Assembly: GCA_025698865.1 (NCBI GenBank)
Contig: JAILWQ010000002.1
Span: 394,385 to 458,384, forward strand
Source of the DNA: Erythrobacter sp.
Lineage (GTDB): Bacteria > Pseudomonadota > Alphaproteobacteria > Sphingomonadales > Sphingomonadaceae
Direction: 5' to 3'
DNA length: 64,000 bases
Part shown: positions 1 through 64,000 of the stretch, in pieces
Layout: each line of letters opens with the position of its first letter
Numbering within the stretch: position 1 is the first letter of the stretch
Notes under the pieces: model-generated
What the model was told of the DNA's origin: nothing
The model's input: the letters and a program-made list of their open reading frames with translations, nothing else
Databases searched by the model: none
Position numbers and translations under genes: made by a program

Positions 1-1
1 T

Positions 2-1558
2 CAGCTCGTTGAGACTTATGTGGAACCGGGCGCAACCGCCACCAACGACAAGCGCCCCGAATTCCAGCGCATGATCGAGGCGGGCACGTCGAAGCCCGCG
101 CCCTTCGACATTGTCGTGGTGCATAGCTTCTCGCGCTTCTTCCGCGATCACTTCGAGATGGAGTTCTACGTTCGCAAGCTGGCGAAGAACGGCGTCAAGC
201 TCGTGTCCATCACGCAGGAAATGGGCGACGATCCCATGCACCAGATGATGCGGCAGATCATGGCGCTGTTCGACGAATACCAGTCCAAGGAGAACGCCAA
301 GCACGTCCTGCGCGCCATGAACGAGAATGCCCGGCAGGGTTTCTGGAACGGCGCACGGCCGCCCATCGGCTATCGCATCGTCGCGGCCGAGCAGCGCGGA
401 TCGAAGATCAAGAAGAAGCTGGAGATCGACCCGCTGCACGCCGACACCGTGCGGCTGATCTATCGCCTGTTCCTCGAAGGAGACGGCACGTCCGGCGCGA
501 TGGGCGTCAAGGCCATCGCCACCTATCTCAACGAGCGCCGCTTCTTCACCCGCGACGGAGGGCGTTGGGGATTGGCGCAAATCCACGCCATCCTGACCCG
601 CACCACCTATATCGGCGAGCACAGGTTCAACACCCGCTCGCACAAGGATCGGGAGAAGAAGCCGGAGAGCGAGGTCGCCATCATGGCGGTGCCGCCCCTA
701 ATCGAGCGCGAGACGTTCGACGCGGTGCAAGCCCGCCTCAAGTCCCGCAATCCCATGGTGACGCCTGCACGTGTCTCCAGCGGCCCGACGCTCCTGACCG
801 GCATTTGCTTCTGCGCCAAGTGCGGGGGAGCGATGACGCTTCGCACCGGCCAAGGCAGCACGGGCGCGACATACCGCTACTATACCTGCTCGACCAAGGC
901 CCGGCAGGGCAAGACCGGCTGCAAGGGTCGCACGATCCCCATGGACAAGCTGGACCATACGGTCGCCGATTATATCGGGGACCGCCTGCTCCTGCCCAAG
1001 CGGTTGGAAACCGTCCTTGCCAGCGTCATCGACCGCCGACAGGAACGCACCGAGCGCCGCCGCGAGCATCTTGCCGAGCTTCAAAGGCGAATCACGGAAG
1101 CCGACCAGCGGCTCGGCCGTCTCTTTGACGCCATCGAAGCCGGCATGGTGGACAAGGACGACGCCATGGCAAAGGAACGCATGGTGAGCCTCAAGGCATT
1201 GCGGGATCAAGCCGCCGCCGACGCGGAGCGCACGCAGCTCGCGCTCGATAGTTCAGGCAATCAGGGCGTCACCCCCGATATGCTCAAGGGGTTTGCCCGC
1301 AAAGCCCGTGAACGGATCAGGCTCAACGATGGCGGCTACCGCCGCGACCATCTACGCGCGCTGGCGCAGCGTGTCGAGGTTGCCGACGACGAGGTTCGCA
1401 TCATGGGATCGAAGTCGGAACTGCTGCGAACGCTGGTCGCCGCTTCAAGCGTAGAAACGGCGGCGTTCGGCGTTCATAGTTCTGTTCTGAAATGGCGCAC
1501 CCATCAGGATTCGAACCTGAGGCCTCCACCTTCGGAGGGTGGCGCTCTATCCAGCTGA
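2..1558 (+). CDS. Large serine recombinase, 5' end cut by the window
   Basis: Site-specific DNA recombinase of the large serine type, which integrates and excises mobile elements. The reading frame is open to the left edge (Q-L-V-E-T-Y precede the first in-window GTG at 20), so the catalytic serine lies outside the window. Visible parts, counted from GTG 20: end of the resolvase domain ([10 protein letters not shown] near residue 34), the Recombinase domain (about 95-230), a zinc ribbon with C-A-K-C near 270 and a second cysteine pair near 290-305, then a coiled-coil stretch (about 335-400). The last 20 or so codons are antisense to the neighbouring tRNA-Arg and the stop lies inside that tRNA gene, so the C terminus was probably set by the integration junction. 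It is the right-hand gene of an integrated element that extends left of the window. Confidence 0.9.
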
Positions 1559-1569
1559 GCTATGGGTGC
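1493..1569 (-). tRNA. tRNA-Arg (anticodon CCG), complete
   Basis: The minus strand folds into a full cloverleaf of 77 nt ending in an encoded CCA. The acceptor stem GCACCCA pairs with TGGGTGC, the D stem GCTC with GAGC, the anticodon stem CCACC with GGTGG around the loop CTCCGAA, and the T stem TCAGG with CCTGA around TTCGAAT. The anticodon CCG is at plus-strand 1533-1535 and reads CGG arginine codons. The 3' half is overlapped antisense by the end of the serine recombinase reading frame. Its stems pair internally and differ from the nearby tRNA fragment at 1691-1735 at the same positions, so it is a self-consistent gene, probably carried by the element. Confidence 0.95.
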
Positions 1570-1573
1570 CTAC

Positions 1574-1593
1574 TGCTTACGCAGTGCTTACGC
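1574..1593. repeat. Tandem 9-bp direct repeat in AT-rich spacer
   Basis: TGCTTACGC occurs at 1574-1582 and again at 1585-1593, an 11-bp period (one helical turn), in the roughly 120-bp AT-rich spacer between the complete tRNA-Arg and the tRNA fragment. An imperfect inverted pair (1600-1608 with 1661-1669, 8 of 9 positions) lies in the same spacer. No gene is seen here. The spacing suggests a protein-binding site, possibly part of the attachment region of the element; this is inference. Confidence 0.45.
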
Positions 1594-1690
1594 GGTTTTC
1601 GAGCGAGTGTTAACCCCAAAAATCGAAGCCCGCAAGTTACTGTTTTACTTCTACTTTTTTACTCACTCGTTCACATTGCCGGACTTGACA

Positions 1691-1735
<45 letters not shown>

Positions 1736-1865
1736 CTTTCGCCATCTTCGCGATGGGCGGGGCGCGCTTAGCAAAAGCGGGGCGCGGGTGCCAAGCACAT
1801 TCGCGCCTGTTCGCGATCGAAAGGCGTTAGGTTTTCGGCAACCATGCGCGGCTAGGGCGGATCGC

Positions 1866-2264
1866 ATGAACGCTCTCTCGCATGCTTTCGACCTGTCCGA
1901 AGCGACCATCCTGCCGCCGATCGAGCAGGAGCGCGAATCGGGGTCGCTGGCGATTCGCTGGAACGCGCTGCACGAAGCCGCCGACGCGCTTGCCTCGCTG
2001 GCGCAGGTCGAGCGGACAAGCCACTCGCATGATGCGGACGACCTGCCCCGCAGAGCCGTGGCCGCCGATCCTGCGCGCTGCGCAATGGTCGTGCAGGGCG
2101 TCGACGACCTTGCAGCGGTGATGCGGACCGGCCTGACGGCGCTCCTCGCCGTGGTCGATGCGGGCGGCGAGGCAAGCGCCGCGGCAACGACCTTGTGGCG
2201 CGAGTTCCAGTCCGGACGCGAGGCGCTGCGTGCCCTGGTGAATGCGCCCGAGGGAATTGCCTAG
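1866..2264 (+). CDS. Hypothetical protein, 132 aa
   Basis: I do not recognise the family. The ATG at 1866 follows a purine-rich AGGGCGG, and the product M-N-A-L-S-H-A-F-D onward is a soluble, alanine-rich, mostly helical protein without signal peptide, membrane segment or cysteine cluster. An upstream in-frame extension would run into the region flanking the tRNA fragment, so the shorter start is preferred. It is the first gene of the chromosomal side after the element border. The next gene, mmcB, has its own SOS-type operator, so the two are probably expressed separately. Confidence 0.6.
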   Translation: MNALSHAFDLSEATILPPIEQERESGSLAIRWNALHEAADALASLAQVERTSHSHDADDLPRRAVAADPARCAMVVQGVDDLAAVMRTGLTALLAVVDAGGEASAAATTLWREFQSGREALRALVNAPEGIA

Positions 2265-2301
2265 AAGCCGGGCATCCCTGAAGTGCTGACCGCTTGACGC
2301 G

Positions 2302-2316
2302 GTTCGCTTTTTGTTC
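2302..2316. promoter_or_regulatory. LexA (SOS) box upstream of mmcB
   Basis: GTTC-GCTTTTT-GTTC is a perfect match to the alphaproteobacterial LexA operator GTTC-N7-GTTC. It ends 12 bp before the mmcB ATG and begins a few bases after a TTGACG that could serve as a -35 element (2294-2299). Bound LexA would therefore block the promoter. Known context: MmcB is an SOS-induced DNA repair protein in Caulobacter. Confidence 0.8.
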
Positions 2317-2328
2317 CAGGTTTTCCGG

Positions 2329-2826
2329 ATGGCCTCGACATCCGCTCTTCCCCTTCCCGCCGACGATTGCCGCACGGCCCGCGATGTCGCGCGTGGCATC
2401 CAGCGCCTGTTCGCGCGGAACGGCATCTGGTGCCTGCCCGAAATGCCGCTGCGCAACGGGCGGCGCGCCGATCTGATGGGTCTCGATGCCAAGGGGCGAG
2501 TGATCATCGTCGAGATCAAGGTCCAGCGGGGCGACCTGCTGGGAGACGGCAAATGGCCCGACTATCTCGATTTCTGCGACCGGTTCTACTGGGGTCTGCC
2601 GCCGCAGCTCGATCGCAGCCCGCTCGACGGCGAGGGGTATCGCCCCGATTGTTGCGGGGTGATCGTGGCCGATGGCTACGATGCGGAGATCGTGCGCCCC
2701 GCCCCGCTCCACGCGCTGGCCGCCGCACGCCGCAAGGTCGAGGCCGAACGGCTGGCTCGCACCGCGCTGCGCCGGATGACCGTCGCCGCTGACCCCGAAT
2801 GCGCGCCGTGGGGCAACGAAGCCTAG
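2329..2826 (+). CDS. mmcB: MmcB family DNA repair protein
   Basis: 165-aa protein with the compact nuclease-like core of the MmcB family: a region around R-A-D-L-M-G followed by I-I-V-E-I-K-V, resembling the D...ExK catalytic strand of PD-(D/E)XK nucleases, then W-P-D-Y-L-D-F-C-D. The family is tied to mitomycin C resistance and damage repair in Caulobacter. The ATG at 2329 is chosen over an upstream TTG at 2311 because the TTG lies inside the LexA box. A perfect LexA operator directly upstream gives independent support for an SOS role. The exact biochemical activity is not established by the sequence. Confidence 0.85.
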   Translation: MASTSALPLPADDCRTARDVARGIQRLFARNGIWCLPEMPLRNGRRADLMGLDAKGRVIIVEIKVQRGDLLGDGKWPDYLDFCDRFYWGLPPQLDRSPLDGEGYRPDCCGVIVADGYDAEIVRPAPLHALAAARRKVEAERLARTALRRMTVAADPECAPWGNEA

Positions 2827-2861
2827 CCATCGCCCCCGCAGGCGGTGCATAAAGATGCACC

Positions 2862-3578
2862 ATGCTTGCCGCGATCCTGATCTCCGCCGCCGCCATGACG
2901 GCAATCGTCGCGCTGAGATATTTCGCGGCGAGCGGCATCTTCGCGCTGGTCACCGGCCGGGTCAGGCCCGGCTATCACGCCCGGCTCGGCCCGCAGATCC
3001 GGCGCGAGATCGGCTGGTCGCTCGCTTCCGCCGCGATCTACGGCGTTCCGGCGGGGATCGTCGCCTGGGGGTGGCAGGAGCGCGGGTGGACGCGGATCTA
3101 CACCGGCTGGAGCGATTATCCGCTGTGGTATCTGCCGGTCTCGCTGTTCGTCTATCTCTTCCTCCACGACACCTGGTTCTACTGGACCCACCGGCTGATG
3201 CACCGACCGCGATGGTTCACGCTGGCCCATGGCGTCCACCACGCCAGCCGCCCGCCGACCGCCTGGGCGGCGATGAGCTTCCACCCGATCGAGGCGTTGA
3301 CCGGCGCGATCGTGGTTCCGTTGCTGGTCTTCCTCGTCCCCATCCATGTCGCCATGCTCGGCCTCGTCCTGCTGACGATGACAGTGATGGGCGTGACCAA
3401 CCACATGGGCTGGGAGATGTTTCCTCGCGCGCTGGTTCACTCGCGGTTAGGGGGCTGGCTCATAACCGCCAGCCACCACCAGCTTCACCACGAAAAGTAT
3501 CGATGCAATTACGGACTGTATTTTCGTTTCTGGGACCGGCTTTGCGGGACCGACCGGGGGCTCTCGCCGCACGCCTGA
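2862..3578 (+). CDS. Sterol desaturase / fatty acid hydroxylase family membrane protein
   Basis: 238-aa integral membrane diiron oxygenase. The three histidine clusters of the superfamily are visible: H102-x7-H110-x3-H114 in H-D-T-W-F-Y-W-T-H-R-L-M-H, H123-x2-H126-H127, and a C-terminal S-H-H-Q-L-H-H. Several hydrophobic helices surround them. In Sphingomonadales members act on carotenoids (beta-carotene hydroxylase types), sterol-like lipids or fatty acids; the substrate cannot be chosen here because no carotenoid genes are adjacent. The start of the DUF2141 gene overlaps its 3' end, so the two are probably coupled. Confidence 0.8.
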   Translation: MLAAILISAAAMTAIVALRYFAASGIFALVTGRVRPGYHARLGPQIRREIGWSLASAAIYGVPAGIVAWGWQERGWTRIYTGWSDYPLWYLPVSLFVYLFLHDTWFYWTHRLMHRPRWFTLAHGVHHASRPPTAWAAMSFHPIEALTGAIVVPLLVFLVPIHVAMLGLVLLTMTVMGVTNHMGWEMFPRALVHSRLGGWLITASHHQLHHEKYRCNYGLYFRFWDRLCGTDRGLSPHA

Positions 3579-4003
3579 TCGCGTGTCCGGCAATCGTGCT
3601 CGCGCTCGGCGCGGCGAGCCCGCAGGCAGGGGTCGACATCACGGTGACGATCACCGGAATGCGCAATGCCGAGGGCGTGGTGCGCGCCTGTCTGACGAAC
3701 GACCCGTCAGGCTTTCCCAGATGTCGCGGGATGGAGGGCGCGCAGGGCGTGGCAATGCCCGCCGGCGAGGGAGCGACGCTGACGTTCCGGAACGTGCGCC
3801 CGGGCCGCTATGCCATCGCGCTGCTCCATGACGAGAACGAGAACGGCAAGGCCGACCGCGCGGCGATGATGATCCCCACCGAGGGGTTCGGCTTCTCGCG
3901 CGATGCCAAGGTGCGGATGGGCCCGCCGCGCTTCGAGGATGCCGCCTTCGATGTGGCGGACAAGGCCCAGGCGCTCTCGATTCGCATGCGTTATATGCTC
4001 TGA
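3503..4003 (+). CDS. DUF2141 family secreted protein
   Basis: 166-aa protein from ATG 3503. The body from about residue 43 (V-D-I-T-V-T-I-T-G-M-R-N) through L-L-H-D-E-N-E-N-G-K-A-D matches the DUF2141 pattern, a small beta-sandwich domain usually exported. A hydrophobic stretch around residues 24-40 (L-I-A-C-P-A-I-V-L-A-L) would be the signal segment. The chosen start overlaps the upstream hydroxylase gene by 76 bp; a later non-ATG start just before that hydrophobic stretch is possible and would give a more usual signal peptide. In related genomes this family often sits near carotenoid or lipid genes. Function unknown. Confidence 0.7.
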   Translation: MQLRTVFSFLGPALRDRPGALAARLIACPAIVLALGAASPQAGVDITVTITGMRNAEGVVRACLTNDPSGFPRCRGMEGAQGVAMPAGEGATLTFRNVRPGRYAIALLHDENENGKADRAAMMIPTEGFGFSRDAKVRMGPPRFEDAAFDVADKAQALSIRMRYML

Positions 4004-4032
4004 GCGGCAGCCACCCTCCACCAAAGGCGTAG

Positions 4033-4050
4033 CGTAAACGGCGATTTACG
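4033..4050. repeat. Inverted repeat CGTAAA-N6-TTTACG
   Basis: A perfect 6-bp inverted repeat with a 6-nt spacer lies 30 bp after the DUF2141 stop and 63 bp before the PAS-like gene, followed by ATAATTTT. It could be a weak terminator for the upstream pair or an operator for the downstream gene. The sequence does not decide. Confidence 0.4.
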
Positions 4051-4113
4051 ATAATTTTACCCTGTCCGGGCCATAGATCGGCGAAGAACTGAGCAATCTA
4101 GCGGGGGCAGGCC

Positions 4114-5964
4114 ATGGACAGGCTTGGCGGCACTTTCGGCTCCTACGATCACGCCGAGGATCATGACGATTACGACGACTCCGATCACGGAGACGACCTC
4201 GGCGCGCCGCAATCGCCCGTCGGCCAGGACGAGCGCCGGATGCAGGTGCGCGCCTACAACCACTGGGCGAGCTTGCTGGGGAATCGCAATTTTCCCGCCA
4301 TCTCCGACCTCGATCTGGAGGGGCTCGACGATTTCGCGGCCTCGTCCGTTCTGCTCGATTTCACCGACGGTGTAGAGGATCCGCGCGTCCGCTTCCTCGG
4401 TGCGGAGCTTGCCGCCGAATGCGATGCGGACGGCCCGATCGCGCATCTGTCGGACGTGCCCAGCCGCTCGCTGCTGAGCCGGATCACCGATCATTACATG
4501 CAGATTCTCGCCAATCAGGCACCGATCGGTTTCGAGGCGGAATTCCTCAACCAGCGCGACCAGACCGTGCTCTATCGCGGCATCCTGCTCCCCTATTCGA
4601 GCAACGACGAGACGATCGATTTCATCTACGGCGTCATCAACTGGAAGAAGCTCGCCGACAGCGAGACGGCGGACGAACTCCTTCTGGAAATCGACCGGGC
4701 GCTGGAGAGCGGGCGCGGCAGTGACGCGGACGCCCAAGACCCGGTGCTCGACCTCGCGACCGAATGGATGGAGGTCGTGGAAGAACCCGATCACGCACAG
4801 TCGGGCGCGGCTGAAATAGACTGGAACGCCGCGGAATCGCCCCTGTGTCGGCGGGGGGGCGATCTGCCCCATCCGGACTACGCCGATCAGGCAGACTGGG
4901 ACGGGGACGACTGGTCCGAAGAAGACGAGCTGTCCGACTATTCGGTCGATTATGGCGAACAGGGCCTCGAGGACGAGAGCGAGAGCAGCGATGTCGACGA
5001 GGTGGTCGACCCGCTGGCCGACGAAAGCGTGGGACAGGGCCTCGCCGCACTGGTCACGCGCGGGCAGCGGCGGCCGCTGCTGGTCGACCCGCTTGCCGCG
5101 CTCGAGCAGCCTGCCCGCCACGACGCAGCCGGACATGCCATTCCGCAAGCCTACGAGCCCGAGGAACCCGCGCCGGTCTTCGTGCGGGCTCCGATCCTCG
5201 CTCCCCTTTCCGACCGGGACGATGTGATCGAGGATGGCGACGAGCCATATGCGAGCGAAATCGACGCGGTTGAAGACGGAAGCGCCGACACAACCGTCGA
5301 GGACGCAGACGAGACGCTCAAGATATTGGCCGAATACGACATTGATAACAGCACCGGCGAGGAAGCGCTGCACGACGCCCTCGCCGAAGCGCGCGAGCTG
5401 GCGCAGCACGCGCAGGCGACCGACGACCGCACCCGTGTTGCGCTCTATCAGGCGGTCGGACGGGCCTACGATGTCAGCATCGCCGCCGCGCTCGACCCGG
5501 AAGGCTTCACCGAGATCCTTGCCGACAACGCATTGACCGTTCAGGCGCGCGCGCCGATGACGCCGGTGGTGAAGCTCGTCTTCGGCAGCGATTACGACAA
5601 AACCCGCGTCACCGAATATGCCGCGGTCCTCTCCCATGCCCACCGGCTCGACATCGCCCGCGGCGACCTCGCGCGCTTCCTCGCGGAGGCCGAAGGGGGC
5701 CTCAAAGGCGTGGTCGAAGCCGAACGCCGGGCGCGCCGTGAGGAGGCGGGCAAGCCGGTCCGTTCGGCGCAGGGGATCAAGCCGGGACTGGTCAGGAAGC
5801 TGCGCAAGCTCGAACCGGTCGATCTCACCGCGCTCGACAGCACCGGTCCGGAATTCGCGCTGGTGATGGTCCGCCGCGAACAGGATGGCGGGATCACCCT
5901 TCTGGGCGAGGTTCCGGAAACGACCCGACTGGTCGAACGCGCCGCGCGAACCTTGGTCGGCTGA
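4114..5964 (+). CDS. Large acidic protein with N-terminal PAS-like domain
   Basis: 616-aa soluble protein. Residues 1-40 are rich in Asp and His. Residues about 45-190 (A-Y-N-H-W-A-S-L-L-G ... F-I-Y-G-V-I-N-W-K-K-L) resemble the PAS_5-type sensory domain found in alphaproteobacteria. A long, strongly acidic low-complexity linker follows (about 200-410), and the C-terminal 180 residues form a helical domain ending with a possible beta strand pair. No kinase, cyclase or DNA-binding motif is seen. It is a single gene flanked by two inverted repeats. Role unknown; a scaffold or stress-sensing function would be guesswork. Confidence 0.7.
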   Translation: MDRLGGTFGSYDHAEDHDDYDDSDHGDDLGAPQSPVGQDERRMQVRAYNHWASLLGNRNFPAISDLDLEGLDDFAASSVLLDFTDGVEDPRVRFLGAELAAECDADGPIAHLSDVPSRSLLSRITDHYMQILANQAPIGFEAEFLNQRDQTVLYRGILLPYSSNDETIDFIYGVINWKKLADSETADELLLEIDRALESGRGSDADAQDPVLDLATEWMEVVEEPDHAQSGAAEIDWNAAESPLCRRGGDLPHPDYADQADWDGDDWSEEDELSDYSVDYGEQGLEDESESSDVDEVVDPLADESVGQGLAALVTRGQRRPLLVDPLAALEQPARHDAAGHAIPQAYEPEEPAPVFVRAPILAPLSDRDDVIEDGDEPYASEIDAVEDGSADTTVEDADETLKILAEYDIDNSTGEEALHDALAEARELAQHAQATDDRTRVALYQAVGRAYDVSIAAALDPEGFTEILADNALTVQARAPMTPVVKLVFGSDYDKTRVTEYAAVLSHAHRLDIARGDLARFLAEAEGGLKGVVEAERRARREEAGKPVRSAQGIKPGLVRKLRKLEPVDLTALDSTGPEFALVMVRREQDGGITLLGEVPETTRLVERAARTLVG

Positions 5965-6003
5965 CCCGGCTCGCACTCCGGCGGGGGTAGGCACTGCAGA
6001 TGG

Positions 6004-6019
6004 CAGGCGCTAGCGCCTG
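6004..6019. promoter_or_regulatory. Perfect 16-bp palindrome just upstream of the App1 gene
   Basis: CAGGCGCTAGCGCCTG is a perfect 16-bp palindrome ending 4 bp before the ATG at 6024. It covers the place where the ribosome-binding site of the first gene of the envelope operon should lie. It could be an operator for a dimeric regulator or a hairpin (6-bp stem, CTAG loop) that limits translation. Confidence 0.4.
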
Positions 6020-6023
6020 ACCG

Positions 6024-7151
6024 ATGCCGCTGTTTCCCACCGCGCCCGTCCGCATCCAGCCCTATTACGGCTATCGCAACCCCGAACGCCTGTTCCTGAC
6101 CGCGCGTGCCCTGCGGTCGGACAAGCCGGGCTTCGAGCCCGGAGGGCGGCTGCGCGCGATCCGCACCATGATCGCCCAGTTCGCCTCGCACGAGGTCGCC
6201 GGCCTGCCGGTCACGCTCGAACTGAAGCGCGCCGACGGTACGGCCGCGCGCCATGATGCCACGACGGACGAGGAAGGCTTCGTCCAGTTCGACATTCCGC
6301 TGTCGCCGGTCTGGGAAACGGGCGAGGACAGCGGGTGGGACGTGGTCGCGCTCCACTGGCACGATGGCGAGGGCGATCGCCGGGTGGAGGCTCATGTGCT
6401 GGCACCGGGCAGCGCGACCGGGCTCGCCGTCATCTCCGACATCGACGACACCATCATCGAGACGGGCATTACCGGCGGCTTTCGCCAGATTCTGCGCAAC
6501 TGGCGCCGGGTGGTTGCGCAATTGCCCGACGAGCGCCTGCTGGTGCCGGGCGCGGACCTTTTCTACGGCGCGCTGGGCGGCGGCGCGATCGAACGCGCCG
6601 GCAAACCGCACACCGGCGATCGGCTGACCGCGACGCGGCACCCCTTTTTCTACGTCTCGTCCAGCCCGTGGAACCTGTTTTCCTATCTCGTCGCCTTCCA
6701 GAAGAGCCGCAACCTGCCGCTCGGGCCGCTGATGCTGCGCGACTGGGGCCTGAACCGCGCGACGTTCGGGTCCTCGAGCCATGGCGCGCACAAGAAGGAC
6801 GCGATCCGCGTCATCATGGAGACCTATCCCGAGCTGCGCTTCGCTCTCATCGGTGACGACACCCAGGGCGACCTGACCGCATTCGGCGCGATCGTCGCGG
6901 AACGCCCCGAACAGGTGCGCGCAGTGTTCATCCGGCGGGCGGGCGATCCCTTCACGCCGGATGAACTCGTCGCCAGAAGCGCCATCGAGACCGCCGGTGT
7001 GCCCCTGTGGCTGGGCGAAAGCTATGACAGCGGCAAGGAATTCCTCCGCTCGATCGGGCTGGGCCGCGACGGGGAGGCGGAAGAGATCGTCAAGGCGGTC
7101 GACAAGCAGGCCCGCACCGGGAATACCGCCAAGGCGGAGGAGATCGTCTGA
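6024..7151 (+). CDS. App1-type phosphatidate phosphatase domain protein (DUF2183)
   Basis: 375-aa HAD-like phosphatase. The catalytic motif D139-I-D141-D-T143 is intact and sits in I-S-D-I-D-D-T-I-I-E-T-G, typical of App1/DUF2183 proteins, named after yeast phosphatidate phosphatase App1. Further motif regions are F-F-Y-V-S-S-S-P-W-N and F-A-L-I-G-D-D-T-Q-G-D. The N-terminal 130 residues form a beta-rich accessory domain. There is no signal peptide, so it should act in the cytoplasm or at the inner membrane face on phospholipid or related phosphoesters. It is first in a tight operon with an alpha/beta hydrolase (2-bp gap) and envelope proteases. Confidence 0.85.
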   Translation: MPLFPTAPVRIQPYYGYRNPERLFLTARALRSDKPGFEPGGRLRAIRTMIAQFASHEVAGLPVTLELKRADGTAARHDATTDEEGFVQFDIPLSPVWETGEDSGWDVVALHWHDGEGDRRVEAHVLAPGSATGLAVISDIDDTIIETGITGGFRQILRNWRRVVAQLPDERLLVPGADLFYGALGGGAIERAGKPHTGDRLTATRHPFFYVSSSPWNLFSYLVAFQKSRNLPLGPLMLRDWGLNRATFGSSSHGAHKKDAIRVIMETYPELRFALIGDDTQGDLTAFGAIVAERPEQVRAVFIRRAGDPFTPDELVARSAIETAGVPLWLGESYDSGKEFLRSIGLGRDGEAEEIVKAVDKQARTGNTAKAEEIV

Positions 7152-7153
7152 CC

Positions 7154-8092
7154 ATGAGGAGACCGGGCAAGTTGGGCTGGACCATCATCGGCATCGCGCT
7201 CCTGGCCCTCGTCGTCTTCGCCCTATGGCGCTGGGCCGTCGCGGCCGGTTCGGCGAGCACGCTCGACTGGATCGACGCCCGCTTTCCCCGCGACCGGGGC
7301 GCCGAAATGGTGGCATCGGGCGATACAGGTGCAGGCGGAGCGGCGCATAGCGAGATCTGGGTGCCCGAGGGCGCAGCCCCGGCGGGCGGTTTCCCGCTGG
7401 TCGTCTTCGTCCATGGCGGGGGCTGGCACTCGGGCGCGCCGCAGGATTACCGCTTCGTCGCGCGGACCTTCGCCGAGCATGGATACGCCACCGCCCTGAT
7501 CGGTTACCGACTGGTGCCGGAGGGGCGCTATCCCGCCATGCTCGAAGACAGCGCGGCGGCACTGCGCTGGGTGCGCGACATGGCCGGCCGAGCGCGGATC
7601 GATGCCGACCGCATGGTGCTGATCGGGCATTCGGCGGGGGCCTACAACGTCCTGATGCTCGGCCTCGACCCGCAATGGCTCGCCGCTGCCGGTGTGCCGG
7701 CGGGCTCCGTCGCCGGCGTGGTCAGCATGGCCGGGCCGGCCGATTTCTTTCCCTTCGACAAGGAATCCTCGATCAACGCATTCGGCCATGTCGCAGACGG
7801 GCGAATCACCCAGCCGATTGCCTTCGCCCGCGCCGATGCACCGCCGATCCTGCTTCTCCACGGCACGGCGGACGATGTCGTGCGGCCCTACAATTCGCGC
7901 AATCTCGAACAGGCGATCCGCGCTGCGGGCGGCGATGCGCAGGGAATCGAATTCGACGGCATGAGCCATGCCGGCCTGATCATGGGCCTCTCGAAACCCT
8001 TCGCGCAAGGCGGGCGCGTGCTCGATCCGATTCTGCGATTCCTGCGCGAGCGGCGCGAAGCTTCAGTTCCGGTTCAGCCCGAAATCCCCTAA
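7154..8092 (+). CDS. Alpha/beta hydrolase (BD-FAE/esterase type), membrane-anchored
   Basis: 312 aa. An N-terminal hydrophobic helix (about residues 9-27) anchors it, with the domain probably in the periplasm. The oxyanion motif H-G-G-G-W (87-91) and the nucleophile elbow G-H-S160-A-G are intact. The acid is probably in H-G-T-A-D-D and the histidine in M-S-H-A-G. This is a carboxylesterase or lipase-like fold; substrate unknown. It lies 2 bp after the App1 phosphatase gene and 11 bp before the BepA-like protease gene, so it belongs to the same operon. Confidence 0.85.
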   Translation: MRRPGKLGWTIIGIALLALVVFALWRWAVAAGSASTLDWIDARFPRDRGAEMVASGDTGAGGAAHSEIWVPEGAAPAGGFPLVVFVHGGGWHSGAPQDYRFVARTFAEHGYATALIGYRLVPEGRYPAMLEDSAAALRWVRDMAGRARIDADRMVLIGHSAGAYNVLMLGLDPQWLAAAGVPAGSVAGVVSMAGPADFFPFDKESSINAFGHVADGRITQPIAFARADAPPILLLHGTADDVVRPYNSRNLEQAIRAAGGDAQGIEFDGMSHAGLIMGLSKPFAQGGRVLDPILRFLRERREASVPVQPEIP

Positions 8093-8103
8093 GGCAAGCG
8101 TCA

Positions 8104-9486
8104 ATGCCCGCCATCCATCGCTTCACCGCGCGTCTTCTGGCCGCTCTCGCCCTTCTGGCGCTGGGAGCGCAGCCGGTCATGGCGCAGTCGATCCTGCGCG
8201 ATGCGGAGACCGAGGCGTTCCTCGCCGACCTGTCCGAACCGCTGGTCGAGGCGGCGGGCCTGCGCCCCGGCAACGTCGAGATGGTGCTGCTCAACGATCC
8301 CTCGATCAACGCCTTCGTCGCGGGCGGGCAGGCGGTCTATCTCCACAGCGGCCTCATCAGCGCGGCGGGCAGCGCCAACGAGGTGCAGGGCGTGGTCGCG
8401 CACGAATTGGGCCATATCACCGGCGGGCATATCGTGCGCCAGGGCGAGGGGATGAAGGCGGCGAGCAACATCTCGCTCCTCTCGCTGCTTGCCGGGATCG
8501 GCGCTGCGCTGGCGGGCGCAGGTGACGCCGCGATGGCCGCGGTCATGGCGGGCCAGCGCGCAGCGATGGGCAAGTTCCTCGCCTATTCGCGCATGGAGGA
8601 AGGCTCGGCGGACATCGCCGGGGCAAAGTTCCTTTCGGATGCCGGGATCACGGGCCAGGGATCGCTCACCTTCTTCGGCCGGTTGCAGAACCGCGAGTTC
8701 CGCTACGGCTACAGCCAGGACGACGATGCGGCCTTCACCCGCACCCACCCTCTCTCGGGCGACCGCATCGCCACCCTGCGCGAGGTGTATGAGAACGATC
8801 CGGCCTGGAACACGCCACCCGACGCCGAACTTCAGCAGCGATTCATCCGGATCCAGGCGAAACTGGCGGGGTATCTGTCCGATCCGCAGCAGATCCTGCG
8901 CAATTATCCGGGAAGCGACACTTCGGTCCCGGCGCGTTACGCTCGCGCCTACGCCTATCACCGCACGGCCCGGGTGGAGGAGGCATTGGACGAGACCCGC
9001 GCCCTGCTCGCCGCCGCGCCCGACGATCCCTATTTTCTTGAACTCCAAGGGCAGATCCTCCTCGAGTCCGGCCGCCCGGAAGAAGCGCTTGGCGTGCTGC
9101 GCCGGGCGACCGCGCTTACCAACGCCCAGCCGCTGATCGCCACGCTGTTCGGACATGCGCTGATCGCCACCGAGGACAGCGCAAACCATGAAGAGGCCGA
9201 GCGCGTGCTCCGCGCCGCGGTCGCCAAGGACCGGTTCAATCCCTTCGCCTGGCGCCAGCTCGGCACCGTCTATGCCGCCCGCGGCGACATTCCGCGCGCC
9301 CGGCTCGCCAGCGCCGAACAACAGGTGATGACGCGCGAATACGAGATGGCCCTGCGCAGCGCGCGGGAGGCCGAAGCCGGGCTGCCGCAGGGCTCGGCCG
9401 ACTGGATCCGCGCGCAGGACGTCGCTCTGGAAGCACGCGCCATGCTCGAGCGGGTGAAGGATAGCGGTAGCGATACCGCCCGCTGA
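8104..9486 (+). CDS. M48 family metalloprotease with TPR domain, BepA-like
   Basis: 460-aa periplasmic protease and chaperone of the BepA (YfgC) type, which in E. coli assists assembly or degradation of the LptD outer-membrane protein. A signal peptide (residues 1-27, cleavage near V-M-A-Q) is followed by the zinc site H100-E-L-G-H104 and the third ligand E166 in the E-x-x-A-D pattern. The C-terminal half (about 270-450) carries TPR-like helical repeats. The gene is followed at 17 bp by a DsbA-like thiol oxidoreductase, a fitting partner because BepA substrates in E. coli depend on disulfide rearrangement. Confidence 0.88.
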   Translation: MPAIHRFTARLLAALALLALGAQPVMAQSILRDAETEAFLADLSEPLVEAAGLRPGNVEMVLLNDPSINAFVAGGQAVYLHSGLISAAGSANEVQGVVAHELGHITGGHIVRQGEGMKAASNISLLSLLAGIGAALAGAGDAAMAAVMAGQRAAMGKFLAYSRMEEGSADIAGAKFLSDAGITGQGSLTFFGRLQNREFRYGYSQDDDAAFTRTHPLSGDRIATLREVYENDPAWNTPPDAELQQRFIRIQAKLAGYLSDPQQILRNYPGSDTSVPARYARAYAYHRTARVEEALDETRALLAAAPDDPYFLELQGQILLESGRPEEALGVLRRATALTNAQPLIATLFGHALIATEDSANHEEAERVLRAAVAKDRFNPFAWRQLGTVYAARGDIPRARLASAEQQVMTREYEMALRSAREAEAGLPQGSADWIRAQDVALEARAMLERVKDSGSDTAR

Positions 9487-9503
9487 CTGGCAGGGGCACG
9501 CCA

Positions 9504-10196
9504 ATGAAGCAGCATGTTGTCACCGCCGCTCTGGCGCTCGTCTTCGGTTTCGTCGGTGCCGGGATCTGGTCGCTCAGCGGCCTCGGCGAAAATCGCACCC
9601 GCGAATATCTGCTCGCGCATCCGGGCATTCTCAACGACATGGTCGAGGCGCTCAAGGCCGAACAGAGCGGCGAGCGGCTCGCCGCGGCGGGCGATACCGT
9701 GTTCGAACCCTTTCCCGGCGCGGTGCTCGGCAACCCGCAAGGCTCGCGCACGCTGGTCAGCTTCACCGACCATGCCTGCGGATATTGCCGCCAGAGCGAA
9801 CCCGATCTGCGCCGCCTGATCGCCGAGGACCCCCAGCTGCGCGTGGTGATGCGCGAATGGCCGATCTTCGAAGGCTCGGAAGCGGCCGCCCGCATGGCGC
9901 TCGCTGCCGCCGAACAGGGGCGCTACGATGCGTTCTACAAGGCGCTGTTCGATCTCGGCCAGCCGACCCCCGCCTCGATCGGGCGCGCGGCTGAAACCGC
10001 GGGGCTCGACATGGAGCGCGCGAAACGCGTCGCCGGATCGAGCGAAGTCACCGCCGAACTCGCGCGCAACGACCAGCTCGCCCGCTCGCTCGGCTTCGTC
10101 GGCACGCCCGCCTGGGTCACCGGCGACCAGATCCTTCAGGGCGCGGTCGGCTACGACGCGCTGGCCGCTGCGGTAGAGCAGAGCGACGAGGCGTGA
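9504..10196 (+). CDS. DsbA family thiol:disulfide oxidoreductase
   Basis: 230 aa. An N-terminal hydrophobic segment (residues 5-25) exports or anchors the protein in the periplasm. The thioredoxin-fold active site is H-A-C92-G-Y-C95, and the cis-proline is in V-G-T-P-A-W. The domain order matches DsbA/DsbG-like proteins of alphaproteobacteria, with the helical insertion after the active site. Its stop overlaps the start of the next gene (GTGA), so expression is coupled to the PDZ metalloprotease. Likely role: disulfide formation or isomerisation in envelope proteins handled by the neighbouring proteases. Confidence 0.87.
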   Translation: MKQHVVTAALALVFGFVGAGIWSLSGLGENRTREYLLAHPGILNDMVEALKAEQSGERLAAAGDTVFEPFPGAVLGNPQGSRTLVSFTDHACGYCRQSEPDLRRLIAEDPQLRVVMREWPIFEGSEAAARMALAAAEQGRYDAFYKALFDLGQPTPASIGRAAETAGLDMERAKRVAGSSEVTAELARNDQLARSLGFVGTPAWVTGDQILQGAVGYDALAAAVEQSDEA

Positions 10197-11146
10197 GGCG
10201 GCGGCTCGCTGTCCTCGCGGGTGCGCTGATACTCGCGTTCTCGCCGCCAGCCGTTGCGGCACCGACCGGCGATCTCGCGCTGCTGCAACAACGCGACGCG
10301 CAGCTCTTCGCCACCGGCTGGCGCCTCGCCCGTGCGAACGCGCCCTATTGCCGCGAGACGGTACCGGCGATCGGGATGCTGCTGCACGATGTGTTGGCCT
10401 ATGACGATCCCGCCGCGACCCGCGCCGCGCTGGGCCTGTCCGGCGATATCGGCGTGCAGGCAGCGGCTCCGGATTCCCCGGCCGCGGCGGCCGGCCTGCG
10501 CGCCAATGCGACGGTAGCAGCGATAAACGGCACGGCGATGGCGGATATTCCGCCGAGCGACCCGCGCTGGGAGCGGCTGGCCCTGTTGCAGGACAGGATC
10601 GACGCCGAACTCGCCGTCCCTGCGCAGATCGATTGGACCGGTCCCGACGGCATCCCGCACAGCGACCAGATCGCCCCGGTGCCGGTCTGCCGCACCCGTT
10701 TCGAGGTGCTGAGCTCTGGCAGCCGCGCGCTGGCGGAGGGGTCGCGCGTGATCTTCGGGCGCGACTTTCCCGGCTTCGCCTATGCCGAGGACGAATTCGC
10801 CGCCGCCGTCGCACACGAACTCGCGCACAACCTCCTCGGCCACCGCGCGCAGCTCGATGCCGAAGGGCGCGGCCGCTCGCGCATCCGCCTGACCGAGCGC
10901 GAGGCCGACCGGCTGATGCCGTGGCTGCTCCACAATGCCGGCTATGATCCACGCGCCGCGGTCCGCTTCATGGAGCGCTGGGGACCGCGCCATGGCGGCG
11001 GCCTGTTCCGCAAGCGCACCCATGACGGGTGGGACGAGCGAGCCGAATTCATCTCCGCCGAAATCGAGGCGATGCGCCAAGTGATCGCCGAGACCGGAGC
11101 CGCCGACTGGTCGCGCCATTTTCGGCGCGAGGCGGACGCGGACTAG
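10193..11146 (+). CDS. Secreted zinc metalloprotease with PDZ domain (M48-like)
   Basis: 317 aa from a GTG that overlaps the preceding stop by 4 bp. A signal peptide (1-23) precedes a helical region, then a PDZ-like domain (about 75-145) containing A-G-L-R-A-N-A-T-V-A-A-I-N-G. The zinc motif H208-E-L-A-H212 and the downstream E235-x-x-A-D fit an M48-like protease. The PDZ before the catalytic part suggests recognition of exposed C termini, as in DegS-like systems. It is last in the envelope operon and its stop overlaps the stop of the convergent HD-domain gene. Confidence 0.82.
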   Translation: MRRRLAVLAGALILAFSPPAVAAPTGDLALLQQRDAQLFATGWRLARANAPYCRETVPAIGMLLHDVLAYDDPAATRAALGLSGDIGVQAAAPDSPAAAAGLRANATVAAINGTAMADIPPSDPRWERLALLQDRIDAELAVPAQIDWTGPDGIPHSDQIAPVPVCRTRFEVLSSGSRALAEGSRVIFGRDFPGFAYAEDEFAAAVAHELAHNLLGHRAQLDAEGRGRSRIRLTEREADRLMPWLLHNAGYDPRAAVRFMERWGPRHGGGLFRKRTHDGWDERAEFISAEIEAMRQVIAETGAADWSRHFRREADAD

Positions 11147-11778
11147 GCCACTTCCTCCTCCGCTTCGACAGCCTTGGCATAGAGGCTGGCGAGCGGCTTC
11201 GCCATCACCCGTCGGACCATCGGCTCGAAGAATTCAAGGCTCTCGCTCTCGTAATCCGGGTCGAAGGCGGCCTGGTCGTATTTCTCGCAGAATTCGCGGC
11301 ACGCCTCGAAATGCGGATTTTCGCGGAACTGCTCGCGCGCGTTCTGGTCCATGCCGAGGAAGTGGAAATAATAGTAACCCTGGAAGGCGCCGTGGTTCTG
11401 GCAGATCCAGTGGTTCTCCTCGCTCACGAAGGGCTTGAGGATCGAGGCGGCGACCTCGGGGTGGTTGTAGCTGCCGAGCGTGTCGCCGATGTCGTGGAGC
11501 AGCGCCATCACCACATATTGCTCGTCCCGCCCGTCGCGATGCGCGCGAGTCGCAGTCTGGAGCGAATGTTCGAGCCGGCAGACGGGGAAGCCGCCGAAAT
11601 CGCCGTCGAGCAGCCTGAGATGGTCGAGCACCCGGTCCGGCAGGCCGCGGGCGAATGCGCGGTATTCCCCGCCGATGATCGCCCAGTCGTCGGCCGTGCC
11701 TTCCTTCATCTCGCGGAACGCCGCCCGGCTTCTGGCGTGTTCCGCGATCCCGTGGGCCGTCTGTTCGCTGACATCCAT
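11143..11778 (-). CDS. HD-domain protein (phosphohydrolase or PhnZ/TmpB-like oxygenase)
   Basis: 211-aa soluble protein with the HD metal site: L-E-H-S-L-Q-T-A-T-R-A, then A-L-L-H-D-I-G-D, and N-H-P-E-V-A. The pattern H-S-L-Q-x-A together with H-D-I-G-D is also seen in the mixed-valent diiron oxygenases PhnZ and TmpB and in myo-inositol oxygenases, so it may be an oxygenase rather than a phosphohydrolase. The C terminus is rich in aromatic and acidic residues. It is a single gene on the minus strand; its last 4 bp overlap the convergent protease gene. Confidence 0.75.
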   Translation of the reverse strand: MDVSEQTAHGIAEHARSRAAFREMKEGTADDWAIIGGEYRAFARGLPDRVLDHLRLLDGDFGGFPVCRLEHSLQTATRAHRDGRDEQYVVMALLHDIGDTLGSYNHPEVAASILKPFVSEENHWICQNHGAFQGYYYFHFLGMDQNAREQFRENPHFEACREFCEKYDQAAFDPDYESESLEFFEPMVRRVMAKPLASLYAKAVEAEEEVA

Positions 11779-11861
11779 CGTATCTCTCCCTCGCCCCGCC
11801 CGAAAGCAGGCATCCTAGCGTCTGGCGCAGGGCGTCGCAATTGCGCTAAGGCCTCTCGCCT

Positions 11862-13082
11862 ATGGCCGTGCTGCCCTTCCAGCCCACTCCGTTCTTCGCC
11901 AACAAGAACCGCGCGTTCTGGTATCTGCAATTGGGCGGCTGGGGCGGCGTGTTCCTTCTCTACGGCATGTCCTCGATCGCCAACAGCCAGCCGATCGACC
12001 GCCTCGTCATCCGCCTCATCGCCACCATCACCGGCTTCTCGCTCAGCCTGATCCTCTCGGTCATCTACCGCCAGCTGATCGCCCAGCGTCCGCTGGTCAC
12101 ATGGACCGGAACGGTGGTGGTCCTGGCCCTGGCGACCGGGGTCCACGCCTTCATCGACAGCTGGGTGCTGGATCTCGCCGGGGCATCGAACAGCACCGGT
12201 TTCGCGCGCCTGTTCGTCGGCATCTATTTCTTCGATCTCGTGCTGCTCGGCGCATGGTCGGCGCTCTATTACGCGATCAATTTCTTCCTCCAGGTGGAGG
12301 AACAGGCCGACCGGCTCGAACGGCTGGAAGCGCAGGCAACCAGCGCGCAGCTTGCCATGCTGCGTTACCAGCTCAATCCGCATTTCCTGTTCAATACTTT
12401 GAATTCGATCAGCACCCTCGTCCTGCTCAAGCAGACCGCACCGGCCAATGCGATGCTCACCCGCCTCTCGAGCTTCCTGCGCCACACGCTCGTCACCGAA
12501 CCGGGCGCGAAGGTGACGATCGAGCAGGAGATCGAGACGCTGAAGCTCTATCTCGATATCGAACGGATGCGGTTCGAGGAGCGCTTGCAGACCAATTTCC
12601 GCGTCGATCCGCAGGCGGCCGAGGCCTGTCTGCCGTCGATGCTGCTCCAGCCTCTGGTCGAGAATGCGATCAAGTACGGCGTCAGCCCGCAGGAAGAAGG
12701 CGCCGAGATCACGCTGACCGCCAAGATCGTCGGTCAGCGGCTGCGCGTGACGGTCAGCGATACCGGCCCCGGCATCAGCGAAGCGGGTTCGGGCACGATC
12801 CCGCCCGCCATGCTCGACCGTTCGCGCCGCACCACCTCGACCGGCGTCGGCCTCGCCAATATCCGCGACCGGCTGGCGCAGGCCTATGGCGACGAACACC
12901 GCTTCGAAATCCGCTCTCCCGAGAGCGGCGGCTTCACCGTTCTGATCGAGATCCCCTTCGAAGGGGCCGAGACGGACGCCCTTCCATCCCCCAGAAACTC
13001 CAAAACGATCCCATCGCGGCAACCGGCGTCCCCCTCGCCCGTTGGCGAGGGATCAGTGCCGCAAAGGGCCCCACAGACATGA
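11862..13082 (+). CDS. LytS-type sensor histidine kinase
   Basis: 406 aa. Four hydrophobic helices in residues about 20-145 form a small membrane sensor with hardly any periplasmic domain. Then comes a short coiled coil and the His_kinase domain with the phospho-acceptor in Q-L-N-P-H174-F-L-F-N-T. The ATPase domain has the N box P-L-V-E-N-A-I-K-Y and G boxes D-T-G-P-G and G-V-G-L. The last 40 residues, after P-F-E-G-A-E-T-D, are low in complexity and contain a GC-rich palindrome, so the natural C terminus may have been altered by an inserted repeat. The stop overlaps the response regulator start (ATGA). Signal unknown. Confidence 0.9.
   Translation: MAVLPFQPTPFFANKNRAFWYLQLGGWGGVFLLYGMSSIANSQPIDRLVIRLIATITGFSLSLILSVIYRQLIAQRPLVTWTGTVVVLALATGVHAFIDSWVLDLAGASNSTGFARLFVGIYFFDLVLLGAWSALYYAINFFLQVEEQADRLERLEAQATSAQLAMLRYQLNPHFLFNTLNSISTLVLLKQTAPANAMLTRLSSFLRHTLVTEPGAKVTIEQEIETLKLYLDIERMRFEERLQTNFRVDPQAAEACLPSMLLQPLVENAIKYGVSPQEEGAEITLTAKIVGQRLRVTVSDTGPGISEAGSGTIPPAMLDRSRRTTSTGVGLANIRDRLAQAYGDEHRFEIRSPESGGFTVLIEIPFEGAETDALPSPRNSKTIPSRQPASPSPVGEGSVPQRAPQT
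13032..13051. repeat. REP-like palindrome in the 3' end of the kinase gene
   Basis: CCCTCGCC-CGTT-GGCGAGGG is a perfect 8-bp stem with a 4-nt loop. It is located in the low-complexity tail of the histidine kinase, 28 bp before the response regulator ATG. The shape resembles repetitive extragenic palindromes. I saw only this copy in the window. Confidence 0.5.
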
Positions 13083-13876
13083 CCATACGCACCATCCTCG
13101 TCGACGACGAGAAACTCGCCATCCAGGGCCTCCAGCTCCGGCTCGAACCCTATAGCGACGTCGAGATCATCGAGACCTGCCAGAACGGGCGCGAGGCGAT
13201 CCGCGCGATCAAGACGCAGAAGCCCGACCTCGTCTTCCTCGACATCCAGATGCCCGGTTTCGACGGGTTTTCGGTGGTGCAGGGTGTGATGGAGATCGAC
13301 CCGCCGCTGTTCGTCTTCGTGACCGCCTTTCAGGAACACGCGATCCGCGCCTTCGAGGCGAACGCCGTCAATTACCTGATGAAACCGGTCGACGAGGACA
13401 AGCTCGCCGACACGATCGAGCGCGTGCGCCAGCGCCTGGCGGAAAAGAAGAGCTCGGACGAGGCGGACAAGCTGCGCAACGTGCTCGCCGAAGTCGCACC
13501 CGAGGCGGCCGAGGAGATGACCGGCGAGGACGGCGAGGCCGCCGGTCGTTACGAAAAGCTCATCAACGTGAAGGATCGCGGCCAGATCTTCCGCGTCGAA
13601 GTCGGCACGATCGAGCATATCGAGGCTGCGGGCGATTACATGTGCATCTACACCGGGGACAATTCGCTGATCCTGCGCGAGACGATGAAGGACCTCGAGC
13701 GCCGGCTCGATCCGCGCAAGTTCCAGCGTGTCCACCGCTCGACCATCGTCAATCTCGACCAGGTCCGGCAGGTAAAGCCGCACACCAATGGCGAGTGCTT
13801 CCTGGTGCTCGACAGCGGAGCCGAAGTGAAGGTCAGCCGCAGCTATCGCGACGTGGTCGCGCGCTTCGTTCACTGA
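13079..13876 (+). CDS. LytTR family response regulator
   Basis: 265 aa. The receiver domain (1-120) has the acidic pocket D9-D10 and phospho-acceptor D55 in V-F-L-D-I-Q-M-P-G. An acidic linker with charged residues (about 122-158) leads to a LytTR DNA-binding domain (about 165-262; H-I-E-A-A-G-D-Y, R-K-F-Q-R-V-H-R-S-T). It binds DNA as output of the LytS kinase encoded directly upstream with a 4-bp overlap. Targets are not visible here; the AI-2E-family permease 39 bp downstream is a candidate. Confidence 0.92.
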   Translation: MTIRTILVDDEKLAIQGLQLRLEPYSDVEIIETCQNGREAIRAIKTQKPDLVFLDIQMPGFDGFSVVQGVMEIDPPLFVFVTAFQEHAIRAFEANAVNYLMKPVDEDKLADTIERVRQRLAEKKSSDEADKLRNVLAEVAPEAAEEMTGEDGEAAGRYEKLINVKDRGQIFRVEVGTIEHIEAAGDYMCIYTGDNSLILRETMKDLERRLDPRKFQRVHRSTIVNLDQVRQVKPHTNGECFLVLDSGAEVKVSRSYRDVVARFVH

Positions 13877-13915
13877 TCGCGGATCGGACATCGCGCATTG
13901 GACAGGGGGCACGGG

Positions 13916-15055
13916 ATGACGACAGAGTCGCCTGAGGGGCGGGCGCAGAGCCGGCGGCTGGAGCGTGGCGGATTCATCCTGTTCCTGGCGCTTTTCACGA
14001 TCGGGCTGGCGTGGATCGCCTGGCCGTTCGCCTCGGCGATCCTGTGGGCGGCGCTGGCGGCGATCATCTTCCAGCCACTGTTCCTGCGGTTCGAGCGCCA
14101 TCTGGGCGGCGGCAATCGCGCGGCGATCGTCACCCTGCTCGTCGTCACGGTTCTCGTCGTCGTTCCGGCGATCTGGATCGGCAACATCGTGATCGAGCAG
14201 GGCACGCGCATCTATTTCGCGCTTCAGAGCCAGCAGATCGATCCTGCCGCGTCATTTGACCGGGTGCACGATGCCCTGCCGCTGAGCTGGCAGCGAATGA
14301 TCGACAATGCCGGTTACGGCGATTTCGGCACGCTGCAACAGCGCGTCTCGCAATTCACGGAACAGGCGCTGGTGCTGGTCGGGCGACAGGCTCTGGCGCT
14401 GGGCGGCAGCGCCTTCGCCTTCGTGCTCTCGCTCGGCGTCGGGCTCTACGTCCTGTATTTCCTCCTGCGCGACGGACAGCGCATCGCGCCTGCGATCCGG
14501 GATTCGCTCCCGCTCGAACCGGCGGTCGCCCAGCAGCTGGCCGACCGGTTCGCGGTGGTCGTGCGCGCGACAATCAAGGGATCGGTCGTGGTCGGGCTGG
14601 CGCAGGGTGCGCTGGGCGCGATCACCTTCTGGATCGTGGGGATGCCCGCTGCCGTGCTGTTCGGCGTGCTGATGGCGATCTTCTCGCTGCTGCCCGCGCT
14701 CGGTCCGGCCATCGTGTGGATCCCGGTGGCAATCTACCTCGCCGTCATCGGCGGTTGGTGGCAGGCGGCCGTGGTGGTCGCCTCGGGCGTGGGCGTGATC
14801 GGCCTGGTCGACAATCTCCTGCGCCCGATCCTGGTCGGGCGCGATACCGGCATTCCCGACTGGCTGGTGCTGGTGACGACGCTTGGCGGCATCGCCACGC
14901 TCGGCCTCAGCGGCATCGTCGTCGGTCCGCTGCTGGCCGGCCTTTTCCTCACCGGCTGGGCGGTCCTGCGCGAAGAGCGCGGCATTGCCCCTCCGCCCCC
15001 TGCCGATCGACAGGCGGAAGCGGACCCGGCTCTTATCGAAAGACCCGTATCATGA
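13916..15055 (+). CDS. AI-2E family transporter
   Basis: 379-aa integral membrane permease. Paired N-terminal hydrophobic helices (about 18-60 and 65-90), a soluble middle portion (about 95-145), then further helices to about residue 355 give the layout of the AI-2E/PerM family. A real link to autoinducer-2 is shown only for a few members, and others move ions or unknown solutes, so the substrate is open. The ATG at 13916 follows AGGGGGCACGGG; a TTG 18 bp upstream is less likely. The stop overlaps nadC (ATGA). Confidence 0.85.
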   Translation: MTTESPEGRAQSRRLERGGFILFLALFTIGLAWIAWPFASAILWAALAAIIFQPLFLRFERHLGGGNRAAIVTLLVVTVLVVVPAIWIGNIVIEQGTRIYFALQSQQIDPAASFDRVHDALPLSWQRMIDNAGYGDFGTLQQRVSQFTEQALVLVGRQALALGGSAFAFVLSLGVGLYVLYFLLRDGQRIAPAIRDSLPLEPAVAQQLADRFAVVVRATIKGSVVVGLAQGALGAITFWIVGMPAAVLFGVLMAIFSLLPALGPAIVWIPVAIYLAVIGGWWQAAVVVASGVGVIGLVDNLLRPILVGRDTGIPDWLVLVTTLGGIATLGLSGIVVGPLLAGLFLTGWAVLREERGIAPPPPADRQAEADPALIERPVS

Positions 15056-15930
15056 GCGCGACCTGGACTCTGCCCGGCTTCGACCTCGACGCCTTCGTCC
15101 GCGACACGCTGGCCGAGGATCTCGGCGCGGGTCTGAAAGGCGGCGGGCGCGACGTGACCAGCGAGAGCGTGATCCCAGCCGATGCACGCTTTTCCGGCGT
15201 CATGGACAGTCGCGACGCGATCCGCGTGGCGGGGCTACCCATCGCCATGGCGTTCTTCCGCGCGCTCGACCCCGATGTCGAGATCGAGCTGCTGGCGGGC
15301 GACGGCGACGCGGTCGCGCCCGGCGGCAATCTCATGCGGCTGACCGGCAATGCGCGGGCGCTGCTGACCGCCGAGCGCAGCGCGCTCAACACCGTGCAGC
15401 ACCTTTCCGGCATCGCCACCATGGTGCGCGCCTATGTCGACGCGATGAGGGACGGGGGGAACAATCCCGACTGCATCCTGCTCGACACCCGCAAGACCAT
15501 TCCCGGCCTGCGCGTGCTCGAGAAATACGCGGTCCGGATGGGCGGCGGATCGAATCACCGCATGGGATTGTGGGACGCGGCGATGATCAAGGACAATCAC
15601 GTCCTCGTCGCGGGCAGCGTGGGCGAGGCGGTGCGCCGTGCGGTGGAAGCCGGCGTGCGCGAAATCATCTGCGAGGTCGACCGGATCGACCAGATCGAGC
15701 CCGCTCTGGAAGCCGGGGCCACGCGTCTGCTGCTCGACAACATGGACCCGGCCACTCTGCGCGAGGCGGTGGGCATTGTCGCCAGGCGAGTCCCGACCGA
15801 AGCGAGCGGCGGGATCGACCTCGCCACCATCGCGGCCAAGGCGGCGACGGGCGTCGACTACGTCTCGGTCGGCCGCCTGACCCAGAGCGCACCCGCGGCG
15901 GATATCGGGCTGGACTTCACCCCGCTGTGA
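15052..15930 (+). CDS. nadC: Nicotinate-nucleotide pyrophosphorylase (carboxylating)
   Basis: 292 aa, full length for quinolinate phosphoribosyltransferase, which turns quinolinate and PRPP into nicotinate mononucleotide in de novo NAD synthesis. Visible signatures: T-A-E-R-S-A-L-N near residue 103, L-D-T-R-K-T-I-P-G near 143, N-H-R-M-G-L near 165, I-K-D-N-H near 175, E-V-D near 205 and L-D-N-M near 225. The ATG overlaps the preceding stop, and the stop overlaps the GTG of the RNase T2 gene, so three genes are coupled. nadA and nadB are not in the window. Confidence 0.95.
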   Translation: MSATWTLPGFDLDAFVRDTLAEDLGAGLKGGGRDVTSESVIPADARFSGVMDSRDAIRVAGLPIAMAFFRALDPDVEIELLAGDGDAVAPGGNLMRLTGNARALLTAERSALNTVQHLSGIATMVRAYVDAMRDGGNNPDCILLDTRKTIPGLRVLEKYAVRMGGGSNHRMGLWDAAMIKDNHVLVAGSVGEAVRRAVEAGVREIICEVDRIDQIEPALEAGATRLLLDNMDPATLREAVGIVARRVPTEASGGIDLATIAAKAATGVDYVSVGRLTQSAPAADIGLDFTPL

Positions 15931-16637
15931 GGTCTCGCGCCGCGAGGATCGCGGCCGGCTTGGCCGCTTCCGTCATCGCAGCGCCGCTCGCCGCGCAATC
16001 CTATGAGTGCCGGATGCCGAAATCGGTGAGCGCCCCCGCCGTCGTGCCCGATGGGCCGGTGCGGCGGCTCCCCGTAACCGGCTACACCATGGCGCTGAGC
16101 TGGAGCCCCGAATTCTGCCGTTCGCGCGAGGGGCAGCGCGCCCACGCCCTGCAATGCTCCGGCGAGAATGGCCGTTTCGGTTTCGTGCTGCACGGGTTCT
16201 GGCCCGAAAGCGGGCGCAGCTGGCCGCAATGGTGCCCGACCACGCGGCGGCCGACCGGCGCTGCGATCGCCCGCCAGCTCTGCACAAGCCCCTCGCCGCG
16301 CCTCGTCGCCCGACAATGGGCCAAGCACGGAAGCTGTTCGGGCTGGACCCCGCAGACCTATTTCCGGGTCAGCAACATCCTGTTCGATTCGCTGCGCTTT
16401 CCCGATTTCGACCGGCTGAGCCGCAAGCCCGACCTTTCCGCGGGCGACCTGCGCGAATGGTTTCTCGCGGCGAACACCGGCTGGCGGCGCGATGCGATCG
16501 GCGTGAAACTGAACCCTCGCGGCTGGCTGGAGGAGGTGCGGCTCTGCTACAACCGGCGCTTCCGCCCCGAAGCCTGCGACAGGCGGCGTTTCGGCCCGGC
16601 GGACCACGCTCCGGTGCGGATCTGGCGCGGGCTCTAG
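15927..16637 (+). CDS. Ribonuclease T2 family protein
   Basis: 236 aa from a GTG overlapping the nadC stop. A signal peptide (about 1-24, ending L-A-A-Q) sends it to the periplasm. Both catalytic segments are intact: CAS I F-V-L-H89-G-F-W-P and CAS II W-A-K-H134-G-S-C. Paired cysteines suggest disulfides. RNase T2 enzymes (like E. coli RNase I) cut RNA without much base preference for nutrient salvage or RNA turnover. The coupling to nadC is curious. The stop overlaps the convergent tadA stop by 4 bp. Confidence 0.9.
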   Translation: MRSRAARIAAGLAASVIAAPLAAQSYECRMPKSVSAPAVVPDGPVRRLPVTGYTMALSWSPEFCRSREGQRAHALQCSGENGRFGFVLHGFWPESGRSWPQWCPTTRRPTGAAIARQLCTSPSPRLVARQWAKHGSCSGWTPQTYFRVSNILFDSLRFPDFDRLSRKPDLSAGDLREWFLAANTGWRRDAIGVKLNPRGWLEEVRLCYNRRFRPEACDRRRFGPADHAPVRIWRGL

Positions 16638-17089
16638 CGACGCTCGCGGAAGAAATCGCGCAGCAGCGCCGCCGCCTCGCTCTCGCCGATGCCCGAATAG
16701 ATTTCCGGCCGGTGGAGACATTGCGGCTGGTCGAACACCCGCCCCCCGTGTTCGACCGCACCGCCCTTGGGATCGCTCGCCCCGTAGTAAAGCCGCGCGA
16801 TTCGCGCATGGACGATGGCGCCGGCGCACATGGCGCAGGGCTCGAGCGTGACGTGCAGCTCGCAATCGACGAGCCGCTCGCTCCCCATCGCCTTAGCCGC
16901 CTGCCGGATCGCGACGATCTCGGCATGGGCGGTCGGATCATGGTCCGTGCGCGGAGCGTTGCACCCCTCGCCGACGATCCGGCCCCGGAAAGACACCACC
17001 GCGCCGACCGGAACCTCGCCGGAAGCGGCCGCTTCACGCGCGAGGGCGAGCGCCCTTGTCATCGCTTCGGAGGTCGGCCAAATGATCAT
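16634..17089 (-). CDS. tadA: tRNA-specific adenosine deaminase
   Basis: 151 aa. Deaminates A34 to inosine in the anticodon of tRNA-Arg(ACG). Zinc and catalytic motifs are intact: H55-A-E57 and P84-C85-A-M-C88. The length and the C-terminal end ([10 protein letters not shown]) are those of bacterial TadA. The gene is alone on the minus strand, convergent with RNase T2 and divergent from rpmB with a 150-bp gap that must hold both promoters. Confidence 0.95.
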
Positions 17090-17128
17090 GCGCCGCCTCT
17101 AGGCTGGCCTTGGCTGCCCGACAATCGC

Positions 17129-17157
17129 TTGACGATTCGCAGGGCCGTGGCTATGCG
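17129..17157 (+). promoter_or_regulatory. Probable promoter of rpmB
   Basis: TTGACG at 17129-17134 and TATGCG at 17152-17157 with a 17-bp spacer fit a housekeeping sigma factor promoter. The predicted start would give a leader of about 75 nt before the rpmB ATG. Confidence 0.5.
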
Positions 17158-17238
17158 CGCCGCTTTCCGGGACACCACCGGCCATCGATTCCGCCGCAGC
17201 ATCACGTTCGCGGCTACAGACCGAACGAGAGAGACATC

Positions 17239-17535
17239 ATGTCGCGTATTTGCGAACTGACCGGCAAGGGTCGCCAGGTGGGCCACAATGTGAGCCACGC
17301 CAACAACCGGACCAAGAAGGTCTTCCTGCCCAACCTGCAGAACGTCACTCTGCTGAGCGAGAAGCTCGACCGCAGCTTCAAGTTCCGCGTGTCGACGCAC
17401 GGCCTTCGTTCGGTCGAGCACAATGGCGGGCTCGACAACTGGCTGCTCAAGACCCGTGACGAGAAGCTTTCGGCCCGCGCGCTCAAGGTGAAGCGCGAGC
17501 TGAAGAAGTCGGCCAAGGAAGCTGCGGCCGCCTGA
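17239..17535 (+). CDS. rpmB: 50S ribosomal protein L28
   Basis: 98 aa, the length usual for alphaproteobacterial L28. The start [10 protein letters not shown] and the conserved [10 protein letters not shown] and T-H-G-L-R-S stretches are typical. It is a component of the large ribosomal subunit. Expressed alone, from the promoter upstream to the terminator at 17565-17597. Confidence 0.97.
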
Positions 17536-17564
17536 CACGGCTTTCGCCGTTTCGACGACGCTGG

Positions 17565-17597
17565 AAAAGGCGCGCGGGACTATCCTGCGCGCCTTTT
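17565..17597. terminator. Bidirectional intrinsic terminator
   Basis: AAAAGGCGCGC and GCGCGCCTTTT form a perfect 11-bp stem around an 11-nt loop, with A and T runs on the two sides. It lies 29 bp after rpmB and just beyond the end of the convergent phytase-like gene, so it can serve both. Confidence 0.85.
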
Positions 17598-17625
17598 GGC
17601 GTTTGCGGCCCGTTCCTTCTCGAGG

Positions 17626-18573
17626 TCAGGGGACATAGGCGAGTTCGAGCAGCAGGCTGCGCTGGAAGCCGCTGCGATTGTCGTCCGAGATCAGCCACAC
17701 CGTCGCCGCTCCGCCCGATCCGGGACGCAGGGCGATGCCCTCGTAATTGTCGGTCGGGGCACTGGCGGGCAGGGCGAAGCTGTCGATGGGCCGCCACACG
17801 GTACCCGCAGCGAGATCGGCAATCCGGTAGCGCGCGATGGCGGTCGCGAATCCGGGAGGCAGTTTCCAGACCACCCGCCGCAATAGCGCCAACAGCGTTC
17901 CGTCCGGATGGGCGACGGCATCGACCGGGCGAAAACCGTCCGGAACCGTAAGCCGGAACGTCGCGCCATCAGGATTTTCGACCGGATCGCCGGCGAACAG
18001 CACCGCCATATGGGTCCCGCCTTGCGCGCTCTCGGCGATAGCGACGAAGCGGCCATCGGGAAGGCGCGCCAGTGATTCGGGGCCGGAATTGTAGCGCCAG
18101 CCCTTCATGGCGGGTGGTCTCGCCTCGACCTCACCGACCAGCGCGGGCGAGGCGCGGGTGATGGCGTTGCGCCCCTCCGCCGCCGCCCAGACACGGCCGC
18201 CGCCGGGTTCCCCGGCCAGAGCCTCGATATCGCCGCTGACCTTGTCGTAAGCGCCGCGCGTGAAGATCGCACGTTGTTCGGCACCGACGAAATCCGGGCC
18301 GACCAGCTCGATCATCCGCCCCGTGTCGCTCGCTGCCAGCAGGCGGTCGCTGCCGCGCCAGAGCAGCGCCGAGTAGCCGCCCGCCGACGGGTCCTCGCTG
18401 GTCAGCTCCCAGCCGCGCAGCAGCCGGAACGGCCCCGATGTGCTTGGGTCCAGAGCGAGGGGAGAGAGCATGATCGGCGGCAGATCGTCCCCGGTCGGGA
18501 CTGGCGTACGCAACCACAATCCGGGCGCCAGCGCCAGCACCAAGGCTGCGACCGCCAGGCGTCGTCGAAGCAT
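17626..18573 (-). CDS. Esterase-like activity of phytase family protein
   Basis: 315 aa. An N-terminal hydrophobic signal or anchor (about residues 5-22) is followed by a beta-propeller-like domain with repeated G-x-D and L-P-D-G-R-F strands. This matches the phytase-like esterase domain (PF13449 type) of proteobacteria. Expected location is the periplasm; the substrate is probably a phosphoester or ester but is not fixed by sequence. It lies 19 bp after the M23 lipoprotein gene on the same strand and may share its transcript. Confidence 0.75.
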   Translation of the reverse strand: MLRRRLAVAALVLALAPGLWLRTPVPTGDDLPPIMLSPLALDPSTSGPFRLLRGWELTSEDPSAGGYSALLWRGSDRLLAASDTGRMIELVGPDFVGAEQRAIFTRGAYDKVSGDIEALAGEPGGGRVWAAAEGRNAITRASPALVGEVEARPPAMKGWRYNSGPESLARLPDGRFVAIAESAQGGTHMAVLFAGDPVENPDGATFRLTVPDGFRPVDAVAHPDGTLLALLRRVVWKLPPGFATAIARYRIADLAAGTVWRPIDSFALPASAPTDNYEGIALRPGSGGAATVWLISDDNRSGFQRSLLLELAYVP

Positions 18574-18592
18574 AACTCCGCGCGTCCGGCGG

Positions 18593-19534
18593 TCAGGGCA
18601 TCGGGCCGGTGAAGAGCAGCGGGTCGAGCCGCTTGTCCCGCCACATCAGGCTCCAGTGCAGATGCGGCCCCGTCGCCCGGCCCGACGCGCCGATGTCGCC
18701 GATATGCTGGCCCTGCCGCACCCGGTCGCCCTCGCTCACCAGCAGGCGCGAGGCGTGGAGGAAGGCGCTGTTGAGGCCCTGTCCGTGATCGATGATGAGG
18801 AGCTGCCCTTCCAGGCTGAAATCGGTGACGGCGAGCACCACCACCCCGTCCGCCGGAGCGACGAAAGGCGTGCCGCTGGTCCCCTTGGCGATGTCGATGC
18901 CCGAATGGTAGCTGCCCGCCTCGCCGCCGCGATAGATGCGCTGCGATCCGAAGCGGCCCGAAATGCGCCCCGTCGCCGGCCATAGGAAATCCTGTCGCCA
19001 GCCTTGCGATCCGGTCTCGACCGCACGCGAGGAATAGATCGCTTCGAGCTCGGGACGCCGGCGCGCCATGAAGCTCTCGCTCGCGCCGCCTGCCCTGCGT
19101 GCGACATTGACCCGCTCGATGTTCCAGTCACGCGGCGCAATCGTCAGCTCGCGCGCCACGGTCGCGCCTGAGGCGAGAAGCGCACTCAGGCGCATGGCGC
19201 CGCCCTCGTCGCGGTCGAAAGCGGCGAAGAACCGCCCGTCCTCGCCGAAAGCGATCGGCGTATCGCCCAGCATGGCGCTGGCTGTGTTCGAGGGCACGCG
19301 CCCGCGTATCCAGCCGCCCTGTTCGAGCTGACCGGCGAATTCGAAACTGCGCCGCACAGGCTCGGCCGGTGTTGGCGAGGGTGCGGGAATGGGCTGCACG
19401 ACCTCCTGAGCGCGCGTGCTCACGGGCGGAGGAGCAGGGTCAGGCGCAGTGACCTGTGGCACGCAGCCGGCGAGCAACAGGAAAGGCGCGGCCCGGAGGA
19501 GCGTCGGGATCGCCCGCCTCGACGCTCCGCTCAA
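18593..19534 (-). CDS. M23 family metallopeptidase, lipoprotein
   Basis: 313 aa. A signal peptide with lipobox L-L-A-G-C near residue 20 predicts an outer-membrane-anchored lipoprotein. A proline-rich linker and a beta domain precede the LytM/M23 domain near the C terminus, with zinc and catalytic motifs Y-H-S-G-I-D and H-L-H-W intact. It should cleave peptidoglycan crosslinks or, as an envelope factor, activate an amidase. The TTG start at 19534 is chosen because it overlaps the DUF2093 stop as TTGA and places the lipobox correctly; longer starts would run through the DUF2093 gene. Confidence 0.85.
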   Translation of the reverse strand: MSGASRRAIPTLLRAAPFLLLAGCVPQVTAPDPAPPPVSTRAQEVVQPIPAPSPTPAEPVRRSFEFAGQLEQGGWIRGRVPSNTASAMLGDTPIAFGEDGRFFAAFDRDEGGAMRLSALLASGATVARELTIAPRDWNIERVNVARRAGGASESFMARRRPELEAIYSSRAVETGSQGWRQDFLWPATGRISGRFGSQRIYRGGEAGSYHSGIDIAKGTSGTPFVAPADGVVVLAVTDFSLEGQLLIIDHGQGLNSAFLHASRLLVSEGDRVRQGQHIGDIGASGRATGPHLHWSLMWRDKRLDPLLFTGPMP

Positions 19535-19737
19535 GGCTTCAGGCGTTCGGTCGCGAGCCGGGCGCTGGCATAGGGCTCCTGCCGCTCGACCGACCAGTAG
19601 CGCAAATCCTCCAGCGCCACCGGCACGCCGCTGGCGGCGCAGATCACATGGTTGCCGGGCCGCAGGACGCGAAAGCCGTTGGGGCCGTAACGCAGCTTCG
19701 CCTCGCCGCCGGATTCTCTGTTGGATGACATCAGCAT
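19531..19737 (-). CDS. DUF2093 domain protein
   Basis: 68-aa small soluble protein: L-R-Y-G-P-N-G-F-R-V-L-R-P-G-N-H-V, a single C in V-I-C-A, and L-R-Y-W-S-V-E-R-Q match the DUF2093 family of alphaproteobacteria. Function unknown. It is placed between xseA and the M23 lipoprotein gene and overlaps the latter by 4 bp, so it helps fix the start of that gene. Confidence 0.85.
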   Translation of the reverse strand: MLMSSNRESGGEAKLRYGPNGFRVLRPGNHVICAASGVPVALEDLRYWSVERQEPYASARLATERLKP

Positions 19738-19772
19738 TGGGCGTTCCTAGCAGGCGGTACCTGACCGGACAA

Positions 19773-21227
19773 TTACGCGAAAAGGTCATCCTGCCCCGGC
19801 GGGCTTTCCTTTAGGCGCGCCGGCTTGCGGGGCGGCGACGGGCGCGGAGCCGCTGGAGCGCCGGGCGCCACATCGAGTGCACCGTCGCGAAAGATCAGGC
19901 GCAGCGCCGCTTCCTTTTCGGCCGTCGCCCTGGTGGTCAGCGTCGTGCCCGCGCCGTTCTCCACCCGGACATAGCCGCGCCGCAGCACGTTGTCGGGGTC
20001 GAGCGAGGTCATCACCCGCGCCAGCGCCGCGAGCCGCTCGCGCCGCTCGACCAGCGGCCGCGCGACCAGACCGGGATCGAAGCGCTGCCCGGCCAGCGCC
20101 CGCGATGCCTCGCGCCAGTTGCGCTGGAGCAGCGATGGAGCGAGCCGCAATTCGGCAAGGTTCGCTCGCCCCCGCGCCGCCTTGTCGGTCAGCCCGCGCC
20201 GCAGCCGCTCGGCCAGTTCGTCGAGCCGCTGGGCCTGTGGCTGAAGCAGCGCCTCGGCGCGCGGCAGGCGCTGGACCCGCGCCTCCAGCCGCTCGCGCCC
20301 CAGCGTCACCGGGCGCAGGGCGCATTGCCGCTGGCGGTGGACGAGGTCGGCGATGGTCGCGGCGAGCTCGGCCCGGACCGGCACCGCCATTTCCGCCGCC
20401 GCGGTGGGCGTCGGCGCGCGGTGGTCGGCGGCGTAGTCGGCCAGCGTCGTATCGGTCTCGTGCCCGACCGCGCTGATCGTGGGGATGGTGCAATCGGCAA
20501 TGGCGCGCACCACCGCCTCCTCGTTGAAGCTCCACAGATCCTCGATCGAGCCGCCGCCGCGCGCCACGATCACCAGATCGGGCCGGTCGGGATGATCCTC
20601 GGGCATGGACGAGAACCCGCGCACGGCGCCTGCCACCTGCTCCGCCGCGCCCTGCCCCTGGACCAGCACGGGCCAGACGATCACCCGCGTCGGGAAACGA
20701 TCGGCCAGGCGGTGGAGGATGTCGCGGATCACCGCCCCCGTCGGGCTGGTGACGACGCCGATCGTGCGCGGCAGGAACGGCAGCGCACGCTTGCGTTCCG
20801 AAGCGAAGAGCCCCTCCGCCTCGAGCCGGGCCTTGGTCTTTTCCAGCAGCGCGAGAAGTGCGCCCTCGCCTGCCAGCTCCATCCGCTCGATCACGATCTG
20901 GTATTTCGAGCGGCCGGGATAGGTCGTCAGCTTGCCGCTCGCGACCACTTCGAGCCCATCTTCCGGCACGAAGGGCAGGCGCGGCGTCGCCGAGCGCCAC
21001 ATCACTCCGTCTATCACCGCCTTGTCGTCCTTGAGGCAGGTGTAGAGATGGCCGCTCGCCGCGCGCTTCACGCCCGACAGCTCGCCGCGCACGCGCACGA
21101 AGCCGAAGCGATCCTCCACCGTGCGCTTGAGTGCCTGGGAAATCGCGCTCACCGACAGGGCCTCGGCGTTGTCCCCCTCCCGCATGCGCGCTACCAAGCC
21201 GCCTTCAGTGTCTTCGGGAGTTGCCAT
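19773..21227 (-). CDS. xseA: Exodeoxyribonuclease VII large subunit
   Basis: 484 aa, full length. Single-strand exonuclease acting with XseB in repair. The OB-fold domain (about 20-120; [18 protein letters not shown]) is followed by the catalytic domain ([26 protein letters not shown]) and a long coiled coil. The ATG at 21227 has AAGGA at 21233-21237 (5-nt spacing), which lies inside the first codons of the divergent purD gene. xseB is not in the window. Confidence 0.95.
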
Positions 21228-22524
21228 GAATATCCTTCTGCTGGGGTCGGGCGGGCGCGAACATGCCCTCGCGTGGAAGCTGGCGCAATCCCGCCTGCTC
21301 GCCGGCGCGGACGACACGCTCTACGCGGCGCCCGGCAATCCGGGCATTGCCGAGCACGCGCGCTGTGTCGACCTCGATGCGGGCGACCACGATGCGGTGA
21401 TGGCCTTCTGCAAGGCCAATGCCATCGGCCTCGTCGTGATCGGTCCGGAGGCACCGCTGGTCGACGGGCTCGGCGATGCGTTGCGCGGGGCGAGCGTTCC
21501 GGTGTTCGGCCCCTCGCGAAATGCCGCCCGGCTCGAAGGCAGCAAGGGTTTCACCAAGGAACTGTGCGACCGCGCCGGCATCCCGACAGCGCGCTACATC
21601 CGCTGCCACAGCCTCGAAGAAGCCTGGGGCGCGCTCGCCCGGTTCGACCCGCCCTTCGTCCTCAAGGCAGACGGGCTCGCCGCGGGCAAGGGCGTGGTCA
21701 TCGCGGAAACCCGCGAGGAAGCGCAGCACGCGCTCGACGACATGTTCGGTGGCAAGTTCGGCAGCGCCGGCAGCGAAGTGGTGATCGAGCAGTTCCTCAC
21801 CGGCGAGGAGGCAAGCTTCTTCGCCGTGACCGACGGCACCGCCATCGTGCCGCTGGGCACTGCGCAGGACCACAAGCGGGCAGGCGAAGGCGACACCGGC
21901 CCCAACACCGGCGGGATGGGCGCCTATTCCCCCGCCCCGGTGCTGAGCGAGGACCTCCAGCGCGAGGTGATGGCGCGGATCGTCGAGCCGACCGTGCGGA
22001 CCTTGCGCGAGGAAGGAATGCCCTATTCGGGCGTGCTCTATGCCGGGTTGATGCTGACCGCCGAGGGGCCGAGCCTGATCGAATACAATGCGCGCTTCGG
22101 CGACCCGGAATGCCAGGTGCTGATGATGCGACTGGAAAGCGATCTCGGCGAATTGATGCTTTCATGCGCGGAAGGGCGGCTGGGCGAAATCGAGGCCCCG
22201 CGCCTCTCGGACGACACTGCGCTGACTGTGGTCATGGCCGCGCGGGGCTATCCCGAAACGCCGGAGAAAGGCGGCGCGATCGATCTTGGTACCGCGGCGG
22301 CGGCAGACGGGGCCAAGGTCTTCCACGCGGGCACCAGGCGCGGCGCGGATGGCGGGCTGGTCGCCAATGGCGGCCGGGTGCTGAACGTCACCGCGACCGG
22401 CGCCAGCGTCACCGAGGCGCAGGCGAGCGCCTACGCCGCGCTCGACGGGATCGGCTTTCCCACCGGCTTCTGCCGCCGCGATATCGGCTGGCGCGAGGTG
22501 GAGAGGGAACGCGGCGAGACCTGA
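21226..22524 (+). CDS. purD: Phosphoribosylamine--glycine ligase
   Basis: 432 aa, full length ATP-grasp enzyme of purine synthesis. Visible: N-terminal [16 protein letters not shown] near residue 38, G-P-E-A-P-L, the ATP-grasp core [12 protein letters not shown], and N-T-G-G-M-G-A-Y and [17 protein letters not shown] at 21216-21220, 5 nt before the ATG, is inside the xseA coding region. The start codons of the two divergent genes share two bases (CATG). Confidence 0.96.
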
Positions 22525-22561
22525 CCGGCTGGGAGGAACCGAAAAGCACGCGAATCCGTTG

Positions 22562-22587
22562 CTCCGGAAACCTTCCTCGTTCCGGAG
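22562..22587. terminator. Hairpin between purD and the sorbosone-type dehydrogenase gene
   Basis: CTCCGGAA at 22562-22569 and TTCCGGAG at 22580-22587 form a perfect 8-bp stem with a 10-nt loop, followed by ATTTCCCC. It ends 9 bp before the next ATG. It may terminate purD transcription or influence translation of the next gene. Confidence 0.45.
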
Positions 22588-22596
22588 ATTTCCCCG

Positions 22597-23913
22597 ATGC
22601 GCCTATCCGCCTCGCTTGTGGCACTTGCCGCCGTAGCTTTCCCTGTCGCTGCCAATGCACAGGCCGGCGCGGGCAGTTCCGATCCCGCGGCCGAGGAGGA
22701 TCGCGGTCAGCAGGGGGTTGAGATCACCGGCCATGTCCTGAAGCCTGTGCCGCTTGCCTGGTCGCAGGAGCGGATGGACCGCCTTGCCCTGCCCGCGGGC
22801 TTTTCCATCGATGTCTTCGCACGCGACCTCGGCAATGCGCGCATGATGAAAGTGGCGGAGGACGGCGCGCTCTATCTCACGCGGCGAAAGGAAGGCGATG
22901 TCCTGATGCTGCGCGACACCGATGGCGACGGCATGGCCGATCAGCAGCAGGCCGTCGCGCAGAAAGAGCAGATGCACGGGATCGAAATTGCAGGCGACAC
23001 CGCATATCTCATCACCGTCGCCGAACTCTTTCGCGCACCAATCGCCGCTGACGGTACCTTCGGGCCGCTCGAACTCATCGCCGGGGATTTCCCCGAGGGC
23101 GGACAGCATTCCAATCGCATGGTGGTGATGGGTCCGGACGACCGGCTCTACGTGTCGGTCGGATCGACCTGCAACGCCTGCGCGGAAACCAATGACGAGA
23201 ACGCGACCATCGTCTCGCTCGCTCCCGACGGCAGCGACCGGCGCATTTTCGCAAGCGGCCTGCGCAACACCATCGGCTATGGCTTCGAGCCCGCTACTGG
23301 CGTCGCCTACGGTTTCGATCACGGCATCGACTGGCTGGGCGATCACGAGCAGCACGAGGAGTTCAACCGGCTGACCGAAGGCGCCCGCTATGGCTGGCCC
23401 TATGTCTATGCGCTGTCGAAGTTCAATCCGCAGGACGTGCCGCCCGACCAGAGCTTTTCCGAATATGCCGCTGGGAGCGTCGAGCCTATCGGCCTGCACA
23501 CCCCGCACGCGGCGCCAATGCAGATGGTGTTCGACGCCAGCGGCCGGATGCCGGCGAACTATGCGGGTGATGCCTTCGTCGCCATGCGCGGATCGTGGAA
23601 CCGGCAGCCGCCCTCGGGCTACGAAGTGCTGCGCGTCGATTTCGAGAACGGCGAGCCGGTCGGCATGGAACCGTTCGTGACCGGCTTCCTGATGGAGGAT
23701 TCCGAAAGCCCGACCGGCTGGGGCCAGATGGGCCGCCTTGCTGGCATGACGCAGGGGCCGGACGGCGCGCTCTACCTCTCGGATGACGAGAACGGCATCA
23801 TCTACCGGATCGTCTATGAAGGCCCCGCCGCCCCCGAGCGGCCCGAGCCGCGCTTCACCAATGCGGACGAGAGCGATCTCAATCTGGGTCTGGTCGAGCG
23901 CGACGGCGGCTGA
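22597..23913 (+). CDS. Sorbosone dehydrogenase family PQQ-type beta-propeller protein
   Basis: 438 aa. A signal peptide (1-22, A-N-A-Q-A) sends it to the periplasm. The body is a six-bladed propeller like soluble glucose and sorbosone dehydrogenases: L-P-A-G-F-S-I-D-V-F-A-R, D-T-D-G-D-G-M-A-D, G-G-Q-H-S-N-R-M, S-G-L-R-N-T-I-G-Y-G-F and R-G-S-W-N-R. A pair of cysteines lies in S-T-C-N-A-C-A. PQQ-dependent sugar oxidation is the family prediction; the substrate is not known. No cytochrome partner is adjacent. Confidence 0.82.
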   Translation: MRLSASLVALAAVAFPVAANAQAGAGSSDPAAEEDRGQQGVEITGHVLKPVPLAWSQERMDRLALPAGFSIDVFARDLGNARMMKVAEDGALYLTRRKEGDVLMLRDTDGDGMADQQQAVAQKEQMHGIEIAGDTAYLITVAELFRAPIAADGTFGPLELIAGDFPEGGQHSNRMVVMGPDDRLYVSVGSTCNACAETNDENATIVSLAPDGSDRRIFASGLRNTIGYGFEPATGVAYGFDHGIDWLGDHEQHEEFNRLTEGARYGWPYVYALSKFNPQDVPPDQSFSEYAAGSVEPIGLHTPHAAPMQMVFDASGRMPANYAGDAFVAMRGSWNRQPPSGYEVLRVDFENGEPVGMEPFVTGFLMEDSESPTGWGQMGRLAGMTQGPDGALYLSDDENGIIYRIVYEGPAAPERPEPRFTNADESDLNLGLVERDGG

Positions 23914-23943
23914 CAGGCGCCGCCGCCGCGCCGGTCGATCGCG

Positions 23944-24951
23944 TCAGGCGTTCTCGCGTTCCACCAAGGCCTTGAGATCGGCCTCGGGGCGAGCGCCGTA
24001 ATGGCTGATGACTTCGGCCGCGCAGATCGCACCCATTTCGAGGCAGCGCTCCAGGGTCTCGCCGCGCCCATGGCCGGTGAGGAAACCGGCGGCGAAGAGA
24101 TCGCCCGCGCCGGTCGTGTCGACCACCTTGTCGATCGGTTCGGCGGGGACCTGCGCGCGCGTGTCGCCCGAGACCGCGACCGCCCCCTTGGCGCTGCGGG
24201 TGGCGACGAGCACGGGTACCTTGCCTTGCAGCGAGGCGAGCCCGGCATCGAAATCCTTCTCGCCTGTCAGCGTCGCCAGTTCGGTCTCGTTGACGAACAG
24301 GATATCGATCAGCCCGTCGGCGATCAGCGCGCGGAAATCGTCGCCGTGGCGATCGATCACGAAGCTTTCGCTGGCCGTAAAGGCGACCTTGCGCCCGGCG
24401 TTCCGCGCAACCTCGATCGCCCGGCGCATCGCGTTGCGCGGTTCCTCGGGGTCCCACAAATAGCCTTCGAGATAGAGGATCCCCGCGCTGGCGATCAGGT
24501 CCTCGTCGAGCGCTTCGGGCGGCAGGAACTGGCTCGCGCCGAGAAAGGTGTTCATCGTGCGCTCGCCATCCGGCGTCACGAAGATGAGGCAGCGCGCGGT
24601 CGGCGGCTCGGCCTCGCGCTTGGGTGTCGCGAAATCGACACCGACCGCGCGGATGTCGTGGCTGAACACTCCGCCCAGCTGGTCGTCGGCAACCTGGCCG
24701 ATGAAAGCGCAGCGCGCGCCGAGCGCGGCCATTCCCGCCAGCGTGTTCGCCGCCGAACCGCCCGAGATTTCCTTCGCCGGGCCCATCGCGCCGTAAAGCT
24801 CTTCCGCCCGCGCGGTGTCGACCAGCGTCATCCCGCCCTTGGCAAGGCCGAGTTCGTCGATGAGGCCGTCCTCGCAAGGGGCCATCACGTCGACGATGGC
24901 GTTGCCGATAGCGATCACGTCGTAACGCGGCGGGGTGGCGGTATCGGTCAT
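23944..24951 (-). CDS. PfkB family carbohydrate kinase, adenosine kinase-like
   Basis: 335-aa ribokinase-fold kinase. N-terminal G-N-A-I-V-D-V, the G-G-S-A-A-N-T-L-A-G glycine-rich strand and the C-terminal anion-hole and catalytic motif D-T-T-G-A-G-D-L-F-A-A-G-F are complete. The overall pattern (M-N-T-F-L-G-A-S at about 133) resembles the adenosine kinase branch common in alphaproteobacteria, which would fit purine salvage beside purD, but a sugar substrate is not excluded. Single gene, convergent with the sorbosone-type gene with a 30-bp gap. Confidence 0.88.
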   Translation of the reverse strand: MTDTATPPRYDVIAIGNAIVDVMAPCEDGLIDELGLAKGGMTLVDTARAEELYGAMGPAKEISGGSAANTLAGMAALGARCAFIGQVADDQLGGVFSHDIRAVGVDFATPKREAEPPTARCLIFVTPDGERTMNTFLGASQFLPPEALDEDLIASAGILYLEGYLWDPEEPRNAMRRAIEVARNAGRKVAFTASESFVIDRHGDDFRALIADGLIDILFVNETELATLTGEKDFDAGLASLQGKVPVLVATRSAKGAVAVSGDTRAQVPAEPIDKVVDTTGAGDLFAAGFLTGHGRGETLERCLEMGAICAAEVISHYGARPEADLKALVERENA

Positions 24952-25064
24952 GGAATCTCCGGTGGTGTCAGACAGGCATTTGATCGGCGCGCGTTAGCGG
25001 CTGGTCGCAAGGGGGCCAAGGTGCGATTGACTTCGCCTGCCGGCATGAGCCAACGCCGCAGCCG

Positions 25065-25754
25065 ATGACATCGCTTGCCCGCGCCCTTGCCCTGTCGATC
25101 GGTCAATTGGGCGATCCGGCGATCCGCCGCGTGCTGTGGAAGACTCTCGGGCTGACGCTGGCGATCTTCGCCGCGCTCGGCTGGGCGGCCAGCTTCGGGT
25201 TCGAAGCGGCGCTGGAATGGGCCGGGCTGGCCGATGGCAGCGGGTGGGGCGCGCTGCTGGCAGTGCTCGCCGTGCTGGTGGCCGGATGGCTGCTGTTCCG
25301 CTTGGTGGCGCTCGCCGTGCTGCAATTCTTCGCCGAGGACGTTGTCCGCGCGGTGGAGGCGCGGCACTATCGGCACGAGGCGACGCTTGCCCGCACTATC
25401 CCGTTCGGCGAGAGCCTGCGCCATTCGACCGGGGCAACCATGCGCGCCCTGCTCGCCAACGCCGCCGCCCTTCCTGTCGCCGGCCTGCTGGCACCCACCG
25501 GCATCGGCGCGCCGCTGGTCTTCTGGCTGGTCAACGCCGTGCTGCTGGGCCGCGAATTGCAGGACATGGTGTGGCTGCGCTATCGGACAGAGGCGACGGA
25601 CCGGCCGCCGCTGGCGGGACCGACCCGGTTCCTGCTCGGCGGGGCCATCGCCGCGCTGCTCGCGGTGCCGTTTGTCAATTTCCTCGCGCCGGTCCTCGGA
25701 GCGGCCACCGCGACCCATCTCGTTCACCGGAGAATGCGAAGTGAGACTCTTTAG
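25065..25754 (+). CDS. EI24/CysZ-like membrane protein
   Basis: 229 aa with about four to five transmembrane segments (20-45, 65-90, 130-165, 190-215). The layout and motifs (F-F-A-E-D-V-V-R-A-V-E, the hydrophobic hairpin P-V-A-G-L-L-A-P-T-G-I-G-A-P-L-V-F-W) resemble the EI24 domain, the family of the sulfate permease CysZ. No cysteine synthesis gene is near, so a sulfate role is uncertain. Its last 14 bp overlap the following lipoprotein gene. Confidence 0.72.
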   Translation: MTSLARALALSIGQLGDPAIRRVLWKTLGLTLAIFAALGWAASFGFEAALEWAGLADGSGWGALLAVLAVLVAGWLLFRLVALAVLQFFAEDVVRAVEARHYRHEATLARTIPFGESLRHSTGATMRALLANAAALPVAGLLAPTGIGAPLVFWLVNAVLLGRELQDMVWLRYRTEATDRPPLAGPTRFLLGGAIAALLAVPFVNFLAPVLGAATATHLVHRRMRSETL

Positions 25755-26166
25755 CGCCGCGATCCTCGCGACCCTGCTGGCCGGCTGCGTCGCGCCGTCG
25801 ACCACGCAACAGGCGCCGCCCTCGGCTCGCCCGCCGGTCACTCCGCCGATGAGCCAGCCGCGCCCGCGCCCTGCGCCCAGCACCACCGGCTTCATCGCGC
25901 CGCGCGTGATGAACATGCCGGGGCTGGAAGGCGTGATCGGCCGGAACGCGACCGATCTCGCCAATATCTTCGGCCCGCCGCGCCTTCAGGTGAAAGAAGG
26001 CGATGCGACCAAACTGCAATTCGGCGGCGATGCCTGCGTGCTCGACATCTATCTCTATCCACTCAGGCCCCGCGCCGAGCCGACCGCGACCTATGTCGAT
26101 GCGCGCCGCCATACCGATGCGCGCGATGTCGATCGTGCAGCCTGCGTGAAGGCGCTGCGACGCTAG
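25741..26166 (+). CDS. Small hypothetical lipoprotein
   Basis: 141 aa from GTG 25741, overlapping the EI24 gene by 14 bp. A signal peptide with lipobox L-L-A-G-C at about residue 16 predicts lipidation. A proline-rich linker (20-45) leads to a compact domain with two cysteines (G-D-A-C-V-L-D and R-A-A-C-V-K), perhaps a disulfide, and V-I-G-R-N-A-T-D-L-A-N-I-F-G-P-P, a pattern reminiscent of SmpA/OmlA-type folds. Family not recognised beyond that. Confidence 0.7.
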   Translation: MRLFSAAILATLLAGCVAPSTTQQAPPSARPPVTPPMSQPRPRPAPSTTGFIAPRVMNMPGLEGVIGRNATDLANIFGPPRLQVKEGDATKLQFGGDACVLDIYLYPLRPRAEPTATYVDARRHTDARDVDRAACVKALRR

Positions 26167-26186
26167 CTGACGAGTGCCACCGTCAG
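26167..26186. terminator. Small hairpin between convergent genes
   Basis: CTGACG and CGTCAG form a perfect 6-bp stem with an 8-nt loop, directly after the lipoprotein stop and 4 bp before the end of sufA on the other strand. No clear T tract, so terminator function is tentative. Confidence 0.35.
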
Positions 26187-26190
26187 GCGC

Positions 26191-26574
26191 TCAGACCATG
26201 AAGCTTTCGCCGCAGCCGCACGCGCCCTTGGCGTTGGGATTGGCGAAGACGAAACCGGCGGAGAAATCATCCTCCACCCAGTCCATCGTGCTGCCGACGA
26301 GATAGAGCACGCTCGCCCCGTCGATGTAGAAGATGCCGCCCGGCGTTGCGATCTTCTCGTCCATCGTCGCTTCCTGCGACACGTAGTCGACCGAATAAGC
26401 GAGGCCGGAGCAGCCCCGGCGCGGAGTCGAGAGTTTCACCCCTATCGCGTCGTCGGGCGCCTTGGCCATCAGTTCGGCGATGCGGGCCTCGGCGCGCTCG
26501 GTCAGGGCAACGGCGGCCTTGGGCGCAGGCCGCTGCTGAGGCTTTTCGGCAGGGTGGGTGGTCGCGTCGGCCAT
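26191..26574 (-). CDS. sufA: A-type iron-sulfur carrier, SufA-like
   Basis: 127 aa. The HesB/IscA cysteine triad is complete: C55 in R-R-G-C-S-G-L-A-Y and C119, C121 in G-A-C-G-C-G-E. A flexible Ala/Pro/Gln-rich N-terminal tail of about 20 residues precedes the domain. It carries assembled Fe-S clusters from SufBCD to target proteins. The ATG overlaps the stop of sufT (TGATG), and it is the last cistron of the suf operon. Confidence 0.92.
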   Translation of the reverse strand: MADATTHPAEKPQQRPAPKAAVALTERAEARIAELMAKAPDDAIGVKLSTPRRGCSGLAYSVDYVSQEATMDEKIATPGGIFYIDGASVLYLVGSTMDWVEDDFSAGFVFANPNAKGACGCGESFMV

Positions 26575-27074
26575 CACAGCATCCCCAGTTCGAGACGCGC
26601 CTCGTCGGTCATCTTTTCCGGGCCCCAGGGCGGGTCCCACACCAGATTGACCTCGGCATCGCGCACGCCAGGCACGCTCGCGGCGCGCAGCTCGACCTCG
26701 CCCGGCATCGATTCGGCGACCGGGCAGTGCGGCGTCGTCAGCGTCATGGTAACGATCACGTCGGCCTCCTCGGACACCTCGACCCCGTAGATCAGGCCCA
26801 GATCGTAGATGTTTACCGGGATTTCCGGATCGTAGATTTCCTTCAACGCGGCGACCACGTCCTGCTGCAATTTGCCACCGGGGCCGGACGCGGCTTCGGT
26901 ATCGGGCGTCTTCTGGAGGAAACCCTCGAGATAGTCTCGCTTGCGCCCCATAGTCTCGCGCGGGCTTTCCTCGACCGCGTCCTCAACCCGGGCGCGCGGC
27001 GGCTTGTCCAGCACCTGTTCGTTGGGCGCGGGCGCCGCCACGAAATCCGTCTCGTCTGTGTTCGTATCCGTCAT
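26574..27074 (-). CDS. sufT: SUF system maturation protein, DUF59 (SufT type)
   Basis: 166 aa. The MIP18/DUF59 domain occupies about 65-166, with Y-D-P-E-I-P-V-N-I-Y-D-L-G-L-I-Y and the conserved reactive cysteine in T-T-P-H-C-P-V-A. The N-terminal 60 residues are charged and probably disordered. Members aid Fe-S maturation of particular proteins. Start overlaps the sufS stop by 4 bp. Confidence 0.9.
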   Translation of the reverse strand: MTDTNTDETDFVAAPAPNEQVLDKPPRARVEDAVEESPRETMGRKRDYLEGFLQKTPDTEAASGPGGKLQQDVVAALKEIYDPEIPVNIYDLGLIYGVEVSEEADVIVTMTLTTPHCPVAESMPGEVELRAASVPGVRDAEVNLVWDPPWGPEKMTDEARLELGML

Positions 27075-28288
27075 CCGAAGATCCTCTGGGTGCGTTCGAT
27101 GCCGCGCATCAGCGCCGCGATGTCGCTCTCGTCCGAGTAGAGCCCGAAGCTTGCGCGCGCGGTGGCGGGAACACCGAGATGCTCCATCAGCGGCTGCGCG
27201 CAGTGGTGGCCGGCCCGGATCGCGACGTTTTCCTCGTCCAATATGGTGCCGAGATCATGCGGATGAACCCCCTGGAGCGCGAAACTTACGATGCCGGCGC
27301 TGTCCTCGGGCCCGAACAGCGTCACCGAATTGAGCGAGCGCAGCTGGTCGCGCAGTGTTCCGGCCAGTCTTCGCTCGTGTTCGAGAAGCCGCTCCGTCCC
27401 GTGTTCCGCCACGTAGTCGATCGCCGCGTGGAGCGCGATCGCCTCGGTGATCATCGGCGTTCCCGCCTCGAAGCGCTGGGGGGCCGGGGCGTAGGTGGTG
27501 CCGTCGAACGCGACCTTGTCGATCATCGCGCCGCCGCCCTGCCACGGGGGCATGTCCTGTAGGATTTCCTCTCGCGCCCACAGCACGCCGATGCCCGTGG
27601 GGCCATAAAGCTTGTGCGCCGAGAAGGCGTAGAAATCGCAGTCGAGCGCCGCCATGTCGAGCGCCATGCGAGGCGCCGCCTGGCATCCGTCGACAAGCAG
27701 CTTCGCCCCCACCGAATGCGCGAGGTCCGCCGCCCGTCGCACGTCGAGCACGCTGCCGAGCACGTTGGAGATATGGGCCAGCGACACCAGTCTGGTGCGC
27801 GAGGTCAGCAGCCCGGCGAGCGCGTCGAGGTCGATGCAGTGATCCTCGGTCAGCGGACAGACATCGATCACCGCGCCGGTCTTTTCCGCCAGCATCTGCC
27901 ACGGGACGATGTTGGAATGATGCTCCAGCGTGGACAGGACGATCCGGTCGCCTTCGCGGATATTCGCCGTCCCCCAAGTGGCGGCGACCAGATTGATCGC
28001 CTCGGTCGCGCCGCGCACGAACACGATCTCGCTGTCCGATTTCGCACCGACGAAATCCGCCACCCGCCGCCGCGCCGCCTCGTAGCCGAGCGTCATCTCG
28101 GCGCTGCGCGAATAGACGCCGCGATGGACCGTGGCGTAGTCCTCGCCCAGCGCCTGCGCCATCGCGTCGATCACGGCCCGGGGCTTCTGCGCCGTCGCGG
28201 CGGTGTCGAGATAATGCCAGGGCTCGCCGGTCCTGGTGACCAGCCCCGGAAAGTCGGCCTTGCGGGAAACGGTCGCGGCCTCGCTCAC
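27071..28288 (-). CDS. sufS: Cysteine desulfurase SufS
   Basis: 405 aa. PLP-dependent enzyme that takes sulfur from cysteine for Fe-S assembly. The PLP lysine lies in F-S-A-H-K-L-Y-G-P-T-G, and the persulfide cysteine is C363 in R-A-G-H-H-C-A-Q, the group II (SufS) pattern. H-H-S-N-I-V-P-W is also present. No SufE gene is seen in the operon, so the sulfur acceptor is probably SufB directly or a SufE encoded elsewhere. Overlaps sufD and sufT by 4 bp each. Confidence 0.95.
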   Translation of the reverse strand: MSEAATVSRKADFPGLVTRTGEPWHYLDTAATAQKPRAVIDAMAQALGEDYATVHRGVYSRSAEMTLGYEAARRRVADFVGAKSDSEIVFVRGATEAINLVAATWGTANIREGDRIVLSTLEHHSNIVPWQMLAEKTGAVIDVCPLTEDHCIDLDALAGLLTSRTRLVSLAHISNVLGSVLDVRRAADLAHSVGAKLLVDGCQAAPRMALDMAALDCDFYAFSAHKLYGPTGIGVLWAREEILQDMPPWQGGGAMIDKVAFDGTTYAPAPQRFEAGTPMITEAIALHAAIDYVAEHGTERLLEHERRLAGTLRDQLRSLNSVTLFGPEDSAGIVSFALQGVHPHDLGTILDEENVAIRAGHHCAQPLMEHLGVPATARASFGLYSDESDIAALMRGIERTQRIFG

Positions 28289-29034
28289 AGATGCCGGTCC
28301 AGCTTGTCGAGCGCGACGCGCATCAACCGCCCGCGCGCCTCCTCGTCATCCAGCGACACCAGCGCGTCGCCGATAAAGGCCTGCACCAGCAGCCGCCGCG
28401 AAAGTTCGGGCGGAATACCGCGAGCCGCCATGTAGTAGCGCGCCGCCTCGTCGAGCTGGCCGACCGTCGCGCCGTGAGCGCATTTGACGTCGTCGGCAAA
28501 GATCTCGAGCTGCGGCACGGCATTCACGCTCGCGCCCTTTTCCAGCAGCAGGCCCTTGAAATCCTGCGCCGCGTCGGTCTTCTGCGCGTGGCGCACCACA
28601 TCGATCGAACCGAGGAAATTGCCCGTTCCCTGCCCCCAGTGGACACTGCGGACGGTCTGGTTGCTGGTGCCTTCGGGCTCGGCATGGACGGTACGGGTCA
28701 CGAATTCGCGCACCGTTTCGCGCCCGCCCACGGTGATGCCGCCGAATTCGAAATGCGCGCCCCTGGCGAGCGTCACCTCGACTTCGACCCGCGCATATTC
28801 GGCGGACGCCAGCACCGCGAACAGTTCGCACCGCCCGCCCTCGCCCACGCTCACGCGCAGCCGGCGGACGTCGGTTCCGGGCGTATCCTCGCCATCCTCG
28901 ATCACGATGCAGTCGCGCCAGCTTTCACCCGGGCCAACCGCGATCTCGTCCCAGCCGGGCACCGCGCTCAGGCGATCTACCGCGGCGTAGCGCCACGCTT
29001 CCTCGCGGGTCGTCGGCAGCGGCGCCGCGCTCAC
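28285..29034 (-). CDS. sufD: Fe-S cluster assembly scaffold subunit SufD
   Basis: 249 aa, shorter than E. coli SufD (about 420) because the N-terminal helical region is reduced, as is usual in alphaproteobacteria. The beta-helix core is recognisable by G-N-F-L-G-S-I-D-V-V, D-F-K-G-L-L-L-E-K, D-D-V-K-C-A-H-G-A-T-V-G-Q-L-D and Y-M-A-A-R-G-I-P. It forms the SufBCD scaffold. Overlaps both neighbours by 4 bp. Confidence 0.92.
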   Translation of the reverse strand: MSAAPLPTTREEAWRYAAVDRLSAVPGWDEIAVGPGESWRDCIVIEDGEDTPGTDVRRLRVSVGEGGRCELFAVLASAEYARVEVEVTLARGAHFEFGGITVGGRETVREFVTRTVHAEPEGTSNQTVRSVHWGQGTGNFLGSIDVVRHAQKTDAAQDFKGLLLEKGASVNAVPQLEIFADDVKCAHGATVGQLDEAARYYMAARGIPPELSRRLLVQAFIGDALVSLDDEEARGRLMRVALDKLDRHL

Positions 29035-29459
29035 TTGGCCCTCGCCCGCACTTCGGCGAGATAGCGAACGCCCGCTTCGTGCGCCGCGTCGAGACAGGGA
29101 ACCAGCGTTTCGGCATGGGCCTGCATCAGCCGGTTGCGTTCTTCGATGGGGACATCGAGCGAGCTCAGCCGGTTCATCTCCGGAACCTCGGGCGCGAAGC
29201 AGCGCAGCATGGCGCCGCAGCGGATGCCGTCGATTTCCTTGTCGCCGGTGCTCTGGTTCGTGCGGCAGCTGAGCTGGCCGTCCTGCGCGGAGAGGCCGCC
29301 TTTCCAGGTTTCCAGCTTGCGGCCAATGACCACGATCTCCTCGGCGACCTCCTCGCTCGGTGCCGTGACGAAAGTCGGCAGCGGCGGGGGCGTTGCGGGA
29401 GCAGCGGCGGGAGCTGCGGTCGCCTGAGCGAACAACAGGATCGATGCGAGAATGCTCAT
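29031..29459 (-). CDS. Hypothetical exported protein inside the suf operon
   Basis: 142 aa. Starts with a hydrophobic, Ala/Pro-rich signal-like segment (M-S-I-L-A-S-I-L-L-F-A-Q-A-T-A-A-P), so it is probably exported, unlike the cytosolic Suf proteins. Four cysteines (S-C-R, R-C-G-A-M-L-R-C, V-P-C-L-D) could form two disulfides. I do not recognise the family. It is held between sufC and sufD by 4-bp overlaps on both sides, so it must be made together with them. Confidence 0.7.
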   Translation of the reverse strand: MSILASILLFAQATAAPAAAPATPPPLPTFVTAPSEEVAEEIVVIGRKLETWKGGLSAQDGQLSCRTNQSTGDKEIDGIRCGAMLRCFAPEVPEMNRLSSLDVPIEERNRLMQAHAETLVPCLDAAHEAGVRYLAEVRARAK

Positions 29460-30202
29460 GCCGCCATCACCTTTTCATAGCCTTCGTTTTCGAGCTCGAG
29501 CGCGAGTTCGGGTCCGCCCGTCTTCACGATCCGCCCCTGCGACAGGATATGGACGAAATCGGGCCGGACATATTCGAGCAGGCGCTGGTAATGCGTGATC
29601 AGCAGCACCGCCTTGTCCTCGGCGCGCATGATGGCGTTGATCCCGTCACCGACCACCCGAAGCGCATCGATGTCGAGCCCGCTGTCGGTTTCGTCGAGCA
29701 CGGCGAATTTTGGATCGAGAATGCCCATCTGGACCATCTCGGCGCGCTTCTTCTCGCCACCGGAAAAGCCGACATTCACATTGCGCTTGAGCATGTCCAT
29801 GTCGAGCTTGAGCAAGCCCGCCTTCTCCTTGGCGAGCTTCAGGAATTCGCCGCCGGTCAGCGGCTCCTCGCCGCGCGCCTTGCGCTGCGCGTTCAGCGCC
29901 TCGCGCAGGAACTGGACGTTGGAAACGCCGGGAATCTCGACCGGGTACTGGAAGCCGAGGAACAGCCCGGCGGCGGCGCGCTCGTGCGGCTCCATTTCGA
30001 GAAGGTCTTTCCCCTCGAACGTCACCGATCCGCCGGTAACCTCGTAACCCGGACGACCGCCCAGCACGTAAGACAGAGTGGACTTGCCCGCGCCGTTCGG
30101 ACCCATGATGGCATGGACCTCGCCCGCATTCACTTCCAGCGTCAGGCCCTTGAGGATTTCTTTGCCGGCGATTTCGGCGTGGAGATTGTCGATTTTCAGC
30201 AT
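29456..30202 (-). CDS. sufC: Fe-S cluster assembly ATPase SufC
   Basis: 248 aa ABC-type ATPase of SufBCD. Walker A G-P-N-G-A-G-K-S-T near residue 35, the signature F-S-G-G-E-K-K-R-A-E near 145 and Walker B with D-E-T-D-S-G-L-D are intact. The ATG at 30202 is preferred over longer starts because M-L-K-I-D-N-L-H is the usual SufC beginning; it overlaps the MORN-like gene by 7 bp. Confidence 0.96.
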   Translation of the reverse strand: MLKIDNLHAEIAGKEILKGLTLEVNAGEVHAIMGPNGAGKSTLSYVLGGRPGYEVTGGSVTFEGKDLLEMEPHERAAAGLFLGFQYPVEIPGVSNVQFLREALNAQRKARGEEPLTGGEFLKLAKEKAGLLKLDMDMLKRNVNVGFSGGEKKRAEMVQMGILDPKFAVLDETDSGLDIDALRVVGDGINAIMRAEDKAVLLITHYQRLLEYVRPDFVHILSQGRIVKTGGPELALELENEGYEKVMAA

Positions 30203-30423
30203 TTTCTGGTCTTGTCCGTCGTCTTGTAGGGCATTCCGTCGGCGTCGTAGGTCGTCCATTCGCCAACCTGTTCACCACGATCGAAGTGGCCCGATCGTTT
30301 CAGCGTGCCGTCGGTCCTGAACCATTCCCAGTAACCGTGCAGCTCGTCGCCAAGCATCTGGCCGCGAGCGCAGATCGTGCCGCCTTTGTGGCGCTCGATC
30401 CGCTCTCGCGTTTCTTGCGTCAC
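30196..30423 (-). CDS. Small MORN-repeat-like protein
   Basis: 75 aa. G-Y-W-E-W-F-R-T-D-G-T-L-K-R-S-G-H-F-D-R-G-E and G-E-W-T-T-Y-D-A-D-G are MORN_2-type repeats as found in YwqK-like proteins. It is soluble, with two cysteines (I-C-A and the final C). The biochemical role of such short MORN proteins is unknown. It is coupled to DUF559 (4-bp overlap) and to sufC (7-bp overlap). Confidence 0.7.
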   Translation of the reverse strand: MTQETRERIERHKGGTICARGQMLGDELHGYWEWFRTDGTLKRSGHFDRGEQVGEWTTYDADGMPYKTTDKTRKC

Positions 30424-30986
30424 TTGCGCCCCCCTGGCTGGCTACGGGACTCTCGACTGCGAGGCGGCCCGTTGCCGGCGCGATCGTAGCGCGGTCTGGT
30501 CTGACGCGGATTTTCCGCCTCGTGCCGGCGCCGTGCGGCCTGACGATCGCGCAGGCGGCGGTTCATGGCTTCGAACACGTCGCCCATCGCCTCGTCGGGC
30601 TCGGCAAGGATGCGCGCGGCGGAGATCCGCAGCACCTCGATCCCCACGGCGGCAAGGCTCCTGTCGCGGCGCGATTGCAGGGTGTCCGCCTCGTCCTCCT
30701 CGATATCGACCGCGAGGCCCAGAGGATGCGAGACGAAATCGAGAATCGCCGAGCCGACCACCACGTGCCGCCCGAACTTGTACTTGCCGAAATCCTCCGC
30801 CGCGAAGCGCGCGGCGAGCGCCTTGTGCGCATCCGAAGAATTGCGCCGCCGATCCCGCGCCCGTTCGTGCAGCGCGTCGAGCCGCTTCTCCGAAATCTCC
30901 CACCCGCGGCCACGCTTCTTGATGGAAGGCGCGTCGTCGGCGGTCTCGGACGGATCGCGCAGCTGGAGGGTTTTGCGGTCGGTCAT
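30420..30986 (-). CDS. DUF559 domain protein (nuclease-like fold)
   Basis: 188 aa. Residues about 50-135 (F-G-K-Y-K-F-G-R-H-V-V-V-G-S-A-I-L-D-F-V, L-A-V-D-I-E-E-D-E-A-D, R-R-D-R-S-L-A-A-V-G-I-E-V-L-R-I) follow the DUF559 pattern, a domain related to very-short-patch-repair type endonucleases. The usual catalytic acidic positions (D in I-L-D-F and D/E in V-D-I-E) look present, but the glycine after the second acid is replaced. The C-terminal 45 residues are Arg-rich and disordered. Function in an Fe-S operon is unknown. Confidence 0.72.
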   Translation of the reverse strand: MTDRKTLQLRDPSETADDAPSIKKRGRGWEISEKRLDALHERARDRRRNSSDAHKALAARFAAEDFGKYKFGRHVVVGSAILDFVSHPLGLAVDIEEDEADTLQSRRDRSLAAVGIEVLRISAARILAEPDEAMGDVFEAMNRRLRDRQAARRRHEAENPRQTRPRYDRAGNGPPRSRESRSQPGGRK

Positions 30987-31212
30987 CTCCCGCGCCTCCG
31001 TTTTGCCAAGTTATTCAAAATCAAGAAGCACGGAAGCCCGTAAAACACAGCGGCAAAGAAAGCCCACACTGTGATGCCTTCGACCGTAGCGTCGTCACTA
31101 ATAAATGGCCAAAGAGGGGGCTCACCAAGGAGCCAAATGGACAACCCAAAGGCAGGAATGGCGAGAAACAGCCAAAGCATCCAAAGAAGTCGAGAATTCG
31201 AACTATCGAGCA

Positions 31213-31216
<4 letters not shown>
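30983..31216 (-). CDS. Small membrane protein, AT-richer than its surroundings
   Basis: 77 aa with two hydrophobic helices (about 10-30 and 45-68) and a basic end K-R-R-R-G-R, likely cytoplasmic. GC is about 52% (93 of 180 bases from 31021 to 31200), against 60-70% in single 60-bp lines of sufB and the DUF559 gene, which points to later acquisition. Yet it overlaps sufB and the DUF559 gene by exactly 4 bp on each side. I do not recognise the family. Confidence 0.65.
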
Positions 31217-32705
<1,489 letters not shown>

Positions 32706-32709
<4 letters not shown>

Positions 32710-33128
32710 GCCATTTCTTTCGCGGGCGCGGGATGCGTGCCCAGTTGAGTCAGGGGAATCGCCGCCAGCGCACCGCGCAGGGCGTCGTTGATGACCGGCC
32801 AGTGCGACCGGACGCTGCAATCATGGTCCACCACGCAAGTACCGCCGTCGATGCAGGCGGTGAGCGCGATCGGCCCTTCCACCGCCTCGACGATGTCGGC
32901 AACGCTGATCGCCGCGGCGGGCCGGGCGAGTTGAAGACCGCCGCCCGCTCCGCGCGTCGAGTGCAACAGCCCGGCAGCGGACAGCTTGCTCACCAGCTTC
33001 TGCACGGTGGGCAGCGGCAGGCCGGTCTCGACCGCCAGTTCGGACGCGCTGGTGCGAGCCCCGCCACAATGGCGGGCCGCGGCGCTCATCGTCAGGACGG
33101 CGTAATCGGCGAGGTTGGAAAGGCGCAT
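32706..33128 (-). CDS. Rrf2 family transcriptional regulator (IscR/SufR-like), head of the suf operon
   Basis: 140 aa. The winged helix (1-65) reads [14 protein letters not shown] and includes [18 protein letters not shown]. Three cysteines at C92, C98 and C104 have the spacing of the IscR [2Fe-2S] site, with a histidine shortly after. Such regulators sense cluster supply and control suf genes. As the first cistron it probably controls its own operon. Confidence 0.92.
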
Positions 33129-33140
33129 CTCTTAAATCAG

Positions 33141-33170
33141 ACCATATCGTTCCGATTGGCGAGCTAGTCA
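33141..33170 (-). promoter_or_regulatory. Possible suf operon promoter
   Basis: On the minus strand TGACTA (33170-33165) and TATGGT (33146-33141) are separated by 18 bp, upstream of the Rrf2 gene start at 33128. The match is moderate. I could not identify a convincing IscR or RirA operator in the 92-bp gap to the AraC gene. Confidence 0.25.
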
Positions 33171-33220
33171 TCCGGCCCGCGCCTTTCAACGCATTTCCGC
33201 CTCCTGCGAGTCGTTAGCAG

Positions 33221-34150
33221 CTATGCGTCGCCCGCGCTCCCCGGCCCGTCGGGCGCCAGCTCGCGCAGGTTCCTGGAATCGAGCATCTCGCGAAGGAAGG
33301 GCGACTCGCCATCGCCGAGCCGGGCCGGGGTGCGACCGGCGAACAGGCGCAGTTCGCGGATCATGTGGGGCTGGTCGTAGAACGCTTCCGCGATCTCGGC
33401 CTCGTATTCGTCGCTCAGCATCGGCAGCGACAGCAGCGCCGCTGCTCGCAGCGCCCGGTACTTGCGACGCAACGCCACCGGGGCGAGGCCGAAATACCGT
33501 TCGATCAGACGCTGGGTCTGTCGCGCGGAATACCCGCTCTGTGCATAGAGCGCGTCCAGATCGGGCACCAGCGAGCGGGCGAGCCAGGCATTGGTAGCGG
33601 CGATCAGGCGCGCGTGGCCCGCCACGACCGGGCGGACCGCGCCCCGGATCATCTCGCCCAGCTGCACCGCGCAGGCCGGCCCATCCATTCGGCCGTCACG
33701 ATAGGCGGCGCACAGATCGCGGCCCCGGGCGACCAGTGTGGGGTCGAGCCAGTCGCCGGCATCGTAGAGCCGGTTGGCGTGTGCCTTCGCATCGAGCCCG
33801 GTGAGAGCTGCCCAGCCCAGCGGCGAAAGCGCCGCGCCGATGGCGTGGAACGGACCGTCCATCTTGAAATGCGCGGCCTGTGCGAAGGGCGTCAGAAGGT
33901 TGACTTCGTGCGAGGGATCGCTTCCCCCGCCGGGCAGCGCCATCGCCCCCTTGCCCATTGCGAACAGCGTTAGGTGGCCGATTGCGGCCGGCTGGATATC
34001 GTCGATCCGCGCATCGTCGCAGCGGAAATGATAGAAGGTGGTGACGTAATCGGCGAGTTCGGGCGGGGTACCGAGATAGTCGAGCGTGAATCGGCTCGGG
34101 GGCGTCAGACGCGACGCATCAACCCCAAGATTCATGCCCCCGTGAACCAT
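33221..34150 (-). CDS. AraC family transcriptional regulator
   Basis: 309 aa. An N-terminal cupin-like sensing region (about 15-190) precedes the double helix-turn-helix domain near the C terminus, with L-D-A-L-Y-A-Q-S-G-Y-S-A-R-Q-T-Q-R-L-I and F-G-L-A-P-V-A-L-R-R-K-Y-R. The ATG at 34150 is chosen because AAGGGG lies 6 nt upstream; an ATG 15 bp later is also possible. Longer in-frame starts would translate through a strong intrinsic terminator at 34222-34256. Ligand and targets unknown. Confidence 0.85.
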   Translation of the reverse strand: MVHGGMNLGVDASRLTPPSRFTLDYLGTPPELADYVTTFYHFRCDDARIDDIQPAAIGHLTLFAMGKGAMALPGGGSDPSHEVNLLTPFAQAAHFKMDGPFHAIGAALSPLGWAALTGLDAKAHANRLYDAGDWLDPTLVARGRDLCAAYRDGRMDGPACAVQLGEMIRGAVRPVVAGHARLIAATNAWLARSLVPDLDALYAQSGYSARQTQRLIERYFGLAPVALRRKYRALRAAALLSLPMLSDEYEAEIAEAFYDQPHMIRELRLFAGRTPARLGDGESPFLREMLDSRNLRELAPDGPGSAGDA

Positions 34151-34221
34151 TCGCACCCCTTCGGTGTGCGACCCGGAGGCACTGGTGGCGCAAAATGTGC
34201 GGCGAATCCAGCGGCCATTGC

Positions 34222-34256
34222 CAAAAAAAGGGCGGCCTTCCGAAAGGAAAGCCGCC
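34222..34256 (-). terminator. Strong intrinsic terminator in the AraC gene leader
   Basis: The minus-strand RNA GGGCGGCUUUCC-UUUC-GGAAGGCCGCCC forms a 12-bp stem with a UUUC loop and one U-G pair, followed by seven U. On the plus strand the U-G pair would be a C-A mismatch and the T tract is absent, so it works on the minus strand. It lies 72 bp before the AraC-family start codon with no minus-strand gene ending before it. Confidence 0.85.
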
Positions 34257-34333
34257 CCTGTGAGTTGAGGAACCCGCCACATGAATGCGCCGAGCCCTTC
34301 GGGTCGCAAAACCCGGATAGCGTGGATCGATTG
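34222..34333 (-). ncRNA. Candidate small RNA or attenuated leader upstream of the AraC gene
   Basis: A -10-like TACAAT (34345-34340, minus strand) predicts a start near 34333; the -35 region is not convincing. The roughly 110-nt transcript would contain a hairpin with stem CGGGT/ACCCG, an unpaired stretch with CCUCAACUC (anti-Shine-Dalgarno-like), then the terminator. It could be a stand-alone trans-acting sRNA or a leader whose terminator controls read-through into the AraC-family gene. No Rfam family is recognised by eye. Confidence 0.4.
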
Positions 34334-34437
34334 CGAATGATTGTATGCAAGCGACATCATCTGAGGTCGCGGGCGATATTTTCTCTCGAATGTTCCACGC
34401 CTCGACAGTTTATCGTGACGCCAATAGGGCTTCGCCC

Positions 34438-35478
34438 ATGCTGTTCCCCCTCTTCAGGCCCGCCCTCTTCCGCATCGACCCCGAGCGGGCACACCGGTTG
34501 ACGATCGCGATGCTGAAAAAGGCGCCGAAACGCCGCTCGCCGGGGGCGGGGTCGGGGTCGGGGCGGCTGGCGACCGAAATTGCGGGCTTGCGATTTCCCA
34601 ATCCGGTCGGCCTCGCGGCAGGGTTTGACAAGGACGCCGAAGTGCCCGCGGCGATGTTCGGACTGGGCTTCGGCGCGGTCGAGGTCGGTTCGATCACCCC
34701 GCGGCCGCAGGCCGGCAATCCCAGGCCCCGCCTCTTCCGGCTGGTGGAAGACCGGGCGGTCATCAACCGGATGGGTTTCAACAATGGCGGCGCCGACGCC
34801 GCAGTCCAAAGGCTCGCCGGGCGCCGGCATGGACCGGGAGTGCTCGGCATCAATATCGGTGCGAACAAGGACAGCACCGACCGGATCGCGGAGTATGCGG
34901 CAATGACGCGCCGGATGGCCCCGCTCGCCGATTATCTCGCCGTCAACATTTCGAGCCCGAACACGCCCGGACTGCGCGCGCTGCAGGACGAGGCTGGGCT
35001 GACCGGGCTGCTCGATGCCGTGTTCGAGGCTCGGGGAACTGAGGGCCCGCCGGTCTTCCTCAAGGTCGCGCCCGATCTCGAACCCGCGGATATCGACGCC
35101 ATCGCCCGGATCGCCCTGTCCTCCGGGCTCGCCGGGCTGATCGTCTCGAACACCACCATTTCGCGTCCCGCGCTTCGTTCGGCCTATGCTGGAGAAACAG
35201 GCGGCCTCTCCGGCGCGCCGCTGCGTGACCTTGCGCTCGAGCGGGTACGCAATTTCCGCAAGGCCACCGGGGGGGCGATTCCGCTGATCGGCGTAGGCGG
35301 CATCTCCACCACCGAGGATGCCTGGGCAAGGATCCGCGCCGGTGCGAGCCTGGTCCAGCTGTACAGCGCCATGGTCTATGAGGGGCCGGCCCTGCCGGGA
35401 CGGATCGTCCGCGGTCTCGAGCGGCTGATGGACCGCGACGGGTTCGGCTCGATTGCCGAAGCGGTCGGAAGCGAATAA
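34438..35478 (+). CDS. pyrD: Quinone-dependent dihydroorotate dehydrogenase
   Basis: 346 aa, class 2 enzyme of pyrimidine synthesis, membrane-associated through its N-terminal helix (L-F-R-I-D-P-E-R-A-H-R-L-T). FMN and substrate motifs are complete: N-P-V-G-L-A-A-G-F-D-K, R-M-G-F-N-N-G-G, N-I-S-S-P-N-T-P-G-L-R with the catalytic serine type of class 2, K-V-A-P-D-L and G-V-G-G-I. ATG 34438 is the usual start M-L-F-P-L-F-R-P. The gamma-glutamyltransferase gene follows 10 bp after the stop. Confidence 0.95.
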   Translation: MLFPLFRPALFRIDPERAHRLTIAMLKKAPKRRSPGAGSGSGRLATEIAGLRFPNPVGLAAGFDKDAEVPAAMFGLGFGAVEVGSITPRPQAGNPRPRLFRLVEDRAVINRMGFNNGGADAAVQRLAGRRHGPGVLGINIGANKDSTDRIAEYAAMTRRMAPLADYLAVNISSPNTPGLRALQDEAGLTGLLDAVFEARGTEGPPVFLKVAPDLEPADIDAIARIALSSGLAGLIVSNTTISRPALRSAYAGETGGLSGAPLRDLALERVRNFRKATGGAIPLIGVGGISTTEDAWARIRAGASLVQLYSAMVYEGPALPGRIVRGLERLMDRDGFGSIAEAVGSE

Positions 35479-35488
35479 CGCGCTCGCC

Positions 35489-37192
35489 ATGCTGCGCCAT
35501 TTCCTCGCTCCGCTCGCCGCCCTCTCGCTCGCCGGATGCGCCACGCTCGCGCCTTCCGCACCCCCGCCGGCGGACACCGTAACCGGCAGTGTCAGCGCCG
35601 CCGACCCCCGCGCCGAGGACGCCGGGCGCGAGATGCTGCGGCGCGGCGGCGGCGCGACCGATGCCGCGATCGCGGTGATGCTGGCGCTGACCGTGGTCGA
35701 GCCGCAGAGTTCGGGCATCGGCGGCGGCGGTTTCCTGGTCAGGGGCACGCGCGAGGGTTCGGTCGAAACCTATGACGGCCGCGAAACCGCGCCTGCCGCC
35801 GCGACACCCGACTGGTTCCTGAAGGAAGATGGCACTCTCCCGCCTTTCGGCGAATCGGTGCGCAGCGGCCTCAGCGTCGGCGTCCCCGGCAATTTGGCGC
35901 TGGCGATGCAGGCCCATGCCGAGCACGGCCGCCTGCCCTGGGCCGAGCTGTTCGGTCCGGCGATCCGCCTCGCCCGCGAAGGCTTCCGGGTCAATCCGCG
36001 CCTGCGCGAATCGCTGACCTCCAGCCGGGACCGCGCCGCCCATTCCTCGCTCGGCCGCGAATTGTTCTACGACGAATCTGGCGAACCGCGCCCGGTCGGC
36101 TATCTCGTCACCAACGAACCGCTGGCCCGCTCGCTCGAAGCCATCGCCGCGGACCCGGCCGGGTTCTACACCGGCCCGGATGCGGCGGAATGGAGCGCGG
36201 CGATCGCGGGAGAGACGCCCCGTCCGCAGGGCATGACGGCCGCGGATTTCGCCGCCTACCGCGCAAAGCTTCGCGAGCCGGTCTGCGCATCCTACCGCGC
36301 CCACCGCGTCTGCTCGATGGGTCCGCCCACCTCCGGCGGCGTGGCGGTGCTGCAGATTCTCGGAATGCTCGAGCGGTTCGATCTGGCGGAGCTCGGTCTG
36401 CGCGACCCGGCGACGTGGCACCTCTTCGTGGAGGCCCAGCGTCTCGCCTATGCCGATCGCGAACTCTATCTTGCCGACAGCGATTTCGTGTCCGTGCCCC
36501 TGCCCGGACTGCTCGACCCGGCCTATATCGCGCAGCGCAGCGCGCTGATCGCAGAGGGATCGAGCCTTGCGGTAGCGGAACCGGGCCGGCCGGCCGGAGC
36601 CTCGCTTGCCCGAGCGGACGGTGACGAGCCGGAAGAGCACGGCACCACCCATTTCGCGATCGTCGATGCCGACGAGACGATGGTCAGCTACACCTCCACG
36701 ATCGAAGGGCCGTTCGGATCGGGCCTGATGGCGGGCGGGTTCTACCTCAACAACGAACTGACCGACTTCAGCCGCTCGCCGACGGTCGATGGCCGTCCGG
36801 TCGCCAACCGGGTCGAAGGCGGCAAGCGCCCGCGCAGCTCGATGTCGCCGGTCGTGATCTACGATCCGCAAGGGCGCCCGCTGCTCGCCATCGGAGCCGC
36901 TGGGGGCGCGACCATTCCGGTGCAGACCGCCCGCAGCATCGTCGGCATCATCGATTTCGACCTCTCCGCCGAGGAAGCGCTCGGCCTGCCCTTCATCATG
37001 GCGAATGGCGACAGCGTCTTCGTCGAGCAGGGCACCTGGCTCGTCGACGCAATCCCCGCCCTGAAGGCGCTGGGGCATGCGGACATCTCGGTGCGCCAGG
37101 TCGGGCTGAAGGCCGGGGCGGTGCTGCGCACGGAGGATGGCTGGGTCTCGGCCCGCGATCCCCGCATCGAGGCGCTCGTCGCCCTGCCCTGA
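35489..37192 (+). CDS. ggt: Gamma-glutamyltransferase, lipoprotein form
   Basis: 567 aa. The signal peptide ends in a lipobox L-A-G-C (about residue 16), so it is probably anchored to the membrane facing the periplasm. The autoprocessing and catalytic threonine is T386 in H-G-T386-T-H-F; the small subunit would start there. G-I-G-G-G-G-F and the later S-P-V-V-I and G-A-A-G-G-A-T substrate-binding stretches are present. It splits glutathione and other gamma-glutamyl compounds. A start at 35489 places the lipobox properly. Confidence 0.92.
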   Translation: MLRHFLAPLAALSLAGCATLAPSAPPPADTVTGSVSAADPRAEDAGREMLRRGGGATDAAIAVMLALTVVEPQSSGIGGGGFLVRGTREGSVETYDGRETAPAAATPDWFLKEDGTLPPFGESVRSGLSVGVPGNLALAMQAHAEHGRLPWAELFGPAIRLAREGFRVNPRLRESLTSSRDRAAHSSLGRELFYDESGEPRPVGYLVTNEPLARSLEAIAADPAGFYTGPDAAEWSAAIAGETPRPQGMTAADFAAYRAKLREPVCASYRAHRVCSMGPPTSGGVAVLQILGMLERFDLAELGLRDPATWHLFVEAQRLAYADRELYLADSDFVSVPLPGLLDPAYIAQRSALIAEGSSLAVAEPGRPAGASLARADGDEPEEHGTTHFAIVDADETMVSYTSTIEGPFGSGLMAGGFYLNNELTDFSRSPTVDGRPVANRVEGGKRPRSSMSPVVIYDPQGRPLLAIGAAGGATIPVQTARSIVGIIDFDLSAEEALGLPFIMANGDSVFVEQGTWLVDAIPALKALGHADISVRQVGLKAGAVLRTEDGWVSARDPRIEALVALP

Positions 37193-37265
37193 GCCGCGCT
37201 TGCCGTTGCGGCGGCGGGACCTTACAGCCGGCCAAGGGAGCAGGCTGAAAGCAAAGCGAGGGTGC

Positions 37266-39074
37266 GTGCAGATTCTGTCGGATATCGACCAGGCGAAAAA
37301 TCTGGTCGAACTCTTTCTGAAACGTGCGGACGAGAAGGGCGAGACACCCTTTCTCGGTGCCAAGCGCGGCGGCGAGTGGCAGACGATCAGCTGGGCCGAA
37401 GCTGCCCGTCAGGTGTGCCTGCTGGCGGAAAACCTGCGCGCGCTGGGCCTTGCGGCCGGCGATCGGGTGTGTCTGGTCAGCGAAAACCGACCCGAATGGT
37501 GCATCGCCGATCTCGGCATCATGGCCGCCGGATGCATCACCGTGCCGGCCTATGTCACCAACACCGAGCGCGACCATGTCCATATCCTCGACAATTCGGG
37601 AGCCAGGGCGGTCATCGTCTCGAACGACAGGCTCGCCCAGCCGCTGATCCCGGCGATCTTCCGCACCGGCATCGCGGAGCACATCATCCCGATCGACGAG
37701 GTGCGCGGTTATCAGGGGGGAAATCTGAACTGCCGCGGCTGGTCGGCGATGGTCGAGGGCGATGCCGTGGCCGCGCGCCGCGTGGTAGAGGAACGGCTCG
37801 CCGGTATCACGCGCGAGACGACCGCCTGCATCATCTACACCAGCGGAACGGGCGGGGCGCCGCGCGGCGTCATGCAGCACCACGGCGCGGTCCTGTGCAA
37901 CGTCGCGGGCGCGGCGGAGATCCTGATCGAGGATTTCGGAGTCGAGCCGGAGGAGCGCTTCCTCTCCTTCCTCCCGCTCAGCCATGCCTACGAGCATACC
38001 GGCGGGCAGTATCTGCCGATCTCGGTCGGGGCCGAGATCTACTATGCCGAGGGGCTGGAGAAACTCGCCAGCAATATCGAGGAGACCCGGCCGACCTTCA
38101 TGGTCGTGGTCCCCCGCCTGTTCGAAGTCCTGCGCACCCGCATCCTCAAGCAGGTCAGAAAGCAGGGCGGAATGGCGCAGAAGCTGATGGAAAGTGCGGT
38201 CTCTCTCGCTGAACGGCGCGCATCCGGACGTGGAAAGTTCGGCGATCGCGCGCTCGATCTGGTGCTGGAGAAGCTGCTCCGGCCCAAGATCCGCGCGCGT
38301 TTCGGCGGGCGGATGAAGGCGATGGTGTCGGGCGGGGCGCCGCTCAATCCCGAAGTGGGCAATTTCTTCCAGGCAGTCGGCCTTACCATGCTGCAGGGGT
38401 ATGGCCAGACCGAGGCAGGTCCGGTGATCAGCTGTAACCGCCCCAGGGTCGGGATCGCGATGAACTCGGTCGGCCCGGCCATGCGCGGGGTCGAGATCAG
38501 GATCGCCGAGGACGGCGAGATCCTCTGCCGGGGCGAACTGGTGATGCACGGATACTGGCAGAACAGCGGCGAGACCGCGCGCACGATCAGGGATGGCTGG
38601 CTGCACACGGGCGATATCGGCCATCTCGACGACAAGGGCCGGATCGTCATCACCGACCGCAAGAAGGACATGATCGTCAACGACAAGGGCGACAATGTCG
38701 CGCCGCAGAAGGTCGAGGGGATGCTGACGCTGCGGCCCGAGATCGCGCAAGCGATGGTGGCGGGCGACCGGCGGCCCTACATCGTCGGGCTGATCGTGCC
38801 CGATGCCGAATGGGCCCTCGACTGGGCGAAGGACCGGGGCAAGAAATTCGACCTCGCCGCGTTGCAGGGCGATCCCGAGTTCAAGACCGCGATCCGTCAG
38901 GCGGTCGATCAGGTGAACAAAGACCTCTCGGTGGTCGAAAAGGTGCGCCAGTTCGCCTTCTCCGACGAGGGCTTCACGATCGAGAACGAGGAGCTGACCC
39001 CCTCGATGAAGATCCGCCGGCACAAGATCCGCGAACGCTATGGCGACCGGCTCGACGCGCTCTATCGCGCGTGA
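37266..39074 (+). CDS. Long-chain fatty acid--CoA ligase / AMP-dependent synthetase
   Basis: 602 aa. ANL-superfamily enzyme that activates a fatty acid through an acyl-AMP. The P-loop reads Y-T-S-G-T-G-G-A-P-R-G (the usual T-G-x-P-K-G slightly altered). G-Y-G-Q-T-E-A, G-W-L-H-T-G-D-I-G and the C-terminal lysine region P-S-M-K-I-R-R are present. The GTG at 37266, after GCGAGGG, starts V-Q-I-L-S-D-I-D-Q; no ATG gives a better start. Chain length preference unknown; the length and domain order are those of FadD15/FACL-type ligases. Confidence 0.88.
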   Translation: MQILSDIDQAKNLVELFLKRADEKGETPFLGAKRGGEWQTISWAEAARQVCLLAENLRALGLAAGDRVCLVSENRPEWCIADLGIMAAGCITVPAYVTNTERDHVHILDNSGARAVIVSNDRLAQPLIPAIFRTGIAEHIIPIDEVRGYQGGNLNCRGWSAMVEGDAVAARRVVEERLAGITRETTACIIYTSGTGGAPRGVMQHHGAVLCNVAGAAEILIEDFGVEPEERFLSFLPLSHAYEHTGGQYLPISVGAEIYYAEGLEKLASNIEETRPTFMVVVPRLFEVLRTRILKQVRKQGGMAQKLMESAVSLAERRASGRGKFGDRALDLVLEKLLRPKIRARFGGRMKAMVSGGAPLNPEVGNFFQAVGLTMLQGYGQTEAGPVISCNRPRVGIAMNSVGPAMRGVEIRIAEDGEILCRGELVMHGYWQNSGETARTIRDGWLHTGDIGHLDDKGRIVITDRKKDMIVNDKGDNVAPQKVEGMLTLRPEIAQAMVAGDRRPYIVGLIVPDAEWALDWAKDRGKKFDLAALQGDPEFKTAIRQAVDQVNKDLSVVEKVRQFAFSDEGFTIENEELTPSMKIRRHKIRERYGDRLDALYRA

Positions 39075-39083
39075 AATGCCCGC

Positions 39084-40202
39084 CTAGGGAACGATGGTGG
39101 TGAACAGGAAGGTGGCGAAGATCACCAGGTGGATCACCCCCTGCACGATCGTCACGCGCCCGCGCCCCAGCGTCAGCGTGGCAACCAGAAGCGTCAGCGC
39201 GAGAATCACGGTGGAACGCATCGACAGGCCGAGCTCGAGATCGAGGCCGAGCATCAGCGCCACGACCGCGACCGCCGGAATGGTGAGGCCGATGGTCGCC
39301 AGCGCCGAACCGATCGCGAGGTTGAGGCTGGTCTGAACGCGGTTGGCCCGCGCCGCCCTGACGGCAGCGAAGCCCTCGGGCGCCAGCACAACCATGGCGA
39401 TAAGAATACCGACCAGCGCGCGCGGCGCGTTGGCCGCAGCGACCGCGGACTCGATGGTGGGGGACAACTCTTTCGCCAGCAGAACGACCGCGACGAGGGC
39501 GACGATCAGCACGATACCGGCCAGACCGGCAACTTTCCGGGACACCGGCGCGAAATGAGTCCGGTCATCCTCGTCGTCTGGCGACTGGTGGAGGAAATCA
39601 TCGCGATGACGGATCGTCTGCGCTCCGACGAAAGTGGCGTAGATCACGAGCGAGACGATCGCCACGAACACGAGCTGGGTGTCGTTGTAGAAGGCGCCGC
39701 CTGCGCTGATCGTGTAATTCGGCAGGATCAGCGTGAGCACGGCCAGCGTCGCCAGCATCGCCAGGCCGACGCTGACCCCGGACTGGGTGTAGTTCTGCAC
39801 CAGATGCCGCCCGCCGCCGACCAGAAGACAGAGGCCGACGAAGCCGTTCATCGTGATCATGATCGCGGCGATCAGCGTGTCACGCGCCAGCGCCTGCGCC
39901 TGCGCGCCCTCGCTCAGCATGATCGAGACGATCAGCGAGCATTCGATCACGGTCACGGCCAGCGCGAGCACCAGCGTTCCGAACGGCTCGCCCAGAAAAT
40001 GGGCGAGGATTTCCGCGTGATAAACCGCCGCCATGATCGCGGCCCCCAGCAGCAGGCCGAGGCAGATCAACAGGATCGTCGAGGACGGGGTCGGCGCGAT
40101 CGCGAAGACGAGACCCGCCAGCGGAGCGACCAGAGACCAGATCGCGATCCCCTGCGCCGAGAGGTCGGCAGGGTTGGTTTCGGGGATCTGGGCGCGTTCC
40201 AT
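39084..40202 (-). CDS. Calcium/sodium:proton antiporter, ChaA/Cax type
   Basis: 372 aa with about eleven transmembrane helices. The two alpha repeats of the cation/Ca2+ exchanger superfamily are clear: H-F-L-G-E-P-F-G-T-L-V-L-A in the first half and L-A-P-E-G-F-A-A-V-R-A-A in the second, with an acidic cytoplasmic loop (S-P-D-D-E-D-D) between. It expels calcium or other cations in exchange for protons. It may be distal in the merC-thiSG-40257 transcript (54-bp gap). Confidence 0.9.
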   Translation of the reverse strand: MERAQIPETNPADLSAQGIAIWSLVAPLAGLVFAIAPTPSSTILLICLGLLLGAAIMAAVYHAEILAHFLGEPFGTLVLALAVTVIECSLIVSIMLSEGAQAQALARDTLIAAIMITMNGFVGLCLLVGGGRHLVQNYTQSGVSVGLAMLATLAVLTLILPNYTISAGGAFYNDTQLVFVAIVSLVIYATFVGAQTIRHRDDFLHQSPDDEDDRTHFAPVSRKVAGLAGIVLIVALVAVVLLAKELSPTIESAVAAANAPRALVGILIAMVVLAPEGFAAVRAARANRVQTSLNLAIGSALATIGLTIPAVAVVALMLGLDLELGLSMRSTVILALTLLVATLTLGRGRVTIVQGVIHLVIFATFLFTTIVP

Positions 40203-40256
40203 GGCCCCGGTGTAGGGGCAGAAACGCGCAGATTCCAGCGCGGGCGTGGCCGAAAA

Positions 40257-40787
40257 TCAGGCGGCAGCGCCGACTTCTATATATTCGGGAAAGAATGCCG
40301 GCGCGCGGGTGCTCCAGCCGGACGCGGTCGCAGCCGCCTCGCTCAGGGACTGGAGCAGCAGCTTGCGGCGATCCGGCCGGATATGCGGCAGAGCGGCGGC
40401 AGCGCAGAACGCGCTCGGCAGCCACGGGCGGGCTTCGGCCCCGAGCAGCCGTTCGTAAAGGAAGCGGAAGGCGGAAAAGCTGCCGATCCGCTCCTGCGCC
40501 AGGTCGAAAGCGGCAACCCGAGCAAGCTTTCCGAGAAATCCCTCGATCGTGGCAAACCCGCTTTCGCTGGGAATCGCGAGCCGCAGGGCCTTCAATTCCT
40601 GATAGGCCACGTAGTGCGCACGGATCGCCGCGCTCTCCTCGCCACTGCGGCTCCAGATCCGGAAGGCGTCGCTTCGCGCCAGTCCGATGTCGAGGCTGCG
40701 GCGGATATAGCGCTGCTCCGCGGCGCTGAAGCTGGCGAATTCGCGCATCTCGGCGATGGTCATCGAAGCGGTGTTGGTGACCGACAT
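40257..40787 (-). CDS. Hypothetical protein, 176 aa
   Basis: A soluble, all-helical protein with no signal peptide; R-E-F-A-S-F-S-A-A-E-Q-R-Y-I-R-R-S-L-D at the start and a proline-containing C terminus. I do not recognise the family. The ATG at 40787 (M-S-V-T-N-T) is used; an ATG at 40802 would add five residues. It lies between thiSG (65 bp) and the antiporter (54 bp). Confidence 0.6.
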   Translation of the reverse strand: MSVTNTASMTIAEMREFASFSAAEQRYIRRSLDIGLARSDAFRIWSRSGEESAAIRAHYVAYQELKALRLAIPSESGFATIEGFLGKLARVAAFDLAQERIGSFSAFRFLYERLLGAEARPWLPSAFCAAAALPHIRPDRRKLLLQSLSEAAATASGWSTRAPAFFPEYIEVGAAA

Positions 40788-40852
40788 TCTGCTTGCCCCC
40801 ATGTTGCAGGAGCAAGTTCGCGCAATATGGTTAACGTCCCGTAAGCGCCCGG

Positions 40853-41857
40853 TCAGATAAGGCCCGCAAGCGGCGAACTGGGGTCCGCATATCTGCGGCG
40901 GCCCATGCGGCCCGACAGATAGGCTTCGCGCCCCGCCTCCACCGCCAGCTTCATCGCGCGGGCCATGCGCAGCGGGTTCTTCGCTTCGGCAATGGCGGTG
41001 TTCATCAGCACGCCGTCGCAGCCCAGCTCCATCGCCACCGCCGCATCGCTGGCCGTGCCGACCCCGGCATCGACCAGCACCGGGACCGACGCCCCCTCCA
41101 CGATCAGGCGGATAGTGACCTGGTTCTGGATGCCGAGCCCGGAACCGATCGGCGCACCCAGCGGCATCACCGCGACCGCACCCGCTTTCTCGAGCTGCTT
41201 CGCGGCGATCGGATCGTCGACGCAATAGACCATGGGAAGGAAGCCTTCCTTGGCCAGAACCTCGGTCGCCTTCAGCGTCTCGCGCATGTCGGGATAGAGC
41301 GTGCGTGCCTCGCCCAGCACCTCGAGCTTGACCAGGTCCCAGCCACCCGCCTCGCGCGCCAGGCGCAGGGTGCGGATCGCCTCGTCCGCGGTAAAGCAGC
41401 CGGCGGTGTTGGGCAGGTAGGTCACTTTCTTCGGATCGATGAAGTCGGTCAGCATCGGCGCCTTGGGATCGCTGACATTCACGCGGCGGACCGCGACCGT
41501 GACGATCTCGGCTCCGCTCGCCTCGAGCGCGGCGGCGTTCTGCTCGAAATCCTTGTACTTGCCGGTGCCGACGATCAGGCGCGAGCGGAAGGTGCGCCCG
41601 GCGACCGTCCAGCTGTCATCCGTATCCTCAGTCTCGCCGCCGCCGACGAAATGGACGATTTCCAGCACGTCGCCCTCTACCAGCCGATGCTCGGCCAGTT
41701 CGCTGCGCGGGGCGATGGTCCCGTTGCGCTCGACCGCGACTTTCGCCGGATCGAGTTCGAGCTCGCGGGCGAGATCGGCGATCGTCGCCGCGCCGGTCCG
41801 GCGGCTCTCGCCATTGACGGTGATGGAACGAAGCGTGGTCTGATCCTGAGCAGTCAT
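40853..41857 (-). CDS. thiG: ThiS-ThiG fusion: sulfur carrier protein plus thiazole synthase
   Basis: 334 aa. Residues 1-74 are a ThiS sulfur carrier (I-T-V-N-G-E-S at the start, ending H-F-V-G72-G-G74). A short acidic linker leads to a full ThiG (about 83-334) with the Schiff-base lysine K177 in V-K-L-E-V, G-C-F-T-A and the phosphate-binding D-A-G-V-G-T. ThiG makes the thiazole phosphate part of thiamin. Normal ThiS needs a free C-terminal glycine for adenylation and thiocarboxylation, which the fusion lacks unless it is cleaved. The fused form is known from other proteobacteria. The gene follows merC by 14 bp. Confidence 0.93.
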
Positions 41858-41871
41858 GCCTGCTCATCTAG

Positions 41872-42264
41872 CTATCGATGCATGTGGCGCAAGTTGAGGA
41901 TGTGGCCGAGCGAGACCAGCGCCACGCCGATGATCGTCAGGATCGCTTCCTTCGGCCCATGCTCGACCGCGAGCGCACCGCCCATGAAGGTGAGGCCGAC
42001 CATCGCGATCACGAAGGGCGCGGCCATGCGGTGGCGCATCGCGCCCCAGCCGATCGCAACGCCCGCGATCAGCGTTGCGATCGCCAGCCCGATGCGATGG
42101 AAGTCCGGAGAGAAGAAGAATTCGCCGCCGAGCCCGAGGCCGGAGACCAGCACGATCGAGAGGAGACAATGGATCGCGCAGGCAGCGGACAGCGCGATTC
42201 CCGCCCGGTCGAGACGTTGGCGAATCGGATTGATGGCGCGCTGGAACATCATGTCGAGGGCCAT
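41872..42264 (-). CDS. MerC domain membrane protein
   Basis: 130 aa, four transmembrane helices. The first contains the metal-binding type C-A-I-H-C near residue 29, as in MerC mercury transporters and related proteins. There are no mer genes here, so a role in zinc or other metal supply is more likely, supported by a Zur-like palindrome 2 bp upstream of the ATG. It leads a possible transcript through thiSG. Confidence 0.82.
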   Translation of the reverse strand: MALDMMFQRAINPIRQRLDRAGIALSAACAIHCLLSIVLVSGLGLGGEFFFSPDFHRIGLAIATLIAGVAIGWGAMRHRMAAPFVIAMVGLTFMGGALAVEHGPKEAILTIIGVALVSLGHILNLRHMHR

Positions 42265-42266
42265 CT

Positions 42267-42283
42267 ATGTGACAATGTAACAT
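42267..42283. promoter_or_regulatory. Zur-like palindrome at the start of the merC gene
   Basis: ATGTGACAATGTAACAT is a near-perfect 17-bp palindrome. Its inner 15 bases match the Zur consensus TGTTATAATATAACA at 12 positions. It touches the start of the MerC gene, where binding by a zinc-loaded Fur-family repressor would stop expression. Confidence 0.5.
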
Positions 42284-42395
42284 CTTTCAACCCGGTTTTT
42301 GCCTTGGATGGGCGTTTCACCGCCAGCCTCGCCCGGTTTGACAGATGCGCTATTTGCGCTTGCGAAGGCGGGATACCGCGACCAGAGCGCGGAGG

Positions 42396-43430
42396 ATGTC
42401 CTCCCAATTCAATCGCCGTAGCGCGACGGCAATCTCCGTCTGGCTCTGGATCGTCGCGATCATGGTCGTCGCGATGGTCGTCGTGGGCGGGATAACCCGC
42501 CTCACCGAAAGCGGCCTGTCGATCACGCAGTGGAAGCCGATCACGGGTGCGATCCCGCCGCTGACCGAAGCGGACTGGCGCGCGGAATTCGAACTCTACC
42601 GCCAGACCGGAGAGTACATAAACGTCACCGGCCCCGCCGGAATGGATCTGGCGGGTTTCAAGTTCATCTTCTTCTGGGAATGGGCGCATCGCCTGCTCGG
42701 GAGATTGATCGGCCTGGCCTTCGCCCTGCCGCTGGCATGGTTCTGGATCCGGGGAGCGATCCCGCACGGATACAAGGCGCGGCTCGTGGCGCTGCTGCTG
42801 CTGGGCGGGCTGCAGGGCGTGTTCGGCTGGTTCATGGTCCGCAGCGGGCTGTCGGAGACGACAACGGATGTGAGCCATTTCTGGCTCTCGATCCATCTCC
42901 TGACCGCGCTCCTGACCTTGGGCGGCCTCGCCTGGACTGCGCTCGATCTCTGGCGTCACGCCCATATCGGGCGCGCGCGACCGGCGCGCTGGAGCGGAAC
43001 GGCGAGCTGGGTCGGCACGATCCTGTTCGTGCAGCTTCTTCTCGGGGCCTGGGTGGCGGGCCTTAATGCGGGTTATGCGTCGGACACCTGGCCGCTGATG
43101 CAGGATCGGCTGGTGCCCGAATTCGACGGCAGCAACGGTCTGTTATGGGCGATCACGCACGATCCCTTCCTGATCCATTTCCTTCACCGCTGGTGGGCCT
43201 GGATCGCCTTTGCCGCCCTGCTGGTGCTCGCCCGCAAGGTCCGCCCGCTCGACCGGCGGGCCTCGATCGCGCTTCACGCGGTGCTCGGCACCCAGATCGC
43301 ACTCGGCATCGCGACCGTCCTCACCGGCGTCTCGCTCTGGGTGGCGGTGGCGCACCAGTTGGTCGGCGCGCTGCTGGTCCTTTCTTTCGCTTGGGCAGCG
43401 CATATCCTCGGGCGGACCCGCGACGCCTGA
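42396..43430 (+). CDS. ctaA: Heme A synthase (COX15/CtaA family)
   Basis: 344 aa, eight transmembrane helices in the two-times-four layout. It oxidises heme O to heme A for aa3-type cytochrome oxidase. Heme-ligand histidines are seen in E-W-A-H-R, S-I-H-L-L, F-L-H-R-W-W and A-H-Q-L; V-G-G-I-T-R-L-T-E-S-G-L-S is the family signature. The ATG at 42396 has GGAGG directly before it, closer than usual; an ATG at 42345 would add 17 residues. Confidence 0.93.
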   Translation: MSSQFNRRSATAISVWLWIVAIMVVAMVVVGGITRLTESGLSITQWKPITGAIPPLTEADWRAEFELYRQTGEYINVTGPAGMDLAGFKFIFFWEWAHRLLGRLIGLAFALPLAWFWIRGAIPHGYKARLVALLLLGGLQGVFGWFMVRSGLSETTTDVSHFWLSIHLLTALLTLGGLAWTALDLWRHAHIGRARPARWSGTASWVGTILFVQLLLGAWVAGLNAGYASDTWPLMQDRLVPEFDGSNGLLWAITHDPFLIHFLHRWWAWIAFAALLVLARKVRPLDRRASIALHAVLGTQIALGIATVLTGVSLWVAVAHQLVGALLVLSFAWAAHILGRTRDA

Positions 43431-43629
43431 CGCCGGATTCCGACCGCGATCCGTCGCAAAAAATTGCCCGACGGTACTATTTTACCTCTCCCGGAACGCG
43501 CGGAATTGCTTGACTCCGGCGACCTCATCCATCATCTGGCGCGCCTTCGCGATTGCCGGCTCCGGCCGGTGCGCAGGCGTGGCGGGATGATCCGCTGCGC
43601 ATCCACGAAAGCAGACGGATAGAACAGCC

Positions 43630-44109
43630 ATGAAGGCGCTTACCAAAGCCACGCGGTCGGTGAAGCCGGCCGAGGTCGAAAAGAACTGGCACATCGTCGA
43701 TGCCGACGGTCTGGTCGTCGGTCGCCTCGCCGCGATCGTCGCCAACATCCTGCGCGGCAAGCACAAGCCGAGCTACACCCCGCATGTCGATTGCGGCGAC
43801 CATGTCATCATCATCAATGCCGACAAGGTGAAGTTCACCGGCAAGAAAATGAACGACAAGGTCTATTACAAGCACACCGGCTGGGCCGGCGGCATCAAGG
43901 AAACCACGCCTGCCAAGGTGCTGGAAGGCCGCTTCCCCGAGCGCGTGCTGGAAAAGGCCGTGCAGCGCATGATCCCGCGCGGTCCGCTGGGCCGGGCGCA
44001 GATGAAGGCGCTCCACCTCTATGCCGGCACCGAGCATCCGCACGAGGGCCAGAAGCCCGAGACGCTCGACGTCGCTTCGATGAACCGCAAGAACAAGGCT
44101 GCCGCATAA
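43630..44109 (+). CDS. rplM: 50S ribosomal protein L13
   Basis: 159 aa. [22 protein letters not shown], the nucleic-acid face H-V-I-I-I-N-A-D-K and G-W-A-G-G-I-K are characteristic. The upstream 200 bp hold no gene; a TTGACT at 43510-43515 may be a -35 element, with a poor -10. The stop overlaps the rpsI start (TAATG). Confidence 0.97.
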
Positions 44110-44723
44110 TGGCCGACGAAGACAAGAAGCCCGAAGACAACGCGGAAACCGCGGCGACCCAGTCTGACAATGGGGGCGCAACCACCGCCAACGAAGGCGC
44201 CGATGCCCAGAAGGACGCCGGCAAGGTCACCGATCTCGCCGATCTCAAGGACATCGCCGGCAATACGCCGGAAGGCGATTCGGCCGAGATCGCGCAGCGT
44301 GCCGAGGTTCCCCTGCGCGAGCAGCAGCTCGACAAGCACGGCCGCGCCTACGCGACCGGTCGCCGCAAGGATGCAACGGCCCGCGTGTGGCTGAAGCCAG
44401 GCAGCGGCAAGGTCACTGTCAACGGCAAGGACCAGGAAGTGTACTTCGCGCGTCCGACCCTGCGCCTGATCATCGACCAGCCCTTCGCCATCACCGAGCG
44501 TCAGGGCCAGTACGACGTGATCGTCACCGTGCGCGGCGGAGGTCTCTCGGGCCAGGCCGGTGCGGTCAAGCACGGCATCAGCCAGGCGCTGACCCGCTAC
44601 GAGCCGGCCCTGCGGTCGACCGTCAAGGCGGCCGGCTTCCTCACCCGCGACAGCCGCGTGGTGGAGCGCAAGAAGTACGGCCGGGCCAAGGCGCGCCGGA
44701 GCTTCCAGTTCTCCAAGCGCTGA
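44109..44723 (+). CDS. rpsI: 30S ribosomal protein S9 with long acidic N-terminal extension
   Basis: 204 aa against about 130 in E. coli. The S9 core (about 76-204) is complete: [43 protein letters not shown] with the C-terminal tail that reaches the P-site tRNA. The first 75 residues are acidic and low in complexity. The start at 44109 overlaps the rplM stop; no internal ATG near the core competes, so the extension is probably real. Confidence 0.95.
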
Positions 44724-44743
44724 TTTCGGTCATCCGATACACG

Positions 44744-44774
44744 AAAGGGCGGTTCCGCGAGGAGCCGCCCTTTT
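44744..44774 (+). terminator. Intrinsic terminator after rplM-rpsI
   Basis: AAAGGGCGGTTCC and GGAGCCGCCCTTT pair in a 13-bp stem (one G-T) with a GCGA loop, ending in TTTT. It is 21 bp after rpsI and may also act on the convergent metallophosphoesterase transcript. Confidence 0.88.
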
Positions 44775-44804
44775 CGTTTGTGGCGAAGATACGGGTGACC
44801 GTTT

Positions 44805-45665
44805 CTAGTGAACCGGGGGATCCACGCGCGGCACCTGATTGACCGGCGCCACCGGATCTCCGGGATCGCGCGGCGGGGTGGCATCCTCGGGCACGTCCGC
44901 GATCTGCATGTCCTCGGTCGCCAAATCCTCGAGATTGCGCACGCGGACCGAGATCGACGTCCCATCCCAGGTCAGTTCGTTGAAGCTCGGCGGAGTCGAG
45001 CGGACGCGCTGCGACAGCGTACCCGCGCCGATCATGCGGACGGGACCCTCTGTGGTCTGTTCGAGGATATCGAACGCGTCGTGGACATGGCCGCTGATCA
45101 CGCCGGCCACCGGCCGCTTCGCCAGCGCGCGCAGGGCCTTCGTGCCGTTATGCGTCAGCGCGGTGCCCTCGGTCCCGACCTCGCGCAGCGGATGATGCAC
45201 GGCGACCAGCGCCTTGGTCCCGGCCGGAAGGCGATCGATGGCATCAAGGCATTTCCGCAAGGCCGCCTCGGTCACCCAGCCCTTCGACCAGTTGAACCGC
45301 GGCTGCGCGCGCACGGCGGTCTTCAAGGGCACGATCGACAGGCCCGGCAGGTCGAGTTCCTTCTCCACCAGCCCCTCCATCCCGCGGAACCGCTTGTAGG
45401 GCCGGAAGAAGCGTTCGATCAGGTTGAAATAGGGCATGTCGTGGTTGCCCACCTCGACGGTCGTCGGAATGCCGAGCGAGGTGATCCAGTGGATCGCCGC
45501 GTTGAATTCGCGGTGGCGCGCCCGCATCGTCAGATCGCCGGTGATCGCGATCGCGGCGGGCCGCTTCTCCGCGATCTCCTGCTTCACCCAGTCGAGCGCG
45601 CGGTTGTCCTCCAGCCCGAAATGGATGTCGCTGAGGTGGAAAAGGAGCGTCTGTTCAGTCGGCAT
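44805..45665 (-). CDS. Calcineurin-like metallophosphoesterase
   Basis: 286 aa. Metal-site motifs in order: L-S-D-I-H-F-G near the N terminus, T-G-D-L-T, V-G-N-H-D, V-H-H-P-L and S-G-H-V-H-D-A-F. The arrangement is like cyclic nucleotide or lipid-intermediate phosphodiesterases of proteobacteria; substrate not determined. The C-terminal 40 residues are Pro/Asp-rich and disordered. Its start overlaps the end of the diacylglycerol-kinase-like gene by 11 bp, so both may act in lipid phosphate metabolism. Confidence 0.88.
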   Translation of the reverse strand: MPTEQTLLFHLSDIHFGLEDNRALDWVKQEIAEKRPAAIAITGDLTMRARHREFNAAIHWITSLGIPTTVEVGNHDMPYFNLIERFFRPYKRFRGMEGLVEKELDLPGLSIVPLKTAVRAQPRFNWSKGWVTEAALRKCLDAIDRLPAGTKALVAVHHPLREVGTEGTALTHNGTKALRALAKRPVAGVISGHVHDAFDILEQTTEGPVRMIGAGTLSQRVRSTPPSFNELTWDGTSISVRVRNLEDLATEDMQIADVPEDATPPRDPGDPVAPVNQVPRVDPPVH

Positions 45666-46524
45666 TGCCGGTCGCTAGCAGATCGACCGCACATGCGGCC
45701 ACGGTGAAGACGCCGCGCGGTCCAAGCTTTGCCGGCTCGCCATCGATCAGGATTTCGAGCGGCGAGCCGTCCGCGCTCTCGACGGTCACTTCCTCGACCA
45801 CGCCCAACCGCTTGTGGGGCCCTTCGCGGAAGCTGCGCCGCAGGATCGCCCATCCCTGCGCGGCGAATTCGCCCGCGGTTTCGGCGTAGAACGCGTCCAG
45901 CTGGATGCCGTGTTCGCCCGGCGTCATTTCGATCAGGGGATAGCCGTCCTGCGATCCGAGGGTCGGGTCGACCGCTCTCACCATGCTCTCCCCCGTCATC
46001 TCCGCCAGGGCATCGGCGGTGCCCGTCGCCATTCCGGTAACGTCGAATTCGCGCATCGCCTCGCGAACCGTCCCCCACCGCGTGCCCGGGCCGACCAGAA
46101 GCCCGGCAAGGGCAGTGCCCGCTTCGCAGCACGCCATGACCGGCCGGACCCGGCGCCCGCCGCCACCGGCGACGGTTTCGACGATCTCCTCGGTCTCCCG
46201 GTCACCGTGGAGGCGCTTGCTCAGGAGATTCTTCGTTCCGCCGGGCAGGACGAAGACCGCCCCATCCCATCCCGCGAGTGCAGAGATCGCGGCGTTGAGC
46301 GTCCCGTCGCCGGTGTAGATAACGAGAAGCCCGATCCCCGCGGCATCGAGATCACTCGCCGTCGGCAGGTCCTCGTCCGGGAGGCAGATCGTCCGCTCCA
46401 CCGCGATGCCATGCCTGCCGAGACAGTCCTCAAGCGATTCCAGAGCCTCCGGCGTGTTGCTGCCGCTGGCCGAATTGGCCAGCAGCCATGCCTGTCTGCC
46501 GTTCGTGCGATCCTGCGCCGTCAT
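45655..46524 (-). CDS. Diacylglycerol kinase family lipid kinase-like protein
   Basis: 289 aa. The catalytic domain motif is Y-T-G-D-G-T-L-N-A-A (canonical G-G-D-G-T with the first glycine replaced by threonine), followed by L-P-G-G-T-K-N-L-L. Together with N-S-A-S-G-S-N near the start, it follows the DAGK/LCB kinase pattern. The substrate may be a lipid alcohol such as diacylglycerol or a sphingoid base. The ATG at 46524 is used; further upstream extension is possible but would reach the membrane-protein gene. Confidence 0.82.
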   Translation of the reverse strand: MTAQDRTNGRQAWLLANSASGSNTPEALESLEDCLGRHGIAVERTICLPDEDLPTASDLDAAGIGLLVIYTGDGTLNAAISALAGWDGAVFVLPGGTKNLLSKRLHGDRETEEIVETVAGGGGRRVRPVMACCEAGTALAGLLVGPGTRWGTVREAMREFDVTGMATGTADALAEMTGESMVRAVDPTLGSQDGYPLIEMTPGEHGIQLDAFYAETAGEFAAQGWAILRRSFREGPHKRLGVVEEVTVESADGSPLEILIDGEPAKLGPRGVFTVAACAVDLLATGNAD

Positions 46525-46562
46525 GTCTGCGAAAGCGCCGTGCGGCGCTGGCGGTTCCCGGC

Positions 46563-46856
46563 TCACACCCGCCCCGTCACGATAGCCCACGCGGCGAGCA
46601 GTGTTCCCACGCTGTAGATCACGTAGAACCAACCCGCGGCGGGAAAGCCGTTCGCGGCCAGCAGCATGGCTGCGAAGAGAAGAAACACTTCCGCGATCAG
46701 GGCCAGCCGCCCCCCATTCTCCCGCAAGGCGGAGGGCAGCGCGTCGAGCATCGGATGGCCGCTGGCGACCACCGCCTTGTTGGCCGCGACATTGAGTGTG
46801 CCCAGAACGAACAGGATCGCGATCAGCATCACCGGTGACAATGCCACGTCCTCCAT
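46563..46856 (-). CDS. Small three-helix membrane protein
   Basis: 97 aa with hydrophobic helices at about 6-25, 47-68 and 73-92. No signature motif. It precedes the lipid-kinase-like and metallophosphoesterase genes on the same strand at 38 bp and could be part of the same transcript. Family not recognised. Confidence 0.65.
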   Translation of the reverse strand: MEDVALSPVMLIAILFVLGTLNVAANKAVVASGHPMLDALPSALRENGGRLALIAEVFLLFAAMLLAANGFPAAGWFYVIYSVGTLLAAWAIVTGRV

Positions 46857-47015
46857 CGGCTGCCAAACGTCGTTCGCCGTTCCCCGTCGGCCGCCGGGCG
46901 GATCGCCGCGCCATTCGTCGAGATCGGCGTGCGATCACAAACGTAGTCAGTGCAAAAAAACGGCAGCGGCGGAGCGATTTCCCCCATTCAGTCCCGCCGC
47001 GAGAAGGAGGAAATG

Positions 47016-47309
47016 ATGAAGAAGGCTCATATCCTGGCAGCCGGACTCGCGATCGTTCCGGTCGGTGCGATGGCCGCCCCCGGTGACCTCTCGGTCAAAT
47101 ATTCCGACCTCGACCTTTCCAGCGACAAGGCGGCCGAACAGTTCGAACGGCGGGCCGAGAGAGCCGCCAGAAAGCACTGCGCCGCGGAAAACTCGACCAC
47201 CGGCTCGCGCCTGGTCCGTACGGCGAACATCGAATGCGCGCGCCAGTTCAAGGAAGCGGCGATGCGACAATTCGCCGCCATTCTCGACGGCGAACGCAAG
47301 GGCGGCTGA
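47016..47309 (+). CDS. UrcA family protein
   Basis: 97 aa, periplasmic. A signal peptide (about 1-21, G-A-M-A-A-P) leads to V-K-Y-S-D-L-D-L-S-S-D-K-A-A-E-Q-F and two cysteines (K-H-C and I-E-C-A), the UrcA layout found in sphingomonads and Caulobacter. AAGGAGG at 47004-47010 gives good spacing for the ATG at 47016; one codon earlier is also an ATG. Function unknown. Confidence 0.85.
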   Translation: MKKAHILAAGLAIVPVGAMAAPGDLSVKYSDLDLSSDKAAEQFERRAERAARKHCAAENSTTGSRLVRTANIECARQFKEAAMRQFAAILDGERKGG

Positions 47310-47322
47310 GCTCCGGCCGCTC

Positions 47323-47361
47323 GCGACCCCGGCCGGACGCAGTCCCCCCGGCCGGGGTCGC
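47323..47361. terminator. Perfect 14-bp inverted repeat between convergent genes
   Basis: GCGACCCCGGCCGG and CCGGCCGGGGTCGC pair perfectly around an 11-nt loop, between the urcA stop and the LytTR regulator stop. It lacks a clear T run on either side, but the position is that of a shared terminator. Confidence 0.65.
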
Positions 47362-47370
47362 CATTCGGCG

Positions 47371-48108
47371 TCAGCGCCCGGCCATCGCCTTGACCTTCGG
47401 CAGATAGGTCCGCCCGATCCGCAGCGCTTCCTCGTCGCCCATTTCAACCGACCAGACGCCCAGCCCGTCATGCCGCAGGCCGGTAATCCGGTCCTTGCGC
47501 AGGATCGTCGAGCGGTGAATGCGGATGAACTTGGTCGGATCGAGCTTGCTTTCCAGCCCGGCGATGGTCTGCAGCAGCAGATAGCTGCGGTCGCCGACAT
47601 GCAGGCGGACATAGTCCCGCTCGGCATCGATCCGCGAAACCTCGTCGGTATCGATGCGGATCAGCTCGGACCGGTGCGGGATCCACAATTCGTCGAGCCA
47701 CTCGCTGTTGCGCGGCTTGCCTTGCCCGCGCCGGGCGACCGCACGGTCGATCGCGCGGGCGAGCCGTTCGCGCTGGACGGGTTTCAGAACGTAATCCACC
47801 GCGTCGAGATCGAAGGCCTCGACCGCGTAATTGTCGTGGGCCGTCACGAACACGATCGCCGGGCTTTTGCCGCGCGCCGCGAGCCGGCGGGCGACCGACA
47901 GTCCGTCGAGTTCGGGCATGGTCATATCGAGCAGGATGAGGTCGGGGGCCAGCGCCTCGACCAGCCGCAGCGCGGCGGCGCCGTCGCTCGCCGTCCCGAC
48001 CACCGACAGCGCTTCGATCCGAGCGCAGATCACCTGCATCCGCTCGATCGCCAGAGGTTCGTCGTCGACGATCAACGTGCGCAGCGTGTCGGTCCGGCTA
48101 TCGTCCAT
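47371..48108 (-). CDS. LytTR family response regulator
   Basis: 245 aa. Receiver domain with D15-D16 acidic pair and phospho-acceptor D61 in L-L-D-M-T-M-P-E; the switch lysine is in V-L-K-P-V. The LytTR domain (about 140-242) contains I-D-A-E-R-D-Y-V and F-I-R-I-H-R-S-T. Its first 11 bp overlap the kinase gene. It resembles the regulator at 13079 in layout but lacks the acidic linker, so the two are separate systems. Confidence 0.92.
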   Translation of the reverse strand: MDDSRTDTLRTLIVDDEPLAIERMQVICARIEALSVVGTASDGAAALRLVEALAPDLILLDMTMPELDGLSVARRLAARGKSPAIVFVTAHDNYAVEAFDLDAVDYVLKPVQRERLARAIDRAVARRGQGKPRNSEWLDELWIPHRSELIRIDTDEVSRIDAERDYVRLHVGDRSYLLLQTIAGLESKLDPTKFIRIHRSTILRKDRITGLRHDGLGVWSVEMGDEEALRIGRTYLPKVKAMAGR

Positions 48109-49417
48109 GATGCACCATCGGAATGCGGATCTCCGTTTCGTAACCGTCGATGGCGGGGCCGGAGACGATGCTCGCCTCGTTCCCGAAGCGCGCTGTCAGC
48201 CGGTCGCGGACATTGGCGAGGCCGATGCCGAAGCCCGACGCGCCATCCGCGCTGCCGGATTTCCCGTCATCGGCCACGGTCAGGACCAGCCGTCCGTATT
48301 CCTCGCGCGCCTCGATGACGATCGTCACCGGCTGGCTGCTGGCCGAGACGCCGTACTTGACCGAGTTCTCGACCAGAGGTTGCAGGATCATGCCCGGCAC
48401 CCGGCACCGGGCGAGTTCCTCCGGCAACCGGAAATCGGTGCGCAGGCGGTTGGGGAACCGGACCTGTTCGATCGCGAGATACTGGCGTTGCAGGTCGAAC
48501 TCGTCGTCGAGCGAGACGTCGCTCGTCGGATCGTCGGCCAGGCTGTGGCGATAGAAGCCCGCCAGCGCCTGGATCATTTCCTCCGCCTTTCCCGGCTTGT
48601 CGGTGATGACCAGCGCGGACAGCGAGTTGAGCGCGTTGAACAGGAAATGCGGATTGACCTGATAGCGCAGCGAGCGAAGCTCGGCGGCCTTGGCGGCGGT
48701 GCGGAACCGCTCGCCCCGCCGCTCGGCATCCTTGGCGCGCACGCCGGCAAGCAGCGCGAAGTAAAGCGCGGCCCATGCGATCAGCAGGAAGAACTGGCTG
48801 AGCGCGCGTTCGACCAGCCGCAGCCAGTGATCGTGCTCCTCGTCGTTCGGAACCACGATCCGGGCGCGGCTTGCCACCGGCGGCCCGAGCGAATCGTCGG
48901 CCGGGTTCCGGGTGCTCGGCCCCTCGATCACGACATTGCCGAATTCGTCCCGGCTGAGGGAAAAGCCCTGCTGGGCCGCCATGCGCGCCTGGACGCGCTC
49001 CTGGATGCCGGCGAAGACGAGATGGTTGGTTTGCGCGATCAGCAGCGCCGTCGGTATAGCGAGCAGGATCGCGGCGGTCACCTGAAGGGCGAGCGAGCGG
49101 TGATCGAACAACCGCAGCACCAGCCACAGACCGAAGGTCGCCGCCATGCCCGCCAGCACCACCAGCGCGCGCCGCAGGATCAGCTCGCTCTCGAACTCCA
49201 GCCCGACGACAATCCCGCGCGCCGTGAAGATCACGAAATAGGCCAGCCACAATCCGAGGATCGAAAGCAGCACCACCCGGACGTTCAGGCGCGAGGGCGT
49301 TTTGCTGGCGGAAAGATCGATTGGCAAAGCCGATCCTGTCTGTTCGCGAACGCTCGCTGAATCCAGCGCGGCGGTCGACCCGCCACGGTCGTTGGTCGAA
49401 GCGGGCACCCGGCCCAC
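48098..49417 (-). CDS. LytS-type sensor histidine kinase
   Basis: 439 aa. Two to three N-terminal helices (about 48-68, 82-102, 110-130), a loop of roughly 65 residues that may be periplasmic (135-200), a further helix (208-226), then the His_kinase domain with Q-V-N-P-H257-F-L-F-N-A. The ATPase motifs P-L-V-E-N-S-V-K-Y and G-F-G-I-G-L-A-N are present. It phosphorylates the adjacent regulator. The GTG at 49417 is 3 bp after the fumarase stop; a later start cannot be excluded. Confidence 0.9.
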   Translation of the reverse strand: MGRVPASTNDRGGSTAALDSASVREQTGSALPIDLSASKTPSRLNVRVVLLSILGLWLAYFVIFTARGIVVGLEFESELILRRALVVLAGMAATFGLWLVLRLFDHRSLALQVTAAILLAIPTALLIAQTNHLVFAGIQERVQARMAAQQGFSLSRDEFGNVVIEGPSTRNPADDSLGPPVASRARIVVPNDEEHDHWLRLVERALSQFFLLIAWAALYFALLAGVRAKDAERRGERFRTAAKAAELRSLRYQVNPHFLFNALNSLSALVITDKPGKAEEMIQALAGFYRHSLADDPTSDVSLDDEFDLQRQYLAIEQVRFPNRLRTDFRLPEELARCRVPGMILQPLVENSVKYGVSASSQPVTIVIEAREEYGRLVLTVADDGKSGSADGASGFGIGLANVRDRLTARFGNEASIVSGPAIDGYETEIRIPMVHHGR

Positions 49418-49420
49418 CGG

Positions 49421-50950
49421 TCAGCCGGGGACGGGCAGCAGGTGCTCCTCGCGGATCTTCTCGCGCCACTTCGCCGGGGCGAGCGTGTGGACATTGTTGC
49501 CGCGCGCATCGACCGCGACCGTCACCGGCATGTTCTCGACCGTGAATTCGTAGATCGCTTCCATGCCGAGCTCCTCGAAAGCGACGACCTTCGCTTCCTT
49601 GATCGCCCGCGCCACGAGATAAGCGGCTCCGCCCGTCGCCATGAGATAGGCGACCTTGAACCGGCTGATCACCTCGACCGCGTCGGCGCCGCGCTCCGCC
49701 TTGCCGATCATCGCCAGCAGGCCGAGATCGAGCATCATCTCGGTGAACTTGTCCATCCGCGTCGCAGTGGTGGGACCGGCGGGACCGACGACCTCGCCCA
49801 TCACCGGATCGACCGGGCCGACATAATAGATCGCGCGCCCTGCGAACTCGACCGGCAGTTCCTCGCCCTTGTCGAGCATGTCGGCGATCTTCTTGTGCGC
49901 CGCGTCGCGCCCCGTCAGCATCCGGCCCGACAGCAGCAGCCGGTCGCCATGCTCCCAGCTCGCCACTTCCTCGGGCGTGAGATTGTCGAGATCGACACGC
50001 TTCGCTTCGCTGTCGGGTTGCCACTGGACCTTGGGCCAGTTGTCGAGATCGGGCTTTTCCAGATAGCTCGGGCCGGACCCGTCCAGCGTGAAATGCGCGT
50101 GGCGGGTGGCGGCGCAATTGGGGATCATCCCCACCGGCTTGCCCGCAGCGTGGCAGGGCGCGTCGAGGATCTTCACGTCGAGCACGGTGGACAGGCCGCC
50201 CAGCCCCTGAGCCCCGATCCCTTGCGCGTTGACCGCGTCGAAGATGTCGATCCGCAACTGCTCGAGATCGTTCGAGGCCCCGCGCTGCTTCAGCTGGGCC
50301 ATGTCGATCGGCTCCATCAGCGACAGCTTGGCGAGCTTCATGCAGTGTTCCGCCGTGCCGCCGATGCCGATGCCCAGCATTCCCGGCGGGCACCAGCCCG
50401 CGCCCATGCTGGGAATCTGTTCGACCACCCAGTCGACGATGTTGTCGCTGGGATTCATCATCTTGAACTTGGACTTGTTCTCGCTGCCCCCGCCCTTGGC
50501 GGCGACGTCGATCCCGACCGTATTACCCGGCACCATCTCGACCGAGAGCACGCTCGGCGTGTTGTCGCGCGTGTTGCGCCGGGTGAAAGCCGGATCGGCG
50601 AGGATCGAGGCGCGCAGCTTGTTGTCGGGGTGATTGTAGGCCTGCCGCACACCCTCGTCGACGACCTCCTGCAGCGAACGCTCCGAATCGAGGCGGCAAT
50701 TCTGGCCCCATTTCACGAAGACGTTCACGATGCCGGTGTCCTGGCAGATCGGGCGATGGCCCTCGGCGCACATCCGGCTGTTCGTGAGGATCTGCGCGAT
50801 CGCGTCCTTCGCCGCCGGTCCCTGCTCGGCCTCGTAGGCATCGCCGAGCGCGCGGATATAGTCCATCGGATGGTAGTAGGAGATGAACTGGAGCGCATCC
50901 GCGACGCTCTCGATCAGGTCGTCTTCCTTGATGATGATCATGTCGCTCAT
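49421..50950 (-). CDS. Fumarate hydratase, class I (iron-sulfur)
   Basis: 509 aa, citric acid cycle enzyme with an oxygen-sensitive [4Fe-4S] cluster. Both parts of the class I enzyme are in one chain: the alpha part with R-M-C-A-E-G-H-R-P-I-C-Q-D-T-G-I and G-I-G-I-G-G-T-A-E, and the beta part with L-S-G-R-M-L-T-G-R-D-A-A-H-K and G-P-T-T-A-T-R-M-D. It lies just upstream of the second LytS kinase gene with a 3-bp gap, so the two may be co-transcribed. Confidence 0.94.
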   Translation of the reverse strand: MSDMIIIKEDDLIESVADALQFISYYHPMDYIRALGDAYEAEQGPAAKDAIAQILTNSRMCAEGHRPICQDTGIVNVFVKWGQNCRLDSERSLQEVVDEGVRQAYNHPDNKLRASILADPAFTRRNTRDNTPSVLSVEMVPGNTVGIDVAAKGGGSENKSKFKMMNPSDNIVDWVVEQIPSMGAGWCPPGMLGIGIGGTAEHCMKLAKLSLMEPIDMAQLKQRGASNDLEQLRIDIFDAVNAQGIGAQGLGGLSTVLDVKILDAPCHAAGKPVGMIPNCAATRHAHFTLDGSGPSYLEKPDLDNWPKVQWQPDSEAKRVDLDNLTPEEVASWEHGDRLLLSGRMLTGRDAAHKKIADMLDKGEELPVEFAGRAIYYVGPVDPVMGEVVGPAGPTTATRMDKFTEMMLDLGLLAMIGKAERGADAVEVISRFKVAYLMATGGAAYLVARAIKEAKVVAFEELGMEAIYEFTVENMPVTVAVDARGNNVHTLAPAKWREKIREEHLLPVPG

Positions 50951-51155
50951 CGAATGTCCGTTCCTTCCGGTCGATTGAAGCGGTGCCTTACGCGCCGCCC
51001 CCCGCTATCGTCAAAGCCCTTGGCCGCACGGTCCCTTGCCCGTAAGGCAAAGGTCGCCCGGATTGCCGAGGCCGGAGGACCGCATAGAGGGCCTCGGCAC
51101 CCGTCCGATCCATACCGCTTGACCCGCTGTGTTAATAGTGCAAGACACCTCGACA

Positions 51156-51749
51156 ATGACCATGACCATCGACCGTTTCCAGGCCGCCCGCCGCGCCATG
51201 ATCGACAGCCAGCTGCGCACCAGCGGCGTGAACGAGGACTTCGTGCTCGACCGCATGGGCACCGTCCCGCGCGAGGATTTCGTGCCCGAGAATGCGCGCG
51301 GCACTGCCTATATGGACCGTGCGATCCGGCTGCCCGATGGCGGTTTCCTGCCTGCCCCGCTGTTCCACGGTCTGATGCTTTCCGAAGCGCGGCCGGTCGC
51401 GGGCGACAAGGTGATCGTGGTTGACGGCGGCAGCGGCTATCTGGCCGAGCTCGTCCGTCCGCTGGTCGCCTCGGTGGAGACCGTTTCGGCCGTCGAAGCC
51501 ACTCAGGGCAAGGCCAAGACGAAGGACGCCGACCTCCTCCTGATCGACGGTGCGATCGAGCAGCTTCCGGCGAAACTCGCGGGCAAGCTGACGGAAGGCA
51601 GCCGTATCGTCACCGGACTGTTCGAACGCGGCGTGACCCGGCTGGCCACCGGCCGGGCGTCCGGCGGGAACGTGGCCCTGCTCCCGCTGATCGAAACGGG
51701 TGTGCCGCGCCTCAGCGCGTTCGACAGGGACGCCGGCTGGTCCTTCTGA
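51156..51749 (+). CDS. Reduced protein-L-isoaspartate methyltransferase-like protein
   Basis: 197 aa. The N-terminal part (I-D-S-Q-L-R-T-S-G-V, V-P-R-E-D-F-V-P, Y-M-D-R-A-I) is that of Pcm/PIMT proteins, which repair isoaspartyl residues using S-adenosylmethionine. SAM motif I is V-D90-G-G-S-G-Y instead of the usual E-I-G-T-G-S-G-Y, and only about 12 residues separate E114 from the next strand where about 40 are normal. Part of the cofactor fold is missing, so activity is doubtful. The ATG overlaps no gene upstream; the stop overlaps tolC (TGATG). Confidence 0.85.
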   Translation: MTMTIDRFQAARRAMIDSQLRTSGVNEDFVLDRMGTVPREDFVPENARGTAYMDRAIRLPDGGFLPAPLFHGLMLSEARPVAGDKVIVVDGGSGYLAELVRPLVASVETVSAVEATQGKAKTKDADLLLIDGAIEQLPAKLAGKLTEGSRIVTGLFERGVTRLATGRASGGNVALLPLIETGVPRLSAFDRDAGWSF

Positions 51750-53266
51750 TGGTTCGCGTCGGCGCAGCAAAGACCGCCCTTGCGGCGATCCTGACTGCCG
51801 GGACGTTCGCGGCAGTCGCGGCGCCCGCGCAGGCCGACACGCTGCAACAGGCGCTGACCGAGGCCTATCGCAACAACCCCACGCTCGTCGCCGCCCGCGC
51901 CCAGCAGCGCGCGACCGACGAAGGCGTGGCGGTGGAGAAGGCCGCGGGGCGCCCCTCGCTCAATTCGAACGGCGCCGTCACCGAATTCCTCAAGCGGAAC
52001 GCGACGAGCTTCTTCGCGCCCGATCGCATCTTCACCGTGGGCGTCGATCTCGCCGTGCCGATCTATTCGGGCGGCGCGGTCAGGAACGCGGTGCGCGCGG
52101 CGGAGGAAAGGGTACAGGCCGGGCAGGCCGATCTCCGGGGCACGGAAAGCGCGATCTTCAGCCAGGTCGTCGCCGCCTATATGGACGTGCTGCGCAATCA
52201 GGCGCTCGTCGGCCTCAATCTCAATCAGGTCGACGTGCTGACCGTGAACACGCAGGCGACCAGCGACCGGTTCGAGATCGGCGATCTGACCCGGACCGAC
52301 GTCGCCCAGTCGCAGTCTCGCCTCGCCCTTGCCCGCAGCGACCTCCAGACCGCGCAGGCCAATCTGATCGCGGCGCGCGAGAACTACATCGCGCTCGTCG
52401 GCCAGGCGCCGACCGATCTCCAGCCGCCCCCGCCCCTCCCCGGCCTGCCCGAAGATGTCGAGATGGCGGTGGACGTCGCACTGGAGAACAATCCGGACGT
52501 GATCGCCGCGCGCGAACGCGCACAGGCCGCGGGCTACGATATCGAGGTCGCGGGCGCCGGACGCCTGCCGCGCGTCTCGCTGTTCACGGGATACGATTAC
52601 CAGAACTTCCTCGGCAGCGTGCCGGGACAGATTCTCAATCCGGACGATCCGACCAATCCGGTCATCAACACACCGCAGAGCGCCGACGCCGCGCAGGCGG
52701 GCATTTCCTTCACGATCCCGATCTTCCAGGGCGGGCGCCCGGCGGCCCTGCAACGCCAGGCACAGGCCCGCGCCTCGGCCGCGCTCGAGAACGTGATCGC
52801 CGCCGAGCGCGATGCAATCGCTCAGGTGCGCTCGGCCTGGTCGAGCTGGCAGGCGTCGCTCGCGATCATCCGCAGCTCCCAGATCGCGGTCGATGCCGCC
52901 GAACTCAGCCTCGAGGGCGTGCGCGCGGAGAACTCGATCGGCAACCGCACCGTGCTCGACGTGCTCAACGCCGAACAGGAATTGCTGACTGCCCGCGCCC
53001 AGCTCGTGACCGCGCGTCGCAACGCCTATGTCGCGGGCTTCACCCTGCTCGCCGCGACAGGCCGGGCAGAGGCACGGGACCTCGGTTTCCTCGAGGAAGG
53101 GCTGCTCTACGATCCGGCGCTCAACTACGATCGGGTCGAGGGCAAATGGTGGGACTGGCAGCGCGATCCCGACCCGGTGACCATCACCACCAGCACCGCG
53201 GACACCCCCGCACAGACCGCTGCCGTTCCGGAGCTTGAAGAAATCACGATCGAGCGCGATTATTAG
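51749..53266 (+). CDS. tolC: TolC family outer-membrane efflux protein
   Basis: 505 aa. Signal peptide 1-29 (A-P-A-Q-A-D), then the duplicated OEP domain with the repeated T-L-Q-Q-A-L-T-E-A-Y-R-N-N-P-T-L and V-A-L-E-N-N-P-D-V-I helices, V-D-L-A-V-P-I-Y-S-G-G and I-P-I-F-Q-G-G-R strands. It forms the outer-membrane channel for type I secretion and multidrug pumps. No pump or ABC exporter is adjacent, so it probably serves several. The C-terminal tail after W-W-D-W is acidic and disordered. Confidence 0.92.
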   Translation: MVRVGAAKTALAAILTAGTFAAVAAPAQADTLQQALTEAYRNNPTLVAARAQQRATDEGVAVEKAAGRPSLNSNGAVTEFLKRNATSFFAPDRIFTVGVDLAVPIYSGGAVRNAVRAAEERVQAGQADLRGTESAIFSQVVAAYMDVLRNQALVGLNLNQVDVLTVNTQATSDRFEIGDLTRTDVAQSQSRLALARSDLQTAQANLIAARENYIALVGQAPTDLQPPPPLPGLPEDVEMAVDVALENNPDVIAARERAQAAGYDIEVAGAGRLPRVSLFTGYDYQNFLGSVPGQILNPDDPTNPVINTPQSADAAQAGISFTIPIFQGGRPAALQRQAQARASAALENVIAAERDAIAQVRSAWSSWQASLAIIRSSQIAVDAAELSLEGVRAENSIGNRTVLDVLNAEQELLTARAQLVTARRNAYVAGFTLLAATGRAEARDLGFLEEGLLYDPALNYDRVEGKWWDWQRDPDPVTITTSTADTPAQTAAVPELEEITIERDY

Positions 53267-53336
53267 GAACGCGATTCGGATCGGCTGCGATTCGAAAAGA
53301 GACACGCCGAGCGAATATCAACAGGGGATTGCGGGG

Positions 53337-53837
53337 ATGCACCAGCCGGGCGAACCGTCGGTCGAGGAAATTCTCGACTCGATCAAGAAAGTCATCGCAC
53401 GCGACAACCGCGACGGCGCGATCGCCGAGCGGCGTCGCCGCGCGCAGGAAACCGCGCACGAGGCAGACGTGCGGCACCCCCCCGAACCCGCCGATGACGA
53501 AGAGGCGGAGGAAGTGCTGGAGCTCGACGAGGGCGCGATGATGGCGCTCGAGGAGGAGGCCGAGATGGACGAAGATGGCAATGCCGGGGAAGAGCCCTCC
53601 CCCCTGATCGCCGACTGGGCGCGCGATTCGATGCGCGCCAATTTCGAAGCGCTCGCCACCCTGTCGAAGCCCGGCGCCTCGCCGCAGATCGTGCGCTCGG
53701 GCGAAACGTCGCTCGAAGGGCTGGTGCGCGACATGCTGCGCCCGATGCTGGCCGAATGGCTCGATGCGAACCTGCCCGGCATGGTCGAGGATCTGGTCAA
53801 GGACGAGATCGCGCGGATCGCGGGGAAGCGAAAATAA
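53337..53837 (+). CDS. PopZ-like DUF2497 protein
   Basis: 166 aa. The N-terminal helix E-P-S-V-E-E-I-L-D-S-I-K-K-V-I-A-R-D and the C-terminal helices L-V-R-D-M-L-R-P-M-L-A-E-W-L-D-A-N-L-P, V-E-D-L-V-K-D-E-I are the conserved parts of PopZ, the polar organising protein that anchors the chromosome origin region in Caulobacter. Between them lies a very acidic disordered linker (about 50-90), shorter than in Caulobacter. The ATG at 53337 follows GCGGGG. Probably a pole-localised scaffold. Confidence 0.88.
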   Translation: MHQPGEPSVEEILDSIKKVIARDNRDGAIAERRRRAQETAHEADVRHPPEPADDEEAEEVLELDEGAMMALEEEAEMDEDGNAGEEPSPLIADWARDSMRANFEALATLSKPGASPQIVRSGETSLEGLVRDMLRPMLAEWLDANLPGMVEDLVKDEIARIAGKRK

Positions 53838-53892
53838 CCCTGTTGCCTCTAAGCGCTTAACTTTCGCGCGCGGGCGTCCTAACCCCGCCCGC

Positions 53893-56040
53893 ATGATAGC
53901 ACGCAACCGGGTCGCATTCCCGCTCGCCAGCGCCATCGCGCTTTTCGCCGCTCCTCTCGCCGCGCAGGACGCGGGCCAGGCCGCGACCCCGGCCGGCACG
54001 AGCGTCACGAAACCGCGAATGAGGGCGCAGGACCTCGTCACCATGCCCCGGCTGGGCACGCCGGTGGTCAGCGAGAACGGCGATTTCGTGGTCTATCCGG
54101 TCACCGAGACCGATCCCGCCAGCTATGCCCGGACCACCGCACTGTATGTTCGCGGCCTGTCTGCCAGCGCGGCCGCCCCGCGCAAGCTGGACCTCGGCGG
54201 CAGTGTCTCGTCCGCGACATTCGGGCCGGACAACTGGCTCTATTTCCTCTCCGACCGCAACGAGGCGGGCAAGGGCGCGCAGGTCTGGCGGGCGAGGATG
54301 AACGCGCAGGGCCGCTTCGGCGCGCCGGTGCAGGTCACCGATGTCGGTACTGCGATCAACGGGTTCGCCGTTTCTCCGGCTGGCAACCGGATCGCGGTCT
54401 GGGCCGATATCGCGCGCGATTGCCCCGGCTTCGGCTGCGAGGGCGACGGCACCGCGCACAAGCCCGGGCCGGGCGATGGCTGGCTCTACGAAGGCGATGG
54501 CGGCTTCGTGCGCCACTGGGACACTTGGTCGACGCCGGGGACGGTGAGCCGGGTCTTCGTGTTCGACATGGCCAATGGCCGTGCGCGCGGTGACGGGACC
54601 GCGCTCGACGGTCCGGCCGGGCCGGATGCGCTGACCGGCGACACGCCGACCAAGCCTTTCGGCGGCGGCGAGGACGTGGTCTGGGCACCCGACGGCAGCG
54701 GCGTCTATTTCGTCGCCCGCGAAAACAACCGGGAGGAGCCGACCTCCACCGATCTCGACATCTACTGGTCGGACATTTCGGGCCGCGCGCCGGTCAATCT
54801 GACCGACGGCAACCGCGCGCTCGACGCGCTGCCGGCGCCGTCGCCCGACGGCCAGTATCTCGCCTATGTGGCGATGGCGCGCCTGGGCTACGAGGCCGAT
54901 CGCCAGGTCATCCAGCTGCGCGATCTCGAGACCGGCGTGGTGACGCCGCTGACGCAGGATTTCGACCGCAGCTTCGGCACGCTCGCCTGGACGCCCGATT
55001 CGCGCTGGCTGATCGCGACGGCCGGCGATGTTCTCGACACGCCCGCCTTCCGCATCGATCCGCGCAGCGGCACTGTAGAGCGGCTCGACCTGATGGCGGG
55101 GAACGAGGCGCATGTCGGCAGCGTGGTTCCGCTGGGCTCCGACCGCCTGCTGTTCACCCGCGATTCGATCGGTGCGCCGCCCGAACTCTACCTCGCCGAC
55201 AACTGGTCGCAGGCGATGCCGCTGACCGATGTCGCGACGAGCCGGGCGGGCGCGCTCGCCTCGACCGTGACCACCCGCTTCAGCTTTCCCGGTGCCGGCG
55301 GCGACACCGTGTGGGGCCAGATCACCAGGCTGGAGAATCAGACCGGCCCGATTCCGGCGATCCTCTACGTCCATGGCGGGCCGCAGGGCAGCTTCAACGA
55401 CGCCTGGTCGAGCCGCTGGAACCCCCGCGTGCTGGCGAGCCAGGGCTATGCCGTAATCTCGATCGATTTCCACGGCAGCACCGGATACGGGCAGGCCTTC
55501 ACCGACGCGATCAATCGCGACTGGGGCGGCAAGCCGCTCGAGGATCTCCAGCTCGGCCTTGCCGCGGCGCTGAAGGAGGACGGCCAGATCGACGGCAGCC
55601 GCGCTTGTGCCATGGGTGCGAGCTATGGCGGCTACATGATGAACTGGATTGCCGGGCAGTGGCCCGACCGGTTCAAGTGCCTGGTCCAGCATGACGGCCT
55701 GTTCGACATGCGCAGCTTCTATTATTCGACCGAGGAATTGTGGTTCCCCCGCTGGGATTTCGGCGGCTCCTATGCCGAGAACAGTGCGCTTTACGAACGC
55801 TGGAACCCGGTGAACCATGTCGAAAAGTGGAAGACCCCGATGCTGGTCGTCACCGGGATGAAGGATTTCCGCGTGCCCTACACGCAGGGCATCGGCGCCT
55901 TCACCGCCCTACAGGAGCGCAACGTCCCCTCGCAATTGCTGGTCTTCGAGGACGAAAACCACTGGGTGCTCGGCGCGAAGAACTCGCTCCAGTGGCACGA
56001 CACCGTCTTTTCCTGGCTCGACCGGTGGCTGAAGGAATGA
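53893..56040 (+). CDS. S9 family serine peptidase (dipeptidyl/acylaminoacyl peptidase type)
   Basis: 715 aa. Signal peptide 1-24 (L-A-A-Q-D), so periplasmic. A seven-bladed beta propeller (about 50-430) with repeated D-S-R-W and S-P-D-G-Q-Y strands precedes the alpha/beta hydrolase domain. The nucleophile is S577 in G-A-S577-Y-G-G-Y; the aspartate is probably in [10 protein letters not shown] and the histidine in D-E-N-H-W. It trims peptides. A GC hairpin (53870-53892) ends just at the ATG, with no clear ribosome-binding site. Confidence 0.92.
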
Positions 56041-56420
56041 AGCGCGGCAATCTCGCCAAGGCCGAGCGGTGCTTTGGCAAGATCGGAGGCGAGACGATCG
56101 AGCGGCATATCTTCCTGTGCTCGATTTCGGAGAAGCAGAAATGCTGCAACCGGGAAACGGGCAAGGAGGCGTGGAGCTACCTCAAGAAGCGCCTGAAGGA
56201 GTTGAAACTCGCCGGGCCGAAGCGAGAGGACGGGCGCGGCGGCGTGCAGCGGACCAAGGCGGACTGCCTCCAGATCTGCGAGGCGGGGCCCATCGCGGTC
56301 GTCTGGCCGGACGGCGTCTGGTACCATTCCTGCACGCCGTCGGTGCTGGAACGGATCATCCAGGATCACCTTGTCGGCGGCGTCCCGGTGGAGGAATTCC
56401 GCCTCAACGCGCCGGTCTGA
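56037..56420 (+). CDS. Thioredoxin-like [2Fe-2S] ferredoxin-type protein
   Basis: 127 aa. Cysteines C28-x8-C37 and C77-x3-C81 in I-F-L-C ... K-C-C-N and [12 protein letters not shown] match thioredoxin-like [2Fe-2S] ferredoxins (Shethna-like, NuoE-related). The end carries V-W-P-D-G-V-W-Y-H. The electron partner is unknown. The ATG overlaps the stop of the S9 peptidase gene (ATGA), an unexpected pairing since one product is periplasmic and this one cytosolic. Confidence 0.85.
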
Positions 56421-56429
56421 CGAGCGTTC

Positions 56430-56699
56430 TCAATCGTCGAAGGAGTCGTCATGGCCGGTGCCCGACGACAGGAAGACCAGCCCCATCAGCGCGCTCGTCA
56501 GCATCATGGTGATCCCGATCCCGAGCGCCACGGCGATGTAGAAATGGACCGATTCTGGGCCGCCCCAGTAATAGAGCCCGCCCACGGACAGCACCGCAAC
56601 GCTCAGCGACACCAGCGCCATGATGCGCATCAGGCGCTTGTAGCGGCTCCAGGCGAAAGCTGCGGTTTCGGGATCGTCGAGCGGTGAATGGCCGGCCAT
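56430..56699 (-). CDS. Small two-helix membrane protein
   Basis: 89 aa. Two transmembrane helices (about 24-44 and 53-77), an acidic tail S-G-T-G-H-D-D-S-F-D-D. The start M-A-G-H-S-P-L-D-D-P-E-T-A is used; a longer frame begins with a cysteine-rich stretch that looks untranslated. Similar short proteins are common in sphingomonads; function unknown. Confidence 0.7.
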   Translation of the reverse strand: MAGHSPLDDPETAAFAWSRYKRLMRIMALVSLSVAVLSVGGLYYWGGPESVHFYIAVALGIGITMMLTSALMGLVFLSSGTGHDDSFDD

Positions 56700-56807
56700 G
56701 TCCTGCGCCTCTGCCCGCCCGCTCGCGGCAAGGCAAGCGGCGGCTTGCTGGCTTTTACATCCGATCGATGGCATCCTTTGCTCTCTGAACGGGAGAGGAG
56801 GACCGAT

Positions 56808-57236
56808 ATGCGCATAGGCAAGCTGATCGAGAACCGCACGAGTTCGGACATCATATCAGGCACTGTCGACACCCCGATGCGCGAGGCGGTTGCCTTGCTC
56901 GCCGGCCGCCGGATCGGCGCGATCCCGGTGATGAAGGAGGGCGCGGTCGCGGGCATATTCTCCGAACGCGACGTGATCTACCGCCTGGCCGAGGAAGGCG
57001 AGGCCTGCCTGTCCCGCCCCCTCGGCGAGGTGATGACCACACCCGCCATCACGGTCGACCGCGACACGCCATGCAACGGCGCGCTGGCACTGATGACCCG
57101 GCGTCGCATTCGCCACCTGCCCGTGCTCGACGGCGAGACACTATGCGGCTTCATCTCCATCGGCGATCTGGTAAAATCGCGGATCGACGAGGTTCAGACC
57201 GAAGCGACGGCGATGCGCGACTACATCGCCACCTGA
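56808..57236 (+). CDS. CBS domain protein
   Basis: 142 aa made of two CBS domains (about 8-65 and 75-135): A-V-A-L-L-A-G-R-R-I-G-A-I-P-V-M and A-L-A-L-M-T-R-R-R-I-R-H-L-P-V-L, each followed by a G-I-F/G-F-I strand and S-E-R-D or S-I-G-D-L. Such modules bind adenosyl compounds such as AMP or ATP and regulate partners. A strong GGGAGAGGAGG precedes the ATG. Confidence 0.9.
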   Translation: MRIGKLIENRTSSDIISGTVDTPMREAVALLAGRRIGAIPVMKEGAVAGIFSERDVIYRLAEEGEACLSRPLGEVMTTPAITVDRDTPCNGALALMTRRRIRHLPVLDGETLCGFISIGDLVKSRIDEVQTEATAMRDYIAT

Positions 57237-57299
57237 CGCGCCCTGAACGTGGATTGGGCGGGCCTTGAGCGGGCGGGGCCAAGCACCTACATCGGTGCC

Positions 57300-57629
57300 A
57301 TGGCCGAAATGCTCACTCTCACCGAAGCGGCGGCGAAGCGCGTCGCCTGGATCGCCCAGCGCCAGTCGAAGCCGGCGATCCTGCGCCTCTCGGTCGAGGG
57401 CGGCGGCTGTTCGGGCTTCCAGTACAAGTTCGATCTCGCCGAGGGTCCCGACGACAACGATTCGGTCAGCGACACCGACGGGGTGAAACTGGTGGTCGAT
57501 CCGGTCAGCCTCGATCTCGTCGCGGGCAGCACAGTCGATTTCGTCGAATCGCTTGGCGGTGCGGCCTTCCGGGTCGAAAATCCGCAGGCCGCGGCAGGCT
57601 GCGGTTGCGGTTCGAGCTTCGGCATCTAA
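57300..57629 (+). CDS. erpA: A-type iron-sulfur carrier, ErpA-like
   Basis: 109 aa. Cysteine triad C37 in G-G-G-C-S-G-F and C101, C103 in G-C-G-C-G-S-S-F. The short form without the N-terminal tail and the Q-Y-K-F-D strand resemble ErpA, which delivers [4Fe-4S] clusters to apo-enzymes. It is encoded apart from the suf operon, 10 bp before xth. Confidence 0.9.
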   Translation: MAEMLTLTEAAAKRVAWIAQRQSKPAILRLSVEGGGCSGFQYKFDLAEGPDDNDSVSDTDGVKLVVDPVSLDLVAGSTVDFVESLGGAAFRVENPQAAAGCGCGSSFGI

Positions 57630-57639
57630 AGCTGCCGGG

Positions 57640-58413
57640 ATGCGGATAGCGTCCTTCAACATCAACGGCATCAAGGCGCGGCTGCCGCGCCTCATCGAAT
57701 GGCTCGAGGAAACCCGGCCGACGGTCGCCTGCCTGCAGGAGATCAAGACGCAGGACGAGGGCTTTCCGGCCGATGCCTTCGAAAAGATCGGCTATCACGC
57801 GATCTGGCACGGCCAGAAGAGCTTCAACGGCGTCGCCATCCTCGCTGATGGCGTGGCCCCGGTCGAAACACAGCGCGGCCTTCCCGGCGACGACGAGGAC
57901 GATCACGCCCGCTATCTCGAAGCCGAGGTGAAAGGGGTGCGCGTCGGCTGCATCTACCTGCCGAACGGCAACCCGCATCCCGGCCCCAAATTCGACTACA
58001 AGCTGCGCTGGATGGAACGCCTGCGCGCCCGTGCTGAGACCCTGTGGCGCGACGAGATACCGACCGCGCTGGTCGGCGACTACAATGTCATCCCGGAAGA
58101 CAAGGACGTCTGGTCACCGCGCGCCATGGCCACCGATGCGCTGATGCAGCCAGAATCGCGCGATGCCTATGCCCGGATGCTGGGCGATGGCTGGACCGAC
58201 GCGATCGACACGCTCAATCCGCGCGGCGGCGTGTGGACCTTCTGGGATTATCAGGCGGGTGCGTGGCAGCGCGATCACGGCTTCCGCATCGACCACCTGC
58301 TCCTTTCGCCCGAACTCGCCGACCGGATGGAAGCGGCGGGCGTCGACAAGGAATATCGCGGGCGTGAGAAGTCCAGCGATCACACCCCCGTCTGGGTCGA
58401 TATTCGCGACTGA
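57640..58413 (+). CDS. xth: Exodeoxyribonuclease III
   Basis: 257 aa, class II AP endonuclease and 3'-5' exonuclease of base excision repair. Motifs: S-F-N-I-N-G-I-K-A-R, L-Q-E-I-K-T, Y-L-P-N-G-N, V-G-D-Y-N-V-I-P, W-D-Y and S-D-H-T-P-V-W. Its length is usual for the ExoIII branch. It sits 10 bp after erpA and may share that transcript. Confidence 0.95.
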   Translation: MRIASFNINGIKARLPRLIEWLEETRPTVACLQEIKTQDEGFPADAFEKIGYHAIWHGQKSFNGVAILADGVAPVETQRGLPGDDEDDHARYLEAEVKGVRVGCIYLPNGNPHPGPKFDYKLRWMERLRARAETLWRDEIPTALVGDYNVIPEDKDVWSPRAMATDALMQPESRDAYARMLGDGWTDAIDTLNPRGGVWTFWDYQAGAWQRDHGFRIDHLLLSPELADRMEAAGVDKEYRGREKSSDHTPVWVDIRD

Positions 58414-58441
58414 CGGCGGACGGCGCCGCCGCGGCCACCTA

Positions 58442-59110
58442 TCAACGGTAAAAGATGTGGCTGTCGATGGTGGCGGTCGCGACCTTGCTGCGGCTCCAGG
58501 TCGGGCGGACATATTTCGCATGGAAGTAGAGCGAATCGCCCGCTTCGCTGTCCCAGCGGTTCTGGTGGGCGATCTGCGCGATGGCCACGGCGCGTCGCCA
58601 GGCGGCGCTCGACGTGCGCGGTTCGGGGATGCGGCCGTTGCGCACGAAGCTGAACTGCGAACGCTGGGTGACCACGCCGCAATAGCTCGACGGGAAGCGA
58701 CCGGATTCGGTGCGGTTGATGATGACTCGCGCCACGGCGAGCTGGCCGGCCAGAGGTTCGCCGCGCGCTTCGAAATAGATCGCGCCGGCAAGGCAGCGAA
58801 GTTCGTCGGACATCGCCTCGTCGGTCGGCGTGATCGCGACCAGTTCGCGAAGCGTGGCCGCGCTCGGCGGCGTGTCGGAGGTATGGCTGTGCCCCAGCGC
58901 GATCGCTTCGGGGGCGTCCTCGGAAAGCGGCTGGACCACTTCGCTTTCGACGAAGACCGGCACCAGTTCCTCGGTGGCGGCGTCTTCGGCGGGGGAGATT
59001 TCGAGGGAGCCGGCGGTGACTTGCGCGACCGCGTCGGAACCTTCGACATTGGCAATCGTAAAGATCATGCCCACGGCGACCAGCGCCGCAGTGACGGACT
59101 TGCGAACCAT
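58442..59110 (-). CDS. Cell wall hydrolase, SleB-like (Hydrolase_2 domain)
   Basis: 222 aa. A signal or anchor helix (about 6-22) is followed by an acidic linker, then the SleB-type domain (about 105-222): L-A-G-A-I-Y-F-E-A-R-G-E-P, G-Q-L-A-V-A-R-V-I-I-N-R, Q-F-S-F-V-R-N-G and the end T-I-D-S-H-I-F-Y-R. The conserved glutamate of Y-F-E-A-R-G-E is present. It is predicted to be a lytic transglycosylase-like enzyme that cuts the peptidoglycan glycan chain. The 199 bp upstream (59111-59309) hold no gene that I can support. Confidence 0.9.
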   Translation of the reverse strand: MVRKSVTAALVAVGMIFTIANVEGSDAVAQVTAGSLEISPAEDAATEELVPVFVESEVVQPLSEDAPEAIALGHSHTSDTPPSAATLRELVAITPTDEAMSDELRCLAGAIYFEARGEPLAGQLAVARVIINRTESGRFPSSYCGVVTQRSQFSFVRNGRIPEPRTSSAAWRRAVAIAQIAHQNRWDSEAGDSLYFHAKYVRPTWSRSKVATATIDSHIFYR

Positions 59111-59309
59111 GTTGTCTTACATTTGAGCGGTTGGCGCACTGTCGCAGGCTGGGACCGGGCGGGCGTTACATGCCTCGTGGGGATAGTGGTCCGTAGCGGC
59201 CTGCCGGCCACCCCCCGTCTGCGTGCCTGCCGATCCACCCCGTGTGGGCATCGGCCGCCTGCGCATCCAAGTTGGGCGGCCAAATAGTCACCGTTGCAAC
59301 GAGGTCAAC

Positions 59310-59648
59310 CTAATTGGTGGCGGCAGCGATGAACCGTTCGGGATTCGCGATTTCCAGTTCGACCAGCCAGCTGTCCGGGTCCTGAGCCTTCCTTCGGTCG
59401 AGATAATCCGAAAATTGCTGAGTGTTTTCAGTATCCTGCTCGCGAACGCAGGTGAACTTTCGGGAGCCGTCGAGCTGCGGCATTCGTTCCCAGAACCGCG
59501 CATTTCCGCCACGTTCGCTGGTGAGGATCAGGATCGTGCCGGCATCGCGCTCGCCCTTTGAGATGACGGTCGCGAACCCGCCCGCCGACTCGACGGCGCG
59601 GATCATACCCTGCACTTCGAGATAGGCCGGCAGACGCGCATCGGTCAT
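59310..59648 (-). CDS. DUF1491 family protein
   Basis: 112 aa, soluble. R-L-P-A-Y-L-E-V-Q-G-M-I-R-A-V-E-S-A-G-G near the start, K-G-E-R-D-A-G-T-I-L-I-L and D-S-W-L-V-E-L-E-I-A-N-P-E-R-F-I match DUF1491. Function unknown. Start overlaps the thioesterase stop by 4 bp. Confidence 0.88.
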   Translation of the reverse strand: MTDARLPAYLEVQGMIRAVESAGGFATVISKGERDAGTILILTSERGGNARFWERMPQLDGSRKFTCVREQDTENTQQFSDYLDRRKAQDPDSWLVELEIANPERFIAAATN

Positions 59649-60106
59649 TCGGCCGTCCGCGCGGAATAGCCGGGCAGGGTGGACAGCGGGATGCGACTCT
59701 TCATGAAGGTGCCCGTCCCGCGGCCGATCTCCTCCCCTTCCGCATCGACGAGACGCGATTCGGCGACGAAGATGCGCTTGCGCCCGCTGACCCATTGTCC
59801 CTCGGCAACGACCTCGCCCTCCTTCACCGGCTTGGTGAAATGGAGATTGAACGAGGTCGTCAGCAGGAAACGGTCGGTCACCAGCGTGTTCGCCGCGTAG
59901 AATGCGGCATCGTCGAGCATCTTGAAATAGATCGTTCCGTGCGCCGCGCCGGCCGCGTGATAGACGTTCGTCCCGACCGTGAAGACGATCCGCGCCCGGC
60001 CCTCGCCGAGGATCTCGCAGCGCGAATCGAACGTCGCGTTCACCGGCGCCGAGGCGTAGAGCCGCTCCAGCGCACGGTGATGGGAATGCGCCCCGGTGGC
60101 GTTCAC
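59645..60106 (-). CDS. PaaI-type hotdog-fold thioesterase
   Basis: 153 aa from a GTG with GAGGAGA 5 nt upstream. The hotdog motif G-A-A-H-G-T-I-Y-F-K-M-L-D-D-A-A-F (about 59-75) and F-L-L-T-T-S-F-N-L-H-F are those of PaaI-family acyl-CoA thioesterases. Substrate unknown. It is coupled to DUF1491. Confidence 0.85.
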   Translation of the reverse strand: MNATGAHSHHRALERLYASAPVNATFDSRCEILGEGRARIVFTVGTNVYHAAGAAHGTIYFKMLDDAAFYAANTLVTDRFLLTTSFNLHFTKPVKEGEVVAEGQWVSGRKRIFVAESRLVDAEGEEIGRGTGTFMKSRIPLSTLPGYSARTAE

Positions 60107-60140
60107 GCGACTCTCCTCGAAACCCTCGGTGCCGCCCCGC

Positions 60141-60710
60141 TCAGCGCGGCTCGACCCAGCCGATCGAGCCGTCGCGCCGGCGATAGACCATATTGTGCCG
60201 GCCGCTCGCCGCGTTCTTGAAGAACAGCGCACCGGTGTCGCGCAGGTCGAGCATCATTACGGCATCGGCCACGCTCGCCTCGGGAATGTCGGCCGTGGTT
60301 TCGGCGATGATCGGCGGCGCATCCTGCTCGATCTCGTCCTCCCGGTCGGGCTCGGGCGCGGCGAAGATGGTGTAGGCCGCTTCTTCCTCCGCCTCGGCAT
60401 GGGATGCCTGAGCGTGGCGATCCTGCACCCGGCGCTTGTAGCGGCGCAGCTGCTTCTCGATCTTGGTCGCCGCTTGGTCGAAGCTCTGGTGGATGTCCTG
60501 CGCCTCGCCGTGGCTCTTGAGGATCAGGCCCTTGTTCACATGGGTGACGATGTCGCTCGTGAACGATCCATGCGCGCCCTTGCCGAAAGTGACGTTGCTC
60601 GACAGGGCGCGGCTGAAATGCTTGCCGACCATGCCTTCGAGCCGTTCGGAAACGTAGCTGCGCAGCGCTTCGCCGGTGTCGATCTGGTGTCCCGAAACAC
60701 GGATATCCAT
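60141..60710 (-). CDS. hpf: Ribosome hibernation-promoting factor, long form
   Basis: 189 aa. The N-terminal S30AE domain (1-100; M-D-I-R-V-S-G-H-Q-I-D-T-G, D-I-H-Q-S-F-D-Q-A-A-T-K-I-E-K-Q-L) binds the 30S decoding site. The C-terminal domain (about 135-189; L-F-F-K-N-A-A-S-G-R-H-N-M-V-Y-R-R) lets two ribosomes join as a 100S dimer. It acts in stationary phase. Confidence 0.94.
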   Translation of the reverse strand: MDIRVSGHQIDTGEALRSYVSERLEGMVGKHFSRALSSNVTFGKGAHGSFTSDIVTHVNKGLILKSHGEAQDIHQSFDQAATKIEKQLRRYKRRVQDRHAQASHAEAEEEAAYTIFAAPEPDREDEIEQDAPPIIAETTADIPEASVADAVMMLDLRDTGALFFKNAASGRHNMVYRRRDGSIGWVEPR

Positions 60711-60761
60711 AAAGCCCTATTCTCCTGATTGTACCCGACCCTGGAAACGCCGTGCGGCCTG

Positions 60762-61448
60762 TCAGGTGCCCCAGATCGGCGCTTTCATTCCGCCGACAAA
60801 GGCCCGGTGGCGCGCCAGTTCCTCCGCGCTCGCCACATGCGGGCGCGGTTCGCGGCGGCGGCCTTCGGGGGCCTTTCGCACGATGCTGGCAGCGACCGCG
60901 ACCGGCGCGGTCTCGCTCGCCAGTTCGAGGCCGATCTGGCGCCCGCCCTTCAGCTCGACATAAACCTGCGCCAGCAATTCGGCGTCGAGCAGCGCGCCGT
61001 GCTTCACCCGGTGGCTGCGATCGATGCCGTAGCGGGTGCACAGTGCATCGAGCGAGAGCTTGGCGCCGGGATGCTTGCGCTTGGCCATCGCAACCGTGTC
61101 GACCATGCGGCTGGTGCACACGATCTCCAGCTCGCACAAGGTGAGTTCGGCATTGAGGAAAGCGAAGTCGAACCCCGCATTGTGCGCGATCAGCGGGGAA
61201 TCGGCGATGAAGTCGAGGAGGGCAGCCGCGCTGTCGCGGAACAGCGGTTTGTCGGCGAGGAAGACACTGGACAGGCCATGCACCGCCTCGGCTCCTGCGG
61301 GCATGTCCCGCTCGGGGTTGAAATAGGCGTGGTAGGTCGCGCCGGTCGGCACCAGATTGACCAGCTCGACGCAGCCGATCTCCACCATCCGGTCGCCCGT
61401 GCGGGGGTCGAGGCCAGTGGTTTCGGTGTCGAACACGATTTCGCGCAT
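60762..61448 (-). CDS. dnaQ: DNA polymerase III epsilon subunit
   Basis: 228-aa proofreading exonuclease. DEDDh motifs: V-F-D7-T-E9-T-T-G, H-N-A-G-F-D-F-A-F-L and the H-x4-D in K-H-G-A-L-L-D-A-E-L-L. The C-terminal region that binds the alpha subunit (R-H-R-A-F-V) is short. The 55-bp gap to coaE is the only real spacing in the run from ppsR. Confidence 0.95.
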   Translation of the reverse strand: MREIVFDTETTGLDPRTGDRMVEIGCVELVNLVPTGATYHAYFNPERDMPAGAEAVHGLSSVFLADKPLFRDSAAALLDFIADSPLIAHNAGFDFAFLNAELTLCELEIVCTSRMVDTVAMAKRKHPGAKLSLDALCTRYGIDRSHRVKHGALLDAELLAQVYVELKGGRQIGLELASETAPVAVAASIVRKAPEGRRREPRPHVASAEELARHRAFVGGMKAPIWGT

Positions 61449-61503
61449 GGAGATTGTGTGGGCGCGTTGCGGTTTCGTTGCAAGGGCGCCGCAGCGGCTT
61501 TTT

Positions 61504-62094
61504 CTAGCCCGTCAGCCGCGCAATCAACCGCTCGACGGCGTTCTCGGTCTCCGCAAGCGAGGTTCCGGTGTCGATCAGATGATCGGCCCGCGCGCGCTTT
61601 TCCGCATCGGGCGTCTGGAGCGAGAGAATATGCGCGAATTTATCCTCGGTCATGCCGGGGCGGGCAAGGACGCGGGCGCGCTGGACGTCCTGTGGTGCAG
61701 AGACCACGGCGACCGCGTCGACGCGGTCGGCGCCGCCCTTTTCGAACAGGAGCGGGATGTCGAACACCACCAGCGGCGCGCTGGCGTTTTCGAGGAGAAA
61801 AGTCGCACGTCTCCGGGCGACGGCGGGGTGGACGATGCCCTCCAGCCGCGCGAGTGCTTCGCGGTCGCCGAAGACCGCCGCGCCGAGCGCGTCGCGCAGC
61901 ACGCCGCCGGGCCCGGTGCTGCCGGGAAATTCCGCCTCGATCGCGGCGACGAGTTCGCCGCCCGCCCCCTGCATGGCGCGCACCTCGGCGTCGGCGTCGA
62001 ACACCGGCACGCCCGCGCCCGCGAACATCGCCGCGACCGTCGACTTGCCCATGCCGATCGAGCCGGTGAGGCCGAGGATGAAGGGACGGCTCAT
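61504..62094 (-). CDS. coaE: Dephospho-CoA kinase
   Basis: 196 aa, last step of coenzyme A synthesis. The P-loop G11-S-I-G-M-G-K-S-T19 follows L-G-L-T; D-A-D-A-E-V, I-P-L-L-F-E-K and R-A-R-A-D are typical. The ATG overlaps the aroE stop by 4 bp. Confidence 0.95.
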   Translation of the reverse strand: MSRPFILGLTGSIGMGKSTVAAMFAGAGVPVFDADAEVRAMQGAGGELVAAIEAEFPGSTGPGGVLRDALGAAVFGDREALARLEGIVHPAVARRRATFLLENASAPLVVFDIPLLFEKGGADRVDAVAVVSAPQDVQRARVLARPGMTEDKFAHILSLQTPDAEKRARADHLIDTGTSLAETENAVERLIARLTG

Positions 62095-62948
62095 TTCAAA
62101 AGCAGCGCGCGCAGTTCGGCATCGTGTTCGCGCGGAGCGGGGCGGCCGAAGAACAGTTCGAACGCGGCCGCCGCCTGGCCGATCAGCATGGAGAGCCCAT
62201 CCACCGTGGCAAAACCGGCGGCGCGGGCAGTGCGCAGGAAATCGGTTTCCACAGGGTCGGTGACGATGTCGTAGGCGATCGAGCCGGGCGGGGCATGGCT
62301 CCAATCGAAGGCGAGCGGCGGCTTTCCGCGCATCCCCAGCGGGCTGGCATTCACCACGAGGTCGAGACAGCCCTCGCGATCGTCGAAGGCGAAACCGGTC
62401 GGCTCGGCAAAATGCGCGAGATCGACCGCGTGGTGCTCGCCCTCGGGCGCGAGTTCGTCGAGAATGGCCCGCGCCTTGCCCGGATCCCGGCCTGCCAGCA
62501 CCAGCGTGAAGCCGTGACTCGCAAGGCCGGCGACGATCGCCCGCGCGGCGCCTCCCGTGCCGAGAATACGTGCCATTCGAAAATAGTGCGGCTTGGCGAG
62601 CTGGGCCTGGAGCGGTTCGAGGAAGCCGGCAATGTCGGTGTTGGTCCCCGACAAACCACCCGAACCGTCAGGAACGACCGTGTTCACGGCGCCCACAGTT
62701 CCGGCGCGCTCGTCGAGCCGGTCGCAGAACGCCATCGCGCCTTGCTTGTGCGGCATCGTCACATTGCATCCACGCCAGTCCGTGTCGGCCTGGCGTGCAG
62801 CGAAGAAAGCCTCCAGCCCGTTCGCCTCGACCCGCGTGGCGCGATAGTCCGCCGCGATCCCGAGCTTTTCCAGCCAGAATCCGTGGATCGCGGGCGATTT
62901 CGATTGGGCGATGGGATCGCCGATCACTTCGGCAAAGGGCCTGTTCAT
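62091..62948 (-). CDS. aroE: Shikimate dehydrogenase (NADP+)
   Basis: 285 aa. Aromatic amino acid pathway. The substrate site [16 protein letters not shown] and N-T-D, and the NADP-binding G-T-G-G-A-A-R-A-I are complete. The ATG at 62948 overlaps the maf stop by 4 bp, making maf-aroE-coaE one coupled group. Confidence 0.95.
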
Positions 62949-63544
62949 GCCACCAGCGCGCCTTCCTCGCGCAGGGCGGCGAGGACCTGGAGCAGCGGCA
63001 TTCCGAGCACGGTGAACTGGTCGCCGATCACGCTTTCGAACAATTGCGGCCCCGGTCCCTCGATCCGGAAGACGCCTACGCAATGCGAGACGGCGGGCCA
63101 TTCGGCATCGAGATAGGCGGTGATGAAATCCTCGCTCAACTCGCGCACGATCAGCCGCGCGAAATCCGATCCGATCCACACGATCCGCCCGTTCCGCGCC
63201 AGCGCGGCGGCGCTGTGCAGGGTCATCGCCCGCCCCGAGAAATACCGCAGATGCTCCGCCGCCTCCTCGCGGCTGCGCGGCTTGTCGAAGCGCCGCCCCT
63301 CAACCTCGACCAGTGAATCGCTGCCGAGAACGAGGCTGTCGGCGCGCAACGCCGTCGCCTTGGCCGCGGCCAGCGCCTGCGCGATCTCGGCGGGTTCCGC
63401 CCCTTTCATCTCGGCCTCGAGCGCGCGCTCGTCGAGCTCGGGCGATCGCGCCTCGAAGGCGATGCCCGCCGCTTCGAGCATGGCTTTGCGCGAGGCGCTG
63501 CCGGACGCGAGCAGGATGGTCTCGCGGGAGAGCGACCCGCTCAT
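62945..63544 (-). CDS. maf: Maf family nucleoside triphosphate pyrophosphatase
   Basis: 199 aa. [12 protein letters not shown] at the start and the conserved G-S-D-S-L-V and K-P-R-S-R-E-E-A stretches are those of Maf/YhdE/YceF proteins, which hydrolyse modified or canonical dNTP/NTP. The ATG overlaps the ppsR stop by 4 bp. Confidence 0.93.
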
Positions 63545-64000
63545 ATCGCCTTAACCCCTTCGAAGCCGTGCTGACCCGCCCCCTCACGCCGCCGCTCGCC
63601 GAGCAGCTTGATGACCGCCGCCGCCGTCTCCTCGATCGAGCGACGGGTGACGTCGATCACCGGCCAGCCATTGTCGGCGAACATCCGCCGGGCGAAGGCG
63701 ATCTCTTTCTTCACCCGCTCGTTGTCGACATAATCGGTCTGCGTCTTTTCGTTGAGGCTGAGCAGGCGGTTGCGGCGGATCTGGACCAGCCGTTCGGGCG
63801 TGCTGGTCAGGCCAACGACCAGCGGGTGCCTGAGCTGGAAGAGCTTGTCGGGCGGCAGACTCTCGACCACCAACGGGATATTGGCGACCTTGTAGCCACG
63901 ATTGGCGAGATAGATGCTGGTCGGCGTCTTCGAACTGCGCGAAACACCGGCAAGCAGGATGTCGGCCTCCTCCCAGTTCTCCCAGCCGATCCCGTCGTCA
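63541..64000 (-). CDS. ppsR: Pyruvate, phosphate dikinase regulatory protein (DUF299), 5' end outside window
   Basis: Partial: 153 C-terminal codons; the frame is open to the right edge. [17 protein letters not shown] and Y-L-A-N-R-G-Y-K are the family P-loop and its downstream helix; L-T-S-T-P-E-R-L and T-R-R-S-I-E-E-T follow. This bifunctional kinase/pyrophosphorylase switches PPDK or PEP synthetase by threonine phosphorylation. It heads the ppsR-maf-aroE-coaE-dnaQ run. Confidence 0.93.

Follow-up and report, generated by a model that had tools for sequence, protein, structure and literature searches.

The locus studied here raises the question of what an intrinsic terminator serves when it stands in front of a regulatory gene and no gene runs into it. 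In the window (the whole 64,000-nt stretch of DNA that was analysed), such a terminator occupies positions 34223-34259 of the minus strand, with a 14-pair stem at 34259-34228, a loop of 4 and seven T at 34229-34223, which would be read as seven U. It lies 72 nt 5' of the ATG (34150) of an AraC-type regulator gene (33221-34150, minus strand; its Pfam HTH_18 match, at 29.7 bits with E 8e-7, stays under the curated cut-off of 33.6), whose reading frame contains a second in-frame ATG at 34135. The original prediction had described this terminator and had stated that no minus-strand gene ends just before it, and both statements hold: the terminator is present by scan and conserved, and the gene on its other side, pyrD (34438-35478, plus strand; Pfam DHO_dh, 291.7 bits), runs divergently. 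A long minus-strand ORF at 34357-35748 is antisense to pyrD and ggt. A simple terminator scan over 3 kb returned 3 sites against 1.8 expected, so that the terminator is proven not by the scan alone but by its conservation, the stem being kept, with variable length among copies, in the alignment described below (A2). The fold of the 114-nt strand is 4.4 standard deviations better than that of dinucleotide shuffles (z -4.4; none of 200 equally good), much of this excess being due to the terminator itself. Between the two readings offered originally, a free sRNA or a regulated leader of the AraC-type gene, the comparative data favour the first and speak against the second, as the element persists beside pyrD where the AraC gene is absent; judged from sequence, the terminator most likely closes a free, separately transcribed sRNA rather than forming an attenuator of the AraC-type gene. 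Conservation, structure, promoter geometry and the existence of sibling genes are shown below by computation.

A covariance search in relatives, proposed together with the original prediction, was carried out with a model (R1) built from the 38 copies of alignment A2. The rows of A2 were excised using GCGACCCGAAGG, a string carried by all 30 first loci, and comprise 38 of the 39 excised copies, L046 having been excised but omitted. R1 recovers the element in 59 of the 60 genomes of the genus, G050 being the sole genome with no match, and scores the window copy at 75.8 bits; a BLAST search with 131 bases at E up to 0.01 likewise finds matches, some of them short, in 59 of 60. At the level of the family about 156 of 298 genomes and 64 of 96 genera carry a match, and among 289 genomes drawn over the class, a threshold of E up to 0.01 gives matches in 51, four of which belong to the same family. 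These family and class counts are approximate because strict filters were applied and, out of the hundreds to thousands of first candidates in each genome, just 15 or 16 were scored. Outside the family, no match among those listed for the class draw exceeds 34.8 bits, and we read these class-level matches as chance. Carriers named through a combined promoter and 5'-half pattern (93 stretches, 80 loci returned) include Qipengyuania, Erythrobacter, Aurantiacibacter, Tsuneonella, Croceibacterium, Croceicoccus and Novosphingobium; for Novosphingobium aromaticivorans, TSS-seq data are listed as public under GSE150944 (PMC7471390).

The predicted RNA consists, from 5' to 3', of an unpaired tail GCGACCCGAA, a stem-loop, a C/U-rich linker and the terminator. 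The alignment begins sharply at GCGACCCGAAGGGCTCG, and the first base, G34307, which we infer from this conservation and from promoter spacing, would give an sRNA gene of about 85 nt (34223-34307, minus strand) in place of the roughly 110-nt RNA originally proposed. The tail (34298-34307, minus strand) shows no variation in the 38 rows of A2, is present in 60 of the 60 top loci and is a probable base-pairing seed; the consensus fold leaves its ten bases unpaired, whereas the single-sequence fold of the 114-nt strand pairs the first bases with the non-conserved extension. Stem-loop 1 (GGGCUCG ... CGGGUUC; 34270-34297, minus strand) is paired in 99.2% of cells, against 33-43% for slid pairings, and varies among the siblings discussed below; two of its pairs are changed on both sides, a modest covariation in the main copies which 17 of 500 column shuffles equalled. 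The linker (34260-34269, minus strand), unpaired in the predicted fold and including most of the CCUC stretch, is conserved in its C/U composition rather than letter by letter in both A2 and the siblings, so that it may still pair with Shine-Dalgarno sequences. The most constrained part of the RNA, however, is the 5' tail and not CCUCAACUC, the accessible pairing stretch highlighted originally.

The comparison of promoter regions covered 60 loci, of which three are duplicates and 57 are distinct. The TACAAT sequence put forward originally is present at 34345-34340, about 80 nt 5' of the stem, but as half of a larger element, TGTCG-N6-TACAA (34341-34356, minus strand), and probably not as a -10 box, because it keeps a fixed spacing to a downstream TA in most loci and conservation starts sharply 10-11 nt past that TA. 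The probable -10 region is TATCCG (34314-34319, minus strand), with its TA at -12/-11. TGTCG-N6-TACAA is exact in 51 of the 57 loci and is followed by N21-TA in 47, comprising 35 with blocks at -49/-38/-12 and 12 in which all three lie one base further out; the TA itself is at exactly -12/-11 in 40 of 57, and in most others it is displaced outward by one base along with the upstream blocks. Among the ten non-matching loci the block is variant in L003, L013, L020, L029, L075 and L084, the TA is shifted by one relative to the blocks in L010 and L066, and no TA is found in L058 and L059. The blocks hence keep their mutual spacing and behave as one unit. Class II activators bind centred about -41.5, and the upstream element, centred at -41.5, is a candidate site of this kind, a placement which in turn locates the start at G34307 or directly beside it. 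No promoter was found at the locus by a simple sigma-70 scan, as expected if an activator is needed, and the 18-mer TGTCGCTTGCATACAATC occurs once in its own genome at up to 3 mismatches. The promoter element predicts an activator, which would bind TGTCG-N6-TACAA, centred at -41.5, and recruit RNA polymerase to a weak -10 box in a class II arrangement.

Beyond the main copies, R1 returned weaker places in the genus, and from these we took all 19 with scores of 35 to 47 bits, plus a single one of the 29 that scored under 35. We read the resulting twenty as sibling sRNA genes that share the tail but have their stems rebuilt. All but one start with GCGACCCGAA, the exception starting with GTGACCCGAA; because R1 rewards 5' sequence, this shared seed is partly an effect of the search and cannot count as separate evidence; nor are the siblings, drawn from related species, independent events. 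In 19 of 20 the best stem begins at base 10 or 11, the exception being L399, where it begins at 14; there are 15 distinct 5' arms among the 20 and a mean stem score of 6.6 against 4.0 (standard deviation 1.7) in shuffles. A short linker follows, commonly resembling CGACUUU or UCUCCU, and every sibling has a terminator recognised by script. Several unlinked genes per genome with a common seed and different bodies are thus encountered in relatives, and the genome of the window shows one copy of the sRNA only. Upstream of nine of the twenty siblings we find ACCCAATTGGGT, centred at -42.5 in eight and at -41.5 in one (the palindrome that contains it lies at about -42 in L400, L401, L404-L406, L409, L410, L412 and L415). 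This palindrome is unrelated to TGTCG-N6-TACAA and suggests a second putative activator for one sibling class; an unrelated element placed equally far from an identical first base speaks for the start site and also for the activator reading. With one seed and unlike stems and upstream palindromes, the siblings could allow different signals to feed one set of targets.

A search for complements of the first 16 bases of the sRNA led to the 3' UTR of eipA (Pfam PF06577), whose product is described as a periplasmic envelope-integrity protein in Brucella (PMC10787603). The site lies between the stop codon and a hairpin; the stretch from eipA to an aminotransferase-like gene is conserved, with a strong hairpin, in L230-L233, L235-L237, L240, L242, L244 and L248. 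Of 58 loci in the genus, 50 were parsed (stop codon found by script) and 8 were not. The site scores at least 11 of 16 in 18 of the 50 parsed UTRs, 12 of which hold a perfect 16-nt complement, and is lacking in the other 32; in G007, G008, G023, G024 and G043 pairing is broken below the cut. Shuffled seeds (200) run against the same UTRs gave a mean of 0.135 and a maximum of 15 of 50. Bases 2-18 of the RNA pair with the UTR of their own genome at -31.1 kcal/mol, against -19.8 (standard deviation 2.4, best -30.0) in 300 shuffles, whereas the full RNA does no better with that UTR than shuffles, 57 of 300 being as low. By eye, part of the site can also pair with a stretch further downstream in this UTR, and such pairing might account for some of the conservation of the site. 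Outside the genus a ten-base site was found in one of 61 parsed UTRs (G109), 28 of the 90 loci not being parsed. We rejected eipA as a general target, on the counts of 18 of 50 within and 1 of 61 outside the genus and on real mismatches in three of the 18 (G033, G005 and G016), and regard its 3' UTR as a lineage-specific candidate sponge or target.

The start regions of pyrD, AraC, rrf2 and sufB in the window pair with the RNA within one standard deviation of shuffles, and exact seed complements (CTTCGGGTCGC) number 5 and 12 in two genomes against 19 and 21 for a reversed-pattern control, most of them within likely coding frames by ORF reading. Elsewhere in the window's own genome (L337, G000:C35:145070-145085), GAGCCCCTCGGGTCGC, one base off the complement of the first 16 bases of the sRNA, follows the stop of an ORF that appears PRC-barrel-like by eye and precedes a terminator-like hairpin.

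These results bear on an alternative in which the RNA binds a protein, for titration or as a scaffold, and GCGACCCGAA is the landing site of that protein rather than a seed for mRNA. Strong invariance of the 10-nt tail across many unlinked sibling genes would fit such a role, as would the failure to find a general mRNA target. The perfect complements to the 5' end in 12 of 50 eipA 3' UTRs argue against it, and so do the sites in which pairing is retained through G-U: 15 Watson-Crick pairs plus one G-U in the window's own genome (G000) and in G054, and 14 plus two G-U in G031. In G033, G005 and G016 the changes are real mismatches that break the pairing, a point on the other side. On balance we consider protein binding an unlikely function of the tail, and a pairing seed the better description.

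Whether the RNA could instead be a leader in which a ligand, protein or RNA controls termination ahead of the AraC-type gene, or of the Rrf2-suf genes, is judged here mainly from gene neighbourhood. The position of the element on the strand of the AraC-type gene, upstream of it, is what such a leader would have, and terminators 5' of a same-strand gene are the common feature of attenuators and leader RNAs with intrinsic terminators. In the window an Rrf2-type regulator and SufB-like genes (31213-33128, named by eye) lie behind the AraC-type gene. Among the first 30 loci, divergent pyrD is found in 29 and an AraC homologue in 17; the one locus with no pyrD, L029, holds a second copy of the element in G005, where pyrD accompanies the main copy (L040). 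Of the 80 named loci, 74 have pyrD beside the element, and of the six misses L180, L184, L198 and L202 end close upstream while L152 and L171 do not. Sufficient DNA follows the element in 76 loci, and in 46 of these an AraC homologue starts within 500 nt downstream on the same strand. Of the 30 others, 19 have a SufB-like motif no further than 2.2 kb away, frequently at 600-700 nt, and 11 have none in that range; linkage to a downstream suf cluster is thus partial, and read-through into it may matter in those loci that have it. Stable linkage to one controlled downstream gene was therefore not observed in this set, and around the second copies L046 and L054 the 1.5 kb on either side contain no pyrD and no AraC. 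An attenuator should accompany the gene that it controls, yet here the RNA is constant while the downstream genes differ among relatives, and its most conserved part is an unpaired 5' end; no switch structure or antiterminator pairing was seen by eye or in one consensus fold. The leader reading was set aside on this synteny and strikes us as quite improbable. The element behaves instead as an intergenic gene with its own promoter (judged from conservation) and terminator, conserved independently of the neighbouring ORFs.

At gathering score, Rfam 15 offers no family that fits the element: the only match in the window is a tRNA gene at 1496-1569, and in 14 loci with the sRNA, siblings or the target site only tRNAs match. 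Membership of the element in the suhB/mmgR/alphaR8 family (RF00519), as a divergent representative, is scarcely credible, as its similar layout of hairpin, C/U-rich stretch and terminator is accompanied by a sub-threshold match of 15.0 bits (E 1.2) against a gathering score of 41, on which membership was rejected, by a rank of 12th among the 18 places in this genome, which has a true suhB (44.6 bits) at another position, and by a shared core that lies at the extreme 5' end here but in the middle there. The genuine suhB is found on the same contig of that genome, at G000:C11:116302-116380. The usual, though not invariable, neighbour of suhB/mmgR/alphaR8 is given as a putative N-formylglutamate amidohydrolase gene in PMC12559287; no such gene was found beside the element, whose neighbours are pyrD and AraC-type or suf genes. 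The same paper presents SisA-D of Caulobacter, of the RF00519 family, as siblings with a common 10-mer core and without a common promoter motif (PMC12559287). A suhB member is stated to act in a sphingomonad (PMC6563040), and SisA-D and their relatives resemble the element as short alphaproteobacterial sRNAs.

A sibling sRNA pair with an almost identical 5' end has been described as well (PMC12559287). The mode of working of the present RNAs would be like that of sibling sRNAs with a common seed, and no membership in a named family emerged. The pair in the cited comparison is presumably OmrA/OmrB, and RybB, a 5'-end seed sRNA of enterobacteria, is a further parallel; like the element they have a 5'-end seed, a stem-loop and a terminator, whereas the element belongs to another bacterial class and has more siblings with unlike upstream elements. 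We know of no sequence relation between them. Literature queries on sphingomonad sRNAs, the seed string and sibling sRNAs returned no description among the matches listed, in sources that cover subscription journals thinly; the family is apparently undescribed so far, and a description elsewhere is possible.

Taken as a whole, a stand-alone, trans-acting sRNA gene with an activator-driven promoter, a 5' seed and siblings sharing that seed is, in our judgement, very probably the correct explanation of the locus; its transcription, the activator, seed function and targets are inferred. The gene would be read leftward from its own promoter, divergently from pyrD, into an RNA beginning with the unpaired GCGACCCGAA; regulation of mRNAs would most likely proceed by pairing of this 5' seed, perhaps assisted by the linker at Shine-Dalgarno sequences, and the siblings would keep the seed on different stems, one subgroup under a different palindrome at the same distance. 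A more specific proposal, in which the sphingomonad and erythrobacter siblings deliver one 10-nt seed to one target set under class II activators of their own, so that separate signals would converge, with the eipA 3' UTR, through its perfect complement, as sponge or target in part of the genus, is tentative and, to us, rather doubtful. The family is near-universal in the genus and widespread in a large environmental family, and it can now be found by model and used to search for a regulon. One seed behind unlike upstream elements at the same distance also poses the question whether several signals are routed via one post-transcriptional address. The operator-plus-TA pattern was sought in four genomes and occurs at 9 places, 4 of which are the sRNA itself; the other 5, against 2 for the reversed pattern, are too few for the claim of a regulon. 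TGTCG-N6-TACAA-N21-TA is also found 5' of a putative secreted protein gene in two genomes (L362 in G026 and L363 in G031), which possibly belongs to the same regulon.
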